Shown here in pieces: positions 1-64,000 of a stretch of 64,000 bases of DNA (position 1 is the first letter of the stretch; every line of letters begins with the position of its first letter). The DNA is from Pirellula sp. Its GTDB lineage: Bacteria; Planctomycetota; Planctomycetia; Pirellulales; PNKZ01. The notes under the pieces were generated by a model. The model had not been told where the DNA came from. It worked only from the letters and a program-made list of their open reading frames with translations, and did no database searches. The translations under genes were made by a program, and so were the position numbers. The stretch covers positions 744,001-808,000 of the forward strand of contig PNKZ01000001.1 in assembly GCA_013822735.1 (NCBI GenBank), in the 5' to 3' direction.

Positions 1-890
1 TGCGGTTCGTCCTCGGGCTGGTCGCCGCTTACGTCGTTCTGTTGGTGCCGGTCAATTGGTTGGTCTTCAGTCGCGTCGGCCGTGCGGAGTTGGCCTGGGT
101 CGCCGCGCCGCTGATTGCCGTCGGTTGTTCCGCGTACGTGGTGTACGACACGAAGCTCGACGTCGGCTTCGTCCGCACGGCGACCGAGGTGGCCGTCGTC
201 GAACTGCAGCCGGGCTATCCGCGAGCGCACGTGACCCGCTTCGGCACGATCTACAACTCGCTCGGGCACGACTACCGCTTTGCGGGCGACGACGGCTCGC
301 TCGTGGTGCTCCCCGTCGGCGACTCCGACACCGCCTCGTCCGAACGCGACTCCGATAAGCTCTACACGCGCGACGACGCGACGTCCGGCGACGCCGCAGC
401 GCGTACGGCGCTTGGCGGCTTGCAGGTGGCGTCGAACAGCACGACGCTCTACCGTGCGGAACAGCTGCGTGATTGCGGCGGCTCGATCCTTTGCACGCTC
501 GTCGACGACGGGCATTGCCGCCTCGAAAACGGCACGCCGTGGGAGCTCGTCGACTTACAGATCTCCGGCACGTTCACTGCGAAAGCGGCTAAAATAGGCC
601 CCGGCGAGAGCTTGGTGCTGGAAACTAGTTATGCGTCAGCCGGCGACGCGCCCCGCCGGCCCGGGAGCCCGACCGAGCGACTCCGCGCGGTTGTTGCACC
701 TGCAACTATCGGCGACTCCCTCCGCGTCACGGCCTGGGCCCCTGACGCCGAGATCGAAACCGCGCTCGACCCGCTCCCCGGGCAGGTTCATCGCCGTACG
801 CTGGTGGTCGCTCGCTTGGAGTACCCGACCATCGCGCGGCAACACGAGCGCAGCTTACCCGCCACGCTCACGGCCCGTCCCCAACCTTAG
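1..890 (+). CDS. C-terminal part of a membrane protein upstream of an ABC exporter (partial, 5' end outside window)
   Basis: The reading frame is open from the first bases (frame of base 3) to the TAG at 888-890, so the true start lies upstream; a TTG at 42 is only an internal codon. The visible N-terminal part has two hydrophobic stretches around the phrase VPVNWLVF and a following helix rich in Ala/Val/Leu, separated by a short Arg/Glu loop (RVGRAELAW). That pattern is common in large membrane proteins encoded next to ABC-2 transporters. The remaining ~220 residues look soluble, probably extracytoplasmic and beta-rich. It is followed after 30 bases by an ABC ATPase on the same strand, so it is probably part of the same transport operon. 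The exact function is not recognised. Confidence 0.6.
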   Translation, partial: RFVLGLVAAYVVLLVPVNWLVFSRVGRAELAWVAAPLIAVGCSAYVVYDTKLDVGFVRTATEVAVVELQPGYPRAHVTRFGTIYNSLGHDYRFAGDDGSLVVLPVGDSDTASSERDSDKLYTRDDATSGDAAARTALGGLQVASNSTTLYRAEQLRDCGGSILCTLVDDGHCRLENGTPWELVDLQISGTFTAKAAKIGPGESLVLETSYASAGDAPRRPGSPTERLRAVVAPATIGDSLRVTAWAPDAEIETALDPLPGQVHRRTLVVARLEYPTIARQHERSLPATLTARPQP

Positions 891-920
891 TTCGTTTCGT
901 TCGCTCGCGCCGAGGCTCCC

Positions 921-1862
921 TTGATCGAACTGCAAAACTTCTCGAAGCGCTACGGCGACTTTACCGCCGTCGAAAACCTGACGCTGCGCATCGGACCAGG
1001 GGAGCTCTTCGGGTTCATCGGACCCAACGGCGCCGGCAAAAGTACGACGATCCGCTTCCTCGTCACGCTCCTGAAAGCGACGTCGGGTCAAGGCTTCGTC
1101 GCCGGCTTCAGCGTCGGTCGGCAGCCGATGGATGTGCGGCGCAGCATCGGCTACATGCCCGACGCGTTCGGCGTCTACGACGGCATGAAGGTCTGGGAGT
1201 TCCTCGACTTCTTCGCGGCAGCGTACCAAATTCCGCATGCGCGTCGCCGCACGATCATCAACGACGTGATGGAGCTGCTCGACATCGGCGGCAAGCGCGA
1301 CGAACAAGTGAGCAGCCTCTCGCGCGGCATGACGCAACGGCTCTGCCTCGCGAAGACGCTCGTGCATGATCCACCGGTTCTGATTCTCGACGAACCGACC
1401 AGCGGACTCGACCCGCGCGCCCGACTCGAGATCAAAGCTCTCTTGCGCGAGTTGCGCAACATGGGAAAGACCATCCTCATCGCGAGCCACATCCTCACGG
1501 AGCTTGCCGATTGTTGCACGTCGATCGGCATCCTCGAGCGCGGCAAGCTGCTGCTGCACGGGCCGATCGACGACGTCTATCGCCGCATTCAGAGCAATCG
1601 CCGCGTGGAAATTCGCTTCGTTGCCGTCCAGGAGAGCAACAATCAACAGCGCGGCATCGCGATCTTGCGGCGGCAGCCGGGCTTCGTCGATCTGCAGATC
1701 GACGGGCCGAAGGTCACCGCCGAAATCGCCGCCGACGAAGCGGCGCTCGCGACCATTGTCGATGAGTTCGCCGCGGAAGGGGTCCGCTTCCACAGCTTCG
1801 CCGACCTCGACCCGACGCTGGAAGACGTGTTCATGCTGGTGACGAAGGGGGCCGTGAACTAG
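921..1862 (+). CDS. ABC transporter ATP-binding protein (ABC-2 exporter type)
   Basis: A 313-residue ATPase that should power the membrane protein encoded 2 bases downstream. It has Walker A GPNGAGKST at residues 34-42, the signature LSRGM at 133-137, Walker B LILDE at 154-158 followed by PTSGLDP, and the H-loop in IASHIL. The C-terminal ~80 residues form the extra regulatory domain typical of multidrug/Na+ type (CcmA/NatA-like) ATPases, ending in a DLDPTLEDVFM motif common in that group. The start is TTG at 921, because the conserved IELQNFSKRYG beginning follows it directly. The substrate cannot be told from sequence. Confidence 0.93.
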   Translation: MIELQNFSKRYGDFTAVENLTLRIGPGELFGFIGPNGAGKSTTIRFLVTLLKATSGQGFVAGFSVGRQPMDVRRSIGYMPDAFGVYDGMKVWEFLDFFAAAYQIPHARRRTIINDVMELLDIGGKRDEQVSSLSRGMTQRLCLAKTLVHDPPVLILDEPTSGLDPRARLEIKALLRELRNMGKTILIASHILTELADCCTSIGILERGKLLLHGPIDDVYRRIQSNRRVEIRFVAVQESNNQQRGIAILRRQPGFVDLQIDGPKVTAEIAADEAALATIVDEFAAEGVRFHSFADLDPTLEDVFMLVTKGAVN

Positions 1863-1864
1863 TC

Positions 1865-3505
1865 GTGGCCAATCCCGTCTTGCAACGTGAACTCGTCGCC
1901 AACCTGCGGTCGCCGCGCGCCTTCGCGCTGCAAGCGGCGTTTCTCCTGTTGCTCGGCGCCCTCGTCGCCATGGCGTGGCCCAGCGCGCCGCGCCTCACCC
2001 TCGCAAATCCCGAACCGGCCCGACGGTTGGTCGATCTGTTCTTCATCGGCCAGTTCCTTTTGGCCTCGCTCACCGCGCCGGTCTTCGCCGCCGGAGCGCT
2101 GACGGGCGAGAAGGAACGGAAGACCTACGAGCTACTGTTGGCCTCGGCCTTGCGGCCGGCGCAGATCGTGTGGGGCAAGTGGGCCGCGGCGCTGCTGCCT
2201 TCGGTGCTCTTGATCGTCTCGACGTTGCCGATCGTCGTACTTTGCTTGCCGCTCGGAGGCGTGTCGCTCTACGAAGTGCTGGCCGCATACACGGCTCTCT
2301 TGGCGGCGCTCGCCTGCTTCTCGCTCTTCAGTCTGCTTTGCAGTGCGCACTTCACGCGCACCACGGCGGCGCTCGTTACTTCGTACTTTTGCATCCTGCC
2401 GCCGGCGCTCGTGGGCGTGGCACTGTGGCAGTTGCTCGGCGAGTGGTCGTCCGGCGTACGGCTGGCGCTCTTTCTCGGCGTGTTGCCGGCGTTGTCGGCC
2501 GGCGCGTGCGTGTTGTTCTTCGTGCTCACGAGTCGCAAGCTCTGGTACCCGTCCGACATCGGCAGCGAAGGGCGCGATATCGTCGACGAGCAACAAGAAC
2601 TGCGCGAAGCGGTCGGGCTCGTCATCAGTCGCGACGAGTTCCCCGACCGGCTGTTCGCGCCCGCGAAGCGCACCGATCTCTTGCCCGACGATGCCAATCC
2701 GGTCCTCGACAAAGAACTCCGGAGCGAGCTCTTCAGTCAGGGGACCTTGATGCCTCGGGTGGTGATCCAGATCAGCTTGCTGTTGGCCGTGCCGCTGATG
2801 GGAGCGTGCTTGTATCTGATCCCAATTTTTGCGCCGTGGTATCTTGCGTACGTGTTGCTCTTCAACATGCTCACCGCGCCGGTGTTTACCGCCGGCAGCG
2901 TCTCGGGCGAACGGGAACGGCGCACGCTCGACCTGTTGCTCGTTACCACGTTGCGGCCCGGCACCATTCTGTGGGGCAAGCTCTTCAGCGGCCTGCGCGT
3001 GTCGAGCGTGCTGACGATGTTTCTCATGTGGCCGGTCGCGCTCGCGTGCGTGCTGGTGCCGGAATACTATGCGAACCTGCCGACCTTCGCCGGGATGCTG
3101 GCCGTGGTCGCCGTCACTTGTATCGTGAGTTCGGTCGTATCGCTGTTTTGCTCCGTCAGCTTTCAGAAGTCGTACGTCAGCCTGACCGCCGCGTATCTCG
3201 CGCTCGGTTGCCTCTACCTGCTGCCGCCGGCGGCCGACTACTTTGCGCGGACGTATCTATCAGAAACGCCGGCGGCCTCCGCAGTCCACACGGCCGCGGC
3301 CGCAAGCCCGTTCTCGGCGGTGTTCGCCTTCCCGCTCGAGGTCAAAAATCCGAACGATCCGAACCCCAACGCTCCCAAACTCATCCGCCCCGCCGACTGG
3401 CCGCTGGTCGCCGGCTACTTCGCCGCGCAAGCGATCCTGGTGCTGCTGCTCCTAGCGTTCATCCAGCGCACGTTCCGCAACCGCTACGATGCGGCAGGCG
3501 GGTAG
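1865..3505 (+). CDS. ABC-2 type permease with internally duplicated membrane domain
   Basis: A 546-residue polytopic membrane protein starting at GTG 1865, two bases after the stop of the ATPase gene, so the two are likely translationally coupled. The two halves are homologous. ANPVLQREL near residue 2 is matched by ANPVLDKEL at 277, and the amphipathic coupling segment beginning LTGEKERKT (79) is matched by VSGERERRT (346); both are followed by an L-RP...WGK pattern. Each half has about six hydrophobic helices. It therefore looks like a fused pair of ABC-2 half-permeases, giving a full transporter from one chain plus two copies of the upstream ATPase. Substrate unknown. Confidence 0.9.
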   Translation: MANPVLQRELVANLRSPRAFALQAAFLLLLGALVAMAWPSAPRLTLANPEPARRLVDLFFIGQFLLASLTAPVFAAGALTGEKERKTYELLLASALRPAQIVWGKWAAALLPSVLLIVSTLPIVVLCLPLGGVSLYEVLAAYTALLAALACFSLFSLLCSAHFTRTTAALVTSYFCILPPALVGVALWQLLGEWSSGVRLALFLGVLPALSAGACVLFFVLTSRKLWYPSDIGSEGRDIVDEQQELREAVGLVISRDEFPDRLFAPAKRTDLLPDDANPVLDKELRSELFSQGTLMPRVVIQISLLLAVPLMGACLYLIPIFAPWYLAYVLLFNMLTAPVFTAGSVSGERERRTLDLLLVTTLRPGTILWGKLFSGLRVSSVLTMFLMWPVALACVLVPEYYANLPTFAGMLAVVAVTCIVSSVVSLFCSVSFQKSYVSLTAAYLALGCLYLLPPAADYFARTYLSETPAASAVHTAAAASPFSAVFAFPLEVKNPNDPNPNAPKLIRPADWPLVAGYFAAQAILVLLLLAFIQRTFRNRYDAAGG

Positions 3506-3571
3506 GAGCAGGCGTTAGGCGCTAGTACGGAAGCGATTCCCGTGCGCCGCACCTTACCGCAACCGCCCCCG

Positions 3572-3817
3572 GTTTGGTCCCCTCGCCCCGCGCACGATGG
3601 TGCCTTGCTGCGCGAGTCGGCTGCGGGGAGAGGGATAGGGTGAGGGGCAAGGCAAATGCAGAAAGTCGAATGCTGAATGCTGAACAAAGTTCGAATCGGC
3701 GTCCGCCTGTTCAGCATTCCGCATTCAGCAGTCAGCATTTCTTCCCCTCACCCTATCCCTCTCCCCCGATTCGCATTGGTCGGGAATCGCGTCGTGCCGG
3801 GGGCGAGGGGACCAAAC
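3572..3817. repeat. Large imperfect palindrome (246 bp), three nested perfect arm pairs
   Basis: Arms pair symmetrically around base ~3695: 3572-3589 with 3800-3817 (18 bases, perfect), 3625-3647 with 3744-3766 (23 bases, perfect, a purine-rich GGGGAGAGGGAT arm) and 3675-3685 with 3709-3719 (11 bases, perfect). No protein-coding gene overlaps it. The arms resemble the CCCTCTCC hairpins at 15995-16056, so a dispersed repeat family or MITE-like element is possible. As RNA it would form a very long hairpin and could end transcription from the permease gene. Confidence 0.85.
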
Positions 3818-4135
3818 TGAGATGAATTACGGTGGGTCGTACGTTGCAGTGCAGTGCCGTTGCCGGCGGATGAGCTTCGATGTGGACGGTTGCGCGTCGG
3901 TCCGAACGAGTCATCACTTACCGATTCGTTACAACCGTCACCAGCTGTGTACTTCGCTGCGTAATCGAGGGAGTCGGCCGGCGTTTACTGTTGGCCTTTT
4001 CGCGGCGCGGTGGTCGATGAGCCGTTTAGGTGCGGCCAATTACGTTTTAGTCTCCGGCGAGCCGCCGGGGGCAAGGGCGGCGACGAAGTCATACGACGCC
4101 GCGAACAACGCTACGGAAGATATAGGTCGGCTGCC
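3818..4135. other. Non-coding stretch upstream of the barrel-protein gene
   Basis: About 320 bases between the large palindrome and the next convincing start at 4136. Open frames run through it on the plus strand, but none has a recognisable product, and their translations look like out-of-frame GC-rich sequence. It probably holds the promoter of the 4136 gene; I could not identify a clear -35/-10 pair. Confidence 0.4.
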
Positions 4136-4990
4136 ATGCTGCGGACGCTCGGGATATTTGTCGTCGTGCTCGTCTGCGGGGCGGGAGTCGATGTCGGCGT
4201 CGCTTGCGCGCAGTTTGAGCCGTTCGCGCGGCGCGGCGGCGCGGTCGAGGACGAAGCTGGAGAGGCTCCGGAACTGGAGACCGACCGCGATGCGTTTACG
4301 CCGGCCACGAGCACGGTCGGTCGACGGACTTCGGTCGTCGAGTCGTCGTACTCGTTCATCGACAACCGCGACGTGAAAGACACCCATAGCTTGCCCGAGC
4401 TGCTCGTGCGTCGCGGGCTTACGGAAAACATCGAACTGCGGCTGGGCTGGAACTACGAAGTGGGCGGCACCGGGGACGTCGTCTCCGGCAATGAAGGCGG
4501 AGAAGGGGGGGCCGACGGCGCGCTCGAACGGGAATCGCAACTGCTCTACGGCCTCAAGGCGGGGCTCACCGAGCAGAACGGATTGACCCCGCGCAGTGCG
4601 CTGATCGTGCAAGGCTATACGCCCACGAGCGGACTGGCCCCGGCAACCGATTGGGTCGGCGCGTATGCCTTCGGCTGGGAGCTTCCCAACCGGATGCGGC
4701 TCGACTCCTCGATGCGTTACGGCACCGAGCACTCCGAACACGACGTCTTCAATCTTTGGACGCCGTCGGTCGTGCTCCGAGCACCGCTGACCGAGCGTTG
4801 GCAGGTCCACGCGGAATACTTCGGCATCTATTCGCAGGGGGCCGAAAGCGACTTCCGCCGCGCATTCTTTAGCTCCGGCACGCACTATCTGCTGACGCCG
4901 AACTTGGAACTGGGCCTTCGGGTCGGCTGGGGGCTGACCGACGACGCGCCGAACTTCTTCTCGAACGTCGGTGTCGGTTGGCGATTTTAA
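4136..4990 (+). CDS. Secreted outer-membrane beta-barrel-like protein (putative transporter, Phenol_MetA_deg-like)
   Basis: 284 residues from the ATG at 4136, chosen because it begins a clean signal peptide (MLRTLGIF, hydrophobic core, Ala-Cys-Ala before Gln). Upstream in-frame codons give an Arg-rich, unlikely extension. The mature part alternates short strands and turns (for example LRLGWNYEVGG, ALIVQGYTPTSG, LGLRVGWGLTDDAP) and ends in WRF, an aromatic C terminus typical of outer-membrane barrels. The pattern fits the family annotated as putative MetA-pathway phenol degradation/transporter proteins. It stands alone; function unknown. Confidence 0.7.
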   Translation: MLRTLGIFVVVLVCGAGVDVGVACAQFEPFARRGGAVEDEAGEAPELETDRDAFTPATSTVGRRTSVVESSYSFIDNRDVKDTHSLPELLVRRGLTENIELRLGWNYEVGGTGDVVSGNEGGEGGADGALERESQLLYGLKAGLTEQNGLTPRSALIVQGYTPTSGLAPATDWVGAYAFGWELPNRMRLDSSMRYGTEHSEHDVFNLWTPSVVLRAPLTERWQVHAEYFGIYSQGAESDFRRAFFSSGTHYLLTPNLELGLRVGWGLTDDAPNFFSNVGVGWRF

Positions 4991-5203
4991 CGGGCGCGGC
5001 TTGGCACAGGGGACGATGGCAGTGCGTCGCGTTTGGCGATGCCCTGCGGTATCGACCGCACTACCGCAATTCCGCCGCGGAGCGGCGGACTACTATCCCG
5101 GTCGTCTTTCGATCAGTCTTCGCTAATCGGCATCCGTTGCTGTATGTTGGGGCGACCGCGCATTTCGCGTCGCCGCACATTGCCGCAGCTGAGAGCATCC
5201 GCC

Positions 5204-6766
5204 ATGGCCCGCATTACGTTAGTGAATCCGCGCTTTGACGCGTCGTATTGGGGGATGGAATATGCGTTGCCGTTCTTTCGTCGGAAGTGCAACTTGCCGA
5301 CCGCGTGCTTGCCGCTGTTGGCGGCGCTGACGCCGGGGGAGCATGAGATCACGCTCGTCGACGAGAACGTCGAAGAGCTCGACTACGACCAGCTGGCGAA
5401 GGCCGACATCGTGGGCGTGACCGGCATGAGCGTGCAGCGCGCGCGGATGCGCGAGATCCTTACCGAGCTTAAAGATCGCGACGTGTTCACGGCCGTCGGC
5501 GGCCCTTGGGTCACCGTGCGCGAAGATTATTTCGGCGACCTCGCCGACGTGATCTTCGTCGGCGAGGCGGAAGAGACTTGGCCGAAGTTTCTCAACGATT
5601 GGAAAACGGGGGACCATCAGTATCGCTATGAGCAGGTCGAAAAGACCGACATGACGAAGGTGCCGGCCCCGCGCTACGATCTGCTGAAGATGAATCAGTA
5701 TATGTTCGGCAGCTTGCAGTTCTCGCGCGGCTGTCCGTTTCAGTGCGAGTTTTGCGACATCATCATTACGTTCGGCCGCCGGCCGCGGCTGAAGACGGTC
5801 GACCAGGTGATCGCCGAACTCGACGGGCTGCTTTCGCAAGGAGTCGAAACGGCGTTCATCGTCGACGACAACCTGATCGGCAATAAGAAAGAGATCAAGG
5901 TCGTGCTGCGGCGCGTCATCGAGTGGCAGGAGAAGCATCATTACAAGATGAACTTCTTCACCGAGGCGTCGCTTGATTTGGCCGACGACGCCGAACTGAT
6001 GCAGCTGATGGTCGACGCCAACGTGAGCGCCGTGTTTGTGGGCATCGAGAGCCCGAACGAGGCGTCGCTGCGGGAGACGAAGAAGTTTCAAAACGTCCGG
6101 GCCGGCGGCACGATCCTCGAAAAGGTGCATCGCGTGCAAGACGCGGGCATCGACGTTTGGTGCGGTATGATCCTCGGCTTCGACAACGATGACGCGTCGG
6201 TGTTTGACGCGCACTACAGTTTTTTGAACGACGCTCGCGTGGTGCAGGCGATGGTCGGCATGCTCGCGGCCATTCCCAAGACGCCTCTTTATACGCGGCT
6301 GGGGAACGAAGGTCGGCTCGGCGAAAGCGACGAAGCGGAATACGGCACGAACGTGATTCCGCAGCAGATGTCGCGCGACGAACTCCGCGACGGCTACGTA
6401 AAGCTACTGCGGAAATTGCACGTGCCGAGCAGCTACTTCGACCGGCTCGATGCGCTGTTCCTCGATCCGAAGTTTCACCTGAGCAAGACCCGCACGAAGC
6501 ACTGGCGCAAGCATCCGCTGGTTTGGCTGCGCGAGAACACTTGGCACATGGTGCGGGCCACGGGTATTTATCTGCAACTGATGCGGATGGTGCCGGAGCC
6601 GGAACTGCGCCGCGAATACCGCAAGCGTTTGTGGGGGCTGCTCCGCAAACGGCCGGACCCGGTGATCGCGTTTATCTATCTGATTAAGTGCGCGATCCAC
6701 TACCACGTGCACAAGATGACGGCGCAGATGGAAACGCGCACGCGACAGATTGTGAATTCGTTCTGA
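5204..6766 (+). CDS. B12-binding-domain radical SAM protein, DUF4070-type C terminus
   Basis: 520 residues starting at ATG 5204 (MARITLVNPRF), the usual beginning of the family; longer in-frame starts lack conservation. Residues 1-150 form a cobalamin-binding-like Rossmann domain (DENVEEL, VGVTGMSV, GGPWVT, FVGEAEE). The radical SAM core carries the 4Fe-4S motif C177-x3-C181-x2-C184 within FSRGCPFQCEFCDI, followed by IVDDNLIG and FVGIESP. The last ~130 residues (Arg/Lys-rich with hydrophobic helices) match the DUF4070 tail seen in such enzymes. Members of this superfamily do radical methylations or rearrangements; the substrate here is unknown. No obvious operon partner. Confidence 0.88.
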   Translation: MARITLVNPRFDASYWGMEYALPFFRRKCNLPTACLPLLAALTPGEHEITLVDENVEELDYDQLAKADIVGVTGMSVQRARMREILTELKDRDVFTAVGGPWVTVREDYFGDLADVIFVGEAEETWPKFLNDWKTGDHQYRYEQVEKTDMTKVPAPRYDLLKMNQYMFGSLQFSRGCPFQCEFCDIIITFGRRPRLKTVDQVIAELDGLLSQGVETAFIVDDNLIGNKKEIKVVLRRVIEWQEKHHYKMNFFTEASLDLADDAELMQLMVDANVSAVFVGIESPNEASLRETKKFQNVRAGGTILEKVHRVQDAGIDVWCGMILGFDNDDASVFDAHYSFLNDARVVQAMVGMLAAIPKTPLYTRLGNEGRLGESDEAEYGTNVIPQQMSRDELRDGYVKLLRKLHVPSSYFDRLDALFLDPKFHLSKTRTKHWRKHPLVWLRENTWHMVRATGIYLQLMRMVPEPELRREYRKRLWGLLRKRPDPVIAFIYLIKCAIHYHVHKMTAQMETRTRQIVNSF

Positions 6767-6787
6767 AGCGGCGATGTAAAGCGACCA

Positions 6788-6841
6788 TTTAGCCCCTGGT
6801 CGGCGACCAGGGGTGCCCGCCGTCGCCGACGGCGGGCTAAA
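6788..6841. terminator. Nested double hairpin at a convergent gene junction
   Basis: Outer arms TTTAGCCC (6788-6795) and GGGCTAAA (6834-6841) enclose two perfect stems: CCCCTGGTCG/CGACCAGGGG (6793-6813) and GCCCGCCGTCG/CGACGGCGGGC (6815-6837). It lies between the radical SAM gene and the convergent ExbD-like gene, so it could act as a bidirectional terminator. The cloverleaf-like layout also resembles dispersed extragenic palindromes. Confidence 0.7.
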
Positions 6842-6876
6842 TACTTTATTGAGCGTTGCTTTACTGAGCGTTACTT

Positions 6877-7902
6877 TTACTGCGCGTTGCTCTTCGAGCC
6901 GTACGGGGAGCCGCTGATCGGTTGGCCTTCGGGTAGGGGGCGGCCGGCGACCGTGTAGCCTTGTTCGTAGAGGTACTCGCGCAGCCGGCGGTACTCGGAG
7001 AAGCTGTCGTGGTAGGCCCAGAGCGTGATGGTCACGCGGCGCGGGTCGAGGTCGACGAGGGCCCGCTGGAAGTTGGAATCGCGGGCCATGGCGTCGGCGT
7101 AGGTTTCGCCGATTTGGTCGGAGGTGGGCAACAGCGTGAATTGCGTGGTGCGGATCATCGTGCCGCCGGGAGTGATGCTGTTTCCCATTTTCTGCGGCGG
7201 CACCGTCACGCGCTCGAGCGAATAGCGCATGCGGAAGTCGCCGATCGGTCCGACCGTTTCCGTGATCTCGTCGATTTCGTCGGCGCGGAACGATTTGCTC
7301 TGCATGTTGCGCTTGAGCTCTTCGACCAATTGATCGAGGGGCACTAAAGCGAGCCGGCCGCGGCGGAGTTGGAAGTGCGCTTCCTTGCCGTATACGGAGC
7401 GGCTGATCGGCGTGGGATAGGTTTTGATTTTGATGACGTCTTTTTGCGGCGAGTACACCAACGCTTCGATTTCCGCCTCGAGCGATTTGAGCTGCGACTT
7501 CTCCAGCAGCAGCGATTGCTGCACTTCGAAGGCGTCGCGCTCGCCGGCGGCGAGCCGCCCTTTGCGATCTTCGAGCGTTTTTTCGCGGGCGGAGACGAGC
7601 AGGGCGAGTTGACTGCGCTCTTCGTAACGCGAGGCGGAGAGCCCTTCGAATTCGGCGGCTTGGCGGACCAGACTGCGCGAATCGGCTTCCAAACTGCGGG
7701 CTTCGTCTTCCAGCGGCGCGAGGTCGATCTTCGGCGCGGCCGGCTCTTCGACGACGACTGGAAAGTCGGCGGCGTTCTTCACGCGCAGGCCGACGACCAT
7801 CACGAGGATGATGAGAATGCCGACCATGTTGGCGACGATATCGAGAAACGAATCGCTACCGAACGATTCGGTCGAGTCGACGGGTGGCGGACGTCGGGAC
7901 AT
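6877..7902 (-). CDS. ExbD/TolR-like stator protein with coiled coil
   Basis: 341 residues. A short cytoplasmic N terminus (SFGSDSFLDIVANM) leads into one transmembrane helix (about residues 22-44), as in ExbD/TolR/MotB proteins. A long Glu/Arg-rich coiled coil (about 60-150) and a periplasmic domain of ~180 residues follow. The LDIVANMVGILIIL helix carries the Asp expected near the start of the membrane segment for proton coupling. It is the third gene of a minus-strand operon after a MotA/ExbB gene and another ExbD-like gene, with 45 bases to the preceding one. Much longer than classical ExbD (~140 residues). Function of the complex unknown. Confidence 0.75.
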   Translation of the reverse strand: MSRRPPPVDSTESFGSDSFLDIVANMVGILIILVMVVGLRVKNAADFPVVVEEPAAPKIDLAPLEDEARSLEADSRSLVRQAAEFEGLSASRYEERSQLALLVSAREKTLEDRKGRLAAGERDAFEVQQSLLLEKSQLKSLEAEIEALVYSPQKDVIKIKTYPTPISRSVYGKEAHFQLRRGRLALVPLDQLVEELKRNMQSKSFRADEIDEITETVGPIGDFRMRYSLERVTVPPQKMGNSITPGGTMIRTTQFTLLPTSDQIGETYADAMARDSNFQRALVDLDPRRVTITLWAYHDSFSEYRRLREYLYEQGYTVAGRPLPEGQPISGSPYGSKSNAQ

Positions 7903-7947
7903 GGCGAAACCGGCTGTGCTGTGTGCGAAGGACGGAAGCGAACGGGT

Positions 7948-10248
7948 TTAGCGTTGCGTCGGCGCGGCGGGCGTGGCGAGTTGGATTTGCTTGCCGTTGA
8001 GTTCCAAACCGCTGTGGGCGAGGAGTTGCTTGAGTTCGTTGAACCGCGCGGCGCCGTCGGGGGCGACGTGCACCGAGAGGACCGGCTTCCAATACATGCC
8101 GCGGCCGGCGAGGCCCCAGGTCTTCACGTGGTCCCAAATTTGGGCGACGAGCGTATCGACCGCTTCTTCAGTTTGGCCGCTGAAGACGATTTGCTTATCG
8201 GGCAAGCCGCGATCGGAGAAGAGCGTGAGTTGGTCGCGCGAGACGTAGAGCTGGATCGGACGCGTGAGCGGCGTGGAACGGGTGTTCGCATCGGGGACGC
8301 CCCAGTTCTTGCCGCGCTTGTGGGCCATGCTCTCGACGTATTCGCCGGGGCCGGGAGGAACGTTGACCGAGAGACTCGGCGGCGATGCGGAAGGATCGCC
8401 GGATGCGGAAGCGCCGGCCGAGCCTCCTGCGCTGCCGCCGCTTGCGCCGGAGGAGGGCGTGCCGCCGAGGAACGAGGGTGGTGCGCCGCCGCCGGCCACC
8501 CCGCCTCCGGCATTGGCGACGCCGCTCGTGGCGGTGCCGCCGGTGTTCGAGCCGTTCTGGCCGTTGGGCGCGGCACCGTTGCCGGAGGAGCCGGTGCCTG
8601 CGACGGGACCATAGCCTTGTTGGCCGCCGCCCGATTGGCCTAGGCCTTGTTGAGCGGAGCCTGGTTGAGCGCCGTTCGCGCCGGAGCCGTTGCCGCCGCC
8701 GCCGGCCTTATCGAACGGGCCGGCCGGGTTGAGCGAGTTGGGATCGCCCATGCTTCCGGAACTTGATCCGCCCGGGCCGTTGCCTTGGCCATATGGACCG
8801 GCGCCGCCGGTGTTGGAAGCGTAGCGATCGCCGACGGTGCTCGGTGCGCCGCCCGCGGGACCGGTGCCGGTGCCATTGCCGGCGAGAGCGCCGGTGCCTT
8901 GCGCCGGATTTCCGAGCGCGGGGCCGCCGAGGGCGGGGCCACTGAGCGGCGCAGTGTTTCCGAGCGGTGCTGCGTCTCCGAGCGGCGCTGCGCCGGTCGG
9001 GTTGCCGCCGCCGGGAGCTCCGGGATAACCGCCGCCGTTGCCGTAGCCGCCCGGCGCGTTGGCTGGTGCGCTGCCCGAGCCGTAGCCGGCGCCGGCGAGG
9101 TTGCCGTAGCGGTCGCCGGTGGTTTCGGGCATCGGCTCGCGCGTCGACGAGTAGCCGGCGTCGGGAGGAACGAAGCGTTTGGGTTTACCGGCACGTCCGC
9201 TGCCCGACCCATCGCCGCCGTCGAAGCCGGCACCGTCGAAACCGCCCCCCGAGCCTTGATTCAAAGCGAAGGTCGGTGCGCCGCCGCCGCCGCGTTGTTC
9301 ACGCAAACGGGGAGCCGCGCGGGCCATGATGATTTGTCGTTGACGGGCTTCGTCGGCGGTCTTCGCAAGCATTTGTGCGAGCAGCGGATCGGCCGGCGGA
9401 AACTCCAGCGGCCAATCTTCGTTGATCAGTTCGTAGCCGAAGTCGCTGTCCCAACTCTGCATCGCCTCGCGAGCCGAATAATACGCGCCGATGCCGGAGG
9501 GGCGGACCAAGAGCAACGGATAAGGTTGCTCTCCTTCCGCGTAACGATTTTCGCGTGTGATCGTTTCGCTCACGAGCCGTACGCACGAGGCCAACGGATT
9601 CGAGGGGCCCATCGAGCCGGCGAAATCGGCAGGTAGAAACTTCGTACCCTCGGGCTGCAGCACTACGGCGTCGCCGCGGCATTCGATGTAGATGGGTCGG
9701 CGGCGCGTGCCGTTTTTGCCGTCGTACGGCACGACGGCGAAAGCTTGCGCCTTCTTGCCGGCGGCATTGGCTTGTTCGAGCTTGAGTTTCGCGTCGGCGA
9801 TTTTCGTGCGCAAGTCGGCGAGCTCGGCTTCGAGCTTGGCCTTCTCTTCGTCCGTGGTCGTGGAGCGCGTGGCGAGCAGCTTGTCGGCCTCGTTCAGGTC
9901 GTCGAGTTGCTTGCGCAGCCGCGCGGAGTGCTCTTCCAAATGGCCGAGCTGTTCGCGGAGCGTGCCGACGTCGGCGAGCGTTTTTTCGCGCGCGGCGGCG
10001 AGCTGCTTGATGCGCCATTGCAAGTCGTCGCGCTTGCGCTCGAGCTCGGCGTTGTCGACCTTCGAGCGGGCCGCTTCGGCGCGAGCCGCGGTTTGGGCCG
10101 CTTCGGCTTCGGCTTCCGCGGTCGCGCGGGCTTGTTGGGCGATGAGCATCAGCAGCAGGATCAGCGCTCCCATCGTGCAGAGGAGCACGGCGAGAAACGG
10201 GAAGAGCTGAACGCCTGCGCCGGCGCCGGCCTTCGGTCGCTTACTCAT
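7948..10248 (-). CDS. Long ExbD/MotB-like membrane protein with coiled coil and ~300-residue Gly/Ser/Asn-rich linker
   Basis: 766 residues. The ATG at 10248 overlaps the stop of the upstream MotA/ExbB gene (ATGA), which fixes the start and suggests coupled translation. The N terminus (PFLAVLLCTMGALILLLMLIAQQ region, residues 13-39) is a single membrane helix. Residues ~40-155 are a Glu/Arg/Ala coiled coil. A globular domain (~160-315) contains YIECRGDAVVLQPEG. Residues ~320-624 are low complexity, dominated by Gly, Ser, Ala, Asn and Pro, and a second folded domain (~625-766) ends the protein. The layout suggests a stator that spans the periplasm through a flexible tether. Function not known. 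Confidence 0.72.
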   Translation of the reverse strand: MSKRPKAGAGAGVQLFPFLAVLLCTMGALILLLMLIAQQARATAEAEAEAAQTAARAEAARSKVDNAELERKRDDLQWRIKQLAAAREKTLADVGTLREQLGHLEEHSARLRKQLDDLNEADKLLATRSTTTDEEKAKLEAELADLRTKIADAKLKLEQANAAGKKAQAFAVVPYDGKNGTRRRPIYIECRGDAVVLQPEGTKFLPADFAGSMGPSNPLASCVRLVSETITRENRYAEGEQPYPLLLVRPSGIGAYYSAREAMQSWDSDFGYELINEDWPLEFPPADPLLAQMLAKTADEARQRQIIMARAAPRLREQRGGGGAPTFALNQGSGGGFDGAGFDGGDGSGSGRAGKPKRFVPPDAGYSSTREPMPETTGDRYGNLAGAGYGSGSAPANAPGGYGNGGGYPGAPGGGNPTGAAPLGDAAPLGNTAPLSGPALGGPALGNPAQGTGALAGNGTGTGPAGGAPSTVGDRYASNTGGAGPYGQGNGPGGSSSGSMGDPNSLNPAGPFDKAGGGGNGSGANGAQPGSAQQGLGQSGGGQQGYGPVAGTGSSGNGAAPNGQNGSNTGGTATSGVANAGGGVAGGGAPPSFLGGTPSSGASGGSAGGSAGASASGDPSASPPSLSVNVPPGPGEYVESMAHKRGKNWGVPDANTRSTPLTRPIQLYVSRDQLTLFSDRGLPDKQIVFSGQTEEAVDTLVAQIWDHVKTWGLAGRGMYWKPVLSVHVAPDGAARFNELKQLLAHSGLELNGKQIQLATPAAPTQR

Positions 10249-11579
10249 GCCGCCTTTCCTCGAACGACGCCGGTGACGCCGATGTGCGTGCTCGGGTGCG
10301 TGAGCGTTTCGAGCCGCGAATTGAGCAGGCTCACGCCCGACGTGAGGTTGAGCAGCGTTTCTTGCAACAGTTGCGTCGAAGCGAGCGCCGCGACGTTCGT
10401 CGTGAGCGCTTCTTCCAGACGTTTCACTTGTTCGGTGGCATCGACGACGCGGCTCAGCACTTCGCCCGTACGACGCAATTCGAGCTGCTGCGTGGCGTTG
10501 CTCGCCGCGCACGCTTCCAAAGCTTGTTGCACTTGCAGCCAATGCTTCCGGTTTTGTTCGGCGGCCCCTTCTTCGCTCGCGAGCAGATGCTTGCGGTGTT
10601 CGGCCATGCTGCGCGAGAGGGCCTTGGTGAGGCCTTCTTCCAAGTGGTCGGCGCCGCCGTTGGCCACGGCTTCCCAGCGCCCTTGCGCGACGTCGATCGT
10701 TTCTTTCCAAAGATCGACCTGGCGTTCGACGAGCCGTTCGACGCTCGTCACCACGGCTTCTCCCATGCGGCGAATGCCGTGGAGTTGCGGATCGTGATCG
10801 GCGCCCAGCGAGGGGAACCGCGCGGATAGGAGCAGCAGCGATTGCTCATCGACCATGCTGAGGAGCCGCGCTTCTTGCTTGTCGACGAAGAACTGCCCGA
10901 ACATCAGCACCATCGAGAGGGCGAGAGCCAGGGCCGTGGTGTCGAACGCCACGCCGAGGCCTGAAGTGACGACGGGCAGCGAGCTTTCCATTTGTTTGGC
11001 GTCCAGGCCGGCGATGGCCATCGTGATGCCGATGACCGTGCCGAGGAAGCCCATGATCGGAATGGCCCAAATGATGATGCGGACCATGGCATGCGAGGCG
11101 TGCGCGAGTCCGGCGTCGGCGTCGGAGAGGAAGCGGAGATCGTCTTCCAAGCCGTCGGCCGAGCCTTTGCGGCAGACTCCCTCGAGGGCGTTGCGCAAAC
11201 GCGTCGGGAGATAGGTGCGTTGTTCGGGTTCGGGAAGTTCGCCAAGTTTGCCGAGCATCGAGCGAGCTTCCGCTTCGGCGTCGCCGAGCGGGAAGGTTTG
11301 ATCGAAGATCGCTTTCTTCAGCTTCGAACGTTGCTCGGTGAGCTCGCCGGCCTTGAGAATGATTTGCGCCAGCGCGATGAAGAACATGATCGTTTCGACG
11401 TACTCGACCCAGTGGCCGGCGAAGTAGCGGCGAAAGAAATCTTTTCCCAGGAGATTCGAGAGGAGATTTGATTCCAGAGCGCCGGTTTCAATGAGCGCGA
11501 AGAAGCCGAGCGAGGCGAGCGAGCCCCACATGATCGACGATTGCATGAAGGCGGCGGCAAAGCGTTTAAAGCGGCTCAC
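10245..11579 (-). CDS. MotA/TolQ/ExbB proton-channel family protein with long coiled-coil tail
   Basis: 444 residues, first gene of the minus-strand operon 11579-6877. Predicted membrane helices lie near residues 14-32, 59-78, ~170-195 (with the family hallmark GFLGTVIGITMAIAGL) and ~215-240. Residues ~245-444 form an extended, mostly helical cytoplasmic tail rich in Glu, Gln and Leu. MotA/ExbB proteins form the pentameric channel around two ExbD/MotB stators, and two such stators follow directly. The tail is longer than in ExbB or TolQ and recalls ZorA-like proteins, but no Zorya partner genes are present. Likely powers some envelope process. Confidence 0.85.
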   Translation of the reverse strand: MSRFKRFAAAFMQSSIMWGSLASLGFFALIETGALESNLLSNLLGKDFFRRYFAGHWVEYVETIMFFIALAQIILKAGELTEQRSKLKKAIFDQTFPLGDAEAEARSMLGKLGELPEPEQRTYLPTRLRNALEGVCRKGSADGLEDDLRFLSDADAGLAHASHAMVRIIIWAIPIMGFLGTVIGITMAIAGLDAKQMESSLPVVTSGLGVAFDTTALALALSMVLMFGQFFVDKQEARLLSMVDEQSLLLLSARFPSLGADHDPQLHGIRRMGEAVVTSVERLVERQVDLWKETIDVAQGRWEAVANGGADHLEEGLTKALSRSMAEHRKHLLASEEGAAEQNRKHWLQVQQALEACAASNATQQLELRRTGEVLSRVVDATEQVKRLEEALTTNVAALASTQLLQETLLNLTSGVSLLNSRLETLTHPSTHIGVTGVVRGKAA

Positions 11580-12216
11580 GTTCGTAATCCTCCGGTCGAC
11601 TTCGGAGCCGGCAGCGTAATGCCGGCACGATAATTCGTTGGTAAGCGCAGCGTCCCCTTCGGGCCGCCTTGCCGTGTGACGTCGGTAGAATCGGCCTGAT
11701 CGTTAAACTTGATGAGCCAAAATCTGCCGCTTACGAAAATTTGATAAACGGCGGGAAGCTTGACGGCGCGTCGCGTGAGGCGCGCGTGCCGGCGTCGCCG
11801 GCGCTAGGCGTTTTCACACTGCCGTGAACGCAGGGTGAATAAACTACGTACGAAGAAAAGTCGCAACGATCGTCAACCGTCGCCAAAGTTCTCCACGCGT
11901 CATGGTCGATACGGTCAGTAGGTCGGCATCGAACGTCGACATCGACTTCTGCTCGTCAAAAGAAATCCGCACGCACCACGAGCAACAACGAACACTGGTC
12001 GAGATTGCCTGGGAGGGGAAGCAGTCCGGTGCGCCGCGAGGCCCCGGACTGTTTTTTTTTGCCGCGCACGAGTTCGGAGAGTGACGGTTTCGCCGCCGTT
12101 TCTCGGGCTGCGGCAACGTCGGCGGACAAAGTAGGGGAATTCCGGCCGGCGCCACGGTACGATAGCACCGTCCTGCCGGTCGCTTCGCCCCGCCGCCGTG
12201 TTGGGTTTCTCCCGCC
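11580..12216. other. Long intergenic region between divergent operons
   Basis: About 640 bases between the minus-strand MotA/ExbB operon and the plus-strand cytochrome operon. It should hold promoters for both. A short open frame at 11902-12084 crosses the terminator-like hairpin and has no recognisable product. The most definite feature is the orphan terminator at 12023-12060. Confidence 0.5.
12023..12060 (+). terminator. Rho-independent-type terminator with no gene upstream
   Basis: A GC stem (AGTCCGG at 12023-12029 pairing with CCGGACT at 12044-12050) is followed by G and nine T residues (12052-12060). On the plus strand it looks like a good intrinsic terminator. No plus-strand gene precedes it for more than 6 kb, and the next gene starts 157 bases downstream. 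It could end a small RNA or act as an attenuator in the leader of the 12217 operon. Confidence 0.65.
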
Positions 12217-14622
12217 ATGCTTGCTCGCCTCGCTTCGCGCTGCGCATTGTCGCTCATCGCCGCCACGACGTTCTCGTCGCTTGCGCCGGCGGCGGCAGAT
12301 GAAGATTTTGCCGTCGCCTCGTACTTGCGAGCGCACTGCCAGGATTGCCATACCGGCGACACGGCCGAACATGGCGTGCGACTCGACAATCTCTCGGCGC
12401 AAGCGGACGACCCGGCCGAGTTTCGTCGTTGGGAACGGGTGCTAAAACAACTGCGGCGCGGCGCGATGCCGCCGAAAGATGCGCCGCAACCGCCGCGCGC
12501 CGCGACGACCGCGACCGTCGCGCAGATTACGACGCTCCTCGACGCGGCGTCGGCGCGTCGTCGCGCGGAGGGGCGCGCCGTATTGCGGCGCTTGAACCGC
12601 GTGGAGTACGAGAACACCGTGCGCGATCTGTTCGCCGTCGACGTGCGCGTCAAAGAGATTCTGCCGGAAGACACCATCGCCCACGGGTTCGACAATGTCG
12701 GTGCCGCGCTCAATATCTCGCCCGTGCTGATGGAACGCTATTTGGAGGCCGCCGATGTGGTGATCTCCGCCGCGTCGGTCGCCGTGCCGCCGTCGCAAGT
12801 TCCCCCTGGTCGCGGGCAGCCGATCGCCGTGCGCAAGCAAGAGAGCTATTCGCTGTTGGAATCGTTGCCGAGTTGGTTTTTGCCGAGCGTCTATCCGCGC
12901 GATAAGAGCGTCGTGCTCTTCCAGCCCGACTCCTCGGCGACGGCGCTCGATAAATTTCGGGCGCCGGCGCCGGGCCTCTATCGCTTCAAGATTCACGCCT
13001 CCGCATATCAATCGAAAACGTCGCTGCCGATGCTCGTATTGGCCGGCAGCTTTCGTTCAGTGTCGGGCAGCGCCGAGCAGCTCGGCTATTTCGACGTGCC
13101 GCCGGGAAAGCCGTCGACGATTGAAGTCGAGGCCCGTCTCCACGCGCGCGGCGAAACAATCAAAATCGTCCCCGCCGACCTCCTGAAGGTGTATCTCAAG
13201 CGGGACATCATGCCGACGTATCTCGGCCCAGGCTTGGAAATCCACTCGGTCGAAGTCGACGGACCGCTCCCCGAGGTTTCGCCCCCCGCCGCGTTTCAGC
13301 AGCTTTTCGGCGGCGTCGATCCGACGAAGGGGACGCTCGCCGATGCCGAAGTCATTTTACGCCGGTTGTTGCCCCGTGCGTTTCGCAGACCGACGACCGA
13401 CGAAGACCTCGCGCCGTTGCTTAAGTTGGTCGAAGCCGAGCTCGCCGCCGGCCGAACGTTTGAAACGGCGCTGCGCGGCGGCATCAAGGGGGTGCTCTGC
13501 TCTCCGCACTTTCTCTACTTTCGCGAACGACCGGGCCCGCTCGACGACCATGCGCTGGCGACTCGGCTCTCGTACTTTTTCTGGAGCACGGCTCCCGACG
13601 CCGAGCTGACGCGTCTGGCCGACGCCGGCAAGTTGCACGAGCCTGCAGTTCTGCGAACACAGGCCGAGCGGCTGTTGGCCGACCCACGCGCGGCGGCGTT
13701 CACCGCGAACTTCACGGGCCAATGGCTGAGCTTGCGCGACATCGATTCGAATATGCCGGACGCCCAGCTCTATCCGGAATACGATGAACTGCTGAAATGG
13801 TCGATGGTGGAAGAGACGCGGGCGTTCTTCAACGAGCTCCTACACCACGACCTGAGCCTGTTGAACTTTCTCGATTCTGATTTTGCGATGATCAACGCCC
13901 GCCTCGCGCGGCACTACGGCATTGACGGCGTGGAAGGCGTGGCGATCCGCAAAGTGCCGCTCCGACCGGAGCATCATCGGGGCGGAATTCTGACGCACGC
14001 CTCGGTGCTCAAGGTCACGGCCAACGGCACCACGACGTCGCCGATCGTGCGGGGAGTTTGGGTACTCGATCGGATTCTCGGCGAGCCCCCTTCGCCGCCG
14101 CCGCCGAACGTTCCTGCCGTGGAGCCCGACATTCGGGGCGCGACGACCATTCGCGAGCAGTTGACGAAGCATCGCGCGACGGCGGCGTGCGCTTCGTGTC
14201 ACAAGTACATCGATCCGCCGGGCTATGCCTTGGAGAATTACGACGTGATCGGCGGCCGCCGCGATCATTACCGCGCGCTCGGCGTGAAGCCGGTCGCGGT
14301 GACGGGGCTCGAACCGAGCGTGCTCAAGATTCTCCAGAAGCCTCGCTGGGGCCACGGCCTCGCGGTCGATGCCGGCGACACGCTCGCCGACGGCCGGAGC
14401 TTCGCCGACGTCGAAGAGTTTAAGCAGTTGCTCTTGGCTTATCCCGAACGGTTCGCCGAGAACCTCGCGCGGAAGCTGGTCATTTACGCGACGGGGCAGG
14501 GGGTCGAGTACGGGGATGAGGCCGAGATCGCCAGGTTGGTCGAGCAGTCGAAGCGGTCGGGCTACGGTTTGAAGTCGCTGGTACTTGAGATTACGAGTAG
14601 CGAGTTGTTTCGCAATAAGTAA
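12217..14622 (+). CDS. Planctomycete c-type cytochrome, DUF1587/DUF1595/DUF1592/DUF1588/DUF1585 protein
   Basis: 801 residues with a signal peptide (MLARLASRCALSLIAA, cleavage near AAAD). A heme-binding CQDCH (about residues 46-50) heads a short cytochrome domain. Then come DUF1587 (LNRVEYENTVRDLF), DUF1595/DUF1592 (AFRRPTTDEDLAPLL, LATRLSYFFWSTAPD), DUF1588 (HRGGILTHASVL and a second CASCH heme-like motif before KYIDPPGYALENYD) and DUF1585 at the end (FAENLARKLVIYATG). This domain order is diagnostic of a very expanded planctomycete family of unknown exact role, often thought to act in periplasmic or surface polymer breakdown. The DUF1552 gene 13 bases downstream is its usual partner. Confidence 0.95.
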   Translation: MLARLASRCALSLIAATTFSSLAPAAADEDFAVASYLRAHCQDCHTGDTAEHGVRLDNLSAQADDPAEFRRWERVLKQLRRGAMPPKDAPQPPRAATTATVAQITTLLDAASARRRAEGRAVLRRLNRVEYENTVRDLFAVDVRVKEILPEDTIAHGFDNVGAALNISPVLMERYLEAADVVISAASVAVPPSQVPPGRGQPIAVRKQESYSLLESLPSWFLPSVYPRDKSVVLFQPDSSATALDKFRAPAPGLYRFKIHASAYQSKTSLPMLVLAGSFRSVSGSAEQLGYFDVPPGKPSTIEVEARLHARGETIKIVPADLLKVYLKRDIMPTYLGPGLEIHSVEVDGPLPEVSPPAAFQQLFGGVDPTKGTLADAEVILRRLLPRAFRRPTTDEDLAPLLKLVEAELAAGRTFETALRGGIKGVLCSPHFLYFRERPGPLDDHALATRLSYFFWSTAPDAELTRLADAGKLHEPAVLRTQAERLLADPRAAAFTANFTGQWLSLRDIDSNMPDAQLYPEYDELLKWSMVEETRAFFNELLHHDLSLLNFLDSDFAMINARLARHYGIDGVEGVAIRKVPLRPEHHRGGILTHASVLKVTANGTTTSPIVRGVWVLDRILGEPPSPPPPNVPAVEPDIRGATTIREQLTKHRATAACASCHKYIDPPGYALENYDVIGGRRDHYRALGVKPVAVTGLEPSVLKILQKPRWGHGLAVDAGDTLADGRSFADVEEFKQLLLAYPERFAENLARKLVIYATGQGVEYGDEAEIARLVEQSKRSGYGLKSLVLEITSSELFRNK

Positions 14623-14635
14623 GGAATGGCGCGCG

Positions 14636-15949
14636 ATGAACCATCTTTCGGCAACCGCTCGACGCATCTCCCGCCGCGCCCTGCTGCGCGGCACCGGCGT
14701 GGCGCTCGCTTTGCCGTGGCTCGATTGCATGCGGCCGGCGCGCAATCGTGCCGCGGCCGCCGATGCGAAGGCCGCGCGCGGGCCGCTCCCTTCGCCGCGT
14801 CGGATGCTGTGCATCAACACGACGCTCGGCTTGCACGCGGAGAACTTCTTTCCGAAAGACGCCGGCCGCAAGTATCAGCCGTCTCCCTATTTGGAGATGA
14901 TCCAAGAGTTCCGCGACGACTTCACCGTCTTCTCCGGCCTCTCGCATCCCGAAGTCGACGGCGGACATTCGGCCGAAGCGTCTTACCTTACCGCCGCGCC
15001 GCATCCTCGGGCCGACAACTTCAAGAACACGATTTCGCTCGACCAGTACGCGATCGAACAGCTGAACCCGGACACGCGATATAGTTCGCTGTCGTTGTCT
15101 TCGTCGTCGAGCCGTAGTCTTTCCTATACGCGCAGCGGCGTGATGATCCCGGCCGATGATCGTCCGTCGCAAGTCTTTCGCCGACTGTTCGTCGACGGCA
15201 CGCCGGCCGAAGTGCAGACGCAGATGCAACGGCTCGTGCAAGGTGAGAGCGTGATGGATACGGTACTTGAGCAAGCCAAGCGGTTCGAGCGCGACTTAGG
15301 GAGCCGTGATCGCGCGAAGCTCGACGAGTATTTCACGGCCGTGCGCGAAGTGGAGCAACGGCTCGTCAAAGCGCAGGATTGGGCGAAACGTCCGAAGCCG
15401 AAGGTCGACGCTCGTCCGCCGGTCGATATCGCCAGTTCGGCGGAAGTGCCGAGCCGGGTGCGGTTGATGATCGACTTGATTCACTTAGCGCTTAAGACCG
15501 ACTCGACTCGATTGATTACGTTCGCCCTCAGCGGCTTGAACGCCGTGCCGGTGATCGACGGCGTCTCCATGGATTGGCACAATGCCTCGCACCATGGACA
15601 AGATCCGGAGAAGCTCGCGCAGTTGCGGATGATTGAGCTTGAGCAATTTCGGCTCTTCGGTGAAATGCTCGGTAAGCTCAAGCAAACCGATGAAGGGGGC
15701 GTGAGTTTGCTTGATCGAACGATCGTGATGTTCGGCAGCAACTTGGGGAACGCGAGCAGTCACGATAACAAGAACATGCCGATGCTCGTCGCCGGCGGGG
15801 GCTTTCGCCATGCGGGGCATCTGGCGTTCGACCCGAAGAAGAATCCGCCGTTGGCGAATCTCTACGTGCAGATGTTGCAACGTTTGGGCGCCGAGGTCGA
15901 CGGCTTCGCCACCAGTACCGGGACGATCCCGGGCTTTGAGTTGGTGTGA
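14636..15949 (+). CDS. DUF1552 family secreted protein (Tat-type leader)
   Basis: 437 residues. The start ATG at 14636 gives a leader with twin arginines (ISRRALLRGTG) and a hydrophobic core, suggesting Tat export; an upstream in-frame start would overlap the previous gene. The body matches DUF1552 proteins: LHAENFFPKDAG, FSGLSHPEVDGGHS, SYTRSGVMIPAD, DWHNASHHG, MFGSNLGNASSHDNKN and a C-terminal LANLYVQMLQRLG. These residues resemble the alkaline phosphatase/sulfatase-like fold of DUF1501 proteins. Encoded 13 bases after the DUF1592 cytochrome gene, its constant partner in planctomycetes. Activity unproven. Confidence 0.93.
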   Translation: MNHLSATARRISRRALLRGTGVALALPWLDCMRPARNRAAAADAKAARGPLPSPRRMLCINTTLGLHAENFFPKDAGRKYQPSPYLEMIQEFRDDFTVFSGLSHPEVDGGHSAEASYLTAAPHPRADNFKNTISLDQYAIEQLNPDTRYSSLSLSSSSSRSLSYTRSGVMIPADDRPSQVFRRLFVDGTPAEVQTQMQRLVQGESVMDTVLEQAKRFERDLGSRDRAKLDEYFTAVREVEQRLVKAQDWAKRPKPKVDARPPVDIASSAEVPSRVRLMIDLIHLALKTDSTRLITFALSGLNAVPVIDGVSMDWHNASHHGQDPEKLAQLRMIELEQFRLFGEMLGKLKQTDEGGVSLLDRTIVMFGSNLGNASSHDNKNMPMLVAGGGFRHAGHLAFDPKKNPPLANLYVQMLQRLGAEVDGFATSTGTIPGFELV

Positions 15950-15994
15950 GGAGTAGCGCGCGATCGCTCTAAGTTAGTCACCCCTCACCCCGCG

Positions 15995-16056
15995 CCCCTC
16001 TCCCGCAAGGGGAGAGGGGGGCATGAAACACGGCCTCTCCCGCAAGGAGAGAGGGG
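15995..16056. repeat. Two tandem CCCTCTCC-type hairpins at a convergent junction
   Basis: CCCCTCTCC / GGAGAGGGG with a CGCAA-containing loop (15995-16019) is followed about 15 bases later by a shorter copy of the same hairpin (16034-16056). They lie between the DUF1552 gene and the convergent His/Tyr/Gly-rich gene. The arms resemble those of the palindrome at 3572-3817. Possible bidirectional terminator or dispersed repeat. Confidence 0.65.
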
Positions 16057-16089
16057 AACATGGTCGTGTGTCGTTCTATGGAGCACGCC

Positions 16090-16407
16090 TTAGCGGCAGT
16101 GGTGATGATGATGGTGATGGCCGCCGCCATAGCCGCCGCCGTAATAGCTGCGGTAGCCGGGATAGCCGCCGCCGTAGCCGCCGTAGTACGAACTACGGAA
16201 CGAGTACGGGCTGCCGTAGAAGGAACTGTAGCTGCGGTACGAACTGTAGCCGCCGCCGTAAGGCGAACCGTAGTAACCGCCGCCGTACGGACTACCGCTG
16301 TAGATCGAAACGCCGAACCCTTGGGCTTCGGCCGCCTGCGGTGCGGCCAAGAGCGAAGCTCCCAGCATCACGGCCGGCATCACCAACCATTTCATGAAAC
16401 GCGACAT
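16090..16407 (-). CDS. Small secreted Gly/Tyr/Ser-rich protein with natural poly-His C terminus
   Basis: 105 residues: a signal peptide (MSRFMKWLVMPAVMLGASLL, cleavage near AEAQ) followed by repeats of Tyr-Gly-Gly and Ser-Tyr-type units (GSPYGGGYYG, SSYYGGYGGGYPGY). It ends in seven consecutive histidines plus Cys-Arg. Composition fits a flexible, surface-exposed or cell-wall protein. The His run could bind metal ions, which is inference. The signal peptide and the regular, in-frame repeat argue that the frame is real although it is low complexity. A second secreted protein with a His run is at 51051-51731. Confidence 0.7.
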   Translation of the reverse strand: MSRFMKWLVMPAVMLGASLLAAPQAAEAQGFGVSIYSGSPYGGGYYGSPYGGGYSSYRSYSSFYGSPYSFRSSYYGGYGGGYPGYRSYYGGGYGGGHHHHHHHCR

Positions 16408-16715
16408 CGAGACACTCCTTCAGCAATGCGACGAATCCCGGCGTCGCTTCCGGACCTGCCGAAGTTCCTCATCCTCGGCTGCGGCAGGTCTCAGTATCTG
16501 AAGCGTCGCTCCAGCGACGCGTTGGACGAGGCCTTCTCAATGCCCCGCGTACCAGACATCGCACGCGCCATGCCGACATTGCCGGCGATGGCTCGCGGCA
16601 CCGTGCGCAAGCGCCAACGGCGGAAGGGATTACGACCGCAGCGAAGAATTCCTAGTCGCGTCGCGGCGGGGTGCGAAACTGCGGGAATGCGTCGCGAAAC
16701 ACGCTGCGCTCGTCG
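16408..16715. other. Intergenic region between queD and the His-rich gene
   Basis: About 310 bases between two minus-strand genes. It contains a perfect short palindrome (GCGTCGCT-CC-AGCGACGC, 16503-16520) that could end queD transcription, and should contain the promoter of the downstream small gene. No convincing coding sequence seen. Confidence 0.4.
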
Positions 16716-17123
16716 TCACTTCGACGGCGCGTAAGTCGCGTAACAGTTGGGAGTTTCCCAGAGATGCGCCTCGACGATGGGAAACCCTTGGCTTTGCGTG
16801 AAGTCGAAGATGTGCTTGGCGATGTTCTCGGCCGTCGGGTTCTCGTCGAAGAGATAGAGCGGCTCCCCCATTTCGCGCAAGACTTCGACCGCCGGATCAT
16901 CGCGGTGCAGCAGCATCCGATGGTCGAAATTGTCGTCGATCCACTGGCTCACGACCCGCTTGATGTCGGAGAAGTCGAGCACCATGCCCCGGTTGTCGAG
17001 CTTCGGAGCTTCGATGGCGATGATGGCCCGACCGTTGTGGCCGTGCAGATACTTGCACTTGCCGTCGTAGTTGAGCAAGCGATGGCCGTAGCAGAAGTCG
17101 ATTTGGCGGGTGACGCGAAACAT
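16716..17123 (-). CDS. queD: 6-carboxy-5,6,7,8-tetrahydropterin synthase (QueD)
   Basis: 135 residues, the normal size. It converts 7,8-dihydroneopterin triphosphate to 6-carboxytetrahydropterin in the preQ0/queuosine pathway. Zinc ligands H14 (CYGHRL), H27 and H29 (KYLHGHN) and the catalytic Cys23 are in place, as are D67-H68 (FDHR) and the ENPTAENIA segment, with the final Glu in EAHLWETPN. It follows queC on the same strand with 66 bases between, so the two are probably co-transcribed. Confidence 0.93.
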   Translation of the reverse strand: MFRVTRQIDFCYGHRLLNYDGKCKYLHGHNGRAIIAIEAPKLDNRGMVLDFSDIKRVVSQWIDDNFDHRMLLHRDDPAVEVLREMGEPLYLFDENPTAENIAKHIFDFTQSQGFPIVEAHLWETPNCYATYAPSK

Positions 17124-17189
17124 GCGGACGGGACCTCGTCGTTCGAAATAAGAAACAGCGGAACGGGCGACTTGCTCCGAGGGAGCATT

Positions 17190-17897
17190 CTACCGCGCCG
17201 CGGCGTAACGCGTGCGGTCGATCAGTTGCGCGCGGCGAAAAGCTTCGCGACGTTCGGCGCATTTGTTACACACGCCGCAGTGCAGGCCGGCGATCGGCGC
17301 GATACAGGAAAACGTTAATTCCAGCGGAAAATCGCGGCCGATTTGCATCACGTCGTTCTTGTGTAAGGGGGCAAAGGGGCGCGTGATGCGCAGGTTGCCG
17401 GTGGTCGCCAGATTGAGCGACTGCTCGAAGCCGTGGAAGAATTCGGGCGTGGCGTCGGCGAACGGATTCGAGCCGAGCGGGGCCAGCGCGAGTTCGTCGA
17501 TGCCGTTGAGGCCGCACCACACCGCGGCCTTGATGACGAGCAGGGCGTTGCGCGCCGGCAGATACACGGCCTCGTCGGGCGTCGCGGCGTCGGGCACGTC
17601 GCGCCCCGTCACGCTCCAGTGATCGCGATACACGTCCGTGAGCGGCATCTCAAACTCGACCAACGGGCGCAGCAGATCCGAAGCAAAGTGGTCGAGCAGA
17701 CGACGCAGCGCGGCAAGTTCGTGCTGTTCCCAGAAGAGCCCGGCCCGGACGTAGAACGGCTGGACGCGCCGCCCTTCGCCCAGCAGTTTGCCGAGCAAGA
17801 TCCCGCTATCGAGGCCGCCGCTGACGAGCAGCCCGACGGTCGGCGAAGGCCCCGAGTTCGGCTGCGCTGCGTTCGGCGGGTGCGGAGTCGAGATCAT
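17190..17897 (-). CDS. queC: 7-cyano-7-deazaguanine synthase (QueC)
   Basis: 235 residues. An ATP-pyrophosphatase that turns 7-carboxy-7-deazaguanine into preQ0. The PP-loop SGGLDS is at residues 26-31, and the zinc site C198-C207-C210-C213 (IAGLHCGVCNKC) is at the C terminus. The ATG at 17897 places the PP-loop at the usual distance from the N terminus. Upstream of queD on the same strand. The product could feed queuosine in tRNA; no queE, queF or tgt gene is in this window. Confidence 0.9.
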   Translation of the reverse strand: MISTPHPPNAAQPNSGPSPTVGLLVSGGLDSGILLGKLLGEGRRVQPFYVRAGLFWEQHELAALRRLLDHFASDLLRPLVEFEMPLTDVYRDHWSVTGRDVPDAATPDEAVYLPARNALLVIKAAVWCGLNGIDELALAPLGSNPFADATPEFFHGFEQSLNLATTGNLRITRPFAPLHKNDVMQIGRDFPLELTFSCIAPIAGLHCGVCNKCAERREAFRRAQLIDRTRYAAAR

Positions 17898-18219
17898 TCC
17901 GAGGAGGTTCTGCCGGGGGAAACGGGGTGGGAAAGGTCCGTTGTTGCACTGCCGGCGAGCCGCATCGCTCGCCCTCTCCTGCGATTGTAGATGGTTCGAC
18001 CGGCTCGGGGAGTGAGAACCGGCCCGGAAAGGGCTTCCGCTGCCGCTGCTGACCTTGTTCGGCCGACGGCAAAATCCTACACTCCCGCCCCCGTAATAGC
18101 GGCGGTTTGCGGGCTCAATTTAACGCTGGTTCCGGCCTTAACGACGGCGATGGTAAGGCCGTCGGTGCAAATCACTTAAACCACGCATTTTCCTTGAATT
18201 CAACCTGGGGCTTCTTAAA
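17898..18219. other. Intergenic region between divergent queC and an envelope gene
   Basis: About 320 bases with no convincing gene. A hairpin CGGCCTTA/TAAGGCCG (18133-18161) lies 58 bases before the 18220 start and could be regulatory. I looked for a preQ1-type riboswitch upstream of queC and could not make a convincing one by eye. Confidence 0.4.
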
Positions 18220-18621
18220 ATGAATAGTGTAAGCGCTCCCGTTTTCCTTACGCCTTCAGTAGTTAGGCCTCGTCTAACGGCTGCGGTCGGCGGGGCCTTG
18301 CTGAGTGCGATTCTAACCGTCGTAGCCTTGGGGTTTCTCCCGTCAGGCTCGTCTGCGCATGCCGACCCGATGTCGACATGGCAGCCGGGATCCGGCAGCG
18401 AGTTGATTACCTCGGTGACTCCGGCGGGTGAGAATCGGCAGCTCGTCACGATGATCGATCCGCGCACGCGCGTCATGGCCGTGTATCTGATCGACGGCGC
18501 GTCGGGCGAAGTCTCGTTGAAGAGCGTGCGCGCTTTCCAGTGGGATTTGCAGTTGGCGGAGTTTAACGGCACGAGTCCGCTTCCACGCGAGATTCGTTCC
18601 TTAGTCGAACAACATCGGTAG
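18220..18621 (+). CDS. Conserved small membrane-anchored protein, function unknown
   Basis: 133 residues with one N-terminal hydrophobic helix (about 22-43) that may be a signal anchor or signal peptide. It ends with a small conserved-looking domain: LVTMIDPRTRVMAVYLID, VSLKSVRAFQWDLQLAEFNGTSPLPREIRSLV. I recall the phrase 'WDLQ...EFNGTSPLPREIR' from small planctomycete proteins, but give no function. It is 94 bases upstream of the HTH/membrane gene on the same strand, possibly co-transcribed. Confidence 0.7.
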   Translation: MNSVSAPVFLTPSVVRPRLTAAVGGALLSAILTVVALGFLPSGSSAHADPMSTWQPGSGSELITSVTPAGENRQLVTMIDPRTRVMAVYLIDGASGEVSLKSVRAFQWDLQLAEFNGTSPLPREIRSLVEQHR

Positions 18622-18715
18622 CTTCCCGAACGCGGTGCTTCGTGCGCCTCTTCGCGGAGGCGCCAGGACATACGACCTTCCAAGGTCGGCGCAGCCCGCG
18701 GAGATTGCAATCGTT

Positions 18716-19906
18716 ATGGCCGGAAAACTGATCACTCTCGAAGAAGCGGCTCACATCCTCGGCGTCTCGGCGTCCGAAGTGGGTGAAATGCGGCAACGTC
18801 AGGAGATTTACGGCTACCGCGACGGCGGCAGCTGGAAATTTAAGCAAGACGAAGTCGAACGCTTGGCCACGGATCGTTCCGGGATGTCGCCCGCCGCCGG
18901 CGGCTCCGGAATTCTTCCGGTCGATCTCGACGGCGGCGATCAAGTCGTGCTCAGCGAATTCGAGCTCGGCGACTCGGGTCCCGGCTCAAGCACCGTGATC
19001 GGCGGCGGCTCGAAGAAGCCCGACAGCGATTTGAAACTAAACACCGACTCCGGCCTCGACTTGGCCGGCTCTTCTGATTTGTTCCTAGCCGGCGACTCCG
19101 TTTTGTCGTCGACCAGCAAGGGTAAAGGCAAAGACAAGGCCGGCGACTCGTCGGACGCCTCGAATGTGCTCGGCGGCGGCGGTTCGAGCCTCGATATCCT
19201 CGGCAGCGACGTGCGCTTAGCCGGCGATTCCAACGTGCTCAGCGGCTCGGCTCCGCTCCCCGGCGGCTCGATGGCCGCGGGCAAGACGATGCTCACCGCC
19301 GAACTTGCGGAAAAGTCCGCGCCCGAGTCATCGATCAAGCTCACGATGCGCGACTCGGAAAGCGTGTTCGGCGATTCCGGCAGCGACGTCACGCACAACG
19401 TCGGCGGCAGCGGCATCAACCTGCTTGGCCCGCAAGACAGCGGCATGCTGCTCGACGATTTGGATCTCTCCGGCGCAAGCGGCTTGGCCCAAGCGATTGG
19501 GGACGATTCGGAAATTAAGGGCGACGACGACTTCCTCCTGACGCCTTCGAGCGAAGGGGGCGAAGATTCGATGGACAGCGGTTCGCAGGTGATCGCGCTC
19601 GACGGCGATTACGGCGACGATGCCACGGCCACGTTGCTCGCCGGCGACGTGCCCGGCTTGAGCGCGGCGCTGGGCAACGAAGGCATGATGATGGGGGGCG
19701 GCGGCGGTGCGATGTCTTCCGGCTACGGCACCGTGCCCGACACGCACTTCGGCGTCGGCTCGGTCGTCGGACTTACGTTTTGCACGATCTTCATGGCGCT
19801 TACGGGCATCATGATGTACGACATTATTCGCTCCATGTGGAGTTGGGATACGCCGATGTCGGTGAGCAGCTCGCTCATGGACATGATCCCCGGCGTGCGT
19901 AACTAG
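18716..19906 (+). CDS. Excisionase/MerR-type DNA-binding domain protein with C-terminal membrane helix
   Basis: 396 residues from ATG 18716 (MAGKLITLEEAAHILGVS); an upstream in-frame extension is Arg-rich and unlikely. Residues 4-55 match the helix-turn-helix 17/excisionase fold (LEEAAHILGVSASEV, then YRDGGSWKFKQDEVERL). Residues ~60-340 are a long acidic, Asp/Ser/Gly/Leu-rich stretch with repeated 'LAGDS' and 'GSDV' type units. A single hydrophobic helix at ~355-380 (VVGLTFCTIFMALTGIMMYDI) follows. The protein would place a DNA-binding-like domain on the cytoplasmic side through a disordered tether. Role unknown; the fold may bind protein rather than DNA here. Confidence 0.75.
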   Translation: MAGKLITLEEAAHILGVSASEVGEMRQRQEIYGYRDGGSWKFKQDEVERLATDRSGMSPAAGGSGILPVDLDGGDQVVLSEFELGDSGPGSSTVIGGGSKKPDSDLKLNTDSGLDLAGSSDLFLAGDSVLSSTSKGKGKDKAGDSSDASNVLGGGGSSLDILGSDVRLAGDSNVLSGSAPLPGGSMAAGKTMLTAELAEKSAPESSIKLTMRDSESVFGDSGSDVTHNVGGSGINLLGPQDSGMLLDDLDLSGASGLAQAIGDDSEIKGDDDFLLTPSSEGGEDSMDSGSQVIALDGDYGDDATATLLAGDVPGLSAALGNEGMMMGGGGGAMSSGYGTVPDTHFGVGSVVGLTFCTIFMALTGIMMYDIIRSMWSWDTPMSVSSSLMDMIPGVRN

Positions 19907-19997
19907 AAACACGAAGAACGAAATGTGCGGGCGGCAAGATGCCGCCGAGCGCCGCGAGCATGTTTCGCGGCGTCGGGTGTTCGAAAGGAATCGAACG

Positions 19998-20819
19998 ATG
20001 CAGACAAGAATCCATGCCGCAATAATCGTCGCGACGCTCTGCGTCGCGCCTCCGCTTCTCAGCGGCTGCGGCTATGTGCCGAAAACGCAGTTCAACGCGT
20101 GCGAATCGCAAGCCCGTATTTTGAGCGAGCAGAGCAAAGCGCAGTTGGCCGAGATCGCAAATCTCAAGAGTCACTCCAAGAAGCTTGAAGACGATCTCCT
20201 CAAGGCCGAGAAGGAACTCGCGGCGGCGCAGCGCGGCACCGACGCCGATCGCAAACGACTCGCCAATTTGCAAGTCGAACGCGAGAAGGTCCAAGATCAA
20301 GTGAAGGGCTTGGTTCGCGGCGCGACGCTCACCGGCATCGTTCCCGTGCGCGACGACGAAATCGAACGGCTCATGAAGCAGTTTCCGTTGTTGCGTTTCG
20401 ATGCCGCGACCGGCGCCTACAAGCTCGACGCCGAGCTGGCGTTTCAAGGGGACGAAGTACGGATCACGCCGGAGTCGCAAAAGCTGCTCAACGAATTTGC
20501 CGCCTTGTTTGCGGAGCCGGGCACGCGCGATCTACGCGTCTTGGTCGTGGGGCGCACCCCGCCGGCGGAGGCTGCCGAAGTTCGCGGCGCGGAACATCGC
20601 CTCGGCGCGGAACGGGCTCTGGCCGTGGCCGACTACCTGCGTAAGGTGGGCTTGCGCGGCGAACAGATCGGCGTCAGCGGGCTCGGCGCGCAGGCCGACC
20701 CCGCGGGCAAGACCCCGCCTCCGGCGGCTGCCGGCAAACCGCGCCGGGTCGACATCTTCGTGATGGGGAAGAAGACCCCGATCGTCGGTTGGGACGATCT
20801 CTCGACGGGCCGCTTTTAG
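19998..20819 (+). CDS. OmpA-like lipoprotein with coiled coil
   Basis: 273 residues. The ATG at 19998 follows an AAAGGA ribosome-binding site and begins a lipoprotein signal peptide ending in LLSGC (lipobox, acylated Cys). Residues ~35-110 form a Lys/Glu/Leu coiled coil, and the C-terminal ~120 residues resemble the OmpA/Pal peptidoglycan-binding domain (RVLVVGRTPP, RLGAERALAVADYLRK, ISVSGLGA-like segment, KPRRVDIFV). Such proteins tie the outer membrane to the cell wall. Located 91 bases after the HTH/membrane gene. Confidence 0.82.
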   Translation: MQTRIHAAIIVATLCVAPPLLSGCGYVPKTQFNACESQARILSEQSKAQLAEIANLKSHSKKLEDDLLKAEKELAAAQRGTDADRKRLANLQVEREKVQDQVKGLVRGATLTGIVPVRDDEIERLMKQFPLLRFDAATGAYKLDAELAFQGDEVRITPESQKLLNEFAALFAEPGTRDLRVLVVGRTPPAEAAEVRGAEHRLGAERALAVADYLRKVGLRGEQIGVSGLGAQADPAGKTPPPAAAGKPRRVDIFVMGKKTPIVGWDDLSTGRF

Positions 20820-20887
20820 AGCTTTGCCGGCGGATCGGCGTTCGGCGATTGGCGGGAAAATACCGTCGCCGGCGCGGCATTCGCCCG

Positions 20888-20918
20888 CTCGACGAACGGC
20901 TCTACGGCTCCCTATAAT
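20888..20918 (+). promoter_or_regulatory. Possible sigma70-type promoter
   Basis: A perfect TATAAT at 20913-20918 with a weak CTCGAC at 20888-20893 (19-base spacing). It lies about 110 bases upstream of the 21028 lipoprotein gene. The -10 match is striking in GC-rich DNA; the -35 is poor. Confidence 0.35.
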
Positions 20919-21027
20919 GAACCGTACGTTCGAACCGCCTCTTTCGGGACCTGACGACTCGAATCCTGCCTGAGCTCGTCGCTCCCGCGAACGTCTAACC
21001 GGTAAAGCGGAGTTGCCCGAGGATGGA

Positions 21028-22305
21028 ATGTTTCCATCGCCGCGCCTCCGGACTCGCCGCGCTCCGGAGTTTCTTGTGATTTTCCGCTTTGCCCGCGTTG
21101 CGCTTGCCTATTTCCATGCGATTTCCCGCGAGCGCTCGGGTCCTCGCCTGTTGCTGCCCTGCGTCGCTTGGTGCGGTCTCGCCTTGTGCGTGGTCGCCGG
21201 CTGCCGCAAACAGGAACAGATCACGACCGAGATCGAGCCGCATCTCACCGGCATGTTTGAACCGCAGCGCGAGCCCGCCTCCGCGCCGGGCCGGCTCGTC
21301 GGCGTGTTGCTCAATCACGCCGACGAAACGTGGTTCTTCAAAGTCTTGGGGCCGGATGACGCCGTGCGGCGGCAAGTGTCGCAGATTAAAGGGTTTCTCG
21401 TCGGCCTGAAGTTCGACGGCAACACGCCGAAGTGGAAGCTCCCCGACGGCTGGCGCGAGCAACGTGATAACCCCAACCGGTTCGCGACGTTGCTGCTCGA
21501 CGATTCGACGCCGCCGCTGGAGCTGGCCGTGTCGAAGTTTCCCGGCGGGCAGGACGTCGCCGCCAACATCAATCGCTGGCGCGGCCAACTCGGCCTGCCG
21601 CCGCAACCCGCCGACGAGGCGAAGCTGTCGATCGTCGAACTGAAGACCGCCGCCGGACCGGCGCAATATGTCGAGCTCTCGGGCACCTACACGCCGGAAG
21701 CCGCGGCCATGCCGCCTTTTGCCGGCGGGGCGCGGCCGGACGGCAAGCCGGGCGTCGGGCCGGGCGTCGGGCCAGTACGGGACGAAGCGAAGAATGAACC
21801 TTTGCCCGCCGGTCATCCGCCTGTGGGCCCAATGCCCGGCGGTCAGGCGCCTGCGGGTAAAGCCGCGCCCAAGACCGCTTCCGCCGGACCGGTGCAATAC
21901 GTTGCGCCGGCCGATTGGGCGTCGGTGCCGCCGTCGCAATTCAACCTGGCCGCGTTCAACGTGAGCGAAGGAGCGGAAAAGCTCCGCATCACGATTAGCG
22001 ACGCCCAAGGAGATTTGCTTTCCAACATCAATCGTTGGCGCGGGCAGGAGCTGAGTCTGCCGCCGATCGATGCCGATCAATTGGAAACCGCCGTCACGAA
22101 GATGAAGGTCGGCGGGCGCGATGCGAGCTTCGTCGAACTCATCGGCTCGGCCAACCCTGGTCCGCAGCAAGCGATCTTCGTGGTCGTCGTGCCGCAAGCC
22201 TCGGGCAGTTCATGGTTCTTGAAATTGAAAGGTGACGCGCCGCTGGCACAGCGTCGCCGCGAAGAGTTTGCGCGGTTCTTGGCATCGTTGAAGTTCGCCG
22301 ATTGA
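21028..22305 (+). CDS. Putative lipoprotein with two permuted copies of one domain
   Basis: About 425 residues. The start is uncertain: ATG 21028, TTG 21013 and GTG 21076 are in frame. A hydrophobic segment ending in VVAGC suggests a lipoprotein signal about 60 residues in. The mature part holds one motif set twice. First comes WFFKVLGP...QIKGFLVGLKF then PDGWRE..., NINRWRGQLGLPPQ and YVELSGTYT. Later come PADWAS, NINRWRGQELSLPP, SFVELIG and a final SSWFLKLKGD...FARFLASLKF. The WFFK/WFLK element opens the first copy but closes the second. A Pro/Gly-rich linker (~230-290) separates them. Function unknown; likely envelope protein. Confidence 0.7.
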   Translation: MFPSPRLRTRRAPEFLVIFRFARVALAYFHAISRERSGPRLLLPCVAWCGLALCVVAGCRKQEQITTEIEPHLTGMFEPQREPASAPGRLVGVLLNHADETWFFKVLGPDDAVRRQVSQIKGFLVGLKFDGNTPKWKLPDGWREQRDNPNRFATLLLDDSTPPLELAVSKFPGGQDVAANINRWRGQLGLPPQPADEAKLSIVELKTAAGPAQYVELSGTYTPEAAAMPPFAGGARPDGKPGVGPGVGPVRDEAKNEPLPAGHPPVGPMPGGQAPAGKAAPKTASAGPVQYVAPADWASVPPSQFNLAAFNVSEGAEKLRITISDAQGDLLSNINRWRGQELSLPPIDADQLETAVTKMKVGGRDASFVELIGSANPGPQQAIFVVVVPQASGSSWFLKLKGDAPLAQRRREEFARFLASLKFAD

Positions 22306-22386
22306 CGGCCGAGTCGTAGGTCTGAATCCCGAATAACGAAGGTTTCCGCGTAGATTCCGCTGGACTCGCGCGGTGGAGAATGAGCG

Positions 22387-25300
22387 ATGGCATTGGATAT
22401 CGAAGCGCAAGACAAGCCTTATTCGGCCTCCCCGGCGCGCCCCGCTCCGGAGCCTGCTCTCTGGCCCGCGCTGCGGCGCCTGTTCATGCCGCTGGCTTCG
22501 TTGAAGCTCACGGTGGCGCTCTTCGCCGCGGCGATCTTTCTCGTGTTCGCCGGTACTCTCGCGCAGAAAGAAGTCGACGTTTGGGATGTCATTGAGTATT
22601 GGTTTCGCATTGATGAGCGGAACCTGTTCAACACCGAGGCGCCGTACTTCCATCCGAGCGAACTCTTCGTGCGCATTCCGTTGCGCATCTTTTGCATCGA
22701 TTTATTGTGGCCGTCGTTCATCGGCACGCCGGATGTCGGCAACGCCGGCCTTTGGTTCCCGCGCGGCTGGTTGATCGGCCTGTTGATGGGCGTCAACCTG
22801 CTGGCGGCCCACACCGTGCGCTTTACGGTGCAAACGCGCGGTACACGGCTCTTTGCAGGGCTCGGCGTGCTGGCGCTGGGTTGCCTCGCGACCTATGCCG
22901 CCATCGAAAGCGGCTCGAGCGAAGGACGCATCCTCGGCGGCGCCATCTTCGGTTGGGAGACCATCTGGAAGCTGTTGCTCGTCGGCCTTGCCGCGTGCGG
23001 CTTCCTTTCCGGTTCGTACGCTTTTCTCGCGCCGCGCGATCGCGCGTTCCAGCGCATCGGTGCCGGAGTGTTTGCGGCTGCGGCGCTGTTGTGCGTGGCC
23101 GGAGCCGTCTACTACCAACGCACCGTCGGTCAATCGTTTCTGCAGCCCGAGTCGATGCGCATTCTGTGGCAGCTTCTCAAGGGAGGCGGCGCAGGCCTGC
23201 TGCTGCTCGCCGGTTGCGTGCTCGTCTTCAAGAAGCGCGCCGGGATCGTGCTGTTGCACGGCGGCATCGGCTTGATTTTCTTGTACGAAGTCGTCGTCGG
23301 CACCTCGCACAAAGAGTCGCAGATGACCATCGTCGAAGGAGAGAGCAGCAACTGGACGCAAGACGTCCATAGCCCCGAGCTCGCCATCATTCTCCCGGGC
23401 GCGAAAGACGACCTCGTCACGAAGGTCCCCAAGCGATTGCTCGGCGAAGGTTCGACGGTGAGCGACGTGGAACTGCCGTTCGATTTCAAGGTCGTGAAGT
23501 ATTATCGCAACGCCAACATTCGGCGCAAGGGCCCGTTCGAGCCGACCCTAGCGACGGCGGGGGCCGGCATGTCGCGCGCGGTTGTGGAATTGCCGCCGAG
23601 CGTCGGCGCGAGCGGCGGCGGCGAAGTCGATACCCCTGCGATGTTCGTCGAACTGTTCGACAAGCGCAACGGCGGCAAGAACGTCGGCACGTATCTCGTG
23701 TCGGTACTCATCAGCTCGCCGCAACGGCTCCCAATCATCGACGAGAAGTCGGGCAAGCCGTACGAGATCGCCTTTCGCTTCCAACGCGATTACAAGCCGT
23801 ACACCATTGCGGCCAAGGAAGTGCGCGCCGACCACTACGTAGCGAGTAGCCGGCCGAAGAACTACTCGTCGACCGTTCGCGTGCTCGATCCCGAGCGCAA
23901 CATCGATCGTGAAGAACTGATCCGCATGAACAGCCCGATGCGCTTCGCCGGCGAGACGTTCTACCAGAGCGGCTACAAAGAAATCGAAGGCCACCGCGTA
24001 ACGACGCTGCAAGTCGTCGACAACGCGGGCTGGATGTTGCCGTACGTCTCCTGCATGATCGTCGCCGTCGGCATGTTGGCGCAGTTCGGCAGCGTCCTTT
24101 CACGGTTCTTGGCGCGCCGTCAGCAGGCGCAAGTCCGCGATACGGAATACGCCGAAGCGGCCCAGGTCGCCGAACGCAAAGGGAAGCGGGGCAAGACGCA
24201 CGAGCATTTCCACGTCGCCGCCCCGCGCAAGACCGGCGTCGGGCCGAGCGTCATCGTTGATGAAGGGCCCGCGCCCGGCAGTTGGTGGATGCCGGCGTTG
24301 ATTGTTGCGCTCCTCGTCGTGTTTCTCGGCTACACCGCGCGTCCGCAAGGGGCCGACGACCGCGGCATGCAACTCGGCGAGTTCGCCAAGCTCCCCATCG
24401 CGGCCGACGCGCGCGTGAAGCCGTACGACGCGCTGGCCCGCAGCACGTTGGTTTATCTTTCGCAGAAGCAAACGTTTAAGTTCAACCCGGCCGATAAGAA
24501 CGAGCGCGCGAAGCCGGCCGTGCGCTGGTTGCTCGACGTGATGGCGGGCATTCCCGCGGTCGACGATTACAGAGTGTTTCGCATTGAGAACGACGATCTG
24601 GTGCGCACGCTCGGCCTCGAGACCGATCCGAGCCTCTGCTACTCCTGGAAGCAACTCTTCCAGAAGAAGCATCCCGGCAAGGCCGGCGAGAAGGAACTTT
24701 CGGAACTTGAGTACCAGTTGCAACTCTCCGCGGAAAAGGAGAAACGCAAGGAGACCGGCGCGTTCGAACGCGAGCTCGGCGAACTCGAGGCCCGCATTCT
24801 GTCGTATCGCCTGCTGCTGCTGGCGTTCGACGATCCCGCGCGGACGTTATCGTTCGACGCGCAGAAAATTGTCGACGACGCCGATGCGCTGGAGCGCAAG
24901 GTCCACGAAAACTCGATTCGGCTTTTGGAGATGCTGAGCGACTCGGAGCGGCTCAAGACCGACGAGCGGAAATTGGCGCTCGCGGTGCACCTTAATGAAG
25001 GCAATTGGGAATCGGCCTTCGAAGCTCAGCTGCAACGCTTCATTCGCGCTCCCGAGCACAAGCTCGAGGTCGACCTGATGCGGGTCGGCATCGATCGCCT
25101 GATGGAGACGGTTGCGGAGATCGCGCAAGACAAATCGGTCGACCCCGACACGATGGCCCGCCTGCAACGCGCGGCCCGGTCGGCGCTGAAGTTCCATGAT
25201 ATGCTCGAGGCGCGCGACGCCGGCAAGTCGAAGCCCGGCGAGGGAGAGCAGAAGTACTTCGCCGTGATCGACGCCTACCGTGCCGGAAGCGCCGAGAAGT

Positions 25301-26319
25301 TCAACGCGGCCGTGGCCGACTATCACACGTACGTGAAGCAGTCGCCGCCGGCCGAATACGATCGAACGCGCCGCAATTTGGAATCGATGCTGCTTCAGGC
25401 CGAGCCGTTCTTCTGGTGCTCTTACATCTACATTCTCGGCGGGTTGGCGGCCGTGCTCGCCTGGTTGGCAATGCCGCGCGGATTCAATCGTGCGGCGACT
25501 TGGATCGTCGCCACCGCGTTCATCTATCACACGCTCGCGCTCATCTTGCGGATGTACGTCACCGAACGTCCGCCGGTCGTAAATCTCTACTCGTCGGCCG
25601 TCTTCATCGGCTGGGCGGCCGTGCTCATGGGGCTCGTGGTCGACCGCGTTTATCGCAACGGCATCGGCATCATCGTCGCCGCCATCTCGGGCTTCGGCTC
25701 GTTGCAGATCGCGCATCTGCTCTCGCGCCAAGGAGACACGATCGAAGCCTTGCAAGCGGTGCTCGATACGCAGTTCTGGCTGACGACGCACGTCGTCTGC
25801 ATTACCAAGGGATACTCGGCGACGTTCGTGGCAGGCATCCTCGGCGCGGTCTACATCATCAAGGGAGTGCTCACGCCGAGCCTCGACGACAAGCTTTCCA
25901 AAGACATTGCCCGAATGATCTACGGCATCCTCTGCTACGCGTTGTTCCTCAGCTTCGTCGGCACCGTACTCGGCGGACTTTGGGCCGACGACTCCTGGGG
26001 CCGCTTCTGGGGTTGGGACCCGAAGGAAAACGGCGCGTTGATCATCGTGCTCTGGAATGCTTTAGTCCTGCACGCCCGTTGGGACGGCATGATCAAGGAG
26101 CGCGGCCTCGCCGTGCTCGCCGTCGCCGGCAACATCACCACCAGCTGGTCGTGGTTCGGCGTCAATCAGCTCGGCGTCGGCCTGCATGCCTACGGGTTCA
26201 GCAAAGAGCTCCGCATGTTCCTCACGTTCTTCGTCGTCGGCTCGCTCGTTACCATCGTGCTCGGCTTGCTGCCGAAACAGTTTTGGCTCAGCGGCAAAGC
26301 GATGGCGAAGACGGCGTAA
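22387..26319 (+). CDS. Fused ResB-CcsA cytochrome c synthase (System II, CcsBA)
   Basis: 1310 residues. It attaches heme to CxxCH motifs of exported cytochromes. Residues ~35-590 are ResB-like: paired N-terminal membrane helices (LKLTVALFAAAIFLVFAGTLAQ region), a large periplasmic domain, and a closing helix near 555-580. Residues ~640-1010 are a mostly helical, charged insertion (starting with a membrane helix) with no clear motif. Residues ~1015-1310 are CcsA/ResC: conserved histidines H1135 (TTHVV) and H1267 (GVGLHAYGF), and the tryptophan-rich heme motif at W1199-E1214 (WADDSWGRFWGWDPKE). The two multi-CxxCH cytochrome genes in this window are plausible clients. Confidence 0.93.
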   Translation: MALDIEAQDKPYSASPARPAPEPALWPALRRLFMPLASLKLTVALFAAAIFLVFAGTLAQKEVDVWDVIEYWFRIDERNLFNTEAPYFHPSELFVRIPLRIFCIDLLWPSFIGTPDVGNAGLWFPRGWLIGLLMGVNLLAAHTVRFTVQTRGTRLFAGLGVLALGCLATYAAIESGSSEGRILGGAIFGWETIWKLLLVGLAACGFLSGSYAFLAPRDRAFQRIGAGVFAAAALLCVAGAVYYQRTVGQSFLQPESMRILWQLLKGGGAGLLLLAGCVLVFKKRAGIVLLHGGIGLIFLYEVVVGTSHKESQMTIVEGESSNWTQDVHSPELAIILPGAKDDLVTKVPKRLLGEGSTVSDVELPFDFKVVKYYRNANIRRKGPFEPTLATAGAGMSRAVVELPPSVGASGGGEVDTPAMFVELFDKRNGGKNVGTYLVSVLISSPQRLPIIDEKSGKPYEIAFRFQRDYKPYTIAAKEVRADHYVASSRPKNYSSTVRVLDPERNIDREELIRMNSPMRFAGETFYQSGYKEIEGHRVTTLQVVDNAGWMLPYVSCMIVAVGMLAQFGSVLSRFLARRQQAQVRDTEYAEAAQVAERKGKRGKTHEHFHVAAPRKTGVGPSVIVDEGPAPGSWWMPALIVALLVVFLGYTARPQGADDRGMQLGEFAKLPIAADARVKPYDALARSTLVYLSQKQTFKFNPADKNERAKPAVRWLLDVMAGIPAVDDYRVFRIENDDLVRTLGLETDPSLCYSWKQLFQKKHPGKAGEKELSELEYQLQLSAEKEKRKETGAFERELGELEARILSYRLLLLAFDDPARTLSFDAQKIVDDADALERKVHENSIRLLEMLSDSERLKTDERKLALAVHLNEGNWESAFEAQLQRFIRAPEHKLEVDLMRVGIDRLMETVAEIAQDKSVDPDTMARLQRAARSALKFHDMLEARDAGKSKPGEGEQKYFAVIDAYRAGSAEKFNAAVADYHTYVKQSPPAEYDRTRRNLESMLLQAEPFFWCSYIYILGGLAAVLAWLAMPRGFNRAATWIVATAFIYHTLALILRMYVTERPPVVNLYSSAVFIGWAAVLMGLVVDRVYRNGIGIIVAAISGFGSLQIAHLLSRQGDTIEALQAVLDTQFWLTTHVVCITKGYSATFVAGILGAVYIIKGVLTPSLDDKLSKDIARMIYGILCYALFLSFVGTVLGGLWADDSWGRFWGWDPKENGALIIVLWNALVLHARWDGMIKERGLAVLAVAGNITTSWSWFGVNQLGVGLHAYGFSKELRMFLTFFVVGSLVTIVLGLLPKQFWLSGKAMAKTA

Positions 26320-26331
26320 CGGCCGCTGCTC

Positions 26332-26418
26332 GGGTGGCTGGGGCAGAACGAAGTGATGCCCCAGTTGGTGCCATGACTGAATCGCTGGGGCATCGCTCAC
26401 GCTCTGCCCCAGCCACCC
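26332..26418. terminator. Imperfect palindrome at a convergent junction
   Basis: Outer arms 26332-26350 and 26400-26418 pair with one mismatch (GGGTGGCTGGGGCAGA arm), and inner arms GATGCCCCAG (26355-26364) and CTGGGGCATC (26385-26394) pair perfectly. It fills the gap between the CcsBA gene and the convergent AsmA-like gene, so it is probably a bidirectional terminator or a dispersed palindrome. Confidence 0.7.
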
Positions 26419-26420
26419 AT

Positions 26421-27752
26421 TTATCGCAATTGCGGCTCTTCGCCGGTCGGGCCGCGCAAGCGGAGCCGAGGTTGCGGGAGTTGCGACTGATGGATTGCCG
26501 GGCCGTCGCGACGCGGGCTCGATTGCGGCAGCGGCAGAATGTCGAGCAGGCCGGCCGTCGGCGCGGCGAGCGGCACGAGCAGTTCCCGCTCCGGTGCCAG
26601 CGCCCGTAAGAGATTCGCCGGCGATTGCGGCAGGTTCGCCGGAGCCACCCAGTACGCCGTATCGCGATGCCAAAGCAGTGCGTCGGGCCGGGCTGCGTTA
26701 CGCGGCAAGATGCGCAGCCCGTCGGCATCGAGCGTGAAATCGAATTCCAGGCGGTCGAAGAGCAGGGGGGCGTGCGTCGTCGGCACGACGCGCGGATCGC
26801 CGAGTCCTAAGTGCTCGATGCCCGCCGCCACTAGATCGCCGCTGATTTGTCCCGGCCCTCCTTCCACGGTGCCGCGCATCCGGCGAATGCGGCCCCCTTG
26901 GAGTTCGGCCCACGTCACTCGCAGTGCTCCCTCGGCCCACAGTTGTTGCGACGAATGCTCGCCGACCAGTTGCTGGAAGTCGACCTGCCGCAGCGCTCCG
27001 CTCAGCACTCCTTCCCAACCGTCGGGCGTGTGTTTCAATTTGAACCGGCCGTCGACGAGCGCCTCGGCGCCGAAGTCGGCGGCGGCGGGCACGAGCGGTG
27101 CGAACATCGAGCATGGCAGCGGAGTCGACCCCGTCGCCAGTTCGACGCTCGTCTCCGCGCCGCTCGCTGCGCTCGTGCGGGCCAGCCGCAACGATGCCGG
27201 TTCGTCGACCCCCGACTTCCCGCCGATATCGGCCGGCCGGAAGTTCACGAGCAATTGCCGGCCCGACTCCGTGGGACCGACGAGCGCGTCGAAGTGCGTA
27301 ACGGTTTGCGGCCCGGCGGCCGTGTGCCAAGTGAGTTGATCGAATTCGCAGCGGATCTGCATCTCCGCGTCGGGGAGCTCGCGCTTCAGTCGACGTTCGA
27401 GCGTCGCGAAGAGCCGCGCGCCGCGGTCGGCGAACACTTCCATCTGCCCAGCCGAGAGCGCGAGTCCGTCGCCGGAGGGCTCCGCTTCGAGCCTCGCGGT
27501 TTCGAGCACGAGCGCGTCGGTCTCGGGATCGTAGGCGCGGAAGCCTTCGAGCAACGTGAGGCCCGGCAGCGGATAACGGACGGCGTCGAGCGTGACGCGC
27601 ATGCCGAGGGCCGCGCCGATTCGCTCGGCCACGGCTTCGCGATGTCCGGCGGTGCGCAACGAATACGACCACGCGCCGACCGCCGCCGTCGGCAGCAGGC
27701 AGACGAGCCAAAACAGCGCGCGTAATAATTCGCGGCGTTGTCGGTCGTGCAT
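26421..27752 (-). CDS. AsmA-like single-pass membrane protein, function unknown
   Basis: 443 residues from ATG 27752 (MHDRQRRELLRALFW); a TTG 39 bases upstream is less likely. One N-terminal membrane helix (about 10-30) is followed by a long periplasmic part. Its beginning (AERIGAALGMRVTLDAVRYPLPGLTLLEGFRAYDPET) strongly recalls AsmA/DUF748-type proteins, where an AALG-x-V-x-L-x-x-VxxP pattern starts the beta-rich lipid-transfer fold. Such proteins affect outer-membrane lipid transport. It is 65 bases upstream of the aroC stop on the same strand. Function inferred only from the N-terminal pattern. Confidence 0.55.
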   Translation of the reverse strand: MHDRQRRELLRALFWLVCLLPTAAVGAWSYSLRTAGHREAVAERIGAALGMRVTLDAVRYPLPGLTLLEGFRAYDPETDALVLETARLEAEPSGDGLALSAGQMEVFADRGARLFATLERRLKRELPDAEMQIRCEFDQLTWHTAAGPQTVTHFDALVGPTESGRQLLVNFRPADIGGKSGVDEPASLRLARTSAASGAETSVELATGSTPLPCSMFAPLVPAAADFGAEALVDGRFKLKHTPDGWEGVLSGALRQVDFQQLVGEHSSQQLWAEGALRVTWAELQGGRIRRMRGTVEGGPGQISGDLVAAGIEHLGLGDPRVVPTTHAPLLFDRLEFDFTLDADGLRILPRNAARPDALLWHRDTAYWVAPANLPQSPANLLRALAPERELLVPLAAPTAGLLDILPLPQSSPRRDGPAIHQSQLPQPRLRLRGPTGEEPQLR

Positions 27753-27817
27753 GATCTCGTAAACTCCGCTTCCTTGCGGACGCTCCGGCAACGTGCCGAA
27801 GCCTCGTCATCCGTAAA

Positions 27818-28957
27818 TTACCGCTCGCGAGCCATCTTCAAAAACAATTCGTAGCGGGCCAGCATCTCCGGCAAGCTATCGTTGCCGAATTTCTCACACA
27901 GCGCCTCGGCCACGGCAAAGGCGACGACGTTCTCCAGGATCACTCCCGCGGCCGGCACGGCGCAGACGTCGCTCCGCTCGTAATTGGCCGCTTCCGTTTC
28001 CTTAGTCGCCAGGTTCACGCTTTCCAGCGCCTTGCGCAACGTGCTGATCGGCTTCTTGGCGGCGCGTACGACGAGCGGCTGCCCGTTGGTCATGCCCGCT
28101 TCGAGTCCGCCGGCGTTATTGGTCGGGCGGGTGTAGCCGAGCGTGAGGTTGCCGGCTTGGGCGGCGTCGTAATGAATCGGGTCGTGCACTTCCGAGCCGC
28201 GACGGCGCGCCGCTTCGAAACCCATACCGATCTCCACGCCCTTGATCGCTTGCACGGCCATGACGGCCTGCGCGATCCGGCCGTCGAGCTTGCGGTCCCA
28301 TTGGGCATGCGTGCCGAGTCCGAAAGGCAACCCTTCGACGCGAATCTCCAATACGCCGCCGAGCGTGTCGCCCTCTTTGCCCACTTGATCAATGAGCGTT
28401 TTGACTGCTTCGTCTTGCTGCGGATTGAGCGAGTAGATCTCGCTGGCGTCGCGCAGGGCCCGCTGTTCGGCGAGCGAGCCGGCCGTCGGCTCCAACCGCA
28501 CGCCGCCGAGCTCGAGCGTATAGCCGAACACGTCGATGCCGAACGCCGACAATAGTTGCTTGGCCAGCGCACCGGCGGCGACGCGCACGGTCGTCTCCCG
28601 CGCGCTGGCCCGTTCGAGCACGCCGCGGATCGACCCGAGGTATTTGATCGCGCCGGTCAGGTCGCCGTGGCCGGGGCGCGGCCGTTCGAGGTCGCCGAGC
28701 CGTTCGAGCTTGTAGTCTTTGTTGATGACCTGCAGCGCTACGGGGCTGCCGATCGAGCGCCCTTGCCAGATGCCGCTGAGGACGTCGACCCGATCGGTTT
28801 CGATCCGTTGCCGGCCGCCGCGACCGTAGCCCCCTTGTCGTCGGGCCAGTTCGCGATCGATCTCGTCGGTGCGTATTTCCACGCCGGCCGGAAACCCGTC
28901 GACCAGGGCCAAGAGGGCCTTTCCGTGACTTTCACCGGCGGTCCAATAACGCAGCAT
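27818..28957 (-). CDS. aroC: Chorismate synthase
   Basis: 379 residues. Catalyses the last shikimate-pathway step, 5-enolpyruvylshikimate-3-phosphate to chorismate, with reduced FMN. The start at 28957 gives the standard MLRYWTAGESHG N terminus with H11. Conserved parts include RRQGGYGRGGR, SGIWQGRSIGSPVAL, RPGHGDLTGAIKY and ERASARETTVRVAAG. The second conserved half has GMGFEAARRRGSEVHD and TNNAGGLEAGMTNGQPL. Length is normal for the family. It precedes the AsmA-like gene and follows purC on the same strand. Confidence 0.96.
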   Translation of the reverse strand: MLRYWTAGESHGKALLALVDGFPAGVEIRTDEIDRELARRQGGYGRGGRQRIETDRVDVLSGIWQGRSIGSPVALQVINKDYKLERLGDLERPRPGHGDLTGAIKYLGSIRGVLERASARETTVRVAAGALAKQLLSAFGIDVFGYTLELGGVRLEPTAGSLAEQRALRDASEIYSLNPQQDEAVKTLIDQVGKEGDTLGGVLEIRVEGLPFGLGTHAQWDRKLDGRIAQAVMAVQAIKGVEIGMGFEAARRRGSEVHDPIHYDAAQAGNLTLGYTRPTNNAGGLEAGMTNGQPLVVRAAKKPISTLRKALESVNLATKETEAANYERSDVCAVPAAGVILENVVAFAVAEALCEKFGNDSLPEMLARYELFLKMARER

Positions 28958-29153
28958 CGCAGACTCAGGAGACTCGGTTCGGTAAGGCAAGGTGCGCAGA
29001 GCACCCCAAGGCAGGTGCACGGCGCACCGGCGAGCCCGTCTATTCTAATTACGACCTGCCGGCGACGGTAGGTCGATTGCGAGCCGGCACGACGGCTGCC
29101 GGCAACGCTCAACAGCCTGTTTTGCGGTTTCCGAAGCGGCTTGATTGCGGCGA

Positions 29154-30044
29154 CTACCAGGCGAACTTGCGGCCCGTGAGCCGCTCGAACGCTTCGACGT
29201 ACTTGGCCCGCGTTTTGAAGACGACGTCGTCGGGCAGGGCCGGCGGCGGGCTGTTTTTGTCCCAGCCTGATTGTTCGAGCCAGTCGCGCACGAACTGTTT
29301 GTCGTACGACGGCTGCCCGTGACCCGGCTCGTAGAGATCGACCGGCCAGAAGCGCGAGCTGTCGGGGGTCATTACTTCGTCGATGAGAATCAGGCGTCCG
29401 TCGTCGGTGCGGCCCCATTCGAACTTCGTGTCGGCGATGATGATGCCGCGGGCCAGCGCGTATTCGGCGCCGCGGAGGTAAACGTCGATGCTCCGGCGGC
29501 GCAGTTCGTCGGCGGTGGCGGTGCCCACGGCGTCGCACATTTGTTGAAACGAAATGTTCTCGTCGTGACCGGTCTCGGCCTTCGTGGCCGGCGTGAAGAT
29601 CGGCTCCGGTAAGCGATCGCTTTCGATCAACCCCTGTGGCAAGGTGATGCCGCAGACGGTGCCGCTGCGTTGATACTCTTTCCAGCCCGAGCCGGAGAGA
29701 TAACCGCGGACGACGCATTCGACCGGGACGACGTTGGTCTTGCGGACGACCATGCTCCGTCCGGCAAGCGCCGCGAGATCGGTCCCGGCGGGAAGTCCGG
29801 CCGTCGCGGGGTCAAGCGAAAGCAAGTGATGGTCGCCGCCGAGAAGTTCAAACCACCAAGCACTGAGTTGCGTGAGCACGCGCCCTTTATCGGGAATGCG
29901 CGTCGGCAGAATCCAATCGAAGGCGCTGATCCGATCGCTGGCGACCAAGAGTAGACGCTCGCCGAGATCGTACACGTCGCGCACTTTGCCGTGCCGTACG
30001 GGAAGCGAAGGAATGGCGACTTCAGGAACGACGGACGACGACAT
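29154..30044 (-). CDS. purC: Phosphoribosylaminoimidazole-succinocarboxamide synthase (SAICAR synthetase)
   Basis: 296 residues from ATG 30044 ([10 protein letters not shown]); the open frame extends further upstream but without conserved sequence. The enzyme joins CAIR and aspartate with ATP in purine synthesis. Typical parts: [91 protein letters not shown]. The ~296-residue length matches the longer, yeast-like PurC subgroup. Divergent from the small secreted protein gene at 30249. Confidence 0.96.
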
Positions 30045-30248
30045 CGGAGCAGCTCGCACTGGGGAAATGGGAACGGGAAATAGTGTAACAAAAATGACGA
30101 CCGCGGACTGAGAACTGCGGAATTGCCGAGAATACCGCGGCCACGAGCGATGGCTTCCAGAGGAAAAAGTTTGAGTCAAATACTGCAACCGGCGATAATC
30201 GGCGCCATTCGGCGAAGTTCGTCGTGCGTTACCCAAGGCGGATCCATC

Positions 30249-30878
30249 ATGTGTCGCATGTTCATCGCGGCTTTCGTTTTGAGTCTCTGGTCAGGGGCAG
30301 GTTCCTCCGCTGCGGAGCCGGTTGCTTCCAGTGATGGGGCGAGCGTTGTTGCCCAGGCCGTGAAAGCCGCCGGCGGAGAAGCCAAGCTTTTGAAATTGCT
30401 ACGGATCAAGGAGGAGTTGGTGCTCGGGGCCGATCCGGCGGGGAAGAAGAGCGTGCGCACGTCGGTGCTGGAGCCGCCCAAGTATTGGTGGCTCGGCAAG
30501 CGAGAGAGAGTCGGTCAGGATAAAGAGCCGGCGACTTTTCTGGTTTGGGCTTGGACGCTGGGGGCCGTGACTGATCCGAAATCGAAGTTGGAAGCGCTGC
30601 CGGAAACCGTCGACGAGGAGAAGCCGGTCGTCGGCGTGCGCGTGAGCGAAACCATCACGCCGGCGATGGATCTCTACTTCGACAAATCGACCGGTCGGCT
30701 CCTGCGCATCGATTGGCGCAGCGACATCCATCGCTTCAGCGATTGGCGCGTCCACGACGGCGCCGGCTATCCGGCGCGCTGCGTCGGTTATAAGAAGGCT
30801 TCGGGAAAGCCTTGGTACTACTCGCAGATTGTCGAATTGGAACGATTGAGCGATCTGCCCGAGGGGCTGAGTCGCTAG
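30249..30878 (+). CDS. Secreted protein of unknown function
   Basis: 209 residues from ATG 30249, chosen because it opens a signal peptide ([14 protein letters not shown]..., cleavage near SSAAEP). Upstream in-frame codons lack conservation. The mature protein contains [61 protein letters not shown] and [15 protein letters not shown]. The layout resembles periplasmic beta-sheet proteins of the LolA/LolB-like superfamily type, in which a substrate '[11 protein letters not shown]' strand is common, but I cannot name a family. Confidence 0.65.
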
Positions 30879-31064
30879 ATTCCCGAGATGCGCACGGGTG
30901 AGCGAATCTTGCTCAAACAGGCCCCTCTTTGTGCGGCTGCACGCGACGAGATCGCCGCGATTCGGTTTGCCGACCTCTAATCGCTTCCGGAAATCGCCGG
31001 GCATACAACTTGCTCAGCTTATTGGCCGGATAGTCACCTTCGTGCTTTTCCGGAGACGCCCGCC

Positions 31065-31511
31065 ATGGTTACTTCGACGCGCGATCGGGTTCCGATGAAC
31101 ACCGACGCCTGCATCAACGCTTCCATCCGTCGCAAGACGGAGAACAACATTGCCTACTTTGCTTCGGGCGGATCGGACGCGATTACGCGTCGCTTGGCCG
31201 AACTTGACGACGAGTGGGATATCGAGCGCATGCTCGAAACGAACGCGGCCACGGCTACGCTCATCGGTATGACTCTCGGCGTCACCGTCAGCAAGAAATG
31301 GTTCGTGCTGCCGGCCGCGATTGCGGGATTCTTGCTCCAGCACGCCGTGCAGGGGTGGTGCCCTCCGTTGCCCATTCTGCGACGTTTGGGCTTCCGGACG
31401 GCCAGCGAAATCGACTACGAACGCTACGCGCTCAAGGCGCTCCGCGGCGATTTTCGTAACGTCTCCGAAGCTGGAACCGCGGGTCACGCGCTGGCCGCGG
31501 CGGAAAGCTAG
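31065..31511 (+). CDS. DUF2892-type small membrane protein
   Basis: 148 residues; start ATG 31065 with GGAG upstream (an alternative ATG at 31095 is in frame). One or two short hydrophobic helices (~62-92) are followed by HAVQGWCPPLPILRRLGFRT, the conserved pattern of DUF2892 (YgaP-like transmembrane domain) proteins, where a cysteine-proline-like GWCPPLPILR motif ends the membrane region. No rhodanese domain is attached. Role unknown. Confidence 0.75.
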   Translation: MVTSTRDRVPMNTDACINASIRRKTENNIAYFASGGSDAITRRLAELDDEWDIERMLETNAATATLIGMTLGVTVSKKWFVLPAAIAGFLLQHAVQGWCPPLPILRRLGFRTASEIDYERYALKALRGDFRNVSEAGTAGHALAAAES

Positions 31512-31608
31512 AAGCAGAAGTTAGAGGGCGGACGCCAGAGGCCGGAACCGGACACCGGCGGTTTCGGGCGATCCCCTGGCTTTTAGCTCTGACGTATATC
31601 TTCTGCCT
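31512..31608. repeat. Nested inverted repeat between a gene and the convergent tRNA
   Basis: Outer arms GCAGAAG (31514-31520) and CTTCTGC (31600-31606), a middle pair GCCAG/CTGGC, and an inner pair CCGGAACCG/CGGTTTCGG (with one mismatch). It may terminate the DUF2892 gene and the tRNA from either side. Structure is imperfect. Confidence 0.45.
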
Positions 31609-31613
31609 GCGAG

Positions 31614-31684
31614 CTGGGCGACTAGGATTCGAACCTAGACTAACTGGGTCAGAGCCAGTCGTGCTACCATTACACCATCACCCA
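31614..31684 (-). tRNA. tRNA-Gln (anticodon CUG)
   Basis: 71 bases on the minus strand. Acceptor stem TGGGTGA pairs with TCGCCCA (one T-G pair), D arm GTGT/GCAC around AATGGTA, anticodon stem ACTGG/CCAGT enclosing loop CTCTGAC (anticodon CTG, reads CAG), and T arm CTAGG-TTCGAAT-CCTAG. The U1-A72 pair and discriminator G73 are typical of glutamine tRNA. The 3' CCA is not encoded. Confidence 0.96.
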
Positions 31685-31967
31685 AGATTGCGACGAAGCG
31701 GCACGGGGCCTGAGCCGACGCTGCTTAAATCGTACGCAAGTCATTTAGCCTAGAGCGGTTGTTGCAATGCGTCAAGCCGCGCAGTCGGCGATTGACGCGA
31801 CGTGGCGCGGCCCCCTAAAATCGGGCGTTTGATGAGTTCTCGCCGTGACGGTGCGCGACCCGTTCGCCGCAGCGTTTACGTGAACTCTCACCTCATTTCT
31901 CCGCTGCGTGCCGAAGTGCAGCTTCACGGCGCGCGGATTTCGTACCTCGAGGTTGCCGGGCAGGTCC

Positions 31968-33662
31968 ATGGCGGTACTTCAAGTTCTCAAGGGCATGACC
32001 CCCGGGCAGGTGTTCGCTTTGAGCGGCGAGCGCATGATCCTCGGTCGCCATCCGGAGTGCGACATCGTACTCGACGTCGGCGCCGTCAGTCGGCAGCATG
32101 CCGTCGTGATACGCATGAACAACGAGTTCTACGTCGAAGACCTCAAGAGCCGCAACGGTACGTTCGTCAACGGCGAAGCGGTGATGGGGCGCCGGCGGTT
32201 GCAGGAAAACGATCGCGTCAAAGTCTGCGACATCGTCTTCGCCTTTCACGTCGGCGCGGCCCATCGCGACTCCTCGCCGGCCACGGTTTCCGACACCTCG
32301 CCCGACGACAGCTCCCGCGCCACATTCATCGACGATATCGGCGCCCGGGCTTCGGGCACGATCATGGGCTCGTTCGATTTGCAAGCCAACCGGTCGGGCT
32401 TTCAGATTTCGGTGAATCCGGAATTGAAGCTGCAAGCGCTGTTGGAGATCACGCGCAACTTGGCGTCCTCGCTCGATCTCAATTCAGTGCTCGGCAAGGT
32501 CATCGACAGCCTCTTCAAGATTTTTATTCAGGCCGATCGCGGCTTCGTCGTCTTGCGCGATCCGGAAACCGGCGCGTTGGTGCCGAAGGCGGTGAAGTAT
32601 CGGCGCGGCGACGACGCGGAATCGATCCGCATCAGTCGAACGATCGTCAATCAGGTGATGTCGGCGAAGGAAGCCATTCTCTCGGCCGACGCCGCCGGCG
32701 ACACGCGGTTCGACGGCAGCCAGAGCATCGCCGATTTCCGAATTCGTTCGATGATGTGCGCTCCGCTCATCGACACGGCCGGCGAGGCGCTGGGGGTGAT
32801 TCAGATCGACACGCTCGATCAACGGAGCCGCTTTCAAACCGGCGACCTCGACGTCTTGGCGGGCGTGGCGTTTCAGGCGGCCTTCGCCATTGAGAACGCG
32901 CAGTTGCACGACGTGGCGCTGAAGAAGCAAGCCTTCGAGCGCGACTTGGACTTGGCTCATAAGGTGCAGCGCGGGTTTCTGCCTGACGCTCCGCCGGAAA
33001 TCGCCGGCTACGAGTTCTTCGATTTTTACGAAGCGGCCAACCAGATCGGCGGCGACTACTTCGACTACATTCCGCTCCCCGGCAATCGCCTGGCCGTGGT
33101 GCTCGGCGATGTGGCGGGTAAGGGGATGCCGGCCGCGCTGCTCATGGCGAAGCTGTCGAGCGACGTGCGATACTCGATGGCGACCGGTTCGTCGCCGTCG
33201 GACGCGATTAATCGGTTGAATGCCGGTTTTGCGCGCAGCGATTTCGAGTCGCGGTTCGTCACGTTCGTGGCGGCCGTGCTCGACTGCAGTACGCACGAGG
33301 TGACCGTGGTGAACGCCGGACACATGGCCCCTTACCTTCGCGGCATCGACGGCAAGGTGTCGACGGTCGGCGAAGACGAGAAGGGATTGCCGCTCGGCGT
33401 AATCGACGACGCGGAGTTTCGCTCCACCAGCGTCACGCTTCAGCCGGGCGAATGCCTGACGCTGTACACCGACGGCATCAATGAGGCGATGAATGCGTCC
33501 GACGAACTCTACGGCTTCGAGCGCTTGGAAAAGCAGGTGGGGCTCCCCTCGCTGCCGATCGTCGCGCTCGGCAAAGCAATCCTAGAAGACGTGAACCTGT
33601 TCGTCGGCAAGCGGGCCCAGAGCGACGATCGCTGTCTGATCTGCTTCGGACGGACGAAGTAG
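31968..33662 (+). CDS. FHA-GAF-PP2C (SpoIIE/RsbU-type) serine/threonine phosphatase
   Basis: 564 residues from ATG 31968 (MAVLQVLKGMTPGQVF); upstream in-frame sequence is not FHA-like. FHA domain: GRHPECD 26-32, SRQH 41-44, RNGTFVNG 62-69, all phosphothreonine-binding positions kept. A GAF sensor domain spans roughly 155-310 (LEITRNLASSLDLNSVLGKVIDSLF, MMCAPLIDTAGEALGVIQID). The PP2C SpoIIE domain fills ~335-564, with metal ligands in GGDYFD (D363), GDVAGKG (D381) and YTDGINE (D502). It probably dephosphorylates an anti-sigma antagonist in a partner-switching signalling chain, with FHA docking on a phosphorylated partner. Confidence 0.92.
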   Translation: MAVLQVLKGMTPGQVFALSGERMILGRHPECDIVLDVGAVSRQHAVVIRMNNEFYVEDLKSRNGTFVNGEAVMGRRRLQENDRVKVCDIVFAFHVGAAHRDSSPATVSDTSPDDSSRATFIDDIGARASGTIMGSFDLQANRSGFQISVNPELKLQALLEITRNLASSLDLNSVLGKVIDSLFKIFIQADRGFVVLRDPETGALVPKAVKYRRGDDAESIRISRTIVNQVMSAKEAILSADAAGDTRFDGSQSIADFRIRSMMCAPLIDTAGEALGVIQIDTLDQRSRFQTGDLDVLAGVAFQAAFAIENAQLHDVALKKQAFERDLDLAHKVQRGFLPDAPPEIAGYEFFDFYEAANQIGGDYFDYIPLPGNRLAVVLGDVAGKGMPAALLMAKLSSDVRYSMATGSSPSDAINRLNAGFARSDFESRFVTFVAAVLDCSTHEVTVVNAGHMAPYLRGIDGKVSTVGEDEKGLPLGVIDDAEFRSTSVTLQPGECLTLYTDGINEAMNASDELYGFERLEKQVGLPSLPIVALGKAILEDVNLFVGKRAQSDDRCLICFGRTK

Positions 33663-33677
33663 CATTTTACGAGCGCT

Positions 33678-34583
33678 TCAAGCTTCTGCGACGGTCGTTC
33701 CTTCGCTGCGTGTAAGCTCCGCGAAGAGTTCCGAGAGCCGGAGCGTGACGGGGCCGCATTGGCCGTCGCCGATTTTGCGGCCGTCTACTTCCGTAACCGG
33801 CGCGATTTCGCCCATCGTGCCGGTGCAGAACATTTCGTCGGCGCGGTAGAAGTCGGTGAGCGAGAGATCGGTTTCCGCGACGGCGATCTCGTGTTTCCGG
33901 CAGAGTTCTAAAACCGTCGAGCGTGTAATTCCTTCCGGGCAAGCGACGGTGCGGGGCGTCGCCACGGCGCCGCGCGTGACGAGGAAGACGTGCGTCGCGT
34001 TCGTTTCCGCAACGAAGCCGCGAACGTCGAGCATGAGCGCATCGTCGACGCCGGCCGCATTGGCTTCGATCTTCGCGAGGATCGATTGCAACAAATTGTT
34101 GTGGTGGATTTTCGGGTCGAGACAGTCGGGCGGGAATCGTCGCACGCTGCTCGTCGCCAACCGCAAGCCGCGCTTGTCGTACACCGGCGGCTTGTGCTCG
34201 GCGAGCACGATGAGCGTCGGGCCGGCTTGATTGAGCCGAGGGTCCATGCCCGAGGTGATTTTGACGCCGCGGGTAAGCGTGAGCCGGATGTGGACGCCGT
34301 CAAACATCTTATTCGCGGCCAACGTGCGGCGGATTTGTTCGGTGATTGATTCGTGCGACGGAATCTCCGCAAACGCCAGCGCCTTCGCCGAGCCGCGCAG
34401 CCGATCCAGGTGTTCCGTCAGCCGGAAGATCCGCCCTTGGTAGAGTCGCAGCCCTTCCCAAACGGCGTCACCTCCCTGCACGGCCGAATCAAACGGACTA
34501 ACGCCGGCCTCGTCGCGATGCGCGAGTTTGCCGTTGATGTTGACGATCAGATTGCGATTGGCTTCGTAGAACTTTTGTTGCAT
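33678..34583 (-). CDS. Class IV PLP aminotransferase (branched-chain or D-amino-acid aminotransferase-like)
   Basis: 301 residues. The family Lys is K158 in LDPKIHHNNLLQS and the conserved Glu is E193 in VAETNATHVF. Also typical are FDSAVQGGDAVWEGLRLYQG, RLEEH-like LTEHLDRL and the C-terminal FCTGTMGEIAPVTEVDGRKIG. The N-terminal IVNINGKLAHRDEA is an IlvE-type beginning. Substrate is not certain: IlvE, D-amino acid and aminodeoxychorismate lyase enzymes share this fold. It is 31 bases downstream of the sulfotransferase-like gene on the same strand. Confidence 0.88.
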   Translation of the reverse strand: MQQKFYEANRNLIVNINGKLAHRDEAGVSPFDSAVQGGDAVWEGLRLYQGRIFRLTEHLDRLRGSAKALAFAEIPSHESITEQIRRTLAANKMFDGVHIRLTLTRGVKITSGMDPRLNQAGPTLIVLAEHKPPVYDKRGLRLATSSVRRFPPDCLDPKIHHNNLLQSILAKIEANAAGVDDALMLDVRGFVAETNATHVFLVTRGAVATPRTVACPEGITRSTVLELCRKHEIAVAETDLSLTDFYRADEMFCTGTMGEIAPVTEVDGRKIGDGQCGPVTLRLSELFAELTRSEGTTVAEA

Positions 34584-34614
34584 GCCCGTGGCTCGGCCTT
34601 ATTCGATGACGTGT

Positions 34615-35367
34615 TCAGCGCAACCGCACCTTACGCAAGCGGGCGTAAATCGCGTCACACTCGCGGAGGACGTCGAAGAAATTGCTGGGGACCGTATCTT
34701 CGTTCGCCGGTTCGTTGCGCGGTTTGCCGAAACCGGTCGTGTTCACGACTTCGCCGTACCAGTGCGGAGCCCAAATGCCGTCCGTCGGACGATAGCCGGT
34801 CGGCCAGGAGAGCATTTCCTCGCGCATCGGCACGCCGAGCGCGTCGCAAAGTAGGCCGAGCGTCTCACGCGGCCGTTCGAGCACGTCGCGCGCGTCGATG
34901 ACGATCGGCGTGCGGCCGGTCCGCGCCTTCACATAGTCGTAGATTTCCGCTTGTTGCGGAAAGCCGAGGTCGAGCGCCGTCGGCTCGTAGTTCTTCTTCA
35001 GGTACGAACGAAGCACTTCGTCGGGGCTGCGGATCAGGAAGCAATTCGTCACAAGGTCGAGCCACTCACGGCCGACGTCCGGCAATTGATGGTGCGTCAT
35101 CTGCTTTTGGTAGAAGATCGCTCGGCCGGCGCCGTTGCTCTCGGCGGCATCGTCCTCGGTCATTCGGCGTACGACTTCGCGCCAATCCGTCGGCCCGGCG
35201 GCGATGATCTCCGCCGCCATCGGGTGCGGCGCGCCGGTCTGCGCCAAGTAATAGGCGTAAAACGGCTCGTCGCACACGCGCGTGTCGGGCCGATTCTCCC
35301 AGGCCCGCATCATTGCCGTGGAGATGTTGCGCGGGCCCGACCACATGGCGATTCGCAGAGTAGGCAT
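34615..35367 (-). CDS. Sulfotransferase-like P-loop protein
   Basis: 250 residues from ATG 35367; an upstream in-frame start gives a Lys/Arg-rich extension. The 5'-phosphosulfate-binding-like loop is at the very N terminus (MPTLRIAMWSGPRNISTAMMRAW), and the DEPFYAYYL and LIRSPDEVLRSYLKK segments are typical of this sulfotransferase-like family, the latter being the 3'-phosphate-binding motif. TPIVIDARDVLERPRETLGLLCDALGVP is also characteristic. True PAPS use is unproven. Its immediate neighbour is a class IV aminotransferase (31 bases); plant proteins annotated as branched-chain aminotransferase-like fuse similar domains, which suggests a joint function. Confidence 0.78.
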   Translation of the reverse strand: MPTLRIAMWSGPRNISTAMMRAWENRPDTRVCDEPFYAYYLAQTGAPHPMAAEIIAAGPTDWREVVRRMTEDDAAESNGAGRAIFYQKQMTHHQLPDVGREWLDLVTNCFLIRSPDEVLRSYLKKNYEPTALDLGFPQQAEIYDYVKARTGRTPIVIDARDVLERPRETLGLLCDALGVPMREEMLSWPTGYRPTDGIWAPHWYGEVVNTTGFGKPRNEPANEDTVPSNFFDVLRECDAIYARLRKVRLR

Positions 35368-35490
35368 GGCGAAACTAGTCCGGTTCTTCCTCTCGGGCGC
35401 AGCAAGAGGCTTTCTGCGGTTGTGATGTTCTCGAGTTGATGAATTGCCTCGTGTCAACCCAGCTTGCGAGCAAGCTGGTCCACCCGGGCG

Positions 35491-36441
35491 CTACTTCCCT
35501 TGCGCAAATGCGTGCCCGGCGACTTCCATCGGTACCGTGTAGAGCGACGTGCGGGCCGTCACGTACAACGTCTTGCGATCCGCGCCGCCAAAGGTGCAAT
35601 TTGCCGGCTGCTCAGGAATGGCGATGATGGCCAACAGTTTGCCGCTTGGGTCGAAGATTTGCAGCCCCAAGGCCGACGTGATGTACAAGTTTCCCTTCAC
35701 ATCGACGGTCAGTCCGTCGCCCCCTTTACCGGTTTGTCCTTCCTTCTGCTCCAAGGTGCAGAACACGCGACCCTTGCCGAGCTTGCCGGGAGAAACGACG
35801 GGGTAGGCCATCATCTCGGCTTGGCCCGAAGGGATGACGTAGAGCGTATTCTCATCGGGCGAAAGAATCACGCCGTTGGGCGCTTTGAGGTCGTCGACGA
35901 GTCGCGTCACCTTGCCGTCGGCGGCCGTGTAATACACGGCGGTCACGCCTTGGGGCAGGGGAGTCGGCGCGCGGAAGTGCGGGTCGGTGAAATAGACCCC
36001 GCCCGCCGAGTCGATCACGAGATCGTTCGGAGCATTGAATCGTTTTCCTTCGTACTCTTTGGCAACGGTGCGAACCACTTGGCCGTCGGCTCCCATCACC
36101 GTGACTTGTCCCTGCATTTCGCAACCGACCAACTCGCCCGCGGCGTTGACCATCGTGCCGTTGACGTTGTTCGAATTTTCGCGAAACGTCGTGAGCTTGC
36201 CTGTCGTGTCGACCTTGTAAATCTTCTCCGCGGGAATATCGGAGAAGTAGACGTTGCCGTCACGGTCGGCTGCCGGGCCCTCGGTGAATTGGAAACCGCC
36301 GTGAAGTTTCGCGACCGGACCGGTCGGGCCGAGGCCTGCGATCGACGTCCGGGCTTCATCGGCGGCTTGCGCCGGCAGGCTCCCTGCGAGGCAAATGGCG
36401 AGAGCGCCGACGCAAGATCGAGACGTGGCTGCGGCAAACAT
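35491..36441 (-). CDS. Secreted SMP-30/gluconolactonase-type beta-propeller protein
   Basis: 316 residues from ATG 36441, which starts a signal peptide (MFAAATSRSCVGALAICLAG, cleavage near QAAD). The body is a six-bladed SMP-30 propeller: FTEGPAADRDGNVYFSDIPAEKIYKVD, NGTMVNAAGELVGCEMQG, FNAPNDLVIDSAGGVYFTDPHF, APNGVILSPDENTLYV, DGLTVDVKGNLYI. The conserved metal ligands are the Glu of the first FTEGP segment and the Asn/Asp of PNDLVID, ANGV-like PNGV and DGLTVD. Such enzymes hydrolyse sugar lactones. Lactonase activity is inferred. Confidence 0.9.
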   Translation of the reverse strand: MFAAATSRSCVGALAICLAGSLPAQAADEARTSIAGLGPTGPVAKLHGGFQFTEGPAADRDGNVYFSDIPAEKIYKVDTTGKLTTFRENSNNVNGTMVNAAGELVGCEMQGQVTVMGADGQVVRTVAKEYEGKRFNAPNDLVIDSAGGVYFTDPHFRAPTPLPQGVTAVYYTAADGKVTRLVDDLKAPNGVILSPDENTLYVIPSGQAEMMAYPVVSPGKLGKGRVFCTLEQKEGQTGKGGDGLTVDVKGNLYITSALGLQIFDPSGKLLAIIAIPEQPANCTFGGADRKTLYVTARTSLYTVPMEVAGHAFAQGK

Positions 36442-36558
36442 GGAGTAGTCTCCCGGCTGGATAGATTCGCACAGTGCCGACGGCCGCCCGCCGCGCACTC
36501 AGAATAGAATCCGCCGCTCGGGCGATTGCAAGTGTTACCGCGCTCGGGAAAACACGAC

Positions 36559-38055
36559 TTACAGCACGTGTTCTTTACGGATGGACGTCAGCGCGGAAAA
36601 CACGGGCTTCGGTTGGCCGCGCGCGTCGAGAAGACCGGCATGCGCGAGCTCGTGCGGTTCGTCGTCGCGATATTGTTGCCAAGCGATTCCTTGCACGGAA
36701 GGTTTGGCCAACAACATCGGCACGATATTACGCACCCATTGGGCCTGCGATTCCGGCGTCCAACCGCCGGGCCAAGCGCCTGCGATCGGCTGCGAGCGCG
36801 TTTCGGCGAGGGCATCGTCCGTCTCGGCGCTTGGCGCCGCGAGAAAGATGTACAACGGAATGCCGAGCATCGACCACGTATCCAGCAGCTTGCTCAGCTC
36901 CAGCGCGTCGCGAAGATAGGAACCGTCGCCGGAGTAGCCGGCCTCGATCTCGAGCCCGAGCGCGGCAATGGGAAGGCCGGAGCGTACGAGATGGTCGGCA
37001 ATGTGAATGGGCGCGTAAGCCAGCGGCGTCTTCCGCAAATACTCACCCCACGGCGCATCAAAACTTACGATGAGCGGCGTTTCGGCGTCGAGCCGGCGAA
37101 TCGTTTCCACGACCCTCGCGATGATTCGCAGCTTCTCTTCGTCCTTGAGCCCGAGCTGATGCGTGCGGTAGGAAAACGTCGCACAGTTCCAGAACGACAC
37201 GCGGCCGAGAAACTGCTGTACGACGCGTGCCGTGTATTCGGCCGAGAAGGCGGCGATGGCGTCAACGTCGTCTTGCCAAGCGTTGAGCCATGTGGGGAAG
37301 CCGCGATCGTCGAGCTTTACGAGGGGTCCGGCGCAAGTGTTCATGCCTTGCGTTTGGCACCAGGACAATTGTTCGGAGTAGGCGTCCCAACGGTAAACGT
37401 CTTCTTCCGGCACCACGTTGCGCCAGACCAGCGGCACGACGGCCGTGTTGCAGAGCGCCGCGGTTATTTTCGTGAGGCCTTGCTCGGGCCCGCGGCGTCC
37501 GAGCGAAGCGCCGAAGGCAATGGGCAGCTTCGCGACGCTTCGATGCCGCGCGGCGATCGCTTGGTCCGCATACAGTTGTGCCGTAAGTTCGGCGGCGTCG
37601 ACGGCATCGACCAGTGCGTCTTGCGCGAACATGCTCGCGAGCTGCGGTTCATGTTGCCGCACGGCGGCTTCCGTGAAATGATGCATCGCCGACTTCAGCT
37701 TCGCGCGCAACGCGGCATTTTGCTCGAAGCCGGCCTGCTCCCAATCGGCGATTTGGTTGCGCACCGTGTTGAGTTTGCCGCGCGCAAGTTCGAGCGGCAG
37801 TAGATACGGCCGATCACGCTGCGACAACGTACCAGTCGTTAGTAGCGGTTCGCCCCGACCGTCGATGCGCCATGGGAGATTCAACTTCGCGGAATCGAAA
37901 CCTTCGCGTTCGACGAGCAAGTCGCCGTTGTCGGCAAAGCGGGCCCGGCAAAAGCTCGGGATCGGATCGAAGCCGGTGAAATACGCTTGCTGCGCGGCCC
38001 GTTCGGATAGACGGCTCCGCTCAGGCACGATGAAGCGCAACTGTCCGACCGGCAT
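36559..38055 (-). CDS. Putative glycoside hydrolase-like TIM-barrel protein (GH10-related?)
   Basis: 498 residues from ATG 38055 (MPVGQLRFIVPERSRL); a GTG start 43 codons upstream gives an unconserved extension. The first ~150 residues are beta-rich (ARFADNGDLLVEREGFDSAKLNLPWRI), perhaps a carbohydrate-binding-like domain. The remainder alternates helices and strands like a barrel, with WCQTQGMNTCAGPLVKL, FWNCATFSYRTHQLGL, ALGLEIEAGYSGDGSYLRD and a final VQGIAWQQYRDDEPHELAHAGLLD. The last pattern is typical of GH10 xylanase C termini (return to the barrel and 'LLD..G.PKPVF'). I cannot assign both catalytic Glu residues, so the activity is unproven. No signal peptide seen. Confidence 0.55.
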   Translation of the reverse strand: MPVGQLRFIVPERSRLSERAAQQAYFTGFDPIPSFCRARFADNGDLLVEREGFDSAKLNLPWRIDGRGEPLLTTGTLSQRDRPYLLPLELARGKLNTVRNQIADWEQAGFEQNAALRAKLKSAMHHFTEAAVRQHEPQLASMFAQDALVDAVDAAELTAQLYADQAIAARHRSVAKLPIAFGASLGRRGPEQGLTKITAALCNTAVVPLVWRNVVPEEDVYRWDAYSEQLSWCQTQGMNTCAGPLVKLDDRGFPTWLNAWQDDVDAIAAFSAEYTARVVQQFLGRVSFWNCATFSYRTHQLGLKDEEKLRIIARVVETIRRLDAETPLIVSFDAPWGEYLRKTPLAYAPIHIADHLVRSGLPIAALGLEIEAGYSGDGSYLRDALELSKLLDTWSMLGIPLYIFLAAPSAETDDALAETRSQPIAGAWPGGWTPESQAQWVRNIVPMLLAKPSVQGIAWQQYRDDEPHELAHAGLLDARGQPKPVFSALTSIRKEHVL

Positions 38056-38387
38056 GTCCGCTCCGCCCTGGGGCCGTTGATCTGAGAAGGAAAGCGCTCG
38101 GCGCCAAGCGCGCGAGACGACGGTACGGCACGCGCCGCCGTAGGTGTCATCGGCATAAAAACCCGCAAACCACCTAAATTTCACCCAAGCGCGAGTCTAA
38201 CCCACTCGGCGGGGGCGCACAAGGCAGAACACGGCGGCGAGGACGTAGCCATCGCCCGACGGATCTCGGCTTGGCAAGACACGGAGTTCGTCTGCGTAGG
38301 CGATTTCGGCGAGCGACCTAAAATCCTGCGGTGATGCAGTCCGCTTACGGCCTGCGGGTCGCCGCAGACCATTTCCTGAGATTGATC
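38056..38387. other. Divergent promoter region
   Basis: About 330 bases between the glycosidase-like gene and the plus-strand membrane protein gene. Short open frames cross it, but none is recognisable. It contains an in-frame ATG at 38334 that could be an alternative start of the next gene. Confidence 0.4.
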
Positions 38388-38840
38388 ATGGCCGTTTCGG
38401 CATTACTTGACGCCCAGTTTTTAGCCGCCGTGGTCATGACCGCAATCATTTGGTTCGTGCAGATCGTCCACTACCCGCTCCTCGCGAATGTCGGGACCGA
38501 CGAGTTTTGCCGATACACGCAGCGACATCAAGTTCTCATTACTTGGGTCGTTGGGCCGCCGATGCTCGTCGAAGTTGCGTCGGCCGGAATGCTGCTGATC
38601 TATGCTCCGCTACTACTTACCTCTCCGCTCTATGCGACGGCACTCGCGCTGCTGTTTCTAATTTGGATCTCAACCGCCGTGTTGCAGGTGCCTTTGCATG
38701 CCAAGTTGTGTCGATCGCGCGATGAGCGCAACATTCGCAGGCTTGTGCTCACGAATTGGATTCGGACCATCGCCTGGACGGGCCGCGCAGTGCTGCTCGG
38801 TCTCGTCGGCACGACGCCGGACGTCTTGGCTCAACGTTAA
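38388..38840 (+). CDS. Small integral membrane protein, four helices
   Basis: 150 residues from ATG 38388 (MAVSALLDAQFLAAVV); a longer in-frame start at 38331 is possible. About four hydrophobic helices are visible (~8-30, 51-70, 78-100, 130-145), with conserved-looking FVQIVHYPLLANVG, RHQVLITWVVGPPMLVE and LQVPLHAKL. The layout matches small uncharacterised four-helix membrane proteins of the DUF1772-like kind. It lies 23 bases upstream of the SDR gene, likely co-transcribed. Function unknown. Confidence 0.65.
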   Translation: MAVSALLDAQFLAAVVMTAIIWFVQIVHYPLLANVGTDEFCRYTQRHQVLITWVVGPPMLVEVASAGMLLIYAPLLLTSPLYATALALLFLIWISTAVLQVPLHAKLCRSRDERNIRRLVLTNWIRTIAWTGRAVLLGLVGTTPDVLAQR

Positions 38841-38863
38841 TGATTTTTGGGGAGTTTCACCGT

Positions 38864-39610
38864 ATGTCCGCCGTCGCAATCTTGGGTGCCTCGGGCACGA
38901 TCGGTAGCGCCGTTGCCCGCAAGCTTGTGAATAGCGGACGCCGCGTGCTACTCGTCGGCCGCGACCCGGAAAAACTCGATCGGTTGGGTGCGGAACTTGG
39001 AACTCCGACGGCAGTCGTTGATTTCCGATCGTCTCAGCCATTGGAAGCCGCGTTGGTCGAACATGGCGAATCGCTCGGCGGATTCTCCGGATTGGTCAAT
39101 TGCATCGGCTCCCTACTGCTCAAGCCGGCACATGCCACGAGCGACGAGGAGTTTCGTCAGACGATCGAAACCAACTTGTTCACTTCGTTCGCTCTGGTGA
39201 AGGCCGGCGGTCGCCTATTGCGCGACAGTGGAGGCGCGATCGTGCTCTTTGCTTCAGCTGCGGCAGAGGTCGGGATTCAGAATCACGAAGCTATCGCGGC
39301 GGCTAAGGCCGGAATTGTCGGATTGGCCCGTTCTGCCGCGGCGACTTATGCCCCGAACAACGTGCGGGTAAACGTCGTCAGTCCCGGCCTGGTGCGCACG
39401 GAATTGACGCGCCGCATTTGGGAGAGTTCCGCCGCGGCCGGGGCGTCGCGGGAGTTGCACGCGTTGGGACGGCTGGGGGAGCCGGAGCAGATCGCTTCGC
39501 TGACGCAGTGGCTTTTGGATCCGGCGAACGATTGGATGACCGGCCAAGCCATTGGTCTCGACGGCGGACTTTCCCGCGTCTTGCCGAAGCGCCGTCCTGC
39601 AGGCGGTTAA
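38864..39610 (+). CDS. Short-chain dehydrogenase/reductase family protein lacking the catalytic Tyr
   Basis: 248 residues from ATG 38864, with GGGGAG 10-15 bases upstream. The NAD(P) fold is intact: GASGTIG at 8-14, VGRDPEKL, and NCIG at 79-82. Serine 131 (FASAAAE) is in the catalytic Ser position and K148 in the Lys position. The residue that should be Tyr, four before the Lys, is Ile144 (HEAIAAAKAG). SDRs with this 'HEAIAAAK' stretch are a recognised divergent group. It may use another residue (H141 is near) or may not be an oxidoreductase. PGLVRTELTRRIWES and a C-terminal GQAIGLDGGL segment complete the fold. Confidence 0.85.
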   Translation: MSAVAILGASGTIGSAVARKLVNSGRRVLLVGRDPEKLDRLGAELGTPTAVVDFRSSQPLEAALVEHGESLGGFSGLVNCIGSLLLKPAHATSDEEFRQTIETNLFTSFALVKAGGRLLRDSGGAIVLFASAAAEVGIQNHEAIAAAKAGIVGLARSAAATYAPNNVRVNVVSPGLVRTELTRRIWESSAAAGASRELHALGRLGEPEQIASLTQWLLDPANDWMTGQAIGLDGGLSRVLPKRRPAGG

Positions 39611-39822
39611 GTCCTTGTACCGTTGCGATTTTATCGAATCGCGACAGGTTGTAGCGCCCAGAACACCCCCGACTTTGCCCGTTTCCGCACACGGCGGCCT
39701 TGGTACACTGGAAGGGCCTGCCGCGCCCCGCCCGTACCCACGCCGCACGCAGTGTGCCGAGTCGTCTCCTCAACGGCTTGTGCGTGGGTTCCCGCCTCTT
39801 CCTTCGTTTGCATTTAGTCGCC

Positions 39823-42351
39823 ATGCGCTACTCTCGCAGTACACGTCGACATTGCTGGATATTTGCCGCGGCTTTGGCGGCTTGCCTTCCTGCGACCGCC
39901 GTCGCGATTGCCGCAGATGCCGACGAGCAGCAGACGGCCGAAGTTGATTTCTCGCGCGACGTTCGGCCGCTCCTCTCGCAACATTGCTTTGCCTGTCATG
40001 GGCCGGATGCGGGAAGCCGCGAAGCCGGTTTGCGGCTCGATCGGGCCGATGCGGCGCTTGCCGAACTCGAAAGTGGCGCGACGGCGATTGTGCCGGGCAA
40101 GCCCGAGGCGAGCGAACTCATCGCTCGCATCACGACCGACGATGCCGACCTGCGGATGCCCCCGGCCACGAGCGGACACACGCTCAGTGACGAGGAGATC
40201 GACGTGCTCCGCCGCTGGATCGCCGGCGGCGCCAAGTTCGACGACCACTGGTCGTTTCGCCCGGTGGCAAAGGTCGAACCGCCGGCCGTGAAAAACGAAG
40301 CTTGGGTTCGTAATCCGATCGATCGCTTCATTCTCGCGAGGCTCGAAAAAGAAAAACTTGCGACTTCGCCGGAGGCCGATGCGGCGACGCTCCTGCGGCG
40401 CCTCTCACTCGACCTGACCGGTTTGCCGCCGACGCCGGCGGAAGTCGCCGAGTTTCTCGCCGACGACAGGCCGGATGCCTACGGCCGGGCCGTCGATCGC
40501 TTGCTCGCCTCGCCTCATTTCGGCGAGCGCTGGGGGCGCCATTGGCTTGATCTGGCCCACTATGCCGACAGCGACGGTTATCTCGGCGACGCACTTCGTC
40601 CGAATGCCTGGCGCTACCGCGATTGGGTAATCGACGCCGTCAATCGCGACCTGCCCCACGATCAATTCACCATCGAACAACTCGCGGGCGATCTGCTCCC
40701 CGAAGCGACGCTGGAGCAAAAGACGGCGACCGGCTTTCTCCGTAACACGCTGCGCAACACCGAGGCGGGCGTCGATCTGGAAGAGTATCGCTTGAAGGAA
40801 ATCGTCGATCGCGTGAGCACCGTCGGCATCGGCTGGCTCGGGCTTTCGGTCGGTTGCGCGGAGTGCCATTCGCACAAGTTCGACCCGATCTCGCATCGCG
40901 AGTTCTACGAGATGTTCGCGTTCTTTAACGACGCCGACGATGTCGACTTGGCCGCACCGTCGCCGAGCGACGAAGAACGCTACAAGGCGAACAGTAAAGT
41001 CTGGGCCGCCGCGCACAAGCAGCTCATCGACGCCGTAGATGCGGCGCTCGAAAAGGCAAAGGATGTAAAGCTCGGGGTTGATCGCAAGGCTTGGCTCGCA
41101 GCGCTGGCTGTGGATGCCAAGAAGCGATCGAAAGAACAGACGCAGCTTATCACCGATGTGCAGAAGCATCCCGACGTCACGTTGCGCAAGGCTTGTGCAG
41201 CTTACGCGGCTCACCTTGCGAAGAAACCGGCGGCGCCTTCGTCGAAGGTCATGACCGTCGCAGCGCGAAAATCGACGCGAACTTCCTTCGTACATTTGCG
41301 CGGCGATTATCGTAGCCGGGGTGAAGACGTTACGCCCGGCACCCCCGCGGTACTGCCGCCGCTCAAGCCGCGCGGCGCGAAGGCCGATCGGCTGGACTTG
41401 GCCCGCTGGCTCATCGACCCGGCGAACCCGCTGACGCCGCGCGTGACCGTGAATCATATCTGGCAGCATCTTTTCGGCCGCGGGCTGGTGTCGACCGTCG
41501 ACAACTTCGGCTCCGGCGGCGAGGCCCCGTCGCATCCTGAACTGCTCGATTGGTTGGCCGGCGAAATGGTGCGGAACAATTGGAGTCGCAAGGCGATGAT
41601 CCGGCTGATCGTCGACTCGGCCGCCTATCGACAGACTTCGGCGATGCGCAGCGATCTGGAAGCGCGCGATCCGCTCAATGTGCTCGTGGCCCGACAGTCG
41701 CGCTTCCGCGTCGAAGCGGAAGAGGTGCGCGACGCGGCTTTGGCGGCCTCGGGCTTGTTGCACCGCGCCATCGGCGGACCAGGTATTCGTCCGCCGCAGC
41801 CGGCCTATGTGGCGAGCATCAGTCGCAACACGGGCTGGGAAACTTCCACCGGTCCCGATCTCTATCGCCGCGGCATGTACATCGTGTTCCGCCGCGCGAC
41901 GCCGTATCCGATGTTGCTGACGTTCGACGCTCCCGACTCGACGCAGGCCTGCACCCGTCGCGAGCGTTCGAATTCGCCGCTGCAAGCATTGACGCTTTTG
42001 AACGATCCGGTGTTCGTCGAATGTGCGCAGCACCTGGGCCGACAATTGGCCGAGGGCTCCTCGCGCACCGTCGAAGCGCGGATCACCGAAGGTTTTCACC
42101 GCTGCCTCGGCCGCGATCCGCAGCAGATGGAACTCGATCGACTCCGTAGCTACTATCTCGGCGAAGTCGGCCGATTTTTGGCAGATCCTGGCGCTGCGAA
42201 ATCGCTTGCGAGTTCGCCCGCGGCGATCACGGCGAAAGGCACCGTCTCCCATTCGACGAAGAAAACCGACGAGGAAATAGCTTCCACGGCGGCCTGGATC
42301 GCCACGGCCCGAGTGCTTATGAACCTCGATGAATTCATCACGCGCGAGTAA
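39823..42351 (+). CDS. Planctomycete cytochrome C (PSCyt)/DUF1549/DUF1553 protein
   Basis: 842 residues from ATG 39823 with a signal peptide (RHCWIFAAALAACLPATAVAIAAD region). The heme motif CFACH is at 55-59 (SQHCFACHGPDAG). Cytochrome domain ends near residue 150; DUF1549 follows (NPIDRFILARLEKE, LTGLPPTPAEV, FGERWGRHWLDLAHYADSDGY, RNTLRNTEAGVDLEEYR) with a second CAECH motif (SVGCAECHSHKFDPI). DUF1553 occupies the last half (DPANPLTPRVTVNHIWQHLFGRGLV, RIRLIVDS-like segment, YVASISRNTGWETSTGPDLYRRGMY, NSPLQALTLLNDPVF). A diagnostic planctomycete family; the DUF1501 gene follows 7 bases downstream. Role uncertain, probably extracytoplasmic redox or polymer breakdown. Confidence 0.95.
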   Translation: MRYSRSTRRHCWIFAAALAACLPATAVAIAADADEQQTAEVDFSRDVRPLLSQHCFACHGPDAGSREAGLRLDRADAALAELESGATAIVPGKPEASELIARITTDDADLRMPPATSGHTLSDEEIDVLRRWIAGGAKFDDHWSFRPVAKVEPPAVKNEAWVRNPIDRFILARLEKEKLATSPEADAATLLRRLSLDLTGLPPTPAEVAEFLADDRPDAYGRAVDRLLASPHFGERWGRHWLDLAHYADSDGYLGDALRPNAWRYRDWVIDAVNRDLPHDQFTIEQLAGDLLPEATLEQKTATGFLRNTLRNTEAGVDLEEYRLKEIVDRVSTVGIGWLGLSVGCAECHSHKFDPISHREFYEMFAFFNDADDVDLAAPSPSDEERYKANSKVWAAAHKQLIDAVDAALEKAKDVKLGVDRKAWLAALAVDAKKRSKEQTQLITDVQKHPDVTLRKACAAYAAHLAKKPAAPSSKVMTVAARKSTRTSFVHLRGDYRSRGEDVTPGTPAVLPPLKPRGAKADRLDLARWLIDPANPLTPRVTVNHIWQHLFGRGLVSTVDNFGSGGEAPSHPELLDWLAGEMVRNNWSRKAMIRLIVDSAAYRQTSAMRSDLEARDPLNVLVARQSRFRVEAEEVRDAALAASGLLHRAIGGPGIRPPQPAYVASISRNTGWETSTGPDLYRRGMYIVFRRATPYPMLLTFDAPDSTQACTRRERSNSPLQALTLLNDPVFVECAQHLGRQLAEGSSRTVEARITEGFHRCLGRDPQQMELDRLRSYYLGEVGRFLADPGAAKSLASSPAAITAKGTVSHSTKKTDEEIASTAAWIATARVLMNLDEFITRE

Positions 42352-42358
42352 CGAAACG

Positions 42359-43894
42359 ATGCACGATCCCGCGCACTATTCCGGTTTGTACGATCCTGCC
42401 GCCCTGGAAGCGGAGCGCCTCGCGCTGGCCCGGCGCCGGTTCTTAGTCGGCGGGCTCGGCGGGGCGGGGGCCTTTGCACTGTCCGGCTTGCTCGATCCGG
42501 CGAGCGTAGAAGGAGCCGGCTCGTCGAAAAAATCGCCGCCGTCGCACGATCCCACGTTGCCTCGCCCCGCTCACTTCGCGGCCAAAGCGAAGCGGATCAT
42601 TTATATCTATCTGGAAGGGGGGCCGAGCCAGATGGATTTGTTCGACCCGAAACCGGAGTTGAACAAGTTAGACGGGAAGCCGCTGCCGGAATCGATGTTG
42701 GCCAACGTGCGCTTCGCCTTCATCAAGAAGGAAACGGCCCGGCTCATGGCGACGCCGCGAAAGTTCGTCCGTTACGGCCAGTGCGGCACCGAGATGAGTG
42801 ATCTGCTGCCGCACATCGGCAGCTGCGCCGACGATCTTTGCTTGATCCGTTCGATGCATACGGATCAGTTCAATCATTTGCCGGGCCAACTACTGATGAA
42901 CACCGGCTCGGCGATCTCCGGCCGCCCGAGCCTCGGCTCGTGGCTTTCCTACGGGCTCGGCAGCGAGTCGCGCGATTTGCCGGCCTTCGTATCGCTCGTC
43001 ACCGTCGGTCGCGGCATTCCCGGCGGCTCGGCCAGTTGGTCGAGCGGCTTCTTGCCGAGCACCTATTCGGGTACGCAGTTTCGCTCCGACGGCGACCCGG
43101 TTTTGAATCTCGGCAACCCCGCAGGGATCGACGCCGCGGCGCAGCGCTCGAGCATTTCGGCCGTGAACGATCTCAATCGCATCCATCAGCGCTCGATGCG
43201 CGACAGCGAATTAGCGGCTCGCATCAATGCGTACGAACTGGCGTTCCGCATGCAGAGCGCAGCGCCGGAACTTACCGACCTCAGCGACGAGACGCAGGAG
43301 ACTCTCGATCTCTACGGCGTCGACCGCAAAGAGCCGCCGATCAAGAGCAACCTCGGGGGCGTCGGGTTGTTCGGGCCGTTTGCCCGGAACTGTTTGTTGG
43401 CGCGGCGAATGGTCGAGCGCGGCGTTCGCGTGGTCGGCATCTTCCATTCGTCGTGGGATCACCACAGTGCGCTCGATCCGCAGCTCAAGCACAATTGTTT
43501 GATGGCCGATCAACCGATCGCCGCGTTACTGAAGGATCTGAAGCGACGCGGAATGCTCGAAGATACGCTGGTCGTCTGGAACAGCGAATTCGGCCGAACG
43601 CCGCTCGGTGAGAATCGCACCGGGGCCAATTCGCGGGTGACCGGTCGGGATCATCACCCGTATGCCTTCAGCATTTGGATGGCAGGCGGCGGCGTGAAGG
43701 GTGGGCAAGTCATCGGCAAGACCGACGAGATTGCCTGGAGCGCCGTGGAAGACAAGGTGCACGTGCACGATTTGCAGGCCACGATCTTGCACCTTTGCGG
43801 GCTCGACCACACGCGCCTGACGTACCGCTTTCAAGGGCGCAATTTCCGCCTGACCGACGTGCACGGCGAAGTCGTGCATAAGGCGTTGGCGTAG
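42359..43894 (+). CDS. DUF1501 family secreted protein (Tat-type leader)
   Basis: 511 residues; ATG 42359 lies 7 bases after the previous stop. A twin-arginine leader (LARRRFLVGGLGGAGAFALSG) suggests Tat export. The body is of the alkaline phosphatase/sulfatase superfamily fold used by DUF1501: IYLEGGPSQMDLFDPKPELN, MSDLLPHIGSCADDLCLIRSMHTDQFNH, GVRVVGIFHSSWDHHSALD, LVVWNSEFGRTPLGENR, GRDHHPYAFSIWMAGGGVKGG and VHDLQATILHLCGLDH. These Asp/His positions resemble metal ligands in that superfamily. Constant partner of PSCyt/DUF1549/DUF1553 proteins. Activity unknown. Confidence 0.95.
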   Translation: MHDPAHYSGLYDPAALEAERLALARRRFLVGGLGGAGAFALSGLLDPASVEGAGSSKKSPPSHDPTLPRPAHFAAKAKRIIYIYLEGGPSQMDLFDPKPELNKLDGKPLPESMLANVRFAFIKKETARLMATPRKFVRYGQCGTEMSDLLPHIGSCADDLCLIRSMHTDQFNHLPGQLLMNTGSAISGRPSLGSWLSYGLGSESRDLPAFVSLVTVGRGIPGGSASWSSGFLPSTYSGTQFRSDGDPVLNLGNPAGIDAAAQRSSISAVNDLNRIHQRSMRDSELAARINAYELAFRMQSAAPELTDLSDETQETLDLYGVDRKEPPIKSNLGGVGLFGPFARNCLLARRMVERGVRVVGIFHSSWDHHSALDPQLKHNCLMADQPIAALLKDLKRRGMLEDTLVVWNSEFGRTPLGENRTGANSRVTGRDHHPYAFSIWMAGGGVKGGQVIGKTDEIAWSAVEDKVHVHDLQATILHLCGLDHTRLTYRFQGRNFRLTDVHGEVVHKALA

Positions 43895-43906
43895 CGAACC
43901 GCCGCT

Positions 43907-44239
43907 CTAAGACGCGGGCGCGTCGAGCAGCTTGAACGCTTCGCGCAGTTCTAGGTCGCTCGGCCGGGCCAGTTGCGCGAGGATTTGGCCGTTGCGGAGC
44001 AACACGAGATTCGGCCACAGCTTCACGCGAAACGTGCGGCCGAGCATCTTGCCCCGACCGTCTTCTATTTTGAGATGTGTCACGTTCGGCCGGCGATCAA
44101 GCTCGGCCTTTAGCGCCGGCTGAGCCGCCTGGCAATGCGGGCACCAACTCGCGCCGAATTCCAGCACGACCAGTCCGGGCATTTGGTCGACCGCTTCGCG
44201 CTCCGGCTCGACGGTGCTCTCAGACATGTAGGGGGGCAT
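43907..44239 (-). CDS. Thioredoxin-like protein
   Basis: 110 residues. The redox motif is C33-P-H-C36 within GASWCPHCQAAQPAL, and the cis-Pro is in KLWPNLVLLRNGQ. The protein lacks a signal peptide, so it probably works in the cytoplasm. The first ATG at 44239 has a GGAG about 10 bases upstream; an internal ATG at 44227 is possible. The CPHC active site is usual for several small thioredoxins. Convergent with the DUF1501 gene (12-base gap). Confidence 0.88.
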   Translation of the reverse strand: MPPYMSESTVEPEREAVDQMPGLVVLEFGASWCPHCQAAQPALKAELDRRPNVTHLKIEDGRGKMLGRTFRVKLWPNLVLLRNGQILAQLARPSDLELREAFKLLDAPAS

Positions 44240-44408
44240 AGGATGGTGCTCCGCGTTGAGCGTGGGAGAAGTTCAGGAGGAATTGTACGCGGCCCGATGT
44301 GCTTGAGATACAAATCGCCGGCTGCGGTTGCGAACTGCCGCTGCGAATCGATAAACTCCCAGACCGATATCTTGCGACAGTTGGACGGAACGAACGAAAT
44401 AGACGGAT

Positions 44409-45107
44409 ATGCCCCACGAAACTTTGATCGCCGCTCCCGGTCCCGCGGAACGAACTGTGCGCACGGCCGACGGCCGCGTGCTCGACGTTCCGGCCGGTTG
44501 GGTGCTCGTTCCGCCGGGCGATCCCGGATTGACCCGGCGCGTGAAGGCCGCGGGGCCGACCTGGACGATGCAAGAGAAGCGGGGGCGCAAGTTGTTTTCG
44601 CGCGGTGTGTGGGCCGACCAAGCGAACGTGAAGCGGATCGCAACGGAATTGGCCGCCGAGCGCGCCACCCCTGCCTATGCCCGCAAGCAAGCGGCGGCCG
44701 GAGAGCGTCGCGAGCGCGAGCAAGCGGCGTACGTCGAATCGTTCGAGGAATCGGTCGTAAGCTTCCTGTGCTTTGCTCCTCCGCACGCGACCTTAGCGCG
44801 GCATCTTGCGAAGGTGGTCGCCGCCCACGCCACGCCGGTCGGCAGCGGCACCGTGGCGCGGACGGAGCGCATTCCGATCGAGCGCCGCGCCGAGGCCGCG
44901 GTCATCGCTTGGCTGCGACATCAAACCACGGCGTACGACTCGCTGAAAATTCCGCGCGTGAAGGGGAAACGGCGCGAGGTGCGGCGCATGTTGGCGGAAC
45001 AGTCGCGAATTTTGCTAGAAGGGTATCGACGGGGGCAGGCAGTCGATCCGGCTCGTTGCCCGTTGCGGCAAGCGCTCGCGAAGCTACCGGCGGCGGCCTC
45101 CTTGTAG
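44409..45107 (+). CDS. DUF2293 domain protein
   Basis: 232 residues. The C-terminal ~90 residues match DUF2293: RTERIPIERRAEAAVIAWLRHQTTAYDSLKIPRVKGKRREVRRMLAEQSRILL. The N-terminal half is a small beta-rich domain (VPAGWVLVPPGDPGLTRRVKAAG) and a charged helical stretch (EREQAAYVESFEES). Arg-rich and likely cytoplasmic, possibly nucleic-acid binding by charge alone. No partner genes are evident. Role unknown. The ATG at 44409 is the natural start. Confidence 0.75.
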   Translation: MPHETLIAAPGPAERTVRTADGRVLDVPAGWVLVPPGDPGLTRRVKAAGPTWTMQEKRGRKLFSRGVWADQANVKRIATELAAERATPAYARKQAAAGERREREQAAYVESFEESVVSFLCFAPPHATLARHLAKVVAAHATPVGSGTVARTERIPIERRAEAAVIAWLRHQTTAYDSLKIPRVKGKRREVRRMLAEQSRILLEGYRRGQAVDPARCPLRQALAKLPAAASL

Positions 45108-45129
45108 GGAACGCCCTCCGTGGCGTTCC
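45108..45129. terminator. Perfect 8-bp hairpin at a convergent junction
   Basis: GGAACGCC and GGCGTTCC (45108-45129, loop CTCCGT) form a perfect stem directly after the DUF2293 stop codon (45105-45107). It lies 7 bases before the convergent secreted-protein stop and could serve both genes. No T-run follows. Confidence 0.6.
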
Positions 45130-45136
45130 GCGCCGG

Positions 45137-45949
45137 CTACGGCTTCAACGTTAGGCCTTGTTCAATGCTGCCGATCGCAGGAATGAGTCGGGCCGTGTAG
45201 CCGACGCCTTTCTTGCTTGTGCCGCGGGCCACGAGAAACTTCCCTGCACCGAGCGGCACCAAGCCGAGCGACGCATCTTGCTCGAAGCGACGAACGTCGG
45301 AAAAGTCGGCCGCGGCGGTGAGCAGAGTCTTCGGGTCGCCGTAGCAGCCGAACCACCACCGGTCGTCGGCGAAGTTTGCGGTTTGAATTCCCATCAGCGT
45401 GTAGCCGCCGCCGAGCGTGTGGCGACGGACGAATCGAAACGTGTCGCGGAATTCGTACTCGTAGACGTAGTTCTCGGCGGCGCCCGGGGGCAATCCGCCG
45501 ACGAGGTAAAAGCGCCCGTCGCGCTGGGCCATGCCGCCGGCGCCATGCACCAATTCTTCGACCGGATGTTTGGCGAGCAGTTGCAGATCGTCGGCGTCGT
45601 AAATGTAGACGAGGGAGACGGCTTCCCCGGCCGGCCGATTGAACTTGCCGAGATTCACGGCGACAAATATTTTTCCGTCGTGATAACAGAGATCGCCATG
45701 GTGGTCATCGACGGGAACTTCCCGCTCGATTTTGCCCGCAGAGTCGGTCTTTACGAGTTGCGAGGTGAAGCACCAATAGAGACGGCCGGCGTCGTCGCGA
45801 CACGCCCCTTGCAGATGCTGCTTATAAACGCCCGGGCAGGCTACGTCCTGAAACGGCAAGATATCGGCGGCGCGCAAAGAGACGCCTGCTGATGTGATGC
45901 ACATTACGGCGATGCCTAAAATCGCAATGATTCGAAAACTGGCGGCCAT
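45137..45949 (-). CDS. Secreted propeller-like protein, function unknown
   Basis: 270 residues with a signal peptide (MAASFRIIAILGIAVMCI, cleavage near SLRAAD). The mature chain shows repeated short strands that look like propeller blades: CRDDAGRLYWCFTSQLVKTDSAGKIE, YHDGKIFVAVNLGKF, LVYIYDADDLQLLA, GRFYLVGGLPPGAAENYVYEY, DDRWWFGCYGD. Related sequences occur in secreted planctomycete proteins with no assigned role. The conserved Asp/Asn-rich turns might bind calcium or sugar. No catalytic motif identified. Confidence 0.6.
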   Translation of the reverse strand: MAASFRIIAILGIAVMCITSAGVSLRAADILPFQDVACPGVYKQHLQGACRDDAGRLYWCFTSQLVKTDSAGKIEREVPVDDHHGDLCYHDGKIFVAVNLGKFNRPAGEAVSLVYIYDADDLQLLAKHPVEELVHGAGGMAQRDGRFYLVGGLPPGAAENYVYEYEFRDTFRFVRRHTLGGGYTLMGIQTANFADDRWWFGCYGDPKTLLTAAADFSDVRRFEQDASLGLVPLGAGKFLVARGTSKKGVGYTARLIPAIGSIEQGLTLKP

Positions 45950-46057
45950 GGCGTTCTCACGGCGAGAGGGGATGGAACGCTGTTAGAGTAGCACAAGTCG
46001 TAGCGTACCGGCATAATCGGCCTGGGCGTTTTTGCGGGGCAAGCGGAGCAGGGGAGC

Positions 46058-46543
46058 ATGTCGGAGATCGTCGCCTATCATGAAGCCGGACATGCGCTGA
46101 TGGCGCATTTGCTTGGCGGCCAAGTGCAACAGGTGACGATCGAGCCCGACCGCGACGACGGCCCGCAACGAGAAGGAGATACGCAAGTCTTATGGCGACG
46201 CTCGCGACTTACGGAGCGCGCCTTCGCCGAAGTTGCGGCCCAAGTGAGCCTAGCGGGTCCTGCGGCGGAAATGATTTACACCGGCGAGCCGAGTCATCCT
46301 GGGCACGTCGCGGAATGGGCCGGAGATTGGGAAGAAGCGTGGCGCTCGGTGGCGCCGTGGTATGCGGAGGAACGTCGGCGGCTGCTGTATTTAGAGCGGT
46401 TGTCCGTAAGCATCTACCATCGGCTTAAGGGGGACGATATTTGGCCCTGCGTTGCGGCGTTGGCCGATGAATTGCTGGCGCACGAAACGCTCGATGAGGA
46501 ACAGATCGCAGAAGTCATGGCGACCTGGCTCGGCACGGGCTAA
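46058..46543 (+). CDS. Single-domain M41-like metalloprotease (HExxH-type)
   Basis: 161 residues. The zinc site HEAGH is at residues 8-12 (AYHEAGHALMAHLLGG), the same local sequence as in FtsH-type M41 peptidases. AEMIYTGEPSHPGHVAEWAGDWEEAW might hold the third ligand, and the helical remainder fits an FtsH-like fold. There is no AAA ATPase domain or membrane helix. A good GGGGAG ribosome-binding site precedes the ATG. Small stand-alone M41-like proteins are uncommon but known. The substrate is unknown. Confidence 0.7.
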   Translation: MSEIVAYHEAGHALMAHLLGGQVQQVTIEPDRDDGPQREGDTQVLWRRSRLTERAFAEVAAQVSLAGPAAEMIYTGEPSHPGHVAEWAGDWEEAWRSVAPWYAEERRRLLYLERLSVSIYHRLKGDDIWPCVAALADELLAHETLDEEQIAEVMATWLGTG

Positions 46544-46582
46544 CGTTTCTTTAGTGCAACTTACATAGCGAAGGACGGGATC

Positions 46583-47068
46583 ATGAACGACGTCAGGCAG
46601 CCGATCGTGCGAGCGACGAATCAAGGGCGCTTAGTTGCCGTTGTCGGCGACTTGTACCGTTTCTTAGCCGAGGGCACCGATACCGCCGGCAAATACGCGA
46701 CGATTGACGCGACCGTTCCGCCCGGCGGAGGGCCGCCGCCGCATAAGCATTCGCGAGAAGAGGAATCGTTCTATGTACTTGAGGGAGAGATCACCTTCTC
46801 CATCGACGACAAACAAACCGTTGCCGGCCCGGGCACATTCGTACAGATGCCGATCGGCGTGTGGCACGGCTTTCGAAACAACAGCGACCGTCCCGCGCGG
46901 ATGATCATTAGCGTTGCGCCCGCCGGATTGGAGCAGATGTTCATCGAGATCGGCACGCCGATGGCCGAGGGTTCGACTACGGCCCAGCCGCCGACGCCGG
47001 AAGAAATCGGCAAGTTGCTCGCCGCGGCGCCGCGCTACGGCATCGAGGTGCGCGTGCCGCCGCATTAA
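46583..47068 (+). CDS. Cupin-domain protein
   Basis: 161 residues. Cupin motif 1 is PPHKHSREEESFYVLEGE (two His and one Glu as metal ligands) and motif 2 is PGTFVQMPIGVWHGFRN (His). Single-cupin proteins of this size bind Mn, Fe or Zn and may be isomerases, dioxygenases or sugar-binding proteins. The C-terminal ~45 residues (TAQPPTPEEIGKLLAAAPRYGIEV) form an extra helix found in many uncharacterised cupins annotated as quercetinase-like. Activity cannot be assigned. Confidence 0.85.
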   Translation: MNDVRQPIVRATNQGRLVAVVGDLYRFLAEGTDTAGKYATIDATVPPGGGPPPHKHSREEESFYVLEGEITFSIDDKQTVAGPGTFVQMPIGVWHGFRNNSDRPARMIISVAPAGLEQMFIEIGTPMAEGSTTAQPPTPEEIGKLLAAAPRYGIEVRVPPH

Positions 47069-47086
47069 TGCCGGTCGCCGCCGTCG

Positions 47087-47677
47087 TTAGCTGCGTTTCA
47101 ATTTACGCACTTCCTGGTGTCGGTAGCATTCGACGAGGTGGTCGTTGACCATGCCGACCGCTTGCATGAAGGCGTAGCAAATCGTCGTGCCGACAAACTT
47201 GAACCCGCGCCGCTTAAGGTCTTTGCTCATGGCGTCCGATTGCTCCGTGCGGGCCGGAACGTCTTTCATGGTGGTGTGACGGTTCTGAATCGGCGCGCCG
47301 TCGACAAAGCCCCAGAGGTAATCCGCGAACGATCCGAGTTCTTCGTGCAGCGCGAGAAGCGACTTCGCGTTCGTGATCGTCGCGTCGATTTTCAAGCGGT
47401 TGCGCACGATGCCCGCATCGGCCAAAAGACGCGCCTTCTGTTTGTCGCCGTAGCGCGCAATGCGCACGGCGTCGAAGCCGTCGAAGGCGCGACGATAATT
47501 GTCGCGCTTTTTCAAAATGGTTTCCCAACTCAGCCCGGCCTGCGCCCCTTCGAGGATGAGCATCTCAAAGAGCAGCCGATCGTCGAATTGGGGTACTCCC
47601 CACTCCGTATCGTGGTAGGCGATGTATTGTTCACCGCGGGCCCAGGGACAGCGATTTCGAACTCGAGGAGTTGCCAT
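47087..47677 (-). CDS. tag: DNA-3-methyladenine glycosylase I
   Basis: 196 residues from ATG 47677 (MATPRVRNRCPWA). It removes 3-methyladenine from alkylated DNA. Zinc ligands are C10, H22, H180 and C184, and the catalytic Glu is E43 (LEGAQAGLSWETI). Conserved parts include ARYGDKQKARLLADAGIVRNRLKI, GSFADYLWGFVDG and KRRGFKFVGTTICYAFMQAVGMVNDH. Upstream in-frame residues look unconserved. Convergent with the cupin gene across 18 bases. Confidence 0.94.
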   Translation of the reverse strand: MATPRVRNRCPWARGEQYIAYHDTEWGVPQFDDRLLFEMLILEGAQAGLSWETILKKRDNYRRAFDGFDAVRIARYGDKQKARLLADAGIVRNRLKIDATITNAKSLLALHEELGSFADYLWGFVDGAPIQNRHTTMKDVPARTEQSDAMSKDLKRRGFKFVGTTICYAFMQAVGMVNDHLVECYRHQEVRKLKRS

Positions 47678-47789
47678 GGCAGTCGAGAGTGGGATTGGCG
47701 CGCGTTGAGGACGGAATCGCATCACGCCGCAAGCATCGCGGCGTAAGCGTGCTCGACATCGTAACGAAGAACGCGCCGCCGACCAATCG

Positions 47790-48449
47790 CTAGTATACGA
47801 TCGGCAAAAATTGCCGCGGTACGCCGAACGCGGCGGCCAAAGCGCAAACCCGTTGTTGTGAGACGGTGCGCGAAGCAGGGAGCCGTTCCAGGTACTCGCC
47901 CAATGTAATGTCGGTCGCCATCGACTGCAGGCCGAGCGACTCAAGATTTTCACGCACCACGCGCAGCGCGTGCCGCTCCAAGAGTTCGACCCGATCGAAC
48001 CAATCGCCGAGCCGCGACGCGAACTTCGGCGGCTTAGAGTTGTTCGGCTCCTCTTGTACGGCGATGGACGTCATCAATGTGTGTCGCGAGGTGGGAGCGA
48101 TATTCATTCCGCAGCGCGCGTTGAGTTCGTCGATAAGCGGTAGGCAATCCGTGCAAAACCATTCCGACCAACGCATGCCGCTCATCAGAAGTCGCCGGCC
48201 GCAGCAACGGCACAGCGTGACCGCCTGATTGAAATCGTAATCGTTCCAACGCGGAGAAAGCGCCACCGACGCGCAGGCGCACTCCTGACGCAAATTGCGC
48301 TCGACCGTTGCTACCGGAGGTAGTTGCGTCTGTTCGGCCGACGGCGTTTCGCTGCGAATCACTTCGCCATGCAGTTCACCGCAAATGCGACATACCGATA
48401 GCCGATCGAGAGGTACGCGAATCGAAACTTGTCGTGATTGAGGATGCAT
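47790..48449 (-). CDS. Cys-rich zinc-ribbon-like protein, function unknown
   Basis: 219 residues. Three CxxC-type pairs suggest zinc binding: CRICGE (about 20), CRCCGR (about 80) and a further C-x2-C pair, WFCTDCL (about 98). The C-terminal third looks helical and may hold a small HTH-like unit (LGEYLERLPASRTVSQQRVCALAAAFGVPRQFLP). No family recognised; it could be a regulator by this look. It is 112 bases upstream of the tag gene on the same strand. Confidence 0.55.
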   Translation of the reverse strand: MHPQSRQVSIRVPLDRLSVCRICGELHGEVIRSETPSAEQTQLPPVATVERNLRQECACASVALSPRWNDYDFNQAVTLCRCCGRRLLMSGMRWSEWFCTDCLPLIDELNARCGMNIAPTSRHTLMTSIAVQEEPNNSKPPKFASRLGDWFDRVELLERHALRVVRENLESLGLQSMATDITLGEYLERLPASRTVSQQRVCALAAAFGVPRQFLPIVY

Positions 48450-48778
48450 GACGCGATACTCTGCGGAGAATGAGTTCGTGCGCTCTAACGTTATCGAGAG
48501 AAGCGGCCGAACGGATCGGCTTGCGCCGCGTACCCCTGCAGCACCGTCGCGGCCCTCCGACGGTATTCATGAGTTTTAATGAGGTGCTGAATACGAACAA
48601 TTCCCCAATACTGGCGGGCGGTGTGATTCGCTCTGCCGCGCCGGCCATAAACGCCCATCTTTTCGAGGGGCAGATCACCTAGTACCGACAACGCGCCGGA
48701 AATGGTTTCCCGCCGCCGACGCGGTAGTTAGAATCGACGGCTCCTGCCCTGATTTCTGCCCACACGGACGCCAATCTC
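48450..48778. other. Divergent intergenic region
   Basis: About 330 bases between the divergent zinc-ribbon and esterase genes. A 70-codon open frame (48470-48682) has no recognisable product or good ribosome-binding site. Likely promoter region for both flanking genes. Confidence 0.4.
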
Positions 48779-49837
48779 ATGAAACTCCGCGCCTTGGCGG
48801 TGTCTTCGGCACTGCTCGTTCTGTTCGTTACTTGTCACCTCGCATTCGCGGCAGAGGCTCCGGCCGAGAAGCCCGCCGCAAAACCCCAGGCCGGTGACGG
48901 CAGTCCCTCCGTCAAGAAGAAACCGGAGGATTCTGCCGCGAAGTCGGCGGAAGCGAAGCCCGCGCCGAAGCCGTCGGGACCGAAGCCGACGATGGCCAAC
49001 GTGCCGTACGGCGACGACCCGGCGCAAGTGCTGGATTTTTACAAGTGCGAATCGGCCGTGCCGACGCCGCTGGTGTTCTACATTCACGGCGGCGGGTGGA
49101 TGGGAGGAAGCAAGAACAATGCCGGCGCGGTTCCGACGTATTTTGCTGAAGGGATCTCCGTCGTTTCCATCGAGTATCGGTTTGTGTCGAAAGCCACGGC
49201 GGCCGGTATCAAGCCCCCCGTGCAATGGCCGCTCCACGATGCGGCCCGCGCGCTGCAGTTCGTTCGCAGTAAAGCGAAGGAATGGAACATCGACAAGACG
49301 CGCATCGCGGCTACCGGCGGTTCGGCCGGCGCCTGCAGCAGCTTATGGCTCGCATTCCATGACGATATGGCCGATCCGAGCAGCAGCGATCCCGTCGCGC
49401 GCGAGTCGACGCGGCTGCTTTGCGCGGCCGTCGGCGGCGCGCAGACGAGTCTCGATCCGAAGCAAATGAAAGAGTGGATGCCGAACAGCAAGTACGGCGG
49501 GCACGCCTTCGGCTTTGCAACCGACGTCGAAAAGAAGATTTCCGCGTTCGACGCCTTCTTGGCCGGCCGCGAGACGATCATGCCGTGGATCAAGGAATAC
49601 TCGCCGTACGAACTCGTAACGTCCGACGATCCTCCGGTGCACCTGTATTACGGTGCGCCTCCGGCCATGGGGCAAGAAACGAAAGATCCCACGCACTCGG
49701 CCAACTTCGGCGTCGGGCTACAAGAGAAGTGCAAGAGCGCCGGCGTCGAATGCGTCCTTTCCTATCCGGGCGCAAAAGGCATCGAGTATCCGCTCACGCA
49801 CCAATATCTGATTGCGAAGCTCAAAGCGAAAAAGTAG
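48779..49837 (+). CDS. Secreted alpha/beta-hydrolase (BD-FAE/carboxylesterase type)
   Basis: 352 residues with a signal peptide (MKLRALAVSSALLVLFVTC, cleavage near AFAAE) and a Pro/Lys/Ala-rich linker to about residue 75. The oxyanion motif HGGGW is at 103-107 and the nucleophile is S182 in GGSAGA. A charge-relay His may be in LTHQYL near the C terminus and an Asp in TSDDPPVHL. This combination matches bacterial esterases of the BD-FAE or carboxylesterase type, which release acyl groups from polysaccharides. Substrate unknown. Confidence 0.85.
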   Translation: MKLRALAVSSALLVLFVTCHLAFAAEAPAEKPAAKPQAGDGSPSVKKKPEDSAAKSAEAKPAPKPSGPKPTMANVPYGDDPAQVLDFYKCESAVPTPLVFYIHGGGWMGGSKNNAGAVPTYFAEGISVVSIEYRFVSKATAAGIKPPVQWPLHDAARALQFVRSKAKEWNIDKTRIAATGGSAGACSSLWLAFHDDMADPSSSDPVARESTRLLCAAVGGAQTSLDPKQMKEWMPNSKYGGHAFGFATDVEKKISAFDAFLAGRETIMPWIKEYSPYELVTSDDPPVHLYYGAPPAMGQETKDPTHSANFGVGLQEKCKSAGVECVLSYPGAKGIEYPLTHQYLIAKLKAKK

Positions 49838-50012
49838 GGCGATAATTGTCGCATCGTCTACCTATCCAGGCCGTCCGATGGTCGCAAAACGTTGCGGTCG
49901 TCGGGCGGCCGGGTCGTTATGGGAGGGAGCGTCTCTTGTCGCCGAGCGACGCATCGCATAGAAAAATGTCGTCCCAAGGAAGCAGGGTGACCGGAGCCAA
50001 TTCGGAAGGCGC

Positions 50013-51029
50013 ATGAGTACGACGTCGAAGAATGCCGCGGAATTGCTAGACGCGACCGTGCTCGTCACCGGGGCCGACGGCTTTATCGGCAGCCATCTGA
50101 CGGAGCGACTCGTCGAACTCGGCGCCCGCGTGCGCCCGTTCTGTCTCTACAATTCCCAAGGTTCTTGGGGCTGGCTCGACCAATCATCGACCGACGTCCG
50201 CAGTCGGCTAGATGTTCGGCTGGGCGACATTCGCGACCCTCGCTGCGTTGAAGAGTCGCTGGAAGGGGTCGACTACGTCTTTCATCTCGCGGCGCTGATT
50301 TCCATTCCGTATTCGTACGTGGCGCCGGCGAGTTACGTCGAGACGAACGTTTCCGGAACGCTCAATGTGTTGGAGGCCGCCCGCCGTCATCGTGTGCGGC
50401 GGATCGTTCATACGTCGACCAGCGAAGTGTACGGTACGCCGGCGACTCTGCCGATTCGCGAGACCCATCCGCTGCAGGCCCAATCGCCGTATGCCGCTTC
50501 GAAGGTGGCCGCCGACCAGCTCGCGCTCTCGTATCATGCGAGCTTCGCAGTGCCGGTGACGGTCTTGCGGCCGTTTAACACCTACGGACCTCGTCAATCG
50601 ACGCGCGCCGTCACATCGACGCTGCTGCATCAACTTCTAGGCGGTGCGCGCGAAGTGGAACTCGGCCGGCTCGATACGCGCCGCGATATGACTTACGTCG
50701 GCGACACGGTCGACGGGTTCATCAAAGCGGCGCTGGCCGAGGGGGTCGAAGGGGCGACGATCCAACTCGGCACGGGCCAAGCCGTTTCGATCGGCGAGTT
50801 GTTCGCAATGTGTTGCCAAGCCGTCGGGGTGCAGGCCGAAGTGCGGCAAGACCCGCGGCGGATGCGTCCCGATGCGAGCGAAGTACTCGTGCTCGAATCC
50901 GACCCGAGCCTGGCTCGCGAACGCTTAGGTTGGGAACCGCAAACGCCGCTCGTGGAAGGGTTGCGCCGCATGGCCGATTGGATTCGTAGCCAAGGCGCGG
51001 GCCGAGGCGACGCGTTTTTGCATCTCTAA
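50013..51029 (+). CDS. Nucleotide-sugar 4,6-dehydratase/epimerase (LegB-like)
   Basis: 338 residues. SDR-extended enzyme with NAD-binding TGADGFIG (19-26), LAALISIPYSY, STSEVYG and the catalytic SPYAASKVAADQ (Tyr-x3-Lys). The early segment PFCLYNSQGSWGWLD is characteristic of the LegB group of nucleotide-sugar 4,6-dehydratases in the legionaminic acid pathway. Start ATG 50013 with a GGAAGG site. It is the only plus-strand gene of the glycan locus and faces the rest. The exact substrate is uncertain. Confidence 0.82.
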   Translation: MSTTSKNAAELLDATVLVTGADGFIGSHLTERLVELGARVRPFCLYNSQGSWGWLDQSSTDVRSRLDVRLGDIRDPRCVEESLEGVDYVFHLAALISIPYSYVAPASYVETNVSGTLNVLEAARRHRVRRIVHTSTSEVYGTPATLPIRETHPLQAQSPYAASKVAADQLALSYHASFAVPVTVLRPFNTYGPRQSTRAVTSTLLHQLLGGAREVELGRLDTRRDMTYVGDTVDGFIKAALAEGVEGATIQLGTGQAVSIGELFAMCCQAVGVQAEVRQDPRRMRPDASEVLVLESDPSLARERLGWEPQTPLVEGLRRMADWIRSQGAGRGDAFLHL

Positions 51030-51050
51030 CGCCCCGCTCGCGAGAGGCGC

Positions 51051-51731
51051 CTAGCGCGCGATATTCGCGGGCAATTCGTTGCGGCGCACCGTCGGCAAGT
51101 TCGGCGCTGCGACGGCGTCGATCGCCTCGCGTCGGAGCTCCCAGCCTTTCTCCGTGGCCACGAATTCGTACGTTCCTTCGCCGAGCACGCGGTGTGTGGA
51201 ACCGAAGTCGCCGCCGCGATCGAACGTCACCGCGTAGCTGGCTTTGTCTTTCAGCGGTGCGCTTTCCCCGGGCGCGAGATCCATCTCCGTGCGTTCGTCG
51301 ACTACGAACGCCACCTTGCCGCCCGAGGCTTGGGGGTTGCGGATGGTAACGCCCGAACCGGAGTAGGCGGGGAGTGCGTTGCTGCGAACCACGGGACTCG
51401 CGGCAGTCGTGGGTTGGGAAGCAGACGTCGAAGCGGCCAACGTCGGCGTCGGCGTTTGAATCGCCGATAGCTGTTGCAAAGGCACGACCGGTGCGACGGC
51501 CGGGGTGACGTAAACGGTCGGCGGCGGAGCAACGTACACGTAATCGACATAGGGTCGATAGTACCAGCTCGCACCGTAGCCGCCGTACCAGTGCGGATGG
51601 TGGTGATGATGGTGGCCGCGGTACCCTTCGCTATAGCCGAAGTTGACCGACCATTGGGCATGGCACGCATCGACGCCTGCGCCGGATGCGAAGAGTCCGA
51701 CGACGAGCGACAGAAGCAACTGGCGATTCAT
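51051..51731 (-). CDS. Secreted Tyr/His-rich N-terminal repeat protein, function unknown
   Basis: 226 residues from ATG 51731, which opens a signal peptide (MNRQLLLSLVVGLFASGAG). After it comes a Gly/Tyr/His stretch with six consecutive His (EGYRGHHHHHHPHWYGGYG), then Pro/Val/Thr-rich low complexity. A C-terminal ~100-residue domain follows, with VRSNALPAYSGSGVTIRNPQASGGKVAFVVDE, GESAPLKDKASYAVTFDRGG and YEFVATEKGWELR. This domain layout suggests an exported, surface-exposed protein. Shares His/Tyr/Gly composition with the small protein at 16090-16407. Not obviously part of the glycan pathway. Confidence 0.68.
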   Translation of the reverse strand: MNRQLLLSLVVGLFASGAGVDACHAQWSVNFGYSEGYRGHHHHHHPHWYGGYGASWYYRPYVDYVYVAPPPTVYVTPAVAPVVPLQQLSAIQTPTPTLAASTSASQPTTAASPVVRSNALPAYSGSGVTIRNPQASGGKVAFVVDERTEMDLAPGESAPLKDKASYAVTFDRGGDFGSTHRVLGEGTYEFVATEKGWELRREAIDAVAAPNLPTVRRNELPANIAR

Positions 51732-51825
51732 GGCGATTCCGTGCCGAGAGTGGAGACGCATCCGTCCGTATCTTTAGCATCGGCCGGGAATGCCGGGCGA
51801 CTATAGTTTCACGACGAATCGGAGC

Positions 51826-52776
51826 CTAGGCCGCTATCGAAAGTCGCGGGCGGCGCGGTGCCAGACGTGCCGGCACTTCTTGCGCGATCGACTCGGCGTC
51901 CAACTGATACGCCTTCCGGAGATACGCTTGCGAACCGACGAGCGTCGCGAAGCCGCCGCGGAGCCCAAAGCGGTGGAATACGCGCGGCGCGGCGCCCCGT
52001 TCGAGCAGGTTCTCCGCCACGGCGCCGCCGAGGCCGCCGTCGATCGTGTGCTCTTCGACCGTGAAGATGCCGCCGGTATCCTGAGCTGCATCAGCTAGTG
52101 CATCGACATCGAGCGGTTTGATCGTCGGCATGCTCAAAACACGGCATTCGATCCCGCCGCGGGCCAGCCGCTCGGCCGCATCGAGGGCCACCGGCAAAAT
52201 GCTGCCGGTGGCGACCAGCGTGGCGTCGCTCCCTTCGCGAAGCCGACGAGCGCGGCCGATCGCAAACGGTTCGTCGCTCTGTCGTACGCCGGCGACCGAG
52301 CCTTTGTCGAGTCGCAAGTAGCAGGGGCCCGCGTGTTCGGCCGCGGCCTTCGTGCACGCGCCGGCTTCCCAATCGTCGCCGGGGGAGAGCACCGTCATCT
52401 CCGGCAAGCTGCGAAGTATGCCGAGGTCTTCCGTCGCGTGATGCGAGAAGCCGAGCGCGCCGTAGCTGAAGCCGGCGCCGATGGCGACCACCTTCACGTT
52501 GGCGCCGTGGTAACAAACGTCGTTGCGAATCTGTTCGAGGCAACGGAGCGTGGGGAAGTTGGCGATCGAGTACGTGAACACGGTGCGGCCGTCGAGCGCT
52601 AGGCCCGCGGCGACGCCCATCATGTTTTGCTCGGCCACGCCGACGTTCAGATACTGCCGCGGGAAGCGCTCGACAAACGGCTCGAACATCCCGTAGCCGA
52701 GGTCGGCCGTGAGCACGATCAGCTGCGGATCTTGCTCGGCCAGTTGTAGCAATGTTTCGACGAACACGCCCTTCAT
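51826..52776 (-). CDS. Transketolase C-terminal-type subunit (copy A)
   Basis: 316 residues: the pyrimidine-binding and C-terminal domains of a split transketolase-like ThDP enzyme. GVAEQNMMGVAAGLA (Glu in position of the catalytic glutamate) and ATEDLGILRSLPEMTVLSPGD are conserved. The C-terminal domain has the SMPTIKPLD and VEEHTIDGGLGGAVAE patterns. The start codon overlaps the stop of the N-terminal subunit gene by four bases (ATGA). It is the last gene of the minus-strand glycan run. A paralogue is at 63093-64000. Confidence 0.92.
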   Translation of the reverse strand: MKGVFVETLLQLAEQDPQLIVLTADLGYGMFEPFVERFPRQYLNVGVAEQNMMGVAAGLALDGRTVFTYSIANFPTLRCLEQIRNDVCYHGANVKVVAIGAGFSYGALGFSHHATEDLGILRSLPEMTVLSPGDDWEAGACTKAAAEHAGPCYLRLDKGSVAGVRQSDEPFAIGRARRLREGSDATLVATGSILPVALDAAERLARGGIECRVLSMPTIKPLDVDALADAAQDTGGIFTVEEHTIDGGLGGAVAENLLERGAAPRVFHRFGLRGGFATLVGSQAYLRKAYQLDAESIAQEVPARLAPRRPRLSIAA

Positions 52777-53606
52777 GCCGCTTGCTCCAACTCCGCGATG
52801 GCGCGGTCGAAGTCTTCGCCGCGCGGCGTGCGATAGTGCCAGGCCACGCTGTTTTCCATGTACGATACGCCCTTGCCTTTCACGGTGTGCGCCAGCACGA
52901 CGAGCGGCTTGTCGGCTTCGTCGGCAGGAGTCGTAAGAGCTTGTTTCAGCAAGTCGTGATCATGTCCGTCGACTTCGCGCACCAACCAGCCGAAGCTGCG
53001 CCACTTGTCGGCAAACGGCTCGAGCCGAAGCGTATCGTTCACGCTCCCCAGGCTCTGCAACTTGTTGTAGTCGACGATTGCGACCACGTTCGCGAGCTGA
53101 TGATGGGCCGCGAAGAGCGCCGCCTCCCAGTTCGAACCTTCGTCGCATTCGCCGTCGCTCAGCAGCACCACGTGGCGATGTCCGCGGCCGTCGAGTCTCG
53201 CTCCATACGCCATGCCGCAGGCCACGGGGAGCGCATGGCCGAGCGATCCGGTCGACAGCTCGACGCCGGGAATCCCTTTGTGTGAAATGTGCCCGCTCAG
53301 GTCGGCGCCGTCTTGTCCGTGGCCGGCGAGTTTCTCCAGCGGGAAGAATCCGCGGAGCGCCAGCGTCGCGTAAACCGCCGCCCCGGCGTGCCCCTTGCTC
53401 AAGAAAAACCGATCGCGCTCGGGCATCCGCGGTTGCGTCGGATCGATATGCAGTACGCGGCCGTACAGCACGGCCAGAATGTCGACGATCGAGAGCGCCG
53501 AACCGACGTGCGAACTTCCGCCCCGGTTGACCATGCGGAGAACCTGCAGCCGGATTTCTCGCGCGAACTCACGCAGATCGTGCACGGGATTCGTCGTGGT
53601 GTTCAT
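52773..53606 (-). CDS. Transketolase N-terminal-type subunit (copy A)
   Basis: 277 residues: the diphosphate-binding domain of a split transketolase. The thiamine-diphosphate and metal site is SDGECDEGSNWEAALFA...VDYNK, which matches the GDG-x(~26)-N ThDP fingerprint (S for the first G). Also conserved are GGSSHVGSALSIVDILAVLYG, LSKGHAGAAVYA and HISHKGIPGVELSTGSLGHALPVACGMAYGA. Together with the overlapping downstream gene it reconstitutes a full enzyme. In glycan loci such enzymes may build or modify unusual sugars. Confidence 0.92.
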   Translation of the reverse strand: MNTTTNPVHDLREFAREIRLQVLRMVNRGGSSHVGSALSIVDILAVLYGRVLHIDPTQPRMPERDRFFLSKGHAGAAVYATLALRGFFPLEKLAGHGQDGADLSGHISHKGIPGVELSTGSLGHALPVACGMAYGARLDGRGHRHVVLLSDGECDEGSNWEAALFAAHHQLANVVAIVDYNKLQSLGSVNDTLRLEPFADKWRSFGWLVREVDGHDHDLLKQALTTPADEADKPLVVLAHTVKGKGVSYMENSVAWHYRTPRGEDFDRAIAELEQAA

Positions 53607-53692
53607 GACCGATTGCGACGCGTTAAGACGTACTAGGAACTGCCGACCGGGCGTGCTTTTTTCTCGCCGAAGGCCTCACGAAGCGTCGGCGG

Positions 53693-55018
53693 TTATCCGG
53701 CGCGTTTGGTGTGCCAAGCGAGGCGCGGCCGGATCGGGCCGAGGAAAATGGGTTCGCTGCGTTCGGCGATCGCCGGATCGGTCACCGTGAACGATAGGAC
53801 GTCATTGCAAAGCAGGCCGGCGTCGGAGGGACGACTGATCGGAACAATCTCCACGGAAACCGCGTACGTTTGGTCGTTCAGCAAATCGCCGGGAATGTGG
53901 CACGTCGACTCGAACACGCCCAGCGGATGCGGTTGGTAGGTCCAAGGATCGCTCTTGCCGGCCGACGCATATTCGTTTCCGCACGACAGAACATAGTTGC
54001 CTTGTTGGTCGCGAAGACGAATCCGAACGCGGTAGCTCTCGCCGAGTTTGAGGTTGTTATAGGCGATGCGAATGATGATCGGCTGATCGAGTTCGAACTG
54101 CGTCGTCGGTACGCCGTCGGTCGATGACAGTTCGACGGAATGCAAGCTGACGTAGTCGTTCGACGGAGCCGAGAACGGATCGTTCCAGGAAACCGAAGCG
54201 GCCGTCGGCGTGTCCGTCGCCTCGGCGGTTTGAACTTCTTTGGGGAGGTAAAAGTCGATGACGTCCTTCACCGCGCCGATGGCTTCGAGCTTGCCGTGCG
54301 ACAAAACCAGCGCGCGATCGCAGAGGGTTTCGACCGAACCCATGCTGTGCGATACGAAGAGCACGGTTCGTCCCGTACGCGTCAGGTCGCGCATCTTCTC
54401 GATGCATTTCTTCTGGAAGTCGAAGTCGCCGACGGCCAGTACTTCGTCGACCAGCAGAATCTCCGATTCCAAGTGCGCGGCGACGGAAAACGCCAGTCGC
54501 ATGAACATGCCGCTGGAGTAGTACTTCACGGGCGTGTCGAGGAAACCGCCGATCTGTGAGAACTCGACGATCTCGTCGAACCGCGATTCGATTTCCGCGC
54601 GACGCATGCCGAGCATCGCGCCGTTGAGGTAGATGTTGTCGCGGCCCGAGAGTTCGTAGTGGAAGCCGGTTCCTACTTCGAGCAACGAGCCGACGCGCCC
54701 GACGACGCGCGCCCCGCCCGAAGTCGGGGCGGTGATCCGGGAGAGGATCTTCAGCAACGTGCTCTTTCCCGAGCCGTTGCGGCCGATGATGCCCAGCACT
54801 TCCCCTTGGCGTACGTCGAACGAAACGTCTTTCAAGGCCCAGAAGTCTTGGGTCTTGCGCCCTTCGCCGGGAGGGCGACCTTTGATGGCCGAGTGCAAAC
54901 GGCGGACGGGCGCAGTGAATGCGGAAACGAGGACGTCGCGAAACGTACCGTAGCACGCCGCCGCTTCGGCGACCTGATAGCGCTTACTCAGTTGGTCTAC
55001 TTCAATTGCGAAATGCAT
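53693..55018 (-). CDS. Wzt-like ABC ATPase with carbohydrate-binding C-terminal domain
   Basis: 441 residues. The ATPase half has Walker A GRNGSGKST at 79-87, signature YSSGMFMRLAFSVA, and Walker B with the Wzt-type ILLVDEVLAVGD. It ends with the HSMGSVETLCDRALVLSHGK block. The last ~185 residues (about 255-441) are beta-rich (YVSLHSVELSSTDG, QPIIIRIAYNNLKLGESYRVRIRLRDQQGNYV) and match the Wzt C-terminal domain that binds the non-reducing end of O-antigen-type glycans before export. It pairs with the permease gene directly upstream. Confidence 0.92.
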   Translation of the reverse strand: MHFAIEVDQLSKRYQVAEAAACYGTFRDVLVSAFTAPVRRLHSAIKGRPPGEGRKTQDFWALKDVSFDVRQGEVLGIIGRNGSGKSTLLKILSRITAPTSGGARVVGRVGSLLEVGTGFHYELSGRDNIYLNGAMLGMRRAEIESRFDEIVEFSQIGGFLDTPVKYYSSGMFMRLAFSVAAHLESEILLVDEVLAVGDFDFQKKCIEKMRDLTRTGRTVLFVSHSMGSVETLCDRALVLSHGKLEAIGAVKDVIDFYLPKEVQTAEATDTPTAASVSWNDPFSAPSNDYVSLHSVELSSTDGVPTTQFELDQPIIIRIAYNNLKLGESYRVRIRLRDQQGNYVLSCGNEYASAGKSDPWTYQPHPLGVFESTCHIPGDLLNDQTYAVSVEIVPISRPSDAGLLCNDVLSFTVTDPAIAERSEPIFLGPIRPRLAWHTKRAG

Positions 55019-55048
55019 CGATCGTGCTTTTAGGTTTCGGAGGGCGTC

Positions 55049-55915
55049 TTAAACCAAATCGGCGAAGTTTTGTTCCATGCGTTGGAAGTAAATCGCTCCG
55101 GTAACGAGCATGATCAGCGACATCACCGCCGACACGCCGATCATCAGCGGAGGCGTGTTCGCTTCCGTGTTGCATAAGGCCCACCGGAAGCATTCGATGA
55201 CGCCCGTCATGGGGTTCAGTCCGTAAAGAATGCGCCAGCGTCCTTCCACGAGCGACGACGAATAGGCGATCGGGCTCAAGAACATCCAGATTTGCAGGCA
55301 AAACGGCAAGGCAAAGCGTACGTCGCGAAACTGCAAGTTGAGGGCCGACAACCAAAAGCCGGCGCCGAGCGCCGTGACGAGGGCGAGCAGCGTCGGAATC
55401 ACCAGCAAGAACACCGACCACGACGGAGTCATGCCGTAGCACAGCATCAGTCCGAGCAGCGCCACGAACGAAAGTGCGAAGTCGACTAAGTTCGATAGCA
55501 CGCTGGCAATCGGAATCACGAGTCGGGGAAAGTACACCTTCGTGATCAAGCTGGAGTTGCCGAGCAGGCTGTTGGAGGCCGAAGTCAGGCTATTGGAGAA
55601 GAACATCCACGGGATCAAGGCGGCGAACGCGAAGATCGGATACGGAATTCCGTCGGAGTTTATGTTCGCCAAACGACCGAAGAAGATCGAAAATACGATC
55701 ATCGTCGAGGTGGGCTGCAAGATGGCCCACACGATGCCCAACACGGTCTGCTTATAGCGGATCTTGATATCGCGCCAAGTGAGCACGGAGAGCAACTCGC
55801 GATGCCGCCAAACGAGCCCTACGTCGGGGAGCGACCATCGTTGATGGGGCCCGATGTTGCATACGAGCGATGCTGAGGAGCCGATCGTATCGGCCTGTAC
55901 GCTAAGTCCTGACAT
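55049..55915 (-). CDS. Wzm-like polysaccharide ABC permease
   Basis: 288 residues, ABC-2 family. The N-terminal WRDIKIRYKQTVLGIVWAILQP motif is highly characteristic of polysaccharide exporters (Wzm/TagG/KpsM). About six membrane helices follow, with PWMFFSNSLTSASNSLLGNSSLI and MWMFLSPIAYSSSLVEGRW-type loops, and a GLNPMTGVIECFRWAL motif. Thirty bases upstream of the wzt-like gene, same strand. Would export the lipid-linked glycan made by the locus. Confidence 0.92.
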   Translation of the reverse strand: MSGLSVQADTIGSSASLVCNIGPHQRWSLPDVGLVWRHRELLSVLTWRDIKIRYKQTVLGIVWAILQPTSTMIVFSIFFGRLANINSDGIPYPIFAFAALIPWMFFSNSLTSASNSLLGNSSLITKVYFPRLVIPIASVLSNLVDFALSFVALLGLMLCYGMTPSWSVFLLVIPTLLALVTALGAGFWLSALNLQFRDVRFALPFCLQIWMFLSPIAYSSSLVEGRWRILYGLNPMTGVIECFRWALCNTEANTPPLMIGVSAVMSLIMLVTGAIYFQRMEQNFADLV

Positions 55916-56061
55916 GTCTTGTGCTTGTCAACCTATGCTTGCGTGGAGGCGCACCGGTGCGAAGTTCGGAAACAGTCGAGTTTGCAAGGCACGGGAAGCT
56001 ATCGCAACGAGCACGACCGGGCAAGGTCAGTTGATTTGCGCCGGAGTCTTGCAAAGCGAGC

Positions 56062-56970
56062 CTAGGCGGAGCGTTGCCGGCTCTGCTTGCTCGTGAGCAG
56101 CCGTTGCGGAATGTCGATCAACCCGGCGAGGGATCGCCGCGCGATCGCGCGTAGGTACAGGAGGCGATTGGCCCGACGATACCCGGCCGACCAGCGCTCG
56201 ACGTGCGCCTCGGAGAAGCGGTCGGAGAACTCCGGCGAGCGCATCAGCGAGGCGGCAAAATCGACGATGTCCTGATTCTTCCGCAGGCTGCTTTGCGATC
56301 CTTGGCTCAGACTGCCGGCAAGCTTGCGCCAAACCGCGAACGGCTGCGGGACGTAGGCCGCACCGTACTTCAGCGCGATGGCGCGAATGGCGAACGTATC
56401 GCACCAGTGGCCGAGCTGCGGCCGGAACCAGCCGACCTCGGCCAAACAATCACGACGGTAGATCGTCGACGTCGACAGCGAACGGTACGGCGGCTGACGA
56501 TCGAGATACTCGGTGAGAAATCGCGCCGGAGAGACGTACTGCGTCGATTCCCAAGGGGGAGCTTGCACGTCGCGCGGCTTGCGTCCGGTGTCGTCGACCG
56601 ACATGAGCTTGCCGAACACGATGCCCGCCTGCGGAAAGTCGGCTGCGGCCTTGAGCGCTGCTTCAAAGAATCCGGGCAATACGAAGTCGTCGGCCGCGGC
56701 GCCGTAGAGGTAGTCGCACCGGCATTCTTTGACGAGTTCGTCGATCGTCGCGACGGCCCCTCGGTTTTGAGTATGACGGATGAAGCGAATCGAAGCGTAT
56801 CGACGGGCGTACGACTCGATGATTTCCGCGCTTTCGTCCGACGAAGCGTCGTCGGCGATAAGAAACTCGTCCGGCGGCCGCGATTGCCCGACAATCGCCT
56901 CAATCGCTTGCGGCAAATAGGCCGCGTGATTGAAGTTGGGCATATAGATGCTTAGCGTCGGTCCGCTCAT
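56062..56970 (-). CDS. Family 2 glycosyltransferase
   Basis: 302 residues of GT-A fold: SIYMPNFNHAAYLPQAIEAIVGQSRPPDEFLIADDASSDESAEIIE at the N terminus (nucleotide-binding core with the DDAS motif) and a second acidic site at YLYGAAADDF. LPGFFEAALKAAADFPQAGIVFGK and STSTIYRRDCLAEVGWF are typical of the family. The C-terminal ~60 residues are helical and basic (RRANRLLYLRAIARRSLAGL). It should add one sugar during glycan assembly on the cytoplasmic side of the membrane. Donor and acceptor are unknown. Confidence 0.9.
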   Translation of the reverse strand: MSGPTLSIYMPNFNHAAYLPQAIEAIVGQSRPPDEFLIADDASSDESAEIIESYARRYASIRFIRHTQNRGAVATIDELVKECRCDYLYGAAADDFVLPGFFEAALKAAADFPQAGIVFGKLMSVDDTGRKPRDVQAPPWESTQYVSPARFLTEYLDRQPPYRSLSTSTIYRRDCLAEVGWFRPQLGHWCDTFAIRAIALKYGAAYVPQPFAVWRKLAGSLSQGSQSSLRKNQDIVDFAASLMRSPEFSDRFSEAHVERWSAGYRRANRLLYLRAIARRSLAGLIDIPQRLLTSKQSRQRSA

Positions 56971-57029
56971 GCGATTAGCTCGGTTCTCGGCGACTCGGAC
57001 GGAAAGTTCAACGCTTGGTCAGACCAGGA

Positions 57030-57791
57030 TTATCCGGCCGCCGCCAGCGGCAACGCCTCGCGATTCCAACGCAAGCGGCATTTCCCTGTCGACACGGCGT
57101 CACGAGCCGCGGCTAACCGTTGTTCCGAGTCGATCGCACAGCGGTATCCCTCCAGCGGATAGGCGTACACGCGTCCTTCCGGTACCAACTTCGGCAGGAT
57201 ATCCCGCGCGAGGTCACAGACCGCGGCTTGCGGGATATACGAAAGCAGTTCCGGTTCGCAGATCCAGATGCCGGAGTTGACCCACGACGACGTGATGCCT
57301 TGCCGCTCCGCTTCCGTGGGACGCTCGAGGAATCGGTCGACGCGCCCGTCATCGGTCAGGCAAACGACGCTGTTGGAGCCGGGACGTTCGTGGACGAGCA
57401 TCGTTACGAGAGCGTTCTGTTCGCGATGCCGAGCGAGCATCGGACGAAAGTCCATATCCGTGAGGATGTCGCCGTAGTGGATCAGGAAAGGCTGGTCGGC
57501 GGGCAACAGCGACGCCATGTTCTTTACGCCGCCGGCCGTGCCCAAGAGTTCCGGCTCGGGGGAGTATTGAATAGTCGCTCCGAACTGGGAGCCTGAGCCG
57601 AAGTGATTGCGGATGACTTCCGGCAGGAAGTGGAGATTGATTCCCAGATTGCGGTAGCCGCACCAGCCGAGGTGCCGAACGATGTACTCCAAAAGAGGGC
57701 GACCGTGCAGACCGAGCATCGGCTTAGGAGTCAGCTGCGTGAGCGTGCCGAGCCTCGTTCCGAAGCCGGCGCTCAGTACTAAAGCGTGCAT
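57030..57791 (-). CDS. Sugar-1-phosphate nucleotidyltransferase (mannose/heptose-1-phosphate guanylyltransferase-like)
   Basis: 253 residues. N-terminal nucleotide-binding motif LSAGFGTRLGTLTQLTPKPML, then LLGTAGGVKNMASL, the metal-binding HYGDILTDMDFRPML and DGRVDRFLERPTE. Length and motifs fit the HddC/mannose-1-phosphate guanylyltransferase group. The start overlaps the end of the GmhB-like gene by 13 bases, which supports coupled translation. Together with the phosphatase it would match activation of a heptose or similar sugar, though the exact sugar and nucleotide are not proven. Confidence 0.88.
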   Translation of the reverse strand: MHALVLSAGFGTRLGTLTQLTPKPMLGLHGRPLLEYIVRHLGWCGYRNLGINLHFLPEVIRNHFGSGSQFGATIQYSPEPELLGTAGGVKNMASLLPADQPFLIHYGDILTDMDFRPMLARHREQNALVTMLVHERPGSNSVVCLTDDGRVDRFLERPTEAERQGITSSWVNSGIWICEPELLSYIPQAAVCDLARDILPKLVPEGRVYAYPLEGYRCAIDSEQRLAAARDAVSTGKCRLRWNREALPLAAAG

Positions 57792-58366
57792 GCGGTACTT
57801 TCCTCAGAAATCCAAGCGGCGGCTTCGACGAGGTCGGCACAAGCGCGATCGGGCACGATGCCGACCGTCGCTTCGCCGCCGACGATCGGCCGATCTAAAT
57901 GGCGCCCCGTCTTCACGAGCACCGTCCGACAACCGGCGGCCGCGCCGGCCGCGATGTCGGTCGGGCGGTCGCCGATCATGTAACTTTGCGCCAAATCAAT
58001 GCCGAAGCGTTCCGCCGCTTGGCGGAGCATTCCGGCCGCAGGCTTACGGCACTCGCACGAGCAGCGGTACGCGGCGACGTCGGCATGAGGATGATGCGGA
58101 CAGTAGTACCAAGCGTCGACGCCGCCGGAGTCGCGGTCGAGCTCCGCCTGCAATTGGCCGTGCAGCGCTTGCACGTCGGCCTCGGAAGCCAAGCCGCGCG
58201 CGACGACCGTTTGATTGGTGACGACGACGAGCATGAAGCCCTGCGAACGTAGGCGCGCCAGCGACGGCCCGACGCCGGGCAGGATGCGCGCCTGCGCGGG
58301 ATCAACAAGCAGTTCGACGTCTTCGATGAGGACGCCGTCACGATCTAAGAAAACGCCACGGCGCAT
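57779..58366 (-). CDS. HAD-IIIA phosphatase, D-glycero-D-manno-heptose-1,7-bisphosphate 7-phosphatase-like (GmhB-type)
   Basis: 195 residues from ATG 58366 (a GTG one codon upstream is possible). HAD motif 1 is DRDGVL (nucleophile D8, acid D10), then VVVTNQ, the zinc loop CPHHPHADVAAYRCSCECRKP (Cys/His ligands as in GmhB) and YMIGDRPTDI for motif 4. GmhB removes the 7-phosphate of heptose bisphosphate before nucleotide activation. The neighbouring nucleotidyltransferase fits a heptose-type route, but GmhB-like enzymes also act on other sugar phosphates. Confidence 0.9.
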   Translation of the reverse strand: MRRGVFLDRDGVLIEDVELLVDPAQARILPGVGPSLARLRSQGFMLVVVTNQTVVARGLASEADVQALHGQLQAELDRDSGGVDAWYYCPHHPHADVAAYRCSCECRKPAAGMLRQAAERFGIDLAQSYMIGDRPTDIAAGAAAGCRTVLVKTGRHLDRPIVGGEATVGIVPDRACADLVEAAAWISEESTACTL

Positions 58367-58374
58367 CACGGCAG

Positions 58375-59370
58375 CTATTCCTTATGCACGTAGTCGAGCG
58401 TTTCCTTCTGGATGCGATCCCATTCCTCATTGACCCAACCGATGACCCCTTGGATCCCTTGCTCCAGCGTGATCTGCGGTTTCCAGCCGAACTCTTGGAA
58501 CGCCTTGGTCGAATCGATCACGTAGGCGCGGTCTTGGCCGAGACGTTCCGGGCCGACCTTCGTGCTGGCGGCGAAATCTTTGCCCGAGAGCTTGCAGATG
58601 GTGTCGACGACGTCGCGCACGGCGACGCCGGTCGGAGTCGAAAGGTGGTACAGGTTGCCGGGACGTCCCTTTTCCATGGCGAGCAATTCGCCGCGCGAGA
58701 TATCGCGAATGTGGATGTACGATTTCACGGCGACGCCGCCGCCGTGCAGCTCGATCGTCTTTCCTTGCTTCAGGTAGATGGCCGAGCGCGGAATAATCTT
58801 GAAGAGCTGCTGATGGGCGCCGTACACGTTCGTGCCGCGAATCATGATCAGCGGGAAGTCGAAGTTTTTGACCAGCGTAAAGAGCATGAAGTCGCCGGCC
58901 GCTTTCGAGGCGGCGTACGGCGTGCTCGGGTCCATGCGGTGATCTTCCTTCACCGTGCCTTCGCAGCTGCCGTACACTTCCGGGGACGAGATGTGCACGT
59001 AGCGCTTGAGCCACTTCTGGTCTTTCAGATAGTTGCCTAGCGCCGCAATGGCGACGGCGTTCGTTTGGAACCAGTGATCGGGATGCGCCCAACTCGGGCC
59101 GACTTCGCTTTGCGCCGCGAAGTTCACAATGTAGGCCGGCTTCAATTCCGACAGGTAGGCCTGCAGGCCGGCCATGTCGCGATTCAAGTCAAGCTGCTGG
59201 AACTGAAAGCGATTCAAGAGCGACTGACGCTTGCGATACGGGAGGAAGAGCGAATCTTTCTCCGCCGAGCGCGTGATGCCCACGACTTGGTAGTCGGTGT
59301 CGGTCAGCAAGTAATCGATGAAATCGCTGCCCGAAAAGGAATTGCTGCCGATAACCGCGACCGTTTCCAT
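58375..59370 (-). CDS. NDP-sugar dehydratase/epimerase (extended SDR)
   Basis: 331 residues from ATG 59370 (METVAVIGSNSFSG). The NAD fingerprint is GSNSFSG, the Ser/Thr site is in HISSPEVYG and the catalytic pair is in TPYAASKAAGD (Tyr-x3-Lys). The pattern SELKPAYIVNFAAQSEVGPSWAHPDHWFQTNA is typical of GDP-mannose or dTDP-glucose 4,6-dehydratases, with RDISRGELLAMEKGRPG as the 'VRD' equivalent. Only 8 bases before the GmhB-like gene. The exact nucleotide sugar is unknown. Confidence 0.88.
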   Translation of the reverse strand: METVAVIGSNSFSGSDFIDYLLTDTDYQVVGITRSAEKDSLFLPYRKRQSLLNRFQFQQLDLNRDMAGLQAYLSELKPAYIVNFAAQSEVGPSWAHPDHWFQTNAVAIAALGNYLKDQKWLKRYVHISSPEVYGSCEGTVKEDHRMDPSTPYAASKAAGDFMLFTLVKNFDFPLIMIRGTNVYGAHQQLFKIIPRSAIYLKQGKTIELHGGGVAVKSYIHIRDISRGELLAMEKGRPGNLYHLSTPTGVAVRDVVDTICKLSGKDFAASTKVGPERLGQDRAYVIDSTKAFQEFGWKPQITLEQGIQGVIGWVNEEWDRIQKETLDYVHKE

Positions 59371-59423
59371 AACGCTCTCCCGACGTTTCAAAACTCAGAA
59401 ATGTACAAATGTGATTGGTAACG

Positions 59424-60518
59424 TTAGCCGCGCAGGTCGATCATGGCCCGACCGGCGATTTCGCCGGATCGCATCCGCGCGACCGCTTCGTTGATGTCTT
59501 CCAGCGGGAAGCGCTCGGTGATGAGCTCCGCGAGGTCGAGGCGTCCGGCGTCGGTAAGGCGCAGGAACCGGGCGATGTCTTCATTCGGCTTGGTTTCGCC
59601 GCCGTGCGACCCGCTCAGCGACTTGCCGAAGTGCAGCGGCAGCGAGTAGACGGAGATGTTGTTTCCCTTTTTCGGCACGCCGACGAGCACGGTGCGCCCT
59701 TGGGCATGGGTGAGCTCGTAGGCGAGCTCGATGATCGAGGGTTGGCCGGTGTTGTCGATGGCGACGTCGACGCCCGAGGCGCCGATGATTTTGCGCACTT
59801 CTTCGCGCGCGTCGGCGTTGCGGGCGTTGATTAAGTGCGTGGCGCCTAAGCGGCCGGCGAGTTCGAGTTTGTTGTCGAACAGATCGACGGCGATGATCGG
59901 ATTCGCTCCGGCAAGCGCGGCGCCTTGAACGACGTTGAGCCCGACGCCGCCGGCGCCGAAGACGACGACCGATTCGCCGATGCGGACTTGGGCGTTGTTG
60001 TTCACGACGCCGAGGCCCGTCGTCACCGCGCAACCGAAGAGCGCAGCCTGCTCGCGATCGAAGTCGGGCCGGATCGTCGTGAGCCGGTTTTCCGAGATCA
60101 CGGCGTATTCGTTGAACGTGGTGACCCAACCGGCGTTGAGCCGTTTGCCTTGCCAACCGTAAACGGCGGGCTGGGCTTCAATGCCGCGACCCTTCATCCA
60201 GTGGAGCACCACGGCATCGGCCACGGCGACGTGCTTCACGCCCGGCCCGACGGCCAGCACTTCGCCGGAGCCTTCGTGGCCGAGCAAGTGGGGGAGGAAC
60301 TTGTCTTCCCCTTTGGCGCCGTCGATCTCACCGATTTGCGAGCCGCAAATACCGCTGTGGTTCAGATGCACGAGCACTTGCCCGTATTGCAGTTGTTCGG
60401 GAAGTTCGATCGTATCGACGACGAGCGGCTTGCGCTGCTCGACGAGAATCGCCGCGCGCGTGGTGCGCGGGAGCGAGGCGTTGCGCGTGGTGGGATCGGT
60501 GAGCGTGGAAACCGTCAT
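59424..60518 (-). CDS. Zinc-dependent medium-chain dehydrogenase lacking the structural zinc loop
   Basis: 364 residues. The catalytic zinc ligands are present: Cys in HSGICGSQIG, His in LLGHEGSGEV, and Cys in LFGCAVTTGLG. The NAD-binding GAGGVGLNVVQGAALAGANPIIAVDL is intact. The four-cysteine lobe that binds structural zinc in classic alcohol dehydrogenases is absent; the segment LHWMKGRGIEAQPAVYGWQGKRLNAGW replaces it. Such enzymes occur in sugar biosynthesis loci as oxidoreductases. Placed 3 bases after the methyltransferase and 53 before the dehydratase gene. Confidence 0.88.
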   Translation of the reverse strand: MTVSTLTDPTTRNASLPRTTRAAILVEQRKPLVVDTIELPEQLQYGQVLVHLNHSGICGSQIGEIDGAKGEDKFLPHLLGHEGSGEVLAVGPGVKHVAVADAVVLHWMKGRGIEAQPAVYGWQGKRLNAGWVTTFNEYAVISENRLTTIRPDFDREQAALFGCAVTTGLGVVNNNAQVRIGESVVVFGAGGVGLNVVQGAALAGANPIIAVDLFDNKLELAGRLGATHLINARNADAREEVRKIIGASGVDVAIDNTGQPSIIELAYELTHAQGRTVLVGVPKKGNNISVYSLPLHFGKSLSGSHGGETKPNEDIARFLRLTDAGRLDLAELITERFPLEDINEAVARMRSGEIAGRAMIDLRG

Positions 60519-60521
60519 GGG

Positions 60522-61202
60522 TTACTCGAAGTAAATGAAGGAGTGATCGCCCGTGTAGCCGCAACGGTCGAACCACCATTGCCATTCTTCCGGCGTGCAG
60601 AAGGTTTCGCAGGTGAGTTGCCAGTAGAGGAGGTTGGCCTTCTCTTCTTGATTGCGGTACGACTCGACGACGATGTACTTGTCTTTCTTGCCGACGCGTT
60701 CGATTTCGCGCAGGGCGCTATCGAGTTCGTAGTTGAACAAGTTGTGCAGCGTGTTGATCGAGATGATCAGGTCGAACGAGTTGTCGCCGAACGGCAACTG
60801 GGCGGCCGAGGCGACTTCCAAGAACGGCCGCATCTCTTCTTTGGCGTGCTCGATGCCGTAACGCGAGATGTCGATGCCCACGACTTCGAGGCCGGGGACC
60901 GACTGAGTGAGATCGTAGAGCAAGAAGGCTTTGCCGCAACCGACGTCGAGGACGCGGTCGCCGGCTTTCAGGCCGTAGTGCTTGGCCAAGCCGTCGGCGA
61001 CGGTGCGCCAGCGGCCGTCGTATTTGTAGCCCCCGTAGCCGACCTTGCGGTCGCCGTCCCAGTAGTCGAAGTCGAACTTCTTGGCCAACTTGGCCGCTTC
61101 GGCTTTGGGAAACTCGTTGACTCGGGCCAGGTAATCGCGCTTGGTGCGCGTGTGAATCGGCGACAGAAAATCTAGGTACGCCACGCTCTTACTCCACTCC
61201 AT
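60522..61202 (-). CDS. Class I SAM-dependent methyltransferase
   Basis: 226 residues from ATG 61202 (MEWSKSVAYLDFLSP). SAM-binding motif I is RVLDVGCGKAF, followed by VVGIDISRYGIEHAKEE (acidic second motif) and FDLIISINTLHNL (motif IV). The C-terminal SFIYFE helix is short. It ends 3 bases before the ADH gene, which makes operon membership likely. A sugar methylation (O, N or C) is plausible, and a carbon-backbone methylation is possible in an unusual-sugar pathway. Substrate unknown. Confidence 0.88.
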   Translation of the reverse strand: MEWSKSVAYLDFLSPIHTRTKRDYLARVNEFPKAEAAKLAKKFDFDYWDGDRKVGYGGYKYDGRWRTVADGLAKHYGLKAGDRVLDVGCGKAFLLYDLTQSVPGLEVVGIDISRYGIEHAKEEMRPFLEVASAAQLPFGDNSFDLIISINTLHNLFNYELDSALREIERVGKKDKYIVVESYRNQEEKANLLYWQLTCETFCTPEEWQWWFDRCGYTGDHSFIYFE

Positions 61203-61324
61203 TGGATGAGACTTCGCATGTCTTAAGGCATATACCCCGCGACGGTCAACCGGAGTTTGCCGGCAGTTGTGCGACGCGGCCCGCCGGCGATGCCGGCAAG
61301 TCGCGATTGTGCGATGCAGAGAGC

Positions 61325-62443
61325 CTAGGCGACGCTCTCGACCGCGCTTCGCAGCCCGGGCTGCGAGCGATGCGAGGCTCCGGCGAGTACGGCGTCGAGC
61401 GAGGTCAACATACGCTCGACTTTCGCCAATTGCAGCTGCTTGCGGGCGCGGCGTTCGACGTCGGTCTGCGCCCCGGTCGAGGTGGCAAGTTGCCGACGGC
61501 GACCGTCGACCGGAAGGAACTCGTTCAGCAAAATGCAGCACCATTTCATTTGGTACGCGGGCAGAAGCAGCTCGATGCGCGCGGCATGCAACGCAGGATC
61601 GGAAAGGGCCGCGGTCGTCGTGGCGATGAACTCCGGCAAGTGCTCATGCGCGACGGGGAGGGCGGGCTGGCAGAAGAAATCGCACGCCAGCTTCGCGGGA
61701 TCGTCCCAGCCGGCGTATTCGAAGTCGATAAACTTCAGACCGTCGGCCGTTGCCAAGGCGTTGTGAAAGCCGAAGTCCGACGGCGAAAGGCAATAGTCCG
61801 TGGGGTCGATCTCTTGCGACCAGCCGAGGCCCAGCACGGCACACCGGCGCCGCAATTGATCTAGCAGTTCAGCCCACTTGGGCTGCAGCACGTTGCGTAC
61901 GAGCAGCCCGGCGGCTTGATCGAGATCGGCATCCGTCGTGCCGGACGAGACGAGGTCGAGCTTGTCGAGTCGTTCGAGGCGTCGCGTGACGCAGTGGCAG
62001 TGCGCATCGATGCTAAAGCAAGCCTCGGCGGCGATGGGGAGCGCGTCCGCGGCGTTGCTGTGCTTGTGGTGATTGAGTTCGACGACGAAGCGGCTCGCCT
62101 GACGGACGGCGTCGGCGTCGACTTCGTGCGGTTCCAGACGCCGGCCCGGCACGAACTCGTAGAGTCCGAGATGCCGCCGAGCGTCGCAGGCCAACGGCCG
62201 CGGCAAGCAGCGGAGGCCGGCATCCCAAGCGAGTTGCGAGAAGGCAAACTCCGAACGGAGCCGATCGCGCGGATCGTCGGGGTGATGGAAGTACGCCTTG
62301 AGCACGGCGTCGAAGTTTGTAGAGCGCGCGCGATAGACGCGGTTGTTGCCGCCGCCGGCGAGTCGTTCCAACGTCACCGGTTCATGGCAGCCGGCGGATG
62401 CGAGTAGTTCGGCGATTTCCGCAGAGCCGAGATCGTCGCTCAT
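61325..62443 (-). CDS. Aminoglycoside-phosphotransferase/choline-kinase-fold protein
   Basis: 372 residues. Kinase-like small-molecule phosphotransferase: a nucleotide loop LAGGGNNRVYRAR near residue 28, a Lys/Glu region (AVLKAYFHH, RSEFAFSQL), the catalytic loop LSPSDFGFHNAL and the metal Asp in LKFIDFEYAGWDDPAKL. The usual catalytic-loop 'HgD.h..N' appears as SPSDFGFHN, that is, Asp then Asn with the first His changed to Ser. Its ATG overlaps the previous stop by four bases. It could phosphorylate a sugar or choline-like substrate. Confidence 0.85.
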   Translation of the reverse strand: MSDDLGSAEIAELLASAGCHEPVTLERLAGGGNNRVYRARSTNFDAVLKAYFHHPDDPRDRLRSEFAFSQLAWDAGLRCLPRPLACDARRHLGLYEFVPGRRLEPHEVDADAVRQASRFVVELNHHKHSNAADALPIAAEACFSIDAHCHCVTRRLERLDKLDLVSSGTTDADLDQAAGLLVRNVLQPKWAELLDQLRRRCAVLGLGWSQEIDPTDYCLSPSDFGFHNALATADGLKFIDFEYAGWDDPAKLACDFFCQPALPVAHEHLPEFIATTTAALSDPALHAARIELLLPAYQMKWCCILLNEFLPVDGRRRQLATSTGAQTDVERRARKQLQLAKVERMLTSLDAVLAGASHRSQPGLRSAVESVA

Positions 62444-63063
62444 CGGCAACTCCCGGCGACGCGCAGGAGCCGCTCGTCGAGCTCGCGCCACGAACCGGCT
62501 CGTGCGAAGCGGGCCTCGTGCGGATGGTGATCGTTCGGATCGAAAAGCCACCGCTCGACGGCGACCGGGAACGCCGGCTCGCTCAACAGCTCCGGCAGAT
62601 CGTCGATAAAGTGGGCACAACCGCAGTCGCCGATTTGTCGCAGTTTGTCGGCGAGCGTCGTGCGCAGGTATACCGATTCACGCGGGAGGTCGATCCCTTG
62701 CGGGTCGAAGAAGCCGTTGTGCTCGAGCCAGTCGAGCGCGGCACGATGCAAATCGTAAGCGGGGCCGCGGAAGGGATGCTTCGTCTTATGGCTGACGATG
62801 CAGATTTCGACGCCCGCCGCGCGACAAGTTTGGAAAAACTCCTTCACACCGGGGAATGCCGAAGCCTCGCAGATGCGGGCGCCGTAGACATACCCTTGCA
62901 GCTCGGTCCACGCATCTTCCCGACCGGCGCGACGCATGGTGTCGCGCACTTGCTCCTTCGTGGCGGGCACTTCCGGGCCGATGTGGCCTTGTTCGACCGC
63001 CAGGCGATGAAACAGCGCGTCGTAGGAAACGATCGTGTTATCGAAGTCGACGCCGATCAGCAT
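62440..63063 (-). CDS. HAD-like hydrolase (second phosphatase of the locus)
   Basis: 207 residues from ATG 63063 (MLIGVDFDNTIV). Motif 1 DFDNT (nucleophile plus acid Asp), VSHKTKH as the Ser/Thr-Lys region, and HFIDDLPELL for the last acidic pair. The fold resembles HAD 5'-nucleotidase-like or sugar phosphatases. A possible cap region lies between ~70 and 130. Its stop overlaps the kinase-like gene start (ATGA). Role in the locus is likely dephosphorylation of an intermediate, which is inference. Confidence 0.82.
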   Translation of the reverse strand: MLIGVDFDNTIVSYDALFHRLAVEQGHIGPEVPATKEQVRDTMRRAGREDAWTELQGYVYGARICEASAFPGVKEFFQTCRAAGVEICIVSHKTKHPFRGPAYDLHRAALDWLEHNGFFDPQGIDLPRESVYLRTTLADKLRQIGDCGCAHFIDDLPELLSEPAFPVAVERWLFDPNDHHPHEARFARAGSWRELDERLLRVAGSCR

Positions 63064-63092
63064 GTGGCAACCTTGCGAGCGCGAAGGGGAAG

Positions 63093-64000
63093 TTAGGCCG
63101 CGCCGAGTCGCAGCCCGGCACGTCGGCGTGCGAGCCAGTCTTGGCATTGTTCGGAGATGTTGTGCGAGGTCAGCCCGAAGCGCTCACGGGCATGTTCTTG
63201 TTCCATCGATTCGTGCAGGAACATGTCTTCGCAGCCGAAGCGGAGCAGCTTGGCACGCGGCGTCCAGGGTTGATCGACGACCCATTCCGCGACCGCACCG
63301 CCGAGACCGCCGATGAGGCTGTGTTCTTCCACGGTCGCCACGACGTCGAACTCGGCGAACACCGTGCTCAAAAGTTCCGTATCGAGCGGCTTCACCGTGT
63401 GCATGCTCACGACCTGCGGCGAGATGCCTTGGCTCTTCAGTTGCGCGGCGGCGGCGACCACTTCCGGCAACATGTTCCCGGTGCTGAGCAGGCAAACATC
63501 AGTGCCTTTTTCGAGCACGAGCCCCTTGCCGATTTCTACTTCGGGTAAGCAGTCGTGAACCGCCGGTTCACCCTTCTTGCCGATGCGCATGTAGACCGGA
63601 CCGTTGTGCTTCACCGCGGCCCGGAGCAAGGCGCGGAGTTCCCACGAATCGGCCGGGCAGAGCACGGTCATGCCGGGAAGCGAGCGGAGCAGGGCGATGT
63701 CTTCGCACGAGTGGTGGGTCGGGCCGAGGCCGGCGTACGACAAGCCGGAACCGGTGCCGACGATGATCACCGGCACTTCGTGGTAGCAAACGTCGACGCG
63801 AATCTGCTCGAAGCAGCGCGTCGTTGTAAACGGAGTGATTGTGTACGTCACCGGGCGCAGGCCCGACATCGCGAGGCCCGACGCCAAGCCCATCATGTTG
63901 GCTTCGGCGACGCCGCAATTCATGAAGCGTTCGGGCGATTGCGCGCGGAACTTATCGAAGAGCCGGTTGCCGATGTCGCCCGAGAGCAACACGACGCGCG
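63093..64000 (-). CDS. Transketolase C-terminal-type subunit (copy B, 5' end outside window)
   Basis: At least 302 residues; the open frame continues past the window end, so the true start is not visible. It is clearly related to copy A at 51826-52776: GVAEANMMGLASGLA with the catalytic Glu, EDIALLRSLPGMTVLCPADSWELRALLRAA, and a VEEHSLIGGLGGAVAEWV segment. Its N-terminal partner subunit should be encoded just upstream of the window, on the minus strand. It heads the thirteen-gene minus-strand run visible here. Confidence 0.9.
   Translation of the reverse strand, partial: RVVLLSGDIGNRLFDKFRAQSPERFMNCGVAEANMMGLASGLAMSGLRPVTYTITPFTTTRCFEQIRVDVCYHEVPVIIVGTGSGLSYAGLGPTHHSCEDIALLRSLPGMTVLCPADSWELRALLRAAVKHNGPVYMRIGKKGEPAVHDCLPEVEIGKGLVLEKGTDVCLLSTGNMLPEVVAAAAQLKSQGISPQVVSMHTVKPLDTELLSTVFAEFDVVATVEEHSLIGGLGGAVAEWVVDQPWTPRAKLLRFGCEDMFLHESMEQEHARERFGLTSHNISEQCQDWLARRRAGLRLGAA

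Follow-up and report, generated by a model that had tools for sequence, protein, structure and literature searches.

What kind of machine is encoded when a gene for a MotA/TolQ/ExbB-type channel protein is followed by two genes for long, stator-like proteins? This question is raised by a locus in a Pirellula genome, which we analyzed within a stretch of 64,000 nucleotides (hereafter ‘the window’). The open reading frames of the window gave three co-directional genes on the minus strand at 6877..11579, here called A, B and C; all features described below lie on this strand. Gene A (11579..10245; 444 aa) starts with GTG, with GGAGGA located 8 bases upstream. The ATG of gene B (10248..7948; 766 aa) overlaps the TGA of gene A (ATGA), and gene C (7902..6877; 341 aa) follows after a gap of 45 bases. 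These coordinates and the overlap agree with a preliminary description of the locus as a three-gene operon with an ATGA overlap and stator-like products of 341 and 766 residues. The GTG start of A was found in 57 of 61 loci (L009-L069). Because the ATGA overlap occurs in 55 of 58 planctomycete loci, and because 38 other B proteins align with the window B on both sides of its tether (see below), neither the operon nor the tether is due to chance or to a frame artefact, and the three-gene observation at 6877-11579 is confirmed. By Pfam, one of the two genes flanking the triad encodes a radical SAM protein and the other a cytochrome of planctomycete type. A scan for promoters and terminators showed no signal exceeding shuffles.

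A matched MotA_ExbB (PF01618) with 38.7 bits against a Pfam cut-off of 22.9. Its TM3/TM4 core (residues 160-234; 10878..11102) contains the conserved motifs WAIPxxGFxGTVxGI and AFDTT, and T181, D213, T214 and T215, which include the channel threonines T181 and T214/T215, are invariant among the 37 A proteins that were aligned. The tail of about 200 residues that had been ascribed to the channel protein was also found, as residues 235-444 (about 210 residues; 10248..10877) after the last membrane segment (214-232 by hydropathy); from MotA topology, this tail would be cytoplasmic. A profile search of PDB sequences identified ZorA (8qyk, E 8e-07) as the closest relative of A with a solved structure, and the match extends into the tail. 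In a tree for which the tool warned of long branches, and which included neither ZorA nor MotA, 23 triad A proteins were separated from TolQ, ExbB and three ExbB proteins of the Pirellula genome with 100/100 support.

B and C each begin with one stator-like membrane helix. In B, this helix spans residues 15-37 (LFPFLAVLLCTMGALI...; 10138..10206), with a hydropathy peak at 18-36. It holds no His, and its Ala20 (codon 10191-10189) is found in 39 of 39 rows of alignment A1. A long helical stalk follows at residues 38-164 (9757..10137; AlphaFold2 helices 16-127 and 133-164), and then a first ExbD/TolR-like domain at 180-283 (9400..9711), for which VIA-align of the model gave Z 7.3 with ExbD 8pek (86 aligned, 3.8 Å) and Z 7.2 with TolR 5by4 (90 aligned, 6.0 Å). 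Residues 320-635 (8344..9291) form a predicted disordered tether between two folded domains, with pLDDT <50 except at three single residues, and its composition and length were compared in 39 B proteins. A tether of about 300 Gly/Ser/Asn-rich residues had been proposed here. The length holds, at 316 residues, but the composition (101 Gly, 44 Ala, 36 Pro, 34 Ser and 20 Asn) is therefore better worded as Gly/Ala/Pro/Ser-rich. The second domain (residues 658-757; 7978..8277) has in the AlphaFold2 model the same topology as the first and aligned with ExbD 8p9r at Z 6.4 (70 aligned, 2.6 Å); ribosomal S11, Pelota and YqgF match it at equal or higher scores, and the best Foldseek match for B was ribosomal S11 (E 8.7e-04). 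The modelled fold matches to ExbD/TolR (Z 6.4-7.3) are within the range of common arrangements, and we use ‘ExbD-like’ as a label of predicted topology only. A search of PDB sequences with the B profile yielded chance matches of a coiled-coil kind (best E 0.011), and the Pfam coiled-coil families listed for B were all below cut-off.

C has its membrane helix at residues 19-37 by hydropathy (FLDIVANMVGILIILVMVV; 7792..7848), and this helix includes Asp21 (codon 7842-7840). In the AlphaFold2 model (mean pLDDT 80.3), it is followed by a long helical stalk at residues 61-150 (7453..7722) and by a domain at 173-332 (6907..7386) that would lie on the periplasmic side and is built of strands and helices, with a sheet inserted among them. 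The C fold gave no convincing PDB match (best Foldseek E 0.034; best VIA-align Z 5.8); ExbD and TolR were not among the matches listed, which is evidence in neither direction. The PDB sequence search with the C profile gave coiled-coil-like chance matches (best E 0.031), DUF6684 in Pfam matched residues 11-47 below cut-off (18 vs 24 bits), and no relative of C was found in phage records.

We then compared the two membrane helices position by position. Among 80 B proteins read, the position aligned to Asp21 of C is Ala in 60, Ser in 19, Thr in one and Asp in none. The residue after FPFL is Ala in 59 and Ser in 13 B proteins, to which the B of L028 adds an Ala; the B proteins of L115, L116, L117 and L118 and the two cyanobacterial B have Ser, and that of L114 has Thr. 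The Asp of C, on the other hand, occurs in 35 of 35 rows of alignment A2 and 11 of 11 rows of A5, as well as in the C proteins of L114, L115, L116, L117 and L118 and in both cyanobacterial C; these rows were collected by a pattern requiring Asp, yet every locus with sequence well past B had such a C. The pairing of Ala20 of B with Asp21 of C was also given by hhalign (prob. 93). This contrast between Asp in C and Ala, Ser or Thr in B, which is absent from the preliminary description, is in our opinion the main point of the locus. The earlier view of an energised machine is supported by the score of A and the Asp of C, and the triad is, judged from its sequences, very probably energised.

Are B and C then members of the ExbD family? 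Neither window protein had a match above cut-off in Pfam, NCBIfam or PADLOC, nor any match to Pfam ExbD (PF02472) at E≤1. The cyanobacterial B protein P0007 reached 17.8 bits against Pfam ExbD, below the cut-off of 25.4, and among 12 short B proteins, which give mixed weak matches, at most one matched ExbD. An HMM built from ten ExbD/TolR membrane helices and scored against shuffled controls gave medians of 0.0 for B (95th percentiles of shuffles 0.6 and 2.4) and -1.2 for C, neither above the shuffles. The hhalign comparisons of B, cyanobacterial B and cyanobacterial C with the eight ExbD proteins found in the Pirellula genome were weak or nil; all eight carry Asp, the search pattern having demanded D or N. 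According to a recent stator survey, ExbD and TolR typically score below detection thresholds (PMC12505986), and therefore weak ExbD scores alone rule out little. We treat descent from ExbD as unproven for both proteins.

The triad is not confined to this genome. We conducted one scan of genome contigs, which covered 80 of 127 relatives. Of 81 loci, 50 were readable for all three genes (38 from planctomycetes and 12 from verrucomicrobia), and every one of these has the order A-B-C on a single strand; the remaining 31 loci run out at contig edges. A survey of conservation had been proposed for the Planctomycetota, and in the class of the window the C profile matches 160 of 198 genomes, 49 of them from the window's order. 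The other 38 genomes have no C match, and therefore the triad is not indispensable in the class. Of 38 genomes, 36 have the B and C matches next to each other, and in the other two the matches are on separate contigs. Verrucomicrobiota have the triad as well, and two cyanobacterial plasmids carry a minimal form of it; apart from Planctomycetota and Verrucomicrobiota, phyla were reached through plasmids alone. The cyanobacterial B has no room for a stalk, tether or distal domain, and it keeps the membrane helix. In hhalign, B scored 98.5 with verrucomicrobial B and 98.8 with cyanobacterial B (over the domain only), and C scored 98.3 with verrucomicrobial C (56 columns) and 96.6 with cyanobacterial C. 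On these profile comparisons, the B and C families are continuous across phyla. The idea that the machine is specific to planctomycetes thus stands for the tether form as sampled, since the seven B matches outside the class in the phylum survey are all short and have no tether, but not for the core triad. All-against-all comparison of the ORFs around the loci, with single linkage, identified a divergent HTH_17 gene family (53 loci) and one that is ResB-like (42 loci). We regard these genes as neighbors rather than as parts of the triad; the flanks in the window are other genes. No publication on the triad was recognized in the open literature, subscription journals being mostly outside the search.

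Based on these results, we propose that A, B and C form one self-contained ion-driven motor of the inner membrane, with a B-C heterodimer as its axle and B as an additional force transducer, a proposal for which we see the chances as evenly balanced. A would form the wheel, pentameric by homology, and its tail would be cytoplasmic and bundled. Two different genes would provide the helices that fill the wheel, C supplying the ion-binding Asp21 and B a matching helix with Ala, Ser or Thr at that position; since the Asp is in C alone, the axle, as a heterodimer of B and C, would have only one ion site and be asymmetric by construction. The helical stalks of both proteins would reach into the periplasm. 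In planctomycetes, B adds the tether of about 300 residues and a second ExbD-like domain, and it may therefore be both stator and force transducer, acting at a distance as TonB or TolA does elsewhere. The stoichiometry and ion flow of this scheme are inferred, as is a housekeeping function in the envelope, and two homodimers in place of the heterodimer are possible.

In models of 5:2 motors, two equal stator helices carry two acids that load ions in turn. Whether both ion sites are required could be tested on a natural one-acid motor, and a one-site heterodimer motor, if true, would step unlike the known 5:2 motors. Only tentatively, we suggest a wider picture of a widespread class of ion motors, common to planctomycetes, verrucomicrobia and cyanobacteria by descent or transfer, in which the axle is an obligate heterodimer: one stator would be dead and the other live, with only one ion site between them. 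The dead stator of planctomycetes would contain a transducer able to span the enlarged periplasm, perhaps powering CCCP-sensitive uptake of macromolecules. A study of such uptake into the enlarged planctomycete periplasm, for which no machine is known, gives dextran uptake in 23% of 1,065 Gemmata cells and in 0 of 816 with CCCP, and also describes a deletion mutant of Planctopirus limnophila (PMC5394234). For planctomycetes, the triad would be a concrete candidate for what energises the envelope, widespread and open to genetic tests.

It could also be speculated that C alone drives the motor as a homodimer (A5C2), with B as a separate tethered transducer docked outside the wheel like TonB or TolA; B would then have a different job and would therefore lack the Asp. 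The layout of B (a helix, a stalk, a long disordered linker and a distal domain) is that of a transducer, and every aligned C keeps its Asp. However, the B helix aligns with the C helix and has no His in the membrane segment, the folded domains of B resemble ExbD/TolR, at modest Z, and the minimal B of the cyanobacterial plasmids, in which a stalk, tether or distal domain would not fit, still keeps the helix. We therefore consider this arrangement unlikely and keep the B-C heterodimer as the preferred axle.

The match to ZorA brings up a Zorya-kind anti-phage system, with a ZorA-like motor, a split ZorB and signaling through the tail of A. Both cyanobacterial plasmid triads adjoin an Snf2 helicase gene (C3a139; 218.7 bits, with 50 bits for ZorD1) as well as a gene for a CARF-HEPN protein (844.8 bits). 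However, defence systems have a patchy distribution and the triad occurs in most genomes of its class; A reached 18.2 bits against NCBIfam ZorA2, with a cut-off of 700, the PADLOC ZorB models gave no match at E≤1 to either B or C of the window, the cyanobacterial P0007 matching ZorB1 with E 0.0046, and the flanks in the window are the radical SAM and cytochrome genes, so that a defence role seems improbable. Equally doubtful is a reading of the triad as an ExbB-ExbD-ExbD or TolQ-TolR-TolR set of the usual kind, or as the published PVC cluster of ‘TPR, tolQ, pair of tolR, vWA’, with fast-evolving stators: ExbD pairs or triples do occur in the Pirellula genome (L099, L102), but no TPR or vWA Pfam domain was found in ten genes near triads (three in the window; seven from L014, L047 and L077), and the Asp of the eight ExbD proteins (under a D-or-N pattern) and the separate branch of the triad A proteins (with its long-branch warning) argue against it.

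How, then, does the motor proposed here, with its B-C axle, compare with known systems? The locus had been described as far from TonB, Tol and flagellar types, and we found no Ton, Tol-Pal or flagellar set adjoining the operon. A TonB or Tol-Pal partner set that would explain the operon was looked for and none was found within the window: TonB_C occurs three times in the genome and not in the 64-kb window, and TolB_N (PF04052) was not detected in the genome by a search whose control finds E. coli. The two MotAB-type pairs and five ExbB loci of the genome are separate, the MotB-type genes being located away from the operon, and neither B nor C matched the OmpA-like domain (PF00691) at E≤1. The triad shares the wheel superfamily and the predicted ExbD/TolR-like topology of the B domains with ExbBD/TonB and TolQR/TolA, but it has no adjacent TonB, no TolB in the genome, stators below the Pfam ExbD threshold, one of them without Asp, and a tether within a stator.

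As in ZorAB, a long C-terminal tail follows the MotA core of A, and of all solved structures ZorA is the one nearest to A in sequence; in the 5:2 complex of ZorAB, the tails of ZorA form a bundled cytoplasmic rod (PMC11890865). In contrast to ZorAB with its one ZorB, A-B-C has two stator genes, with no match to an OmpA-like domain at E≤1 on either product; neither of the flanking genes in the window has the Pfam name of a Zorya gene, the triad is common through its class, and A reads AFDTT where the ZorA of 8qyk reads AFLGS. The Myxococcus gliding motor AglRQS likewise has one MotA-type and two ExbD/TolR-type genes in a row. AglQ and AglS are both recognized by Pfam ExbD (PMC3169522) and are both predicted to hold Asp, and their formation of a heterodimer is an open question (PMC9389320); unlike these, no B protein read has Asp, and window B and C have no Pfam ExbD match. 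The PVC cluster TPR-tolQ-tolR-tolR-vWA resembles the triad in its host group, its one wheel gene, its two unlike tolR-like genes and its proposed force transduction, but the triad neighbors tested lack TPR and vWA, and the available part of the cluster's description does not mention Asp loss in one partner (PMC12204202). Thus, we read A-B-C, from its sequences, as a variant of the ion-driven motors that is distinct from the Ton, Tol-Pal, flagellar and Zorya sets.

The preliminary description had put three genes, with their overlap and sizes, in one operon, and all of these were recovered when the window was re-read: A, a MotA/TolQ/ExbB-type wheel gene (11579..10245, minus strand, 444 aa); B, a stator-like gene with a Gly-rich tether (10248..7948, minus strand, 766 aa); and C, a second stator-like gene (7902..6877, minus strand, 341 aa). 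The MotA_ExbB core in A scores above the Pfam cut-off, and hydropathy analysis places hydrophobic stretches at about residues 12-30, 57-75, 161-190 and 203-232, the last followed by a tail of ~210 residues; B and C each show a single stretch (18-36 and 19-37, respectively). AlphaFold2 models cover B and C. That of C (mean pLDDT 80.3) shows a single domain behind the membrane helix and a stalk of 90 residues. In that of B (mean pLDDT 63.0), a helix that forms membrane segment and stalk is followed by two domains, at 180-283 and 658-757, with a similar order of strands and helices; between them lies a tether at 320-635 with pLDDT <50.

Several local features were also observed. Among 61 planctomycete loci, 57 share the GTG start of A (11577-11579), despite the preference of the start picker for ATG. 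Asp213 of A (10941-10943), two residues ahead of the conserved Thr215, occurs in all 37 aligned A proteins; by eye, the position holds Ile in E. coli TolQ and Leu in ExbB. About three 15-base tandem copies (6844-6891) cross the end of the C gene and thereby repeat its final codons and stop beyond the stop itself. Across 35 planctomycete C proteins, the extreme C-terminus (PIxGSxxGSKSxxQ, 6880-6921) is one of the best conserved regions, as a docking tail might be. An ORF with an OmpA domain (19923-20819, 47.4 bits) lies ~8 kb upstream of the operon.

A scan of bacterial and archaeal genomes gave 127 relatives of A, of which we kept 80, titled as planctomycetes and verrucomicrobia and once as 'bacterium' alone, which together with the window's own copy gave 81 loci, not all independent because some are near-identical or come from one MAG. 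A, B and C were found in 50, A and B in 22, and A alone in nine, one of which (L028) turned out to carry B; the 31 incomplete stretches reach at most 2,201 bases past A. Wherever the locus is complete (50 of 50; 38 from planctomycetes and 12 from verrucomicrobia), the genes follow each other on the same strand as A, B, C. The triad is real and conserved. Of 58 planctomycete loci, 55 join A to B through an ATGA overlap; B starts 21-80 bases past A in 13 verrucomicrobial ones. The inter-domain stretch of 39 planctomycete B proteins spans 177-373 residues (median 299), with 28% Gly at the median. Verrucomicrobial B is short (265-277 residues) and verrucomicrobial C longer (363-570 residues where complete). 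In 53 loci the triad has a divergent HTH_17 gene of ~420 aa nearby (for example, L014:7834-9096), which is absent from the window flanking genes tested.

The preliminary description had called for a survey of Planctomycetota, and in 392 genomes the B profile matched 45. These are the window's own genome, each of the 11 further genomes listed for its order, 26 of the 28 listed for its class, and seven of 352 others, whose B frames are short (243-338 residues). The C profile matched 51 (its own genome, 11 of the order, 27 of 28 of the class and 12 others, several of them weak); one genome with a C match and no B profile match, G361, nevertheless has a B gene, whose residue at the position discussed below is Thr. 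B and C matches adjoin in 36 of the 38 genomes holding both, and in the two exceptions they lie on different contigs, one C there being a short-type copy. Within the class, 160 of 198 genomes had a C profile match: besides the window's genome, these comprise one from the same family, 47 from the order and 111 from elsewhere in the class. Many of these matches align from the stalk onward, leaving the Asp position outside the alignment. Among the 20 listed of the 38 misses, all fall outside the order and 16 in one family. A verrucomicrobial B profile matched 12 of 240 Verrucomicrobiota genomes, nine strongly and three marginally. A second triad type with a short B also occurs in planctomycete genomes (L115:2111-5858, L116:4221-7889, L117:4552-6021 and L118:2945-6985), and G333 and G377 carry it together with the tether type; A of L115 and L116 reads AFNTT instead of AFDTT.

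The stator helix of ExbD, TolR and relatives carries one Asp, the ion carrier (the E. coli helices read NIVPLLDVLL and NVTPFIDVML). The C helix shows this pattern with its Asp (SDSFLDIV); B has LFPFLAVL at the matching place, and profile comparison of B with C aligned Ala20 of B to Asp21 of C. In 80 B proteins this residue is Ala in 60, Ser in 19, Thr in one and Asp in none, the search pattern having fixed FPFL and left the following residue free. The C pattern demanded Asp, yet every locus with sequence well beyond B had such a C. Nine B helix residues (L15, F16, P17, F18, L19, L22, C24, G27 and L29) do not vary across 39 planctomycete rows, nor across 12 short B rows. Apart from its missing acid, the helix is not decaying; its strong conservation without that acid suggests that it would occupy a tight, specific place, the simplest being within the wheel next to C.

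Searching plasmids by tblastn with the opening part of B yielded two from cyanobacteria, each with A, B and C in unchanged order (Microcystis, L108:3423-6023; Anabaena, L109:3434-6013). Their B has 153 residues, a membrane helix and one domain, and profile comparison matched it to planctomycete B over the domain span (probability 98.8, E 1.3e-16); their C matched planctomycete C with probability 96.6. This minimal form suggests what makes up the core of B, to which stalk, tether and second domain would be additions. The Microcystis triad neighbours a Snf2 helicase and a DUF559 nuclease-like gene, and the Anabaena triad a CARF-HEPN gene.

B and C probably function like ExbD/TolR stators, because of helix position, gene order and the adjoining wheel gene; we do not claim identity as ExbD. 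A profile of ten ExbD/TolR helices scored neither protein above shuffled controls, and comparison with the eight ExbD of this genome was weak or nil for B and for cyanobacterial B and C (E 0.049 for cyanobacterial B, with Ser opposite the Asp by eye). In support of the link, Pfam ExbD matched one cyanobacterial B below threshold (E 0.0036, residues 8-118), and among 12 short B proteins it matched one at most. The B domains likewise reached Z 6.4-7.3 against ExbD and TolR folds, a level also reached by common arrangements; Foldseek alone placed ribosomal S11 top for B, and neither Foldseek nor VIA-align gave a convincing structural relative of the C domain. A recent stator survey states that ExbD and TolR typically fall under detection thresholds (PMC12505986), and therefore weak scores exclude little.

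We propose that A would be the wheel, C the ion-coupled stator and B its acid-less partner, B and C both extending into the periplasm. The tether and outer domain that B has in planctomycetes may transmit force or capture a partner well away from the membrane. We see about an even chance that the triad is such a heteromeric one-site motor with B as its built-in transducer. An arrangement of five A around two C, with B outside the wheel, seems unlikely to us. The planctomycete periplasm is described as enlarged, with dextran uptake into it by an unknown route that stops with CCCP (PMC5394234), and we hypothesize that the motor may be linked to this uptake.

A defence system and an ordinary motor set share whatever likelihood these two readings leave. 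The former draws on the defence-like genes around both cyanobacterial triads, which possibly put the same motor core to defence use, so that this core may serve different ends. ZorA is also the nearest solved relative of A (E 8e-07, against 0.0099 for ExbB), the match extending into the A tail, which in ZorA forms a cytoplasmic rod (PMC11890865). However, A falls far below the ZorA thresholds, ZorB models matched neither B nor C of the window, both flanking genes are unrelated to Zorya, and the triad is common throughout its class. As for an ordinary set, such as the published PVC cluster of an unlike tolR pair with TPR and vWA genes (PMC12204202), Pfam found neither TPR nor vWA in ten neighbours of triads tested. 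In a core tree, 23 triad A proteins separate with 100/100 support from TolQ, from ExbB and from three of this genome's own ExbB; this tree drew a long-branch warning, left out ZorA and MotA, and lost four other loci of the genome to the trimming pattern. A further ExbB locus here (L103:2856-8043) is perhaps that published cluster: a gene that looks TPR-like by eye precedes the ExbB gene, and one Asp-bearing ExbD and a membrane protein of 631 aa follow it.

The genome holds eight MotA_ExbB genes: two in MotAB-type pairs, five ExbB with ExbD genes nearby, and A; all eight ExbD found have the Asp, under a search pattern that demanded D or N. The operon had been called far from TonB, Tol and flagellar types, and this holds: TolB was not found in the genome, and the three TonB_C genes and the MotAB-type pairs are located elsewhere. 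We read the triad as a real, conserved and new form of a known kind of motor.
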